From a virus, in IMG/VR virus record IMGVR_UViG_3300037359_000036, positions 1-20,423 of that record: a stretch of 20,423 nucleotides of DNA; one strand, given 5' to 3'. The first letter of the stretch is position 1. Each line of letters opens with the position of its first letter. Below the pieces are notes generated by a model. It did no database searches. It was given only the letters and a program-made list of their open reading frames with translations, and was not told the origin of the DNA. Shown here in pieces: positions 1 through 20,423 of the stretch. The position numbers were made by a program, and so were the translations under genes.

Positions 1-567
1 AGTTAACGCCACGTTGCCGAAGGCCCCTGAGTCCACGGTCGGATTGCTCATGGACAGATTGAGCGCCGCGCCGTTTGTTATTGCCACGTAGTAGCCTGTG
101 TTGGTTCCCGGCGCGTTGGTGGGGTCAAACAGGCTCTGGATGTAGAGCTGTGTCGCCGTGTCGAACGCAATCCAGTTCACCGATCCGGGTTGCAGGTTGG
201 CTCCCTCTAGGTTGTATAGTCCTGATCCGTCTGCGTGCAACGTATGAGTTCCCCCTGGACCGAAAAACCAGTTGCCATACCCAACGTAATAGAAGCTGCT
301 TGAGTCACCAGCATTAACAAACTTCAGGAAGGGCGCGATATAGCCTATGTTTGTTATCGTGGCCCCTCCGCTGAACAGTGGATTGTGGTAGCCGTTGGTG
401 AGAGCGTTTGGTGTCCAAGGCACATTATTTGTTCCGGTGAACGAAAAGATTGGATTGGCTATTCTGCCATTAGTGAATCCTCCGCCTGGAGTCACAACGT
501 AAGGAATCCCGGCTCCGAAACTACCGAATGCGGTGAGAATAACAGTTAGCGAACAAAGAAACTTCAT
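1..567 (-). CDS. Secreted fibre-like protein with GSGLxNL repeat unit (partial, runs off left edge)
   Basis: I read this frame directly from the sequence: it is open from an ATG at 567 to the window edge (189 codons, no stop), so the C-terminus is missing. The first 19 residues (MKFLCSLTVILTAFGSFGA) look like a Sec signal peptide with a hydrophobic core and small residues before the likely cut. The rest is rich in Gly, Asn, Thr and aromatics, typical of beta-structured fibres. Residues 112-130 contain DGSGLYNLEGANLQPGSVN, a unit of the kind seen repeated in bacterial surface proteins and phage tail fibres. The start lies 1 nt after the stop of the upstream 108-aa gene, so it is probably the next cistron of the capsid operon. 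A signal peptide is odd for a virion protein; it could instead be an exported accessory protein. The function is inferred only. Confidence 0.6.
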   Translation of the reverse strand, partial: MKFLCSLTVILTAFGSFGAGIPYVVTPGGGFTNGRIANPIFSFTGTNNVPWTPNALTNGYHNPLFSGGATITNIGYIAPFLKFVNAGDSSSFYYVGYGNWFFGPGGTHTLHADGSGLYNLEGANLQPGSVNWIAFDTATQLYIQSLFDPTNAPGTNTGYYVAITNGAALNLSMSNPTVDSGAFGNVALT

Positions 568-568
568 A

Positions 569-895
569 TCAAATCCAAACTCCGTTGTAATACACCCACG
601 CCCTGAATGGAGGCGTGGAATCCTTTTGAACATACACCTTTCGCCTGCCGTAAGGAGCGGATACCGGCTTGCCCTGACCAAATCGAACTCCAACCCGAAT
701 GCTTACCCGCTTCCCGTTTACCGAACTGGCAAGCTTATTGAGTATGCCATATTGGGTGTCGGTTCTACGTGGATTGTACTTGGAATCCCCGGCTGTGGCA
801 TCCTGAAACGCACCGAGGCGTCTGGCCCATCGCACGTATTTGGTGTCCGTGCGAAGGGCCGTCGCGCCCAGTTTGAAGTAGCTGGGCTGGCTCAT
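569..895 (-). CDS. Hypothetical protein, 108 aa
   Basis: This is a basic protein with many Arg, Lys and Tyr residues and no motif, signal peptide or membrane segment I recognise. It is the third small gene after the major capsid candidate, 9 nt downstream of the 69-aa gene and 1 nt upstream of the signal-peptide fibre-like gene, so it sits inside a tightly packed late operon. Genes at this position in tailed phages often encode head-completion, decoration or tail-connector proteins, but nothing in the sequence identifies which. A plus-strand frame covering 533-973 overlaps it; I prefer the minus strand because strand, spacing and packing all match the neighbours. Confidence 0.6.
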   Translation of the reverse strand: MSQPSYFKLGATALRTDTKYVRWARRLGAFQDATAGDSKYNPRRTDTQYGILNKLASSVNGKRVSIRVGVRFGQGKPVSAPYGRRKVYVQKDSTPPFRAWVYYNGVWI

Positions 896-904
896 ATAAA
901 ACCC

Positions 905-1114
905 TTATTCGGGGCGAATGCCTACCGGCCATTCCCGCTTAACTCGCGTGGTGGTGTCAGCCATTTTGACTAGCGTTCCCACCCTGGAATCTTCGTAATA
1001 CCTTCCGCTCCATTTTACGAATGGGCCGTTGCCTCCTGACGTTCGGAAGCGTTGCCCGGGCGTAATCTTTTTGAACGTGGTGTATTGCTCTCTGACTCTG
1101 GTATAGACTCTCAT
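905..1114 (-). CDS. Hypothetical protein, 69 aa
   Basis: A small, strongly basic protein. Residues about 15-45 have a pattern of beta-strand-like stretches and aromatics (VREQYTTFKKITPGQRF, then FVKWSGRYYED), which would suit a small beta-barrel, but I recognise no family. Its ATG overlaps the stop of the preceding 84-aa gene in a 4-nt ATGA junction (1111-1114), which supports both genes being translated from the same message. It lies in the small-gene group following the capsid gene, so a minor virion or assembly role is possible but not shown. Confidence 0.55.
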   Translation of the reverse strand: MRVYTRVREQYTTFKKITPGQRFRTSGGNGPFVKWSGRYYEDSRVGTLVKMADTTTRVKREWPVGIRPE

Positions 1115-1365
1115 GCTTGTGGTGCTCCAGTTTCGCCGCCTGATTGCGCCATCATGCCCTTGGCATAATCGGCGTATCCCGGCTTTGACTCCCTCCCTTT
1201 GCCGTCATTCCCGGGCATTTTGGCGTCTCCCATTTGCGTCAGGCAAACGGTTCCGTCAGTCCCGATTCGGAACGTGCAAACAGCGTCGAAGTCCTCTCCG
1301 GAAGTCATGCCTTCTGGCATGGAGAATTCAGGTGGCGGGGTAAATTCTACCCTTTTTGATCTCAT
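1111..1365 (-). CDS. Hypothetical protein downstream of the capsid gene, 84 aa
   Basis: A small protein whose C-terminal half is Gly, Lys and Ser rich and probably disordered (residues about 48-84). The N-terminal half could form a short beta-hairpin (FDAVCTFRIGTDGTVCLTQMG, split around residues 26-46). No family is recognised. It is the first gene after the major capsid candidate, separated from it by a GC-rich hairpin (1376-1404), and no clear Shine-Dalgarno sequence precedes the ATG at 1365. Its stop overlaps the start of the next gene by 4 nt. The position suggests a capsid-associated or head-completion product; this is inference from context only. Confidence 0.55.
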   Translation of the reverse strand: MRSKRVEFTPPPEFSMPEGMTSGEDFDAVCTFRIGTDGTVCLTQMGDAKMPGNDGKGRESKPGYADYAKGMMAQSGGETGAPQA

Positions 1366-1375
1366 GTTGTTATTT

Positions 1376-1404
1376 GGGGGCGTCGGGTAAGTTCCGACGC
1401 CCCC
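1376..1404. terminator. GC-rich stem-loop after the capsid gene (possible terminator or mRNA-end hairpin)
   Basis: Positions 1376-1386 pair perfectly with 1394-1404 (11 bp, mostly G-C) around a 7-nt loop. It lies in the 56-bp gap between the capsid stop at 1422 and the next start at 1365. No T-run follows it on either strand, so it is not a classic intrinsic terminator. It may cause partial termination, protect the 3' end of an abundant capsid mRNA, or limit translation of the next gene. Confidence 0.45.
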
Positions 1405-1421
1405 ATGTTAGCGACTCGTGA

Positions 1422-2744
1422 TCAACTGCAGGCGATACAGTCGTAGGCCGCCGCGCAACGCTTGAAGATAACCAACCGGCCATAGGTCGGGAAGATCGGC
1501 TTGGCGGCGTGGCGGTACTGGGCGAAGTGGCGTCCCCGGGTGTGCGTCGGATCGGAGATTCCAGTGCAGCCGGTGAACCCAAGCAGCGCGTCGTTTCCGG
1601 TGACAAACTGCCACTCACCGAAGTAGTTCTGCGGCTGCCACTTCATTCCAGGGGCACTGTTGACCGGGCGAAGCACTTCCTCGGTCATAACCCACGGATT
1701 AAAAACAATGGCACCCTCGTAAGGGGCCTGGGCTGGATCGCGCCAGGCCGGGTTAGTAATCGCCACATAGCCCTTGGTGGCGTCGGCAGCCGCATTGCTC
1801 ATGTTGAAAGCGGGAACGCGAGTCCAAACGCCCCCCGACCAACTCCAGCGTGGGGGAAACCGAGTAATCATGTGCCGCCAGTTCTTGATCGTGCGAGAAG
1901 CGCCGAGGCGCTGAATGACCGGGTTGGCGTCCCCCCAGCCTTGGAAGGACTGGTTGAAGTCATTTCTCAGGTCGCTGTTGTTCAGGAGCAGCTTATTGCT
2001 GGCATCCACGCCCAGAAGAACGGGAAACACCGGGCCGGAAGGGCCGTTTGTGATCCAACCGTTGCTGTTCGGATCATCCGCGCCTTCCTCGATCAATTCG
2101 AGTGCTGTGGCGTCCAGATAGTCCTGAATCAACTCGCAACTGGGCACGGCCAACGCGCTCAGGTCCACGGAAGTGCCGGGAGGCTGAACCGAAGGGTTTC
2201 CGGCGATGTAGTTGAAGTCGGAATTGGCCGCGGCCTTGGGCACGTAGTTCATGTAAATGTTCGCCAGGCGGTGAACAATGGACTTCACGTTGCGCTTTTC
2301 GAGGGCCTGGAAGTACTTCTCCCAGAAGTCGGCGCTGTTCCAGTGAAGGGTGAGGTCATCCTGACAGATGAGCGGCCCGACCAAGCCGAACATTTCAGGC
2401 TTGTAGGTGATTTCCTTGTGCCCTACGTACGTCTGGTTGTAGGTGATGCCGCAAGAGCCGTCATCGCTGCCGGTGGCAACGGCGATGGTCTGCCAGGTTT
2501 CTTCTTCCGATGCGGGTTCGCTGCGCCCGATGGTGAACGCGGAGCGGACTACGCCTGCGCCGACCGGCCAGGTTTCCCGTGGAATGAGGTTCAGCCAGGG
2601 GTCTTTCCAACTGGCGCGGGTATAAAGGGTAGGGCCGAGGTCTTCGGTCTTGGTTCTCAAAACTGCAAAAGGACTAGCACATGCCATAAAATCAATCGGT
2701 TTCTGTTGTTGGCAGCTAGCGGACGCGCCCAAGCGCGAGGGCAT
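1422..2744 (-). CDS. Putative major capsid protein
   Basis: This 440-aa protein is the best candidate for the shell subunit: it follows a scaffold-like gene, has a capsid-typical length, and is rich in Trp, Asn and Pro with alternating short strands and helices. The stretch after residue 20 (beginning MACASPFAVLRTKTEDLGP) and the following IPRETWPVGAG, SAFTIGRSEP and NQTYVGHKE segments match, from memory, the style of major capsid proteins in uncultured phages; I cannot name a family or exclude another fold. Helices around residues 130-165 could be a spine helix. The start is uncertain: ATG at 2744 gives 440 aa, while ATG at 2687 gives 421 aa and looks like the more natural N-terminus. Neither has a clear Shine-Dalgarno. 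The last residues are Cys-rich (CAAAYDCIACS). A possible terminator hairpin follows the stop. Confidence 0.65.
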   Translation of the reverse strand: MPSRLGASASCQQQKPIDFMACASPFAVLRTKTEDLGPTLYTRASWKDPWLNLIPRETWPVGAGVVRSAFTIGRSEPASEEETWQTIAVATGSDDGSCGITYNQTYVGHKEITYKPEMFGLVGPLICQDDLTLHWNSADFWEKYFQALEKRNVKSIVHRLANIYMNYVPKAAANSDFNYIAGNPSVQPPGTSVDLSALAVPSCELIQDYLDATALELIEEGADDPNSNGWITNGPSGPVFPVLLGVDASNKLLLNNSDLRNDFNQSFQGWGDANPVIQRLGASRTIKNWRHMITRFPPRWSWSGGVWTRVPAFNMSNAAADATKGYVAITNPAWRDPAQAPYEGAIVFNPWVMTEEVLRPVNSAPGMKWQPQNYFGEWQFVTGNDALLGFTGCTGISDPTHTRGRHFAQYRHAAKPIFPTYGRLVIFKRCAAAYDCIACS

Positions 2745-2901
2745 ACTGCGTGTGTGAATGGAAACTCGGGCGATTGAATGGGCGCTCGAAGCCCTGCTGC
2801 ACGGCCATGCTGCCAGCGTTTAATGCCGCGACGGTCGAGATGTGGCCCGACCGTTTGAACCGATTGAAGGCTAAACTACTACTCCGAAATTGTCAAATCA
2901 G
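2745..2901 (-). promoter_or_regulatory. Intergenic leader before the capsid gene, with possible promoter and stem-loop
   Basis: This 157-bp gap is the largest non-coding stretch in the window and no convincing ORF is seen in it. On the minus strand a perfect TTGACA lies at 2896-2891, followed after 17 nt by TAGCCT (2873-2868), a weak -10 match. An inverted repeat, ACGGTCG at 2831-2837 with CGACCGT at 2848-2854 (7-bp stem, 10-nt loop), follows. Capsid genes often have their own promoter for extra output, so a separate capsid transcript is plausible. The promoter call rests on one good hexamer only. Confidence 0.3.
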
Positions 2902-4077
2902 TTATTCCGCCGTCACTGACCGGACCCAAGCGTTGGTTGCCTCATTGGGCCTCATTCCAACCTTGATGGCGACCGGCTTCGGAGACCCGTCACTGGAAGT
3001 TTCTCGGCTCTGAATGGATGGTGAAGCCTTGGAAAGCTCGGAAATCTGAGATTTAAGCCGCTCGTTCTCTTTGTACATGGCCTCGTAGCCGGTCAGAATA
3101 GCGGGTAGGGAGGCGGCGTCCAGGGAAGCCTGAATAACTTGCTCAGACTTTACGCCCTTGCCGAAGAACAGGTTTCGGGCGGTTTCAAGACGCTTTTCGA
3201 CTTCCGTGTTCCAGGCATGGTCGCCCTCTCGCTTCTTGAATACCGGATTGGATTCCTGGGCCTTAATGGCGGCTTCGTTGAACGCCTTTTCAATGCCCTT
3301 TGACTGCTGTTCCCGTGCGGCAGCCTGATCGGACTTAAGCTTGTCGAAGTTCTCCTTGGATCGCGTGATCTCGGACTGCCGCTCGCCTTCGATCTCAGAC
3401 ATGGAGTTGAGAACCGAACCAAACCGGGACTGCTGCAGCGGGCTGAGGTTAATCAGCATTTCCTCAATCTGAGCGTCTTTGTACTGACCGTCAGGCAGGG
3501 CGAGCAGCTTGGCGGCGGTTTCGGCGTATTCGGTGCCGACAATGCGCTTGGCTAAGTCAACCTGGGTGTCGATCTTGTTCTTGAAATAAGCGGTGAATTT
3601 AGGGTGCCGCTCCACGTCGAGAATCCTCAGCCGTTCGGACAGGTCGTCGCGCTCTTTCTTGAGGGAGTCTAGTTCCGGGCTGGCCGGGGTGTCGGTGATC
3701 TTCTTTTTGATGTCGTCGCGCTCGGTTTTGAGGGCCTTGATCTCGTCATCCCGTTTTTGGACTTCCTCGGATCGGGCCTTCTTGAATTCCTTCCATTGCT
3801 GAGCCGTGCGCGGCCACTTGCTTTCTTCATCTCCTTCTGATAGCTTGGCGGCGTCGATGGGCTTGGCAACCGCATCAACCGCGGGCTTTGTGGTGGGGGT
3901 TGCGGCACTATTCCCCACGGGAACATCAACACTTGGCTTTGGGTCATTAGTCTGGTCATCGGGTTCCTTGGGTTCTGCCGGAGCGGCGGCGGGGACTGGC
4001 GGGTCAACTAGATCAAGACCGGCCATCCATCCCTTGACGGATTCGGCGGGGTTAGCGGATATGGTTGGTGTGCTCAT
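2902..4077 (-). CDS. Putative capsid scaffolding protein
   Basis: This 391-aa protein has the build of a phage scaffold: an N-terminal Pro/Ala/Asp-rich disordered stretch (residues about 24-80), a highly charged coiled coil (about 92-155, with KARSEEVQKRDDEIKALK and KKERDDLSERLR segments), a mixed helical middle, a second charged helical region (about 225-275), and a basic tail near PKPVAIKVGMRP. It lies immediately before the major capsid candidate, where scaffolds are expected, and it lacks any enzymatic motif, including a recognisable protease triad. Scaffolds bind capsid subunits, guide procapsid assembly and then leave. The start at 4077 forms a 4-nt ATGA overlap with the 121-aa gene. 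Similarity is by composition and position, not by a sequence motif, so an internal head protein is the main alternative. Confidence 0.65.
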   Translation of the reverse strand: MSTPTISANPAESVKGWMAGLDLVDPPVPAAAPAEPKEPDDQTNDPKPSVDVPVGNSAATPTTKPAVDAVAKPIDAAKLSEGDEESKWPRTAQQWKEFKKARSEEVQKRDDEIKALKTERDDIKKKITDTPASPELDSLKKERDDLSERLRILDVERHPKFTAYFKNKIDTQVDLAKRIVGTEYAETAAKLLALPDGQYKDAQIEEMLINLSPLQQSRFGSVLNSMSEIEGERQSEITRSKENFDKLKSDQAAAREQQSKGIEKAFNEAAIKAQESNPVFKKREGDHAWNTEVEKRLETARNLFFGKGVKSEQVIQASLDAASLPAILTGYEAMYKENERLKSQISELSKASPSIQSRETSSDGSPKPVAIKVGMRPNEATNAWVRSVTAE

Positions 4078-4439
4078 GCAGTTTGGACTCCATTTTCTTC
4101 TGGTTCAAAGGTTGGCATCAAAGGTTCGTGAGGTCGTTGTCCCTTGCCCATCGCTTCAAAGTTGGCCAGGGCCATCATGTAGCCCTCACCCCGGCATTGC
4201 GCGGCGGCGCGGTCTTCCATAGGCGTACCAAATGGCAGAGAGAAACTGGGAGGGCTTTCGGTGATAACCACGTCCATCATACACTTGAAGGTTTCGGTAG
4301 CCATCAACCTACCGGCTTCATTGACCAGATTGGGGTCCGACCGCCATTCGGAAAGTCGCAACTTGGTAGAATTCCTACGCAAGACTTCGATGGTTTGAGT
4401 AGGACTCGGAAACCACTTACGCAAGAAACGAAGATTCAT
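4074..4439 (-). CDS. Hypothetical protein before the scaffold gene, 121 aa
   Basis: No family is recognised. The N-terminus is basic (MNLRFLRKWF), the middle is mixed helix (residues about 32-60, around NLVNEAGRLMATETFKCMMDV), and the C-terminus is Pro/Glu rich and probably flexible. It begins 4 nt after the stop of the Cys-rich 71-aa gene without an obvious Shine-Dalgarno, and its stop overlaps the scaffold start by 4 nt, so it is translated within the same operon. A helical protein of this size next to the scaffold could be a head-assembly helper, but this is only context. Confidence 0.6.
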   Translation of the reverse strand: MNLRFLRKWFPSPTQTIEVLRRNSTKLRLSEWRSDPNLVNEAGRLMATETFKCMMDVVITESPPSFSLPFGTPMEDRAAAQCRGEGYMMALANFEAMGKGQRPHEPLMPTFEPEENGVQTA

Positions 4440-4443
4440 TGGC

Positions 4444-4659
4444 TCAACTTATGGTATTGACGGTTATCGTGCAAGGCCCATGTCGGCAGGTCGATCTCGG
4501 CTCGAAGCTGACGCAGGAATAAGTGGGCGGATGAATCATGTTCGCCTTATGCTCTTTTTCCAGTCTGAGTTGCTCCGGGTTAAAGCACACCCCAAGATTT
4601 CCGTGGCAAAGCATGTAGTGCAAGCAGCGTTCACAGGTTTTGGGAACTTCAGGACTCAA
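4444..4659 (-). CDS. Small Cys-rich protein, probable metal-binding or disulfide knot, 71 aa
   Basis: Seven cysteines in 71 residues (positions 9, 12, 18, 25, 49, 58, 63 from the chosen start) plus several histidines suggest a small zinc-binding or disulfide-stabilised fold; the spacing Cys-x2-Cys, Cys, Cys, Cys followed by SFEPR resembles many small phage and bacterial Cys-rich proteins of unknown role. An in-frame ATG at 4761 would overlap the upstream propeller gene by 113 nt. I instead choose a TTG at 4659, because GGAGG lies 6 nt upstream and the overlap with the upstream stop falls to 11 nt. An ATG at 4614 is possible but would cut off two cysteines. The function is unknown. Confidence 0.55.
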   Translation of the reverse strand: MSPEVPKTCERCLHYMLCHGNLGVCFNPEQLRLEKEHKANMIHPPTYSCVSFEPRSTCRHGPCTITVNTIS

Positions 4660-5854
4660 ACACAACCTCCGGGTTTCCCAGCATGGCCACAGGTCGAACA
4701 ATCTGCAACAAGTCGGCGTGCGGTATGTCAATCCAGCCACATTGGAGATCGTTGACACCAAATACCACCGTCCACAGGCCGTCCTTGATTACGGCCCCAT
4801 TAGGGAACACGACGAGCGGCTTGCCTTCAAACCACTTGTCCTGCTTGCTGCCGGACAGCAGCGGCATGGAAGACATGCGGGTGATGCGATAGGGCGGTTG
4901 AGACTGGAACGCATACACGCCCATGTGGTAGCGCCTTTTCTTGCCAATCCACGGCGTCGAGGAATGGAAGAAGGACCAATACTCACCATCCACCAAAATC
5001 GGCGGGGTGCCTCCCCTCGGCATTCCGCTAGTCCACAACGGATTGATTTCATTAGTCACATACGCCTGTTTAGAGTCCAGGAACGGCCCCATCGGAACAA
5101 CGGTATGCGGCTGAGTCATGTAAATCAGGTGTGGCCGGTCGTTAGGGAAGAACCATACCCAGTTCTTTTCATCACCTAACTGCGTTCCGGGTGAACCGCC
5201 GTTCTTGCCGTAGATCGGGTCGATTCGTTTGACCGTGTTCCAATGCTCGTTGCACTGAAGCAAAAGCTGGTGTGCTCCAGTCCACGTCTGATGCTGTGGA
5301 GTTTTCTGATACACCACGAAGTTGCAGCAGGATACCCAAGTCGAACCGTTGTGAAACACGGCGCGGGGATCTTCGTAATGCTCGCCATTTAGCATGGGTG
5401 GAACTCGAATCTTCACCCCCATAACCGGGATGTGATCGCCTTCTAACTTGAACGCCATCAAGTCGTTTAGTCCGAAGGTCAGGCGCGGCCAATCCTTAGA
5501 CCTGCGAACGACAAGCCATAGTCCATCCGGTCGATGCACCAACCCTGGGTTGAAGTAGTTGATGCCCGGTTTTTCCGCCTTTCCGAAGTCGAATATCTCA
5601 CAGCGCCAAGGCGTTTGCTTGGTAACGCTAGGTATGTCCTGTTCAAAGGATTCGCTCATGGCGTCCATCCATCCACTAATGCTTTCCAGCTCGTCAAACA
5701 GCCGGTCTCGCTCCATGCGCAAGTCAGATAAATGGTCCTCATGCTCTCGGTCCCGGAGCTCCAAGGTTTCCTGCAAGGTGTGGATTTTGGCGTAAAGCTC
5801 CTGATGCGACGTTGGCATCTGCTGGCGCTGAAGGAATCGAAGGAGCTTGTTCAT
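4649..5854 (-). CDS. GH130-like five-bladed beta-propeller with N-terminal coiled coil
   Basis: Residues about 95-400 look like the GH130 and GH43-type propeller fold of mannoside phosphorylases, mannosidases and related transferases. Supporting motifs are NPGLVHRPDGLW (102-113), EDPRAVF (161-167, the EDPR motif carrying the catalytic Asp in GH130), EKNWVWF (229-235), GGTPPILVDG (281-290), FFHSS (295-299), YHMGVYAF (309-316) and FPNGAV (350-355). Residues about 15-70 form a charged coiled coil, an unusual addition that may mediate oligomerisation or anchoring. The gene directly abuts the methyltransferase stop (TGA then ATG) and follows three glycosyltransferases, so it likely trims, phosphorolyses or transfers a sugar in the same pathway. 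The substrate cannot be read from the sequence. Cytosolic: no signal peptide. Confidence 0.65.
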   Translation of the reverse strand: MNKLLRFLQRQQMPTSHQELYAKIHTLQETLELRDREHEDHLSDLRMERDRLFDELESISGWMDAMSESFEQDIPSVTKQTPWRCEIFDFGKAEKPGINYFNPGLVHRPDGLWLVVRRSKDWPRLTFGLNDLMAFKLEGDHIPVMGVKIRVPPMLNGEHYEDPRAVFHNGSTWVSCCNFVVYQKTPQHQTWTGAHQLLLQCNEHWNTVKRIDPIYGKNGGSPGTQLGDEKNWVWFFPNDRPHLIYMTQPHTVVPMGPFLDSKQAYVTNEINPLWTSGMPRGGTPPILVDGEYWSFFHSSTPWIGKKRRYHMGVYAFQSQPPYRITRMSSMPLLSGSKQDKWFEGKPLVVFPNGAVIKDGLWTVVFGVNDLQCGWIDIPHADLLQIVRPVAMLGNPEVVFES

Positions 5855-6469
5855 TCATGCTTTGCAATAAAGCCTGTAGCTCACACAGTCTCGAACCATC
5901 TTGCACTTCGCGTCAAGCATCGCCAGCGCCTTCTGGGTCGTTTTCCAGTCGGCGTCATCGAACCAGATAGAGCCGTTCTGCTTCACTTTGGGCAAGTAAA
6001 TTTCCACGTCCCGGCAGGACGATTCCTCGCTGTGGCCGCCATCGATATAAATGATGTCGCAGCGGGGTATCAGGTCCGCGCATTCCTGAGACGATGCCCG
6101 GATGATGTTCACAAACCTGTCCAAGGAGAACTTCCAGACGGCTTCCATGCAACCCTGATGAATTCGGTAATAGTCCACATTGTCACGCCACCACGCGGCC
6201 TGATCGTCGTCCGGTTGAGCGGTCACGGCGGTCTCTTTTTTCCACGGGTCAATGCCGATTATCTTTCCCTTACCAATGTCCTTCAGAGCCAAAGCCTGGG
6301 CGATCAGGCTTCGACCACCAAACACGCCAATCTCCACAACGTAGGCTGGCTGAATCTGGCGTACCAGGTCATACATCTCGTAAGCCCGTTCCAGTGAAAG
6401 CCAACCCTCAGAGGTTGGAAGCCATTCGGCAAGCATTTGCTTGGATACGGTTGCCTTTGAGTCATTCAT
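5855..6469 (-). CDS. Class I SAM-dependent methyltransferase (Methyltransf_24-like)
   Basis: The 204-aa length and motifs fit a Rossmann-fold methyltransferase of the type common in sugar and surface-polymer clusters. The SAM-binding glycine loop is VVEIGVFGGRS (44-54), followed by the acidic strand IIGIDPW (70-76), the strand-and-loop IIYIDGGHSEES (139-150, the hallmark IDG(x)H of the Methyltransf_24 group), and WFDDADW (169-175). The ATG at 6469 overlaps the stop of the GT2 gene by 8 nt, and the stop abuts the propeller start. The context with three glycosyltransferases suggests O-methylation of a sugar, for example to cap a glycan chain; methylation of another acceptor cannot be excluded. 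Confidence 0.8.
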   Translation of the reverse strand: MNDSKATVSKQMLAEWLPTSEGWLSLERAYEMYDLVRQIQPAYVVEIGVFGGRSLIAQALALKDIGKGKIIGIDPWKKETAVTAQPDDDQAAWWRDNVDYYRIHQGCMEAVWKFSLDRFVNIIRASSQECADLIPRCDIIYIDGGHSEESSCRDVEIYLPKVKQNGSIWFDDADWKTTQKALAMLDAKCKMVRDCVSYRLYCKA

Positions 6470-7226
6470 AGAATCCAGGATTGTTATCGTAAAGCGACAC
6501 CTTTGGATGATTGATAAAGCAGTCCCAAATAGGTTGAATCTTCCGACGCCTCGGCCAGTCCATAACCCAGTGGCTCAAAGGAGCACCGAGCATGTTGAAC
6601 GGGGTATTGAACGTCGGTGGCCAGCCTCCCCATTTCCTGCGCATGTAATCTCGGGTGAACAGGCTGCATCCGGAAATCAGAGAACAGTAGTTAACCCCTC
6701 CGGTCTTGGGCTTGCCGTGGTGGACGTTCCGGCCCTCCACCGAAGGAACGTGAATCCCAACGCATCCTCCCAATCCGAACCGGATGCTCATGTCTTCATC
6801 CTCGTGATAGGCGGGCCACAGATTCTCGTCAAACAGCCCAAATCTATCCATGGCCTTTTGTGTCCAGATGAAGCAATGCCACCCTTCGTTGCTCCATACC
6901 ATGTGCGTTTCGTCCGGAGACTTGTCGAAGGTCTTGCTGATGGCTTCTATAGCGCCCGGATCGAACCACGAATCATCATTGGAGATCATCCAGCCGCGTT
7001 CACCTGGAAAAATCTCGGTGGCCATGTTCCAGCTTTTGGATACGCCCCGATTTTCCCCCTGAACCAGAACTTTCCAGTCAGGATGATCTTTCTGCCACTG
7101 ATCCAGGGCATAGGGCCGTCCGTTGTTAATGATGACCTTATGCTGGATTGGGTAGTCAACAGAAGCGGCAAGCCGATCCAATATGGAAAGGTCGAGGGCG
7201 AGCGTTGGAACAAGCAGGACATTCAT
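6462..7226 (-). CDS. GT2-type (GT-A fold) glycosyltransferase
   Basis: The 254-aa protein has the order expected of family 2 glycosyltransferases: an N-terminal nucleotide-binding strand (MNVLLVPTLA), ENRGVSKSWNMA (58-69, the N-x-G-x-x-x-x-x-N segment), the metal-binding SNDDSWF (82-88) in place of a DxD motif, and HEDEDMSIR (141-149), equivalent to the (E/D)D catalytic-base motif. The frame is open upstream to 7406, but I choose the ATG at 7226 because it gives a 4-nt ATGA overlap with the preceding GT25 gene and the extra 60 residues are low in order and unlike a GT. It should transfer a sugar from a nucleotide donor; donor and acceptor are unknown. No membrane segment, so cytosolic. Confidence 0.8.
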   Translation of the reverse strand: MNVLLVPTLALDLSILDRLAASVDYPIQHKVIINNGRPYALDQWQKDHPDWKVLVQGENRGVSKSWNMATEIFPGERGWMISNDDSWFDPGAIEAISKTFDKSPDETHMVWSNEGWHCFIWTQKAMDRFGLFDENLWPAYHEDEDMSIRFGLGGCVGIHVPSVEGRNVHHGKPKTGGVNYCSLISGCSLFTRDYMRRKWGGWPPTFNTPFNMLGAPLSHWVMDWPRRRKIQPIWDCFINHPKVSLYDNNPGFYE

Positions 7227-7831
7227 GGTAACAGCGTAGTATCCCTCTGGTTGACGATACGAGGAAGGATGGTGTAAACCCGCAACTTTGGAAGTGACTC
7301 CATAAACATGGCTATGTCCAGCGGAGCCCAAATCTTCTGGTGAACTTCGAGCAGGACGGGGAGCGATTTCTTGCGATACATGATGCCGTGGCCGCACATC
7401 GGCCATTGCACTTCGTAAAGGTTCTTTCCGACTGGAATGGTCGGCCTGCCCTCACAACAGCAGGAGCCGATGAACACCAAATCCCAATCATCCGGCAGCA
7501 CGCTCATGGCTTCGGAATACTGATGACGCCAATCGAAGTCGAACTGGCAATCATCTTCCAACACCCAAAACGAGTCATCCGGGAGATAGCTCATCACCTT
7601 CCAAATCAGGTAATGGCTTAGACAAGCGATTACCTGACTTGAGCAAATCTGTTCTCCCGGCTTGTTCACGTCGAAGGTCAGGATGGGATTCAGTTGGCAT
7701 AGCTTGCGGTCAATGCACAGAAACGGTTCGGCTGGGATTCCCCTATCCTTCAAGTGCTGCTCGGCTATCAGCCATTTGTTCCAAGTCGGCTTTACCGTCA
7801 ATACGAAGGTTCTTGGAAGGTCGTGGATCAT
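7223..7831 (-). CDS. GT25-type glycosyltransferase, second of a tandem pair
   Basis: The 202-aa protein fits glycosyltransferase family 25 (LPS-type and collagen-type transferases): an N-terminal strand DLPRTFVLTVK (4-14), ACLSHYLIWK (69-78, the invariant SH in an allosteric helix), VLEDDCQF (90-97, the metal-binding EDD), DWDLVFIGS (115-123), a GHGIMYRKKS segment (147-156) and PLDIAMF (170-176). An in-frame ATG at 7870 exists, but the ATG at 7831 forms a 4-nt ATGA overlap with the previous gene and starts just before the conserved first strand. It is related to its upstream neighbour but clearly diverged, so the two probably add different sugars. The acceptor is unknown. Confidence 0.8.
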   Translation of the reverse strand: MIHDLPRTFVLTVKPTWNKWLIAEQHLKDRGIPAEPFLCIDRKLCQLNPILTFDVNKPGEQICSSQVIACLSHYLIWKVMSYLPDDSFWVLEDDCQFDFDWRHQYSEAMSVLPDDWDLVFIGSCCCEGRPTIPVGKNLYEVQWPMCGHGIMYRKKSLPVLLEVHQKIWAPLDIAMFMESLPKLRVYTILPRIVNQRDTTLLP

Positions 7832-8484
7832 AGCTCCGAAATACCCGATGGGGACACCGACCGCGGCCATTTCCCACCCTTGCCGTGGTAGCTATGATCC
7901 CATGCCATCGGGTCAATCGTGATGGCATGGCCGACAAACGGATAAACCCGCTGCATGAGCATGATGTCAACGGGAGAGTTGAACGGTCGCAATACCTTGA
8001 CTGCAAATTCAGCCGCGGAACGACGCCACCAGTTGCAGGTTGTGCAGAATGGATAATAACGGTGTTCGATAATATCGTTGATTGGCGAGGATGGTTTGTC
8101 TTCCGGCACAGTTACGGCCAGTTGAACAACTTCAATATCATCCGGAATACATTCCCGCGCTTTTTCCCATGAGTTTCTGAAATCCTCGCAGAGAACTACG
8201 TCATCCTCCATAATGAAGAACTCACCTTCGCCACTCATCAAACCCCGCTCCAAAGCGAACAGATGGCTGATGGTGGTTCCGACCACGCTGGGATGAATGT
8301 ATTTTCGCTGCCCTGACAAATCAGAATCATGCGGCACTACGGAAGCAATTCCAGCCGCCTCTCCATTTATGCCATTAAACCAGACAGGGGTTAATCCCTG
8401 AGAATCAAAGTGCTTTTGAGTCTCTCGGCGACGGTGTAAATCCTCTCGCAGAGTGATGATGTAAATTGGGGGGAAGTCGCTCAT
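7828..8484 (-). CDS. GT25-type glycosyltransferase, first of a tandem pair
   Basis: The 218-aa protein carries the GT25 order: PPIYIITLREDLHRR (5-19, the donor-binding strand followed by Arg-rich loop, typical of the family), a TTISHLFALER segment (70-80), FIMEDDVVL (90-98, the metal-binding EDD), and SPVDIMLMQ near residue 170. Near the C-terminus DHSYHGKGGKW matches the Ser/His-rich ends often seen. The frame extends upstream to 8592; the ATG at 8484 is preferred because it makes a 4-nt ATGA overlap with the zinc-ribbon gene and begins directly before the conserved strand. It probably acts in the cytosol on a glycan or a protein acceptor together with the following two transferases. Confidence 0.8.
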   Translation of the reverse strand: MSDFPPIYIITLREDLHRRRETQKHFDSQGLTPVWFNGINGEAAGIASVVPHDSDLSGQRKYIHPSVVGTTISHLFALERGLMSGEGEFFIMEDDVVLCEDFRNSWEKARECIPDDIEVVQLAVTVPEDKPSSPINDIIEHRYYPFCTTCNWWRRSAAEFAVKVLRPFNSPVDIMLMQRVYPFVGHAITIDPMAWDHSYHGKGGKWPRSVSPSGISEL

Positions 8485-8750
8485 TGATGCGTTGGGTCTC
8501 CGGACTGAATCCTGCGAACAAGCCGGTTCCAGTAGCCTATATGAAAGGATGGCATGGAGGAGGGTTGCGCGTGAATTCCGCATTGGGAGCAAAAGAACAT
8601 TTTCTCCATGTGCGGTTTTCGCTCTCCAGAAAATGTCAAATAAACGGTTTCAAGGCCCATCCACTTGTCCGTTTTGCAGACCGGACACGGAAGCAGCGTT
8701 ATTTCTAGCTCCTCTGGCTCCAAAGCGGTTGCGTCGATTCTCGCCTTCAT
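8481..8750 (-). CDS. Lar-like zinc-ribbon protein (possible restriction alleviation)
   Basis: This 89-aa protein has two Cys pairs, LPCPVCKTDKW (C22 and C25) and FFCSQCGIHA (C54 and C57), followed by IGYWNRLVRR with W74 and N75. CP(F/V)C near the start, CxxCG in the middle and a terminal AWN(R) are the layout of the Lar restriction-alleviation zinc-ribbon group of phages and prophages. The E. coli Rac Lar protein lessens EcoKI restriction; most relatives are untested, so the activity is inference. It overlaps the HTH gene and the first GT25 gene by 4 nt each, so it is co-translated with the glycan cassette rather than placed among early genes, which is unusual. Confidence 0.6.
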   Translation of the reverse strand: MKARIDATALEPEELEITLLPCPVCKTDKWMGLETVYLTFSGERKPHMEKMFFCSQCGIHAQPSSMPSFHIGYWNRLVRRIQSGDPTHQ

Positions 8751-8917
8751 TTATCCAGCAGCCAGCAAAACAGCATAGCCAGGGTTCGGCAGTTGACGTT
8801 TCTCCCGCGCTCCAGACGATCAATCGACTTGTAGTGGACGCCAACCGTTTTGGCCAGCGTGCGGATGGATACGCGATTCTTTTCGCGCCACGCGAGTACA
8901 AGTTGGCCTAGCTGCAT
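8747..8917 (-). CDS. Small HTH (Xre/Cro-like) DNA-binding protein
   Basis: The 56-aa protein is little more than a helix-turn-helix: LGQLVLAWREKNRVSIRTLA is helix 1 and the start of helix 2 (residues 3-22), then KTVGVHYKSIDRLERGRN (23-40) has the turn and recognition helix typical of Xre/Cro repressors, and a final helix follows. It could regulate this operon or be a phage switch protein. Two starts are possible: ATG at 8917 begins at the usual distance before the HTH, while GTG at 8956 gives 69 aa and leaves only 2 nt from the upstream stop. I favour the ATG because of the domain length, but the packing favours the GTG. A regulator embedded in a late structural operon is noteworthy. Confidence 0.65.
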   Translation of the reverse strand: MQLGQLVLAWREKNRVSIRTLAKTVGVHYKSIDRLERGRNVNCRTLAMLFCWLLDK

Positions 8918-8958
8918 GTCCCACTTATGGCACAGAACCAAAAGTGGCGCAAGCACTT

Positions 8959-9147
8959 TTAGAATAATTTTGAAGCAACCCGCTTGAGCTTAGGCTGGCG
9001 TTGTCCACCGCTCTTGCCGTGCGACTTACCGCCCTGTCCGGGTTTGGATTTTCCCAGCGGCTTGCGCGGCCAGGGAAGGCCGAAGAATCCTTTGAAGGCT
9101 TGGTTCATTAACGGGCTGCTATCGTCTTGGGGTATTGGCATAATCAT
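8959..9147 (-). CDS. Small basic Gly/Lys/Ser-rich protein, 62 aa
   Basis: The first 20 residues are neutral; residues about 28-60 are strongly basic and disorder-prone, with repeated Lys-Ser-Gly-Gly and Lys-Pro-Gly-Gln units (PLGKSKPGQGGKSHGKSGGQ). No family is recognised. Its ATG overlaps the stop of the ATP-grasp gene by 4 nt, which supports it being a real, coupled gene. It may bind nucleic acid, or it may be a substrate or partner of the ATP-grasp enzyme upstream of it; a very acidic small protein sits on the other side of that enzyme. Both ideas are inference from position and charge. Confidence 0.5.
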   Translation of the reverse strand: MIMPIPQDDSSPLMNQAFKGFFGLPWPRKPLGKSKPGQGGKSHGKSGGQRQPKLKRVASKLF

Positions 9148-10427
9148 TCAACCACCGCTGCCGGTTCAGGCATCTTTTCATCCGTAAAGTCGATTCCTTT
9201 TTCCTGAGCGTGCTCGATTTCTTTTATCAAATCCACAAGCGAGTCCACCTTGGCGCTTACACCGTCGGGAAGCATGGCGGCATGGTCTTTCATGGTGTCC
9301 ACCACTTCGGATGGGGTGTCGCCTATCGCCACCAGCCATCCGATGTCGTTATCTGAATCCGGAGGAAAGCACACTCGACCATCAACTTCACAGGAGTTTC
9401 CGAGTTTCATCCATTGCCGAAGTGATTTTGGAACTTCCGTTTGAGACCATCGCCCTTTCGGGTCTTTTACGGTTAATAAGCATTCAGCGGAGAACATGGC
9501 GGCGGGTTCAGGCTCAATCAATTCCCCGTTGGCTCCATACCAATAAATCTCGGGAAGATTAGCGTAAAGCTCCATCTGTGAACCGCTGGCCGGGAGCGGC
9601 CCTCGGCAGCATGGATCAATGAAAAAAGACTGTTTTCCTTTGACTCGTATTTCCATGCTGAAAAGATTCCGGTAGCGATGCTTTCCCAGGATGGGACCGA
9701 ACTTATCAAGCACTTCCTGAATCTGGTAGGGCAGTTCCTCGCGAGGTCGAAGTGCGGCCATCAATCCCTCATCCTTGGCTTCGTAACCCTGCTGTATAAG
9801 GCCGGGCCATTGACCGTCAATGCAGTAGGTATCAGCACCCAATTCAATATCGGTGTGGATGCTGTCGAAAACTAAAAACGGAACGATCTCTTTAGCTGGA
9901 CCAAACTTCACAGCCAGGTCATCAATTCTCATTTCATCCAAGGCCCAGCTTCTCCAATGCCAGGTCTCCATTGACCCGCGATACTTGGATATTTTCACGT
10001 AGCAATCATCGCGGTCGCTTAAGTAATCCCTAAGCGCTGTCACCCCCTCGCAGGCATGATGGGGAACCACTTCCATGCGCAATCCCTTTAAGATGGAAAT
10101 GAATTCCTCGCGTGAGGTTTCAATGGAATCTGCCTCTCGACTACCCCACACCGGATACCCCTGGCTCTCCAATTCCAGTTGCAGGCCGCTGTGCAGGATG
10201 TCTGGGAACACAAACAGGTCAATGTCATCCTTAGCCTTCCAGATGTCGTCACACCGATCTATGGATGAAAACCCATCTCCGATGATACATTTGTCCAAAA
10301 TCGGGAAACCGTCCTCCCACGGAGAATGGTATAGAACGCGCTTGAATCCTTCGGCCAGCTTAAGAGCTAACGGAACGAACAATCCGTGATCCACCACGCA
10401 ACACGTTACGTCTGATGGTTCTTTCAT
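9144..10427 (-). CDS. ATP-grasp enzyme of the PurD/GARS-like type
   Basis: The 427-aa protein resembles phosphoribosylamine-glycine ligase and related ATP-grasp ligases: a Rossmann-like N-terminal part (DVTCCVVDHGLFVPLALKLAEG, from residue 6, split by a short strand), VWGSREADSIETSREEF (93-109, equivalent to the GPsk..a..E.SK segment), CYVKISKY (142-149, with K145 as the likely ATP lysine), SMEIRVKG (257-264) and FFIDPCCRGPLPASG (268-282, with the metal-binding acidic residues), and a C-terminal domain with WLVAIGDTPSEVVDTM (364-379). ATP-grasp enzymes join a carboxylate to an amine through an acyl phosphate. A purine-synthesis role is unlikely here: it sits between portal and glycan genes with small acidic and basic partners. 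ATGA overlaps join it to both neighbours. The substrate is unknown. Confidence 0.65.
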   Translation of the reverse strand: MKEPSDVTCCVVDHGLFVPLALKLAEGFKRVLYHSPWEDGFPILDKCIIGDGFSSIDRCDDIWKAKDDIDLFVFPDILHSGLQLELESQGYPVWGSREADSIETSREEFISILKGLRMEVVPHHACEGVTALRDYLSDRDDCYVKISKYRGSMETWHWRSWALDEMRIDDLAVKFGPAKEIVPFLVFDSIHTDIELGADTYCIDGQWPGLIQQGYEAKDEGLMAALRPREELPYQIQEVLDKFGPILGKHRYRNLFSMEIRVKGKQSFFIDPCCRGPLPASGSQMELYANLPEIYWYGANGELIEPEPAAMFSAECLLTVKDPKGRWSQTEVPKSLRQWMKLGNSCEVDGRVCFPPDSDNDIGWLVAIGDTPSEVVDTMKDHAAMLPDGVSAKVDSLVDLIKEIEHAQEKGIDFTDEKMPEPAAVVE

Positions 10428-10555
10428 CCGTCAATGCTTTCGGTGCGCGTCCTTAGATCGGGGGACGGTTTCACACAAGGATCGTCATCATCGGAATCTT
10501 CGGGCATTCCTCCGTCTTGATCGGAATCGTCGTCAACGGAGCCTTCAGGAGCCAT
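10424..10555 (-). CDS. Very acidic small protein, 43 aa
   Basis: About a third of the residues are Asp or Glu, with runs such as VDDDSDQDGGMPEDSDDDDP (positions 7-26). Such low-complexity acidic tails suggest a disordered protein that binds a basic partner. The frame is open upstream to 10627, but the ATG at 10555 is better: it overlaps the portal stop by only 11 nt and has AAGGAG 10 nt upstream, within the portal's last codons. Its stop overlaps the ATP-grasp start by 4 nt. No family is recognised. It may be a small assembly factor for the portal or a partner of the ATP-grasp enzyme. Confidence 0.5.
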   Translation of the reverse strand: MAPEGSVDDDSDQDGGMPEDSDDDDPCVKPSPDLRTRTESIDG

Positions 10556-12851
10556 TTTCCTTTTTCTCCTTTGACTGAAATGCTGCCAGCCGATTCTTTC
10601 GGTGGATGTCGGTTGCGACGGTGGCATCTTTCAAAGCCATGCTCTGTTGCCCTTGAACCATCTTCTGCTGGTGCTTCTCCTGGCTCTGCTTCAACTGCGC
10701 CTTGGTTTTGGCGGTCTTGATGGCAATGTCGTTCTTGGCTTTGGCCTGCTTGATCTGCTCATCGGTCATCGCCTGCTGGGTCTTGTCCTGCTGCTGCTTA
10801 CCACTCTGACCCTGCTGTTCAATCTGTTTCTGGAGCTTGTCGGTCAGTTCGGCCATCTTCTTCCATTGCTTTTCGATCTCCTTGAAGATGACCGCCCGGG
10901 TCGGGTCTTTCGCGAACCGTTTCAGGTGAGCGGCAATGGCAGGACCAGCAACGTGCAGGAACGTCAACACGCCATGAGGATCAGCCCCCTGCTGTAAGGA
11001 CTGAAGCGCCTGGGTAGCCGCCGACAGGAATGTTCCAGCGTAGGTAACGGCGTTCTGCGAGGCGGTCACAACTGGTTGAACTCCAATCTTCATCAATCCC
11101 ACCCATTGCAGGGCTTCAGCCTGCTGGTCGGTGGCCAGCTTTTCCGCGCTCTTGGTCGGGTAATACTTCTCAACCGAAGATTGACCGGCCTCTGCTCCGA
11201 TCATGTCACAAATCAGGTTGTCTCGCCCGTTCTCAGGAAGCGCCGGAGCCAGCAGTTGCCAAAGGTTCGACAGCGATTGCTTGCGGACAAACGCGCTTCC
11301 TTGTCCGGTAACGCGAGTGGCCTCTACCTTTGATATTCGTCCAAGGGCTTCCTTGGGAACACCCCGGTCTTCGCAGCGTTTCTGGAACTCCTGAGCACGC
11401 TCATCGGTGGAGTTGAGGTTGCTCATGCGCCGGTAGATTTCACCGTATAGCATATCCAACTGCTCGTAATAGCGGTTGAACTGGGTCTTAGACAGCGAGG
11501 ACTGCTGCTGTGCCTGATACATGATTTCCCGAGCCGTTACCGGGTTCCCCTGCTTTTGCTGCGGCTGCTCCCGGTAGGACGCCAGATTGCTCTGCATCAT
11601 TTCCGATAGCGTGTTATTCATCGCCAGCCCATCGTTCATCAATCCCGCCACGCCAGTCTGCTGCCAATCGAATCCACCCGGAAGGACGGCGTAATCTCCG
11701 AAATGAGCCATGCTGAATTTCTGGCTGCTCTCGGTACTGGTAGGTTTGAACAGAATCTTTGGCGCGAACGCCTTGTCGGCCAAATTACAAATCAGTCGGT
11801 TCTGATATTCCATCGCCGAGAACATCTTAACCCCAAGGCCGGTAACGGAATGGTGCCATCCGCCGTTGCCGTGATCGAAATACATCGGGTGAACGCACTG
11901 CTGGAAAGACTGATACCGTTCGTGCGAGTTGAACAGGAACTTGATGTCCTCGTAGTCCTGTTTGAACTTCGGATCGCCACTGTCCTGACGGTTAACGGTG
12001 GTATCCCGCTCGACAATGGCGTGCGTCACCTTCCCGCTGAACTCGCGCCAGAATACGTGGCACACCCGGCACACCCGGGTATCGTCGAAATAGGACAGCG
12101 AGTTGTTTTTCAACTCCTGCTGGTAGTACTCCCATTCGTAGCGCAACCCCGGTTGAATACGAATGTCCATCGCGTTTTGAATGACAAGCTTGGTGTATTC
12201 TACGTCCCAGCCAACCTTAGCCGCGGCTTCCTCGTTTCGGATGAACTCGTAAAGCTCCGGCGGATAGTAGGTCACTTGCAGGGCGCACACGTCCCAATAC
12301 TTCGTGTCGCTTTTGGAAAACTCGGGTAGTTTCAAGTCGCCCGCCAACACCGCCTTGGGCAGCACCCGGTAGGCATCCTCGAAAAACAACGGGCCAGGAC
12401 CGTGCAGCACCATGTCCCACTGCGAAAGCTGCATGTTGTAATCCCACTCGGTAGCAGTTCGTATGGTCCGGTCGGCTTCCTCGCTGATTGTGCGAGACCA
12501 TTCCGCCTTTTTCTCCGGATCATCCCCAAAGCTGGTCAGCACGTTAAGGAACAATGGTGACTCACTGAAAAGGTCGTAGAAGGCCCCTACGGCGGCTTCC
12601 AGGCAGGACCGGGCCATTCCCCAGTTGACGTTGCAGGCATCGGCCCTACCGGCATCCTTGAGCTTTGAAGCTCGGTAGGGTGGGTTTCCGTCCACCAGTC
12701 CGTTTACCCGGCTGCGCTTGAAGCTTCGCTTTTCGTCGTTGTCAATGATGCGCCGGCAGAAGTCCTGCACCTGGCGCGCATCCTTCATCCGAGTCTCAGG
12801 CACCTTGCCGTCTTCGATGGTCGCTAATGGGGCGCTGCCGTAGTTGGGCAT
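10545..12851 (-). CDS. Portal protein
   Basis: This 768-aa protein lies two genes after the terminase, where portals are found, and is in the size range of podovirus-type portals (P22 and N4 portals are about 720-760 aa). Residues 1-500 hold the mixed alpha/beta core, with a VTAREIMYQAQQQ helix (near residue 440) matching the clip-to-stem 'TAxE' helix common in portals and Trp/Tyr-rich wing segments earlier. The C-terminal 110 residues are Gln, Lys and Ala rich and predicted helical, as in the barrel of long portals, ending in a basic tail. Twelve copies would form the ring through which DNA is packed and ejected. The start at 12851 is 3 nt after the upstream stop. The assignment rests on size, context and composition rather than on a strong motif. 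Confidence 0.75.
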   Translation of the reverse strand: MPNYGSAPLATIEDGKVPETRMKDARQVQDFCRRIIDNDEKRSFKRSRVNGLVDGNPPYRASKLKDAGRADACNVNWGMARSCLEAAVGAFYDLFSESPLFLNVLTSFGDDPEKKAEWSRTISEEADRTIRTATEWDYNMQLSQWDMVLHGPGPLFFEDAYRVLPKAVLAGDLKLPEFSKSDTKYWDVCALQVTYYPPELYEFIRNEEAAAKVGWDVEYTKLVIQNAMDIRIQPGLRYEWEYYQQELKNNSLSYFDDTRVCRVCHVFWREFSGKVTHAIVERDTTVNRQDSGDPKFKQDYEDIKFLFNSHERYQSFQQCVHPMYFDHGNGGWHHSVTGLGVKMFSAMEYQNRLICNLADKAFAPKILFKPTSTESSQKFSMAHFGDYAVLPGGFDWQQTGVAGLMNDGLAMNNTLSEMMQSNLASYREQPQQKQGNPVTAREIMYQAQQQSSLSKTQFNRYYEQLDMLYGEIYRRMSNLNSTDERAQEFQKRCEDRGVPKEALGRISKVEATRVTGQGSAFVRKQSLSNLWQLLAPALPENGRDNLICDMIGAEAGQSSVEKYYPTKSAEKLATDQQAEALQWVGLMKIGVQPVVTASQNAVTYAGTFLSAATQALQSLQQGADPHGVLTFLHVAGPAIAAHLKRFAKDPTRAVIFKEIEKQWKKMAELTDKLQKQIEQQGQSGKQQQDKTQQAMTDEQIKQAKAKNDIAIKTAKTKAQLKQSQEKHQQKMVQGQQSMALKDATVATDIHRKNRLAAFQSKEKKENGS

Positions 12852-12854
12852 AAG

Positions 12855-13208
12855 TTAGTTCTCGATGCGAACGGCGGGGGCGTCCACTGGGCTGCTGGTA
12901 TCGTGCAAGATTGGCCCTTTGGTCTTATGAAGTTGCACGTTCATTTTGACCTGAGTTTCCTCTTCCGGATCGGTTTTCTTCCAAGTGTAGTCGCGGGATT
13001 CCCAGTGCTGTTGGGGAAAGGACAAGCACAGCAATGACCCGCGTTTAATGCGGTTTCCGTCAGACTCATGCACATTGCCAACGACGGTAAGCACTCGGAT
13101 AACACGACCGGGGGATGCGGGTCTTTTGAAGGTTGACACCGTGGATACCCGCAGGTGGCTTTGTCCGTTAACGAGGAATTCTTCTTCATTCTTTCGGTAA
13201 TATCTCAT
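12855..13208 (-). CDS. Hypothetical protein between terminase and portal, 117 aa
   Basis: A basic, beta-rich protein (RVSTVSTFKR, VIRVLTVVGNVHES, LLCLSFPQQHWESRDYTWKKTD segments) with a flexible C-terminal tail. No family is recognised. The frame is open upstream to 13463, but the first 85 codons there are a shadow of the upstream Cys-rich gene; the ATG at 13208 gives a 4-nt ATGA overlap with that gene's stop. It ends 3 nt before the portal ATG. A role in head assembly or packaging is possible from its place only. Confidence 0.6.
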   Translation of the reverse strand: MRYYRKNEEEFLVNGQSHLRVSTVSTFKRPASPGRVIRVLTVVGNVHESDGNRIKRGSLLCLSFPQQHWESRDYTWKKTDPEEETQVKMNVQLHKTKGPILHDTSSPVDAPAVRIEN

Positions 13209-13819
13209 GGCGTTGATTTCTTCCAGCAGTGAGGAACGGAGGCGAGCTTGGCTCGCTGTGAATCGGTCAATGGTTTGAGTTGCAAATCCAGCGGCAACCA
13301 CACGGCGGATTGCAGGAAGCACCCGCAGAAGTAACAGGAACGCAGGTTGTAATCGTACGTAGTAGTAGCAGAACCTACAATCAGGTGGACCATCTTCTTT
13401 AGTGAATCGCAGATGCCTCCGCAGGGAGTGGAGAAGGTCACGTTGAACTGGCACTTGGCGCATATCGCCGCCCGACGCTCAGCCTCTACTCCAGTTACTA
13501 GCGGACGGCCAGCCACTACGTCACGTATCATGGTAGAAGTGCCAGTCAGCACGTCGTAGAAAGTCAGCTTACGCGGATGGTGAATCGGATCGCACGGAAT
13601 GCAGTGATCGGGTTTGTGATCGCAGCACGCCTTCTCAACCTCTTGAGTGAATCCCAACCCCACCGGAACTCCGTTGGCCACTCGCCACTGGCGGCAGTTA
13701 TCCACCAGCACGTCGAAAATGTACCCCTTGCCAACGATGCCTATATCGGGTCGGTTGATAATCCATTCCCCTCCGTAGGGCGGGGATGATCGTTCCTTGA
13801 TGCACATTTCCATGTTCAT
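13205..13819 (-). CDS. Cys-rich protein between terminase and portal, 204 aa
   Basis: Fourteen cysteines (positions 6, 42, 65, 66, 73, 76, 120, 123, 133, 137, 162, 165, 167 and 198) suggest several zinc sites: ACCDHKPDHCIPC (64-76), ICAKC with TPCGGIC (119-137), and SCYFCGC (161-167). The N-terminal part (YGGEWIINRPDIGIVGKGY, from residue 15) is more regular. No family is recognised, but the layout with Cys-x2-Cys knuckles is like small zinc-ribbon or treble-clef proteins, so binding to DNA, RNA or protein is plausible. The start at 13819 overlaps the terminase stop by 4 nt, and its own stop overlaps the next gene by 4 nt, which fixes both ends. A link to packaging is possible only by position. 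Confidence 0.65.
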   Translation of the reverse strand: MNMEMCIKERSSPPYGGEWIINRPDIGIVGKGYIFDVLVDNCRQWRVANGVPVGLGFTQEVEKACCDHKPDHCIPCDPIHHPRKLTFYDVLTGTSTMIRDVVAGRPLVTGVEAERRAAICAKCQFNVTFSTPCGGICDSLKKMVHLIVGSATTTYDYNLRSCYFCGCFLQSAVWLPLDLQLKPLTDSQRAKLASVPHCWKKSTP

Positions 13820-15615
13820 ACTACAGCATCTTCGTAAACGACTTCTTCTTCAGCATACTGATTATTAGTATCATACACCTCCCGAGTTTTTGCAACAATC
13901 TTATCCCAGTCGGCTCCACGGTGAACCGTTTGACCAACGGCGGTTAACCGGAAACCTTTCCTTCTGGCGACCTCCAAAAGCATCACGCCTGAGTCCGCCA
14001 AGTCGGGAGATTTTCCAAACAGCAGTTTGTAATCCGCCTTGGAAACCATGACGATCAGCGGCTTGGAATCGTCGAACTCCAAAGAACACAATTCTTTAGC
14101 CGTTTCATTGTCAATTCCTTTTAGTTGATCGGAGTTAAGCGCATTACGACTCCGAAAGTACATCTCCGCACGCTTGTTCTTGTACACCTCGTCAGCGGGA
14201 CGAACATCCTCCAGGCTGCAAGCGTCAGCGCTTGCCGAACCACTGAATACGATGCGCTGAATCTTTGAACTCCATGTGCGTTCGAATATGTCGCACAGGT
14301 CGGCTCCTCCTCCGGTAGCGTCTATTCCAAGATTCTCAGGTGGGCAGGAATACGTGGATTGTCCACGCCAAGTCACCTTTTCGCACTCCCGCCTAACCTG
14401 CTCGACGATCTGGTAGTCGATTGGGTTGGTGGATTTGGCGTTAACCGGGATGATGATGGGATTCATCCACTCCAATCCCCAACCGCCGCCTTCGATCTCC
14501 CCCAGAGCGGCGAAGCGCAGCGCCCTTCGATCTCCTCCTACCCGCGCCGGGTCGAATGCTCCAATGATCTCGAATCGGTTTCCGGTGAAGGTGTGATTTC
14601 CTGCCCCGCCGTGCTTGATGATGGCTGTCTCGCTGAATATGGTTTTGACCGTTCCTTCCGGGGGCCAGAATCCACGGTCGTTGCTCCAATACATCGGGTC
14701 GTTCTCGCTCGATAGCGCCTTGCGCCGAGCCTCGACCTTTTCTTTGGTGGGCAAGTGCTTACTGACAATCCTTCCCTCTACGATGTTGGGAGAACGCTCG
14801 GCGTCGAACCGGATCACGATTCCCGTCTGACCGTCCATCTGCGGCTTGGTTTCCCATTCCTCGGTATCGACGCCAACTGTGTGCCAACCGCCAAGTGGCT
14901 CGCAGAACTTGCCCATTTCGTCCAGACGTGATCGGGGGTTTCCCAAGACCGCCAGGACAAATTCATCCGGATAGGAGTGCATGTTCGTAGCCGCGTCGAA
15001 AATGGCGGTAGGTATCGCCGTCGCCTCGTCAATGACAATCATCTGGCGACGGGTATGGATGCCTTTGATATTGTCAGCGACCTTTGTTGTGCCCCCCTCT
15101 TCGACGGCGATACCTACAATAGCATGTTTATCATCACCCTTGACCGCCTGCCACATCATGCGCGAGTCAACGAAGTTGCCAATGCGAGGGCCGGGTATTG
15201 ACGTGTGAAAGTTCTGGACCTCGGCCCAGACCCTTTTACGAAGCGACTTGACTGTAGTGGAACAGAAGATGACCGAGCTATCCTCCGGATTGCACAACCA
15301 CCATGCGCAGGCGTATCCGGCGAAGTTGCGAGTTTTGGCAGTGCCGGCTGCCCCTGCAGCACCCACCCACTTGTTTTCGCTGCAAGCTCTAACGATCCTT
15401 TCCGTCCACGAATGCCACTCAAACCAACCTGGAACCAGTTTGTCCGCAATCAACTTGAACAGCTTTTCTCGCGTGGGCGCTCCACGATCAATCGGAATCC
15501 TCTGGCTGAAAGCGTACATCCAGTAAAACAACTGGGATTGACCGGGAAGCTTGCATCCGTAGGTCTCAATCGGGCCTTGGGATTCTTTAGTCAAAGTGCT
15601 TTTTCTTACGGCCAC
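13816..15615 (-). CDS. terL: Terminase large subunit
   Basis: The 599-aa length and motifs identify the DNA-packaging motor. The ATPase domain has Walker A GAAGAAGTAKT (85-95), Walker B MIVIDEA (192-198) with the catalytic Glu, and the coupling motif LGNP (224-227). The C-terminal RNase H-like nuclease has the acidic residues GAFDPARVGGD (352-362) and LGIDATGGG (429-437), and a third candidate around SLEFDDSK. It cuts concatemeric DNA and pumps it through the portal. The start is GTG at 15615: no in-frame ATG or upstream start exists, and the next Met is residue 33. No small terminase gene is recognised in the window. It is the first gene of the long minus-strand unit and diverges from the collagen-like gene. 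Confidence 0.93.
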   Translation of the reverse strand: MAVRKSTLTKESQGPIETYGCKLPGQSQLFYWMYAFSQRIPIDRGAPTREKLFKLIADKLVPGWFEWHSWTERIVRACSENKWVGAAGAAGTAKTRNFAGYACAWWLCNPEDSSVIFCSTTVKSLRKRVWAEVQNFHTSIPGPRIGNFVDSRMMWQAVKGDDKHAIVGIAVEEGGTTKVADNIKGIHTRRQMIVIDEATAIPTAIFDAATNMHSYPDEFVLAVLGNPRSRLDEMGKFCEPLGGWHTVGVDTEEWETKPQMDGQTGIVIRFDAERSPNIVEGRIVSKHLPTKEKVEARRKALSSENDPMYWSNDRGFWPPEGTVKTIFSETAIIKHGGAGNHTFTGNRFEIIGAFDPARVGGDRRALRFAALGEIEGGGWGLEWMNPIIIPVNAKSTNPIDYQIVEQVRRECEKVTWRGQSTYSCPPENLGIDATGGGADLCDIFERTWSSKIQRIVFSGSASADACSLEDVRPADEVYKNKRAEMYFRSRNALNSDQLKGIDNETAKELCSLEFDDSKPLIVMVSKADYKLLFGKSPDLADSGVMLLEVARRKGFRLTAVGQTVHRGADWDKIVAKTREVYDTNNQYAEEEVVYEDAVV

Positions 15616-15657
15616 GCATTGACTATAAACGCATGTTATGGCAAAGGAAAGGGCAGA
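15616..15657. promoter_or_regulatory. Divergent 42-bp gap between terminase and tail operons
   Basis: The two units start back to back with only 42 bp between the terminase GTG (15615) and the collagen-like ATG (15658). On the plus strand TTGACT lies at 15619-15624 without a well-spaced -10; on the minus strand TATAGT sits only a few bases before the terminase start. AAGGAAAGGG just ahead of 15658 could be its ribosome binding site. Promoters must overlap this gap or lie inside the flanking coding sequences; none can be named with confidence. Confidence 0.35.
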
Positions 15658-16203
15658 ATGAGCGCACCACTTGTTTCTGGAGCACCTTGGATTGCCAGTC
15701 TGACATGCCCCGGAACGACAACGGGTGGATCAGGCAACGGACAACCGGGGCCAGTTGGTCCTGCTGGACCTTCCGGACCTCCCGGACCTCCCGGGCCTGC
15801 CGGTGCCGCTGGAACCTCTGGAGCCGGCGCCTTTACTTCGACTACCGGCACATTCACCCAACCCCCAGTCAGTTCCGCCGTTCTTGTCAGCGTTCAGAAT
15901 TCTTCGTGGATGGCGGTGTCTCAAGTCGTGTTTGTGGCCAATGGAGGATACTACCTAGTATTCAACATCCCCAATTCCACCAGCGTTATCCTGATCAATC
16001 TCGGTTACAACGGGAACCTGATACCTGGCATGCTTGTGGCGTCCAATTCAACCATAGGACCTGGAGGAATAGCTGGCGTAGCCAATGGTGGAATTTATGC
16101 CGGAACCTCCGCCGATCTCGCCGCGCAAAATCCAGCAGGACCGGCAATCTGGATTCTCACTGATAGCGACCCGCAATACCAAATCGTAGCCATACCAGGA
16201 TGA
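15658..16203 (+). CDS. Collagen-like tail or fibre protein, 181 aa
   Basis: Residues 28-57 form ten uninterrupted Gly-x-y triplets (GQP, GPV, GPA, GPS, GPP, GPP, GPA, GAA, GTS, GAG), a short collagen-like triple-helix segment of the type found in phage tail fibres, where it trimerises and spaces a shaft. The C-terminal part (about 60-181) is Gly, Asn, Val and Ser rich and beta-like, suitable for a trimeric fibre tip or host-binding domain. The frame is open upstream to 15205 inside the terminase on the other strand; the ATG at 15658 is chosen because of the purine-rich AAGGAAAGGG ahead of it and because it clears the terminase. The stop overlaps the next gene by 4 nt. No signal peptide. Structural rather than enzymatic. 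Confidence 0.75.
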   Translation: MSAPLVSGAPWIASLTCPGTTTGGSGNGQPGPVGPAGPSGPPGPPGPAGAAGTSGAGAFTSTTGTFTQPPVSSAVLVSVQNSSWMAVSQVVFVANGGYYLVFNIPNSTSVILINLGYNGNLIPGMLVASNSTIGPGGIAGVANGGIYAGTSADLAAQNPAGPAIWILTDSDPQYQIVAIPG

Positions 16204-18182
16204 GCAGCGCTGCCGACACGATGCTTAAAGATGGAAACCTGTCATTCGAGGGAGGTCAGGACGCGGGAAGGTCGGCCTCCATCATTGACCGGAATCAGGT
16301 TGCGGCGGCAACCAACACGACCATGCGCGGAGGATTTATACGGCCAAGGCCCGCTATGGTAAAGTGCAACTTCACTTTCTCGGATAACAAGACTCAGACC
16401 GATTTCCGTCAGTCCCGATTCCAACACGCTTCGTTCTTCGATGGGTCTGGTTCCCCAATGCTACTTTCTTCTCACGGAGGACGGTTCTTTAAGGTTGACC
16501 TGCTGAAGAAAACCATTTCGGAGATCACACCCTTCGCCCACAAGAGCACATCAACTACAGCGGACTTTACGATTCCAGATGCCGGTAGTTCGGTTGATGT
16601 TTCGATTGTCAGCAGCTACAAGATGGTACCATCAGTCGCTTCTGGAAATCTGATTCAGACCGTTCCGTTGACCATCGGCGGGGTGTCCTATCAACTCGTT
16701 AAAGTAACCGGCGAGAACCTGATTACGGTAAAAGCGTTGGCCGGAGCATCAAGTGGCAGCGTGGTGGCATCCGGAGCCGGGGTGCAGTTTGGATACCTCG
16801 ACACGAATTCCGAGCGCAATCAGATGGGATGGTCAGTTCAGGCGGAAAACTTCTGGATTTATCAGGATAACCAAAGCCTCCCGGTTATATTCAATGGCTC
16901 GATTGCCAGGCGTGCGATTCCCTCGCGCATAGAGGTTCCCGTTGGCAATGTGATGGGTTACACGATGGGCCGGCTGGCTGTAGCCCTTCCCGACCGAACA
17001 AGTTTCAGGATTGGCGACCTCGTATTCGGAAGTGGAAACCGAGCCGACATGCTCCGATTCACGGAGAACGCTTTTCTGAACGAAGGCGGCGACTTTGCGG
17101 TGCCAAGCGGATACGGATTCATTACCAGTATGAAACCGTTGTCCATGATGGATACGCAACTCGGCCAAGGCCCGTTGATGGTATCCACGCCGCAGGTAGT
17201 GTGTTCGCTCAGCCTGCCATTTGACCGGACAACCTGGAAGAACCTAACCAACCCACTCCAGACGATCACGCCTATACTTGGACCACTCAGTCAGGATAGC
17301 ACCGTCAACGTCAACACGGATATGTGGTATCGGTCGAATGATTACGGTATCCACAGTTTCGTGTTGGCCCGCCGAGACTATACCAGCTACGGAAATACCC
17401 CGCAGAGCACCGAACTTGGAAAGACGCTCACTTATGATTCTGCATGGCTAGCGGAATACGCCTCGGGCGTCCTGTTCGATAACCGCCTGCTGATGACGTG
17501 CTCTCCGGTTCCAAGCATTCGAGGGGTGTGGCATCGAGGGTTGGTGGCGTTAGATTTCAACCTCGTATCGTCCTTGCGAGGAAAGACCAGTCCGGCCTGG
17601 GAGGGTATTTGGTCGGGATTACGCATCCTGAAGATCATCACCGGAACGGTTAACGGGTCGCCCCGATGCTTCATCTACGCCCTTAACCAAAACCTGGAGA
17701 TTGAGATTTGGGAGTTTGACTCGACGGCGACAATGGACAATTACAACACGCCGATCAACTGGACGGTTAACCTGCCGAGTTACAACTACGCCGATGGGTT
17801 TGCTTTGAAGTGCCAGGGAAGCGGAGAGCTATTTGTTGATGAGGTTAACGGTCAGGTATCCATCAACGTCAAATATCGTTCCGACCAGAATCCCTGCTGG
17901 AACGACTGGCAGACGTTCAACTTCTGCGCTACGATGACGGATTGCGGACCATTCGATTGCTCCGGGCCAAAGGTGTTCCGGCCTCAGTTCCGAAGTAAGC
18001 TGAAGCTTCACGCTCCCAAGGATGATTTCGACAAAATCAACGGTCGAAAAACTCGCACGGGTTACGAAATACAGCCGCGGCTGGAAATATCAGGCTCCTG
18101 TCAGATACGGCAGATTCGACTGCTGGCAATTCCTGAAACCGAGTCGGCCAACGCGGAGCGGGCGATGCCCAGCACGGTATGA
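16200..18182 (+). CDS. Tail nozzle-like protein (putative), 660 aa
   Basis: This long beta-rich protein has an N-terminal pattern (FEGGQDAGRSASIID at 16-30, then AATNTTMRGGFIRPRP at 36-51) that I associate with phage tail tubular and nozzle proteins: a Gly-Gly-Asp-type opening, an Asn-Thr-x-x-Arg-Gly-Gly segment and an Arg-Pro turn. The rest alternates short strands with Trp, Tyr and Asn, without catalytic motifs, and repeated blade-like segments suggest a propeller. A Cys cluster (about 575-600: NPCWNDW, FCATMTDCGPFDC) may form disulfides. It follows the collagen-like gene with an ATGA overlap and precedes a host-binding-type gene. Nozzle proteins form the end of the short tail and carry fibres. 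A baseplate or other adaptor is the alternative; the call is moderate. Confidence 0.5.
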   Translation: MSSAADTMLKDGNLSFEGGQDAGRSASIIDRNQVAAATNTTMRGGFIRPRPAMVKCNFTFSDNKTQTDFRQSRFQHASFFDGSGSPMLLSSHGGRFFKVDLLKKTISEITPFAHKSTSTTADFTIPDAGSSVDVSIVSSYKMVPSVASGNLIQTVPLTIGGVSYQLVKVTGENLITVKALAGASSGSVVASGAGVQFGYLDTNSERNQMGWSVQAENFWIYQDNQSLPVIFNGSIARRAIPSRIEVPVGNVMGYTMGRLAVALPDRTSFRIGDLVFGSGNRADMLRFTENAFLNEGGDFAVPSGYGFITSMKPLSMMDTQLGQGPLMVSTPQVVCSLSLPFDRTTWKNLTNPLQTITPILGPLSQDSTVNVNTDMWYRSNDYGIHSFVLARRDYTSYGNTPQSTELGKTLTYDSAWLAEYASGVLFDNRLLMTCSPVPSIRGVWHRGLVALDFNLVSSLRGKTSPAWEGIWSGLRILKIITGTVNGSPRCFIYALNQNLEIEIWEFDSTATMDNYNTPINWTVNLPSYNYADGFALKCQGSGELFVDEVNGQVSINVKYRSDQNPCWNDWQTFNFCATMTDCGPFDCSGPKVFRPQFRSKLKLHAPKDDFDKINGRKTRTGYEIQPRLEISGSCQIRQIRLLAIPETESANAERAMPSTV

Positions 18183-19588
18183 GCGAATGCCCAGCCATAC
18201 AATGCTGTCCGGATAATCCGTTTCCTTTCACGGATTTCATTCCAATACCCACATTCTGGAACACGCGGCAATGCTACACGGCGGTTTGCCCCGACAATCC
18301 TTCGATCACCGCAACCGAGTGCATTGAAGCGGGCACGATTCAGTCTCAGGTGGACCAAGCCGACGCGGACGCTCAGGCGTTGGCCATAGCAACCGACAGC
18401 GCACAGGCTGAGTTGAGTTGCGCCTTTACGTCCACGCAGCAAGTCTGCTTGGATTGCCCGACAGGAAATGCTGAGGCGAACATCATTCCGGTGATGACCT
18501 CTGACACCACGCCAATAGGCGTGTGTTCTGGATCAGACCAACCAAATCCTTCTACTCCGTGGTTCGCGTTTGACTCCAAAATTGGCACGATATGGGAGGC
18601 TCCCGAAGCGCCGCCATCATGGCTACAATACCAGTTCACAAGCTCGGTAGTCGTCAGCAAGTACGCCCTGACAATATCCCCCTATAGTTTCTTCCTTCCG
18701 GTTGTGGGTAACAGACCTACAGCCTGGATATTTGAGGCGTCCAACGATGGATCAAGTTGGACGGTTTTGGATTCTCAATCGAACTATTATGGGTTCAGTA
18801 TATCCACCACCGTTCGCGAGGAGTTTACCATATCGAACACAGCGGCTTATTCGTATTACAGATGGAGCTTCACGGCGTATGAAAGTAATTCCGGGGCTGC
18901 CGATCATCGTTTTGGTGTCGCTTTGGCTGAGTTGATAAGCAGCGGAATCGTGCGTATGTGCGCCAGCGCCACACGCAGCAGCTTGATAAGCACGGAGGAC
19001 GCCACAGCAAAGGCGTATGCCGCCGCCCTGGCGCTGGTCGCCAATCAGTGCGCGGCTACGGGTGGGGGTGGAACTTCCAGCACAGTACCCATCACCATGC
19101 CGTCAACCGGCTGGGGACAAAACGACTACGTCGCTTCAGACGAATACCCAAGTGTTATCAACATCCCAACCTTGGGGCTGATAACGAAGGTACGAGTAAC
19201 GATCACCGGCGTTGAACAGAGCACAGACGGAAATCAATGGCTGTTCATCCTTCGAGGACCGGACGGAACTTCCGTTCTGCTGTGGTCTGATTTGAACAAC
19301 TCGGGCGTTCCGAGCTCGTGGGTTTCACCACTCACGCTCACCTTTGACGATGCAGCCGTGGGGGTTGTGCCTCACCTGCCAATCAGTGCCGCCTATCAGC
19401 CGTCGAATGCCGGATTACAGCCGAACTTCAACCCTGTGAATCCCGCCCCACAGCCGCCGTATGCGCTATCCCTGTCTGCGTTCACTGGAAAACAAGCCCA
19501 GGGCGGATGGTCCTTATGGTGCGCCTCTCGACTGAGGCAGCAGGTAATAATTTCAGGTGGATGGTCATTGAACATTACAACAACTTAA
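18179..19588 (+). CDS. Tail adhesin with discoidin (F5/8C) domain and P/Homo-B-like domain
   Basis: The 469-aa protein is modular. Residues 1-55 are Cys rich with two CPDNP units (10-14 and 37-41). An Ala-rich helix (about 58-82) follows. Residues about 100-255 look like an F5/8 type C carbohydrate-binding domain (WFAFDSKIGTIWE, PSWLQYQF, KYALTISPYS, AWIFEASNDGSSWTVLDS, YYRWSF). A second Ala-rich helix lies at about 272-293. Residues about 302-468 match the bacterial P/Homo-B-like (proprotein-convertase P) domain: LTLTFDDAAV, AAYQPSNAG, PYALSLSAFTGK, GGWSLWCAS, and GGWSLNIT at the end. Such domains bind sugars or stabilise secreted proteins; no protease domain is present. It is likely a host-binding fibre. 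ATGA junction with the previous gene; the 17-nt gap to the next gene is not overlapping. Confidence 0.75.
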   Translation: MSECPAIQCCPDNPFPFTDFIPIPTFWNTRQCYTAVCPDNPSITATECIEAGTIQSQVDQADADAQALAIATDSAQAELSCAFTSTQQVCLDCPTGNAEANIIPVMTSDTTPIGVCSGSDQPNPSTPWFAFDSKIGTIWEAPEAPPSWLQYQFTSSVVVSKYALTISPYSFFLPVVGNRPTAWIFEASNDGSSWTVLDSQSNYYGFSISTTVREEFTISNTAAYSYYRWSFTAYESNSGAADHRFGVALAELISSGIVRMCASATRSSLISTEDATAKAYAAALALVANQCAATGGGGTSSTVPITMPSTGWGQNDYVASDEYPSVINIPTLGLITKVRVTITGVEQSTDGNQWLFILRGPDGTSVLLWSDLNNSGVPSSWVSPLTLTFDDAAVGVVPHLPISAAYQPSNAGLQPNFNPVNPAPQPPYALSLSAFTGKQAQGGWSLWCASRLRQQVIISGGWSLNITTT

Positions 19589-19605
19589 GGTAGCTTGAAT
19601 TCACA

Positions 19606-20355
19606 ATGCAGAATGCCATCGTCAATTTAACCCCAGGCACACTTCCGCAAGGGTATTGCCTTACCTCGCTTCAGCAGTTCTACAACGACATCATCAACCT
19701 GACGCTGGCGCAGATCCCAGGTTCGTATTCTCTGTTCAACTTCGGGGCAAACATTCCCGACCCAGCAGATCAGGATAAGCCCTGGCTCCGAACGCTGGCG
19801 GACGGATCAATGGACCGCTGGTACACCTTCAATGGCCTTTGGGTTTCCCCTCACGCGGTTCCTCCCAATGGCGAAGAGCGCCGGTTATGGGTGGGAACAC
19901 AAAGCGACTTGTGGGCGTATGACGGGGGCGATGGCACCGACCCCGCTGCGGCCACTGATACCACTGGGTCCATGTGGGACATCGACGGCCAGTTTGATTT
20001 GAAGTTCCCTTATGGCGCGGATGCGAGGTCAAACTCGGCGGGAACCGTGGCGCCGGCTGGCACTGGGGGCTTGGCATCAGCCTCTATCGGGGCATCGCAC
20101 GTTCACGTCTTTGGAGATACCGGAGACGGCGGAGATGGGCTAACCCTATTAACAGCGCCTACCGTGCCTATCCCGTCTCAAAGTTCAAACTCCTACCAAT
20201 ACAACTCAGCGGGCCCTGTTACCAATCCCAGTATCAGCACTGGAAAACTGGTATCGGCTCCAGCAAGCGCATCGGAAAGTGTAGCAACGGTGCCTCCATT
20301 CGTCGGCGTCTATTTTATCAAACGCAGCCTTCGGGTTTACTACCTCCCAACATGA
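19606..20355 (+). CDS. Tail-collar-type fibre protein, 249 aa
   Basis: The protein has the plan of short tail fibre and collar-domain proteins: an N-terminal attachment part (about 1-60), a linker with a WDIDGQFDLKFPYGAD segment (124-139) equivalent to the 'GrFplG' turn, a SHVHVFG motif (164-170), typical of the metal-binding His in collar fibres, a Gly/Ser-rich loop, and the ending VPPFVGVYFIKRS (229-241), the 'PPyvalnyiIk' end of collar domains. These trimerise and contact the host. It starts 17 nt after the previous stop; a TAAGG sits about 14 nt upstream, further than usual. Its stop overlaps the next gene by 4 nt. The sequence supports a receptor-binding role; the receptor is unknown. 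Confidence 0.7.
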   Translation: MQNAIVNLTPGTLPQGYCLTSLQQFYNDIINLTLAQIPGSYSLFNFGANIPDPADQDKPWLRTLADGSMDRWYTFNGLWVSPHAVPPNGEERRLWVGTQSDLWAYDGGDGTDPAAATDTTGSMWDIDGQFDLKFPYGADARSNSAGTVAPAGTGGLASASIGASHVHVFGDTGDGGDGLTLLTAPTVPIPSQSSNSYQYNSAGPVTNPSISTGKLVSAPASASESVATVPPFVGVYFIKRSLRVYYLPT

Positions 20356-20423
20356 GAACCACGTTGGGCGACCTTAAATCCAACTATCGCATTGCCGAGG
20401 CGCTGAATATTCCACCGGACGAT
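20352..20423 (+). CDS. Start of a further gene, cut by the right edge
   Basis: An ATG at 20352 forms the usual 4-nt ATGA overlap with the stop of the collar-type fibre gene, and its frame stays open for all 24 codons to the window end (MRTTLGDLKSNYRIAEALNI and four more). The peptide is helix-like and matches no family at this length. The regular overlap pattern of this unit is the main support. Function cannot be judged. Confidence 0.55.
   Translation, partial: MRTTLGDLKSNYRIAEALNIPPDD

Follow-up and report, generated by a model that had tools for sequence, protein, structure and literature searches.

Glycosyltransferase and methyltransferase genes that lie between the portal gene and the gene for a constant GH130-fold propeller are exchanged as a block between near-identical phages, a swap reported here for the first time. 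With its variable glycan genes beside one constant enzyme, the locus looks like a serotype locus. The genome from which we started is a stretch of 20,423 nt, record IMGVR_UViG_3300037359_000036 of IMG/VR, analysed whole and called the window below; its relatives are metagenome contigs of uncultured phages, mostly fragments. The exchange is visible only across genomes, whereas the first-pass annotation of this DNA had rested on a single one.

In a set of 42 contigs from close relatives, the glycosyltransferase and methyltransferase genes that precede the propeller gene occurred in eight arrangements, and at least 17 switches of arrangement were counted on the portal tree of these contigs. Every arrangement draws on recurring gene classes. 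When pairs with differing arrangements were aligned (105 pairs), DNA homology ended at the portal stop codon, within 60 bp of it in 99 of the 105, and usually restarted at the propeller start, within 60 bp in 77. The exchanged DNA, about 2-3 kb, is thus sharply bordered at two genes, and the propeller itself evolves alongside portal and scaffold. Bacterial O-antigen and capsule loci also hold variable glycan genes inside constant flanks and are exchanged by recombination in the flanks; the architecture is similar, but the locus described here is phage-borne, very small and without polymerase or flippase. The variable block moves as a unit between the portal and propeller genes, and therefore near-identical phages would differ in their surface glycans.

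Block exchange could also follow host serotype, and it would also be explained if the cassette remodelled a host surface polymer (O-chain or capsule) during infection, excluding rival phages or preventing progeny from sticking to debris, with the propeller trimming or extending the polymer. The Pfam name of the GT25 family, lipopolysaccharide biosynthesis, agrees with such a role. However, GtrA flippase and tyrosine integrase, the hallmarks of gtr-type serotype conversion, were not found in the 16 related records searched, which include fragments, and a search of the transferases and the propeller for a long hydrophobic segment that could span a membrane found none. Cytosolic enzymes can nonetheless act on lipid-linked precursors. 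Expression linked to the head genes, and a propeller that evolves with portal and scaffold, also speak against a host target. A parallel exists in the pelagimyophage host recognition cluster (PMC7029224), likewise a variable glycosyltransferase island in the structural region of aquatic phages, whose blocks have been read as host O-chain modification; that island, however, is about 45 kb long, contains tail fibres and is described as changing gradually, whereas the present 2-3 kb contain no tail fibre and are swapped whole. Weighing these points, we regard host-surface remodelling as unlikely, though it is the main rival, and favour as the most likely role of the cassette the attachment of a variable, methylated glycan to a virion protein.

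In the window, the cassette occupies positions 8484-4649 of the minus strand and consists of two GT25-like transferases, a GT2-like transferase, a Methyltransf_24 protein and the GH130-fold propeller. These are the five enzymes that the first-pass annotation had proposed, with slightly corrected starts, and its description of a translation-coupled series held as well, since nearly all junctions are a few bases apart or overlapping. From portal through scaffold they range from an 11-nt overlap to a 4-nt gap, 4-nt overlaps being the commonest; the portal junction is the exception with an overlap of 83 nt, and the first true gap of the series, of 157 nt, separates scaffold from major capsid protein. 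All three head genes lie on the same minus strand. In every related contig a homologue of the portal protein (768 aa; 10545..12851), 35-57% identical to it, directly precedes the cassette and forms its constant left border. Scaffold protein (391 aa; 2902..4077) is the constant downstream gene, with homologues at the equivalent position in relatives. Homologues of the major capsid protein (440 aa; 1422..2744), a candidate acceptor, follow the scaffold in some relatives, at 38-65% identity; elsewhere they lie on the opposite strand and are more distant. Searches gave none of the three an NCBIfam name or an informative PHROG name, and the names used here were assigned from gene order after the phrog_2 terminase, from size and composition, and from homologues ordered alike in relatives.

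The first transferase, a predicted GT25-type enzyme of 218 aa (7828..8484, minus strand), matched PF01755 above the cut-off (9.2e-8) and phrog_2835 (4e-14), and contains the EDD motif. The second, of 202 aa (7223..7831, minus strand), contains both EDD and P-x-D; it matched phrog_2835, named glucosyltransferase, at 7.9e-9 and PF01755 at 3.1e-4, the latter scoring 21.1 bits and so under the 24-bit cut-off, and it is 31% identical to the cassette GT25 of a relative (L048). The E-D-D motif was invariant in all seven GT25 proteins aligned. A putative GT2-type transferase of 254 aa follows (6462..7226, minus strand; PF00535, 5.8e-5, 23.5 bits against a cut-off of 23.3; phrog_29879, galactosyltransferase, 2.8e-20), in which NDDS and HEDED motifs were spotted by eye. 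The fourth protein is a predicted Methyltransf_24 O-methyltransferase of 204 aa (5855..6469, minus strand; PF13578, 9.3e-19) whose D143, D171 and D172 are invariant across eight relatives. Its closest solved structure by profile is 6g7d (2.7e-11), which we take to be the mycobacterial mannoside methyltransferase MeT1.

Glycosyltransferases of phages often act on DNA bases as a protection against restriction, and two features of the locus could be read in that way: a PHROG that the methyltransferase matches bears the name DNA methyltransferase, and a small Cys-rich, Lar-like zinc-ribbon protein is encoded just upstream (8481..8750, minus strand), albeit on a weak match (Lar_restr_allev, 0.012, under the cut-off). 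The PHROG match, however, spans the Methyltransf_24 part only, and the genes sit in the head operon rather than among replication genes. Moreover, a homologue of thymidylate synthase, the usual source of hydroxymethylated bases, was absent from the 16 related records. We consider DNA-base glycosylation very improbable.

The last gene of the cassette (4649..5854, minus strand) encodes a GH130-fold five-bladed propeller of 401 aa with a long N-terminal helix. Its Pfam match (PF04041, 5.2e-6) scored 26.1 bits against a cut-off of 26, profile comparison with the PDB reached 1.2e-11 to 5b0p, and the AlphaFold2 model (pLDDT 83) had GH130 phosphorylases as its top Foldseek match (1.5e-10). Among solved structures, beta-mannoside phosphorylases and the Leishmania MPT mannosyltransferase/phosphorylases (GT108), which have the same fold, come nearest by profile or fold. 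Foldseek values for the latter (PDB 6q4w and 6q50) were 2e-8 to 4e-8, with GH130 phosphorylases scoring better, and a comparison at sequence level gave no match; the likeness to GT108 is one of modelled fold only. Leishmania MPT shows that this fold can act as a GDP-mannose-dependent transferase. Profile alignment to a canonical bacterial GH130 enzyme was confined to the C-terminal third. On sequences dereplicated at 90%, with identities down to 35%, F101-N102, R117, E161-D162-x-R164, E229-K230-N231-W232, H250, R280-G-G, H297, Y309 and D369 were invariant. The sugar-binding and catalytic set of GH130 comprises Asn, Arg, Glu-Asp, Lys, Tyr and Asp (PMC4599007), and HMMER alignments to solved chains placed N102, R117, E161, D162, Y309 and D369 at such positions, so that the proposed mannose-site residues are invariant and the pocket is intact.

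GH130 mannoside phosphorylases and mannosidases (PMC4599007) thus share with the phage protein the five-bladed propeller, the sugar-site residues and the catalytic Asp, but they serve in mannan degradation, whereas the phage propeller has biosynthetic neighbours. Since those phosphorylases are nearest in both fold and profile, the protein could act as a glycosidase or phosphorylase, trimming or recycling the glycan on the same virion acceptor, and hydrolases do work within biosynthesis, as MmpH does for the mycobacterial methylmannose polysaccharide (PMC9883506). The two basic phosphate-binding positions of the phosphorylases are not kept, however, reading H/P/G/A and E/M/V/I in the phage family, and at the positions aligned with the Glu pair that supplies the catalytic base in GH130 hydrolases (PMC4599007) no conserved pair was seen (E/M/V/I and H/P/G/A), although the alignment is approximate there. 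We judge trimming to be improbable. A biosynthetic role fits better than degradation because in other viruses the propeller neighbours glycosyltransferases or is fused to them: one end of phrog_28262 matches the Gly_transf_sug transferase of the cassette and the opposite end the propeller, in L056 the propeller is followed by a GT25-Methyltransf_24 fusion, and structural neighbours in giant viruses bear the names LicD/FKTN, WcaK-like and fucosyltransferase. The propeller represents a phage-specific enzyme family that has a pocket of beta-mannoside type and probably works in synthesis; no phage GH130 or GT108 was found in the literature searched.

Between portal and scaffold, a GH130-like gene was present in 18 of 21 portal clusters of IMG/VR relatives as well as in the window, the remaining three having other glycosyltransferases in that interval; counting duplicates, 63 of 66 portal-scaffold intervals held a propeller homologue. 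Neither portal nor propeller had an informative match among 50,697 named phage genomes. Across 84,980 bacterial and archaeal species, a search for the propeller signature by two short peptide patterns, which can miss more distant host homologues, returned two matches only: one (L139) is clearly of phage origin, a contig that carries the scaffold gene too and was binned with a Nitrosomonadales genome, and the other (L140) comes from a Verrucomicrobiaceae bin. A recent host origin was rejected on this count, and the distribution indicates that the cassette is not a recent insert. The comparison of gene order that the first-pass annotation had proposed found the cassette conserved, and what that annotation had set against its own reading, namely absence from relatives, recent insertion from a host or loss of catalytic residues, was not observed. 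The GH130-like gene, which it had singled out as unusual company for transferases, does sit beside them, yet no part of the locus is more constant, and it is no odd extra. Its proposal of a glycan made in step with the capsid is supported in part, by head-gene coupling, portal-scaffold conservation and intact catalytic motifs, with the virion and a host polymer both as candidate acceptors.

A protein that evolves like structural genes and has a coiled-coil-like N-terminal helix might instead be a structural head component with a relic pocket, the transferases being unrelated moron genes at a tolerated insertion site. The pocket's invariance down to 35% identity argues against this, as does the recurrence of the gene classes in all arrangements, also as fusions. 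Moreover, a divergent phage (L053) keeps propeller, GT25 and methyltransferase in one neighbourhood despite an altered order. We find a purely structural propeller highly unlikely.

In our main reading, a short, partly methylated glycan would be made and attached to a particle protein during head assembly. Two or three transferases of the variable block would assemble it, the methyltransferase or methyltransferases would cap it, and the GH130-fold enzyme would perform a constant step that needs fit to a constant partner. We favour, for that step, the addition of a mannose-like sugar by MPT-like chemistry (as in Leishmania), which would either start the glycan on the virion protein or finish it. 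We give this reading as a whole an even chance. More tentatively, and with less than even confidence, the locus may be a phage serotype system in which an interchangeable block of two to five genes determines a virion glycan that a constant GH130-fold transferase joins or caps, so that near-identical phages would present different surface glycans, methylated or sulfated.

The phage particle is commonly regarded as bare protein. In the mycobacteriophage Che8 and its relatives, glycosyltransferases are proposed or have been shown to glycosylate capsid and tail-tube proteins (Freeman et al. 2023, via PMC11256854 and PMC12619734). The likeness lies in phage-encoded glycosyltransferases; the glycosyltransferase genes of Maravista lie near the 3' end of the genome, in contrast to a head-operon location with block exchange, a GH130-fold enzyme and methyltransferases. 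That a lineage keeps a glycan locus in its head operon and nevertheless swaps it blockwise between near-identical phages suggests an exposed sugar under strong selection, much as in bacterial serotype switching. If the reading is true, a phage could change the sugars that coat its particles, or those on its host, as bacteria change serotype, and the purpose of phage surface glycans becomes directly testable.

The window also encodes, on the minus strand, a small helix-turn-helix protein (8747..8956; HTH_31, 2e-4, under the cut-off) and a 427-aa protein of ATP-grasp fold (9144..10427). A sequence search of the latter against the PDB gave no identification, but fold comparison did: the AlphaFold2 model was of modest quality (pLDDT 65), and its best Foldseek matches were all ATP-grasp enzymes, with GAR synthetase at E=2.5e-14. 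This protein is present in the portal-scaffold interval of some relatives only (L006, L059, L064 and L065).

The window, an IMG/VR viral contig of 20,423 bases with no end repeats in its listing, carries a minus-strand head operon that runs from terminase (15615-13816, phrog_2) through a Cys-rich protein, the portal, a small ORF, an ATP-grasp-fold protein and three small ORFs to GT25A, GT25B, GT2, Methyltransf_24 and GH130-like genes (8484-4649, the cassette), followed by two small ORFs, the scaffold and the major capsid protein. From portal to scaffold, adjacent genes overlap or stand no more than 4 nt apart, with 4-nt overlaps most frequent; a wider gap, of 157 nt, appears only ahead of the capsid gene. 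The first-pass annotation had placed a glycan-building cassette here, and its coordinates and family names for these genes were borne out. GT25B and GT2 are each weak matches by themselves, GT25B falling under the Pfam cut-off, and both assignments are backed by PHROG matches and by relatives. The unnamed ATP-grasp-fold protein between portal and cassette (9144-10427, minus strand), GAR synthetase-like by Foldseek with a modest model, could be a ligase adding an amino acid or other group; it is common to four related contigs (L006, L059, L064 and L065).

Relatives were gathered by searches with the terminase (four close relatives), the propeller, as we call the GH130-like protein (13 loci), and a portal profile (80). 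A GH130-like gene lay between portal and scaffold in 63 of the 66 loci having both genes on the same contig, a count that includes the window and in which some contigs recur; after clustering at 95% portal identity, the interval contained it in the window and in 18 of 21 clusters. Sugar genes were also present there in the three exceptions: L064 encodes a GT4-like protein and a 763-residue protein that combines a GT9-like with a GT2-like domain (L064:14250-16541), L071 has two sulfotransferase-like genes and an FkbM methyltransferase (L071:7740-9795), which suggests a sulfated decoration, and L068 has a transferase-like protein, judged by eye, with no Pfam match. In the rearranged contig L053 (7229-17296), the order is terminase, GH130-like gene, GT genes, methyltransferase and then a distant portal; propeller, GT25, methyltransferase and portal are still neighbours, and its GH130-like protein bears an N-terminal Cys-rich extension. 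In a search with two short peptide patterns, the propeller signature family was nearly missing from bacterial genomes, so it is a phage family and not a recent host gene. One of two matches outside viral collections, a Verrucomicrobiaceae-bin contig (L140:3531-6020), carries a gene judged by eye to be heptosyltransferase-like and, after it, a GH130-like protein whose C-terminal extension lacks a Pfam match; the family may serve in bacterial surface-glycan metabolism here.

Gene content between portal and propeller was exchanged among near-identical phages. In one clade of 42 freshwater-type contigs, whose portals are mostly 84-99% identical, we found eight arrangements, composed of GT25, GT7C-type and Gly_transf_sug-type transferases plus methyltransferases of three kinds; in all 42 the gene set ends with the propeller. 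A FastTree portal tree requires at least 17 switches of arrangement, these numbers being approximate since near-duplicate contigs were included. Borders were compared at the DNA level in 105 non-independent pairs with different arrangements, drawn from within 95% portal clusters. In 99 pairs, homology broke off no more than 60 bp from the portal stop (median +2 bp); in 77, it restarted no more than 60 bp from the propeller start (median 0). No homology was seen in between in 71. Contigs L074 and L080 share portals (99.6% identical), propellers (98.9%) and scaffolds (99.0%), against 24-33% for their cassette proteins. Single genes also move: the GT25 proteins of L074 and L122 are 99.5% identical, compared with 90.8% for their portals. 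The other large unrelated stretch of L074 and L080 (L074:4464-6881 and L080:4644-7235), upstream of terminase, encodes long, repeat-rich, tail-fibre-like proteins and is a candidate variable receptor-binding region; turnover of the cassette therefore resembles that of a gene facing the host or the environment.

The constant border enzyme, the propeller (4649-5854, minus strand), is a borderline match to Pfam GH130 (26.1 bits against a 26-bit cut-off), and a profile built from 12 phage homologues matched structurally solved GH130 enzymes (1.2e-11). Almost all of the best 30 PDB matches of its AlphaFold2 model (pLDDT 83) were GH130 mannoside phosphorylases and related enzymes; structural matches also included Leishmania MPT proteins (2e-8 to 4e-8), GDP-mannose-dependent mannosyltransferases that this model resembles by fold. 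After 90%-identity dereplication, F101-N102, R117, E161-D162, R164, E229-K230-N231-W232, H250, R280, H297, Y309 and D369 were invariant wherever sequence was present. In the GH130 enzyme BT3780, the equivalent residues Asn74, Arg89, Glu141-Asp142, Lys199, Tyr302 and Asp363 bind and attack mannose, and GH130 phosphorylases bind phosphate through basic residues, in whose stead hydrolases have Glu (PMC4599007). Pocket positions were matched through HMMER alignments to solved phosphorylases in place of BT3780; K230 is tentatively equated with Lys199. Since the sugar-site residues are invariant and residues at both phosphate positions, as aligned, vary across the phage family, the sugar pocket is kept and the phosphate pocket is not. 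This pattern, together with the gene setting, suggests a transferase and not a phosphorylase.

Asp143, Asp171 and Asp172 of the Methyltransf_24 enzyme were invariant in eight relatives. Its top profile match among solved structures was 6g7d (2.7e-11), listed as 'Methyltransferase domain protein', which we take to be MeT1, the mannoside 1-O-methyltransferase of Mycobacterium hassiacum. The MeT1 enzyme is described in PMC9883506, whose text does not give that PDB code. The match is to a fold family too broad to specify the substrate. In a distant phage contig (L056), the propeller is followed directly by one ORF fusing GT25 to Methyltransf_24. The start of phrog_28262 matches the cassette's Gly_transf_sug transferase and its end the propeller, both modestly (4.8e-4 and 9e-5), and giant-virus structural neighbours of the propeller include proteins named for LicD/FKTN, WcaK-like and fucosyltransferase domains. 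These cases link transferase, methyltransferase and propeller to a single pathway.

Exchange between fixed borders beside a constant border enzyme has the look of a serotype locus. The constant propeller would be expected to contact an equally constant partner, of which a virion protein from the same operon is the simplest candidate, and the variable enzymes would determine outer sugars and methyl groups. The cassette may instead remodel the host surface, the published reading for variable glycosyltransferases of pelagimyophages (PMC7029224). We prefer a predicted glycan on a virion protein, to which we give roughly even chances, because the cassette genes sit within the head operon, divergence of the propeller parallels that of head genes, the transferases as well as the propeller are soluble proteins, and GtrA, thymidylate synthase and tyrosine integrase were not found in 16 related records. 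Mycobacteriophages are a known case of virion glycosylation by phage-encoded enzymes (Freeman et al. 2023, as cited in PMC11256854 and PMC12619734). The part of the literature searched described neither a GH130-fold enzyme in a phage virion-glycosylation setting nor the exchange of a glycan block between portal and next gene.

Two observations concern the terminase region. The L050 terminase lies in two ORFs (L050:2974-4648) and is whole in the near-identical L051, so the split is probably an assembly or sequencing error. In the window, the first plus-strand gene past terminase contains a collagen-like Gly-Pro repeat stretch (15636-15860) and is probably a tail or fibre protein; relatives have similar collagen-like proteins upstream of terminase.
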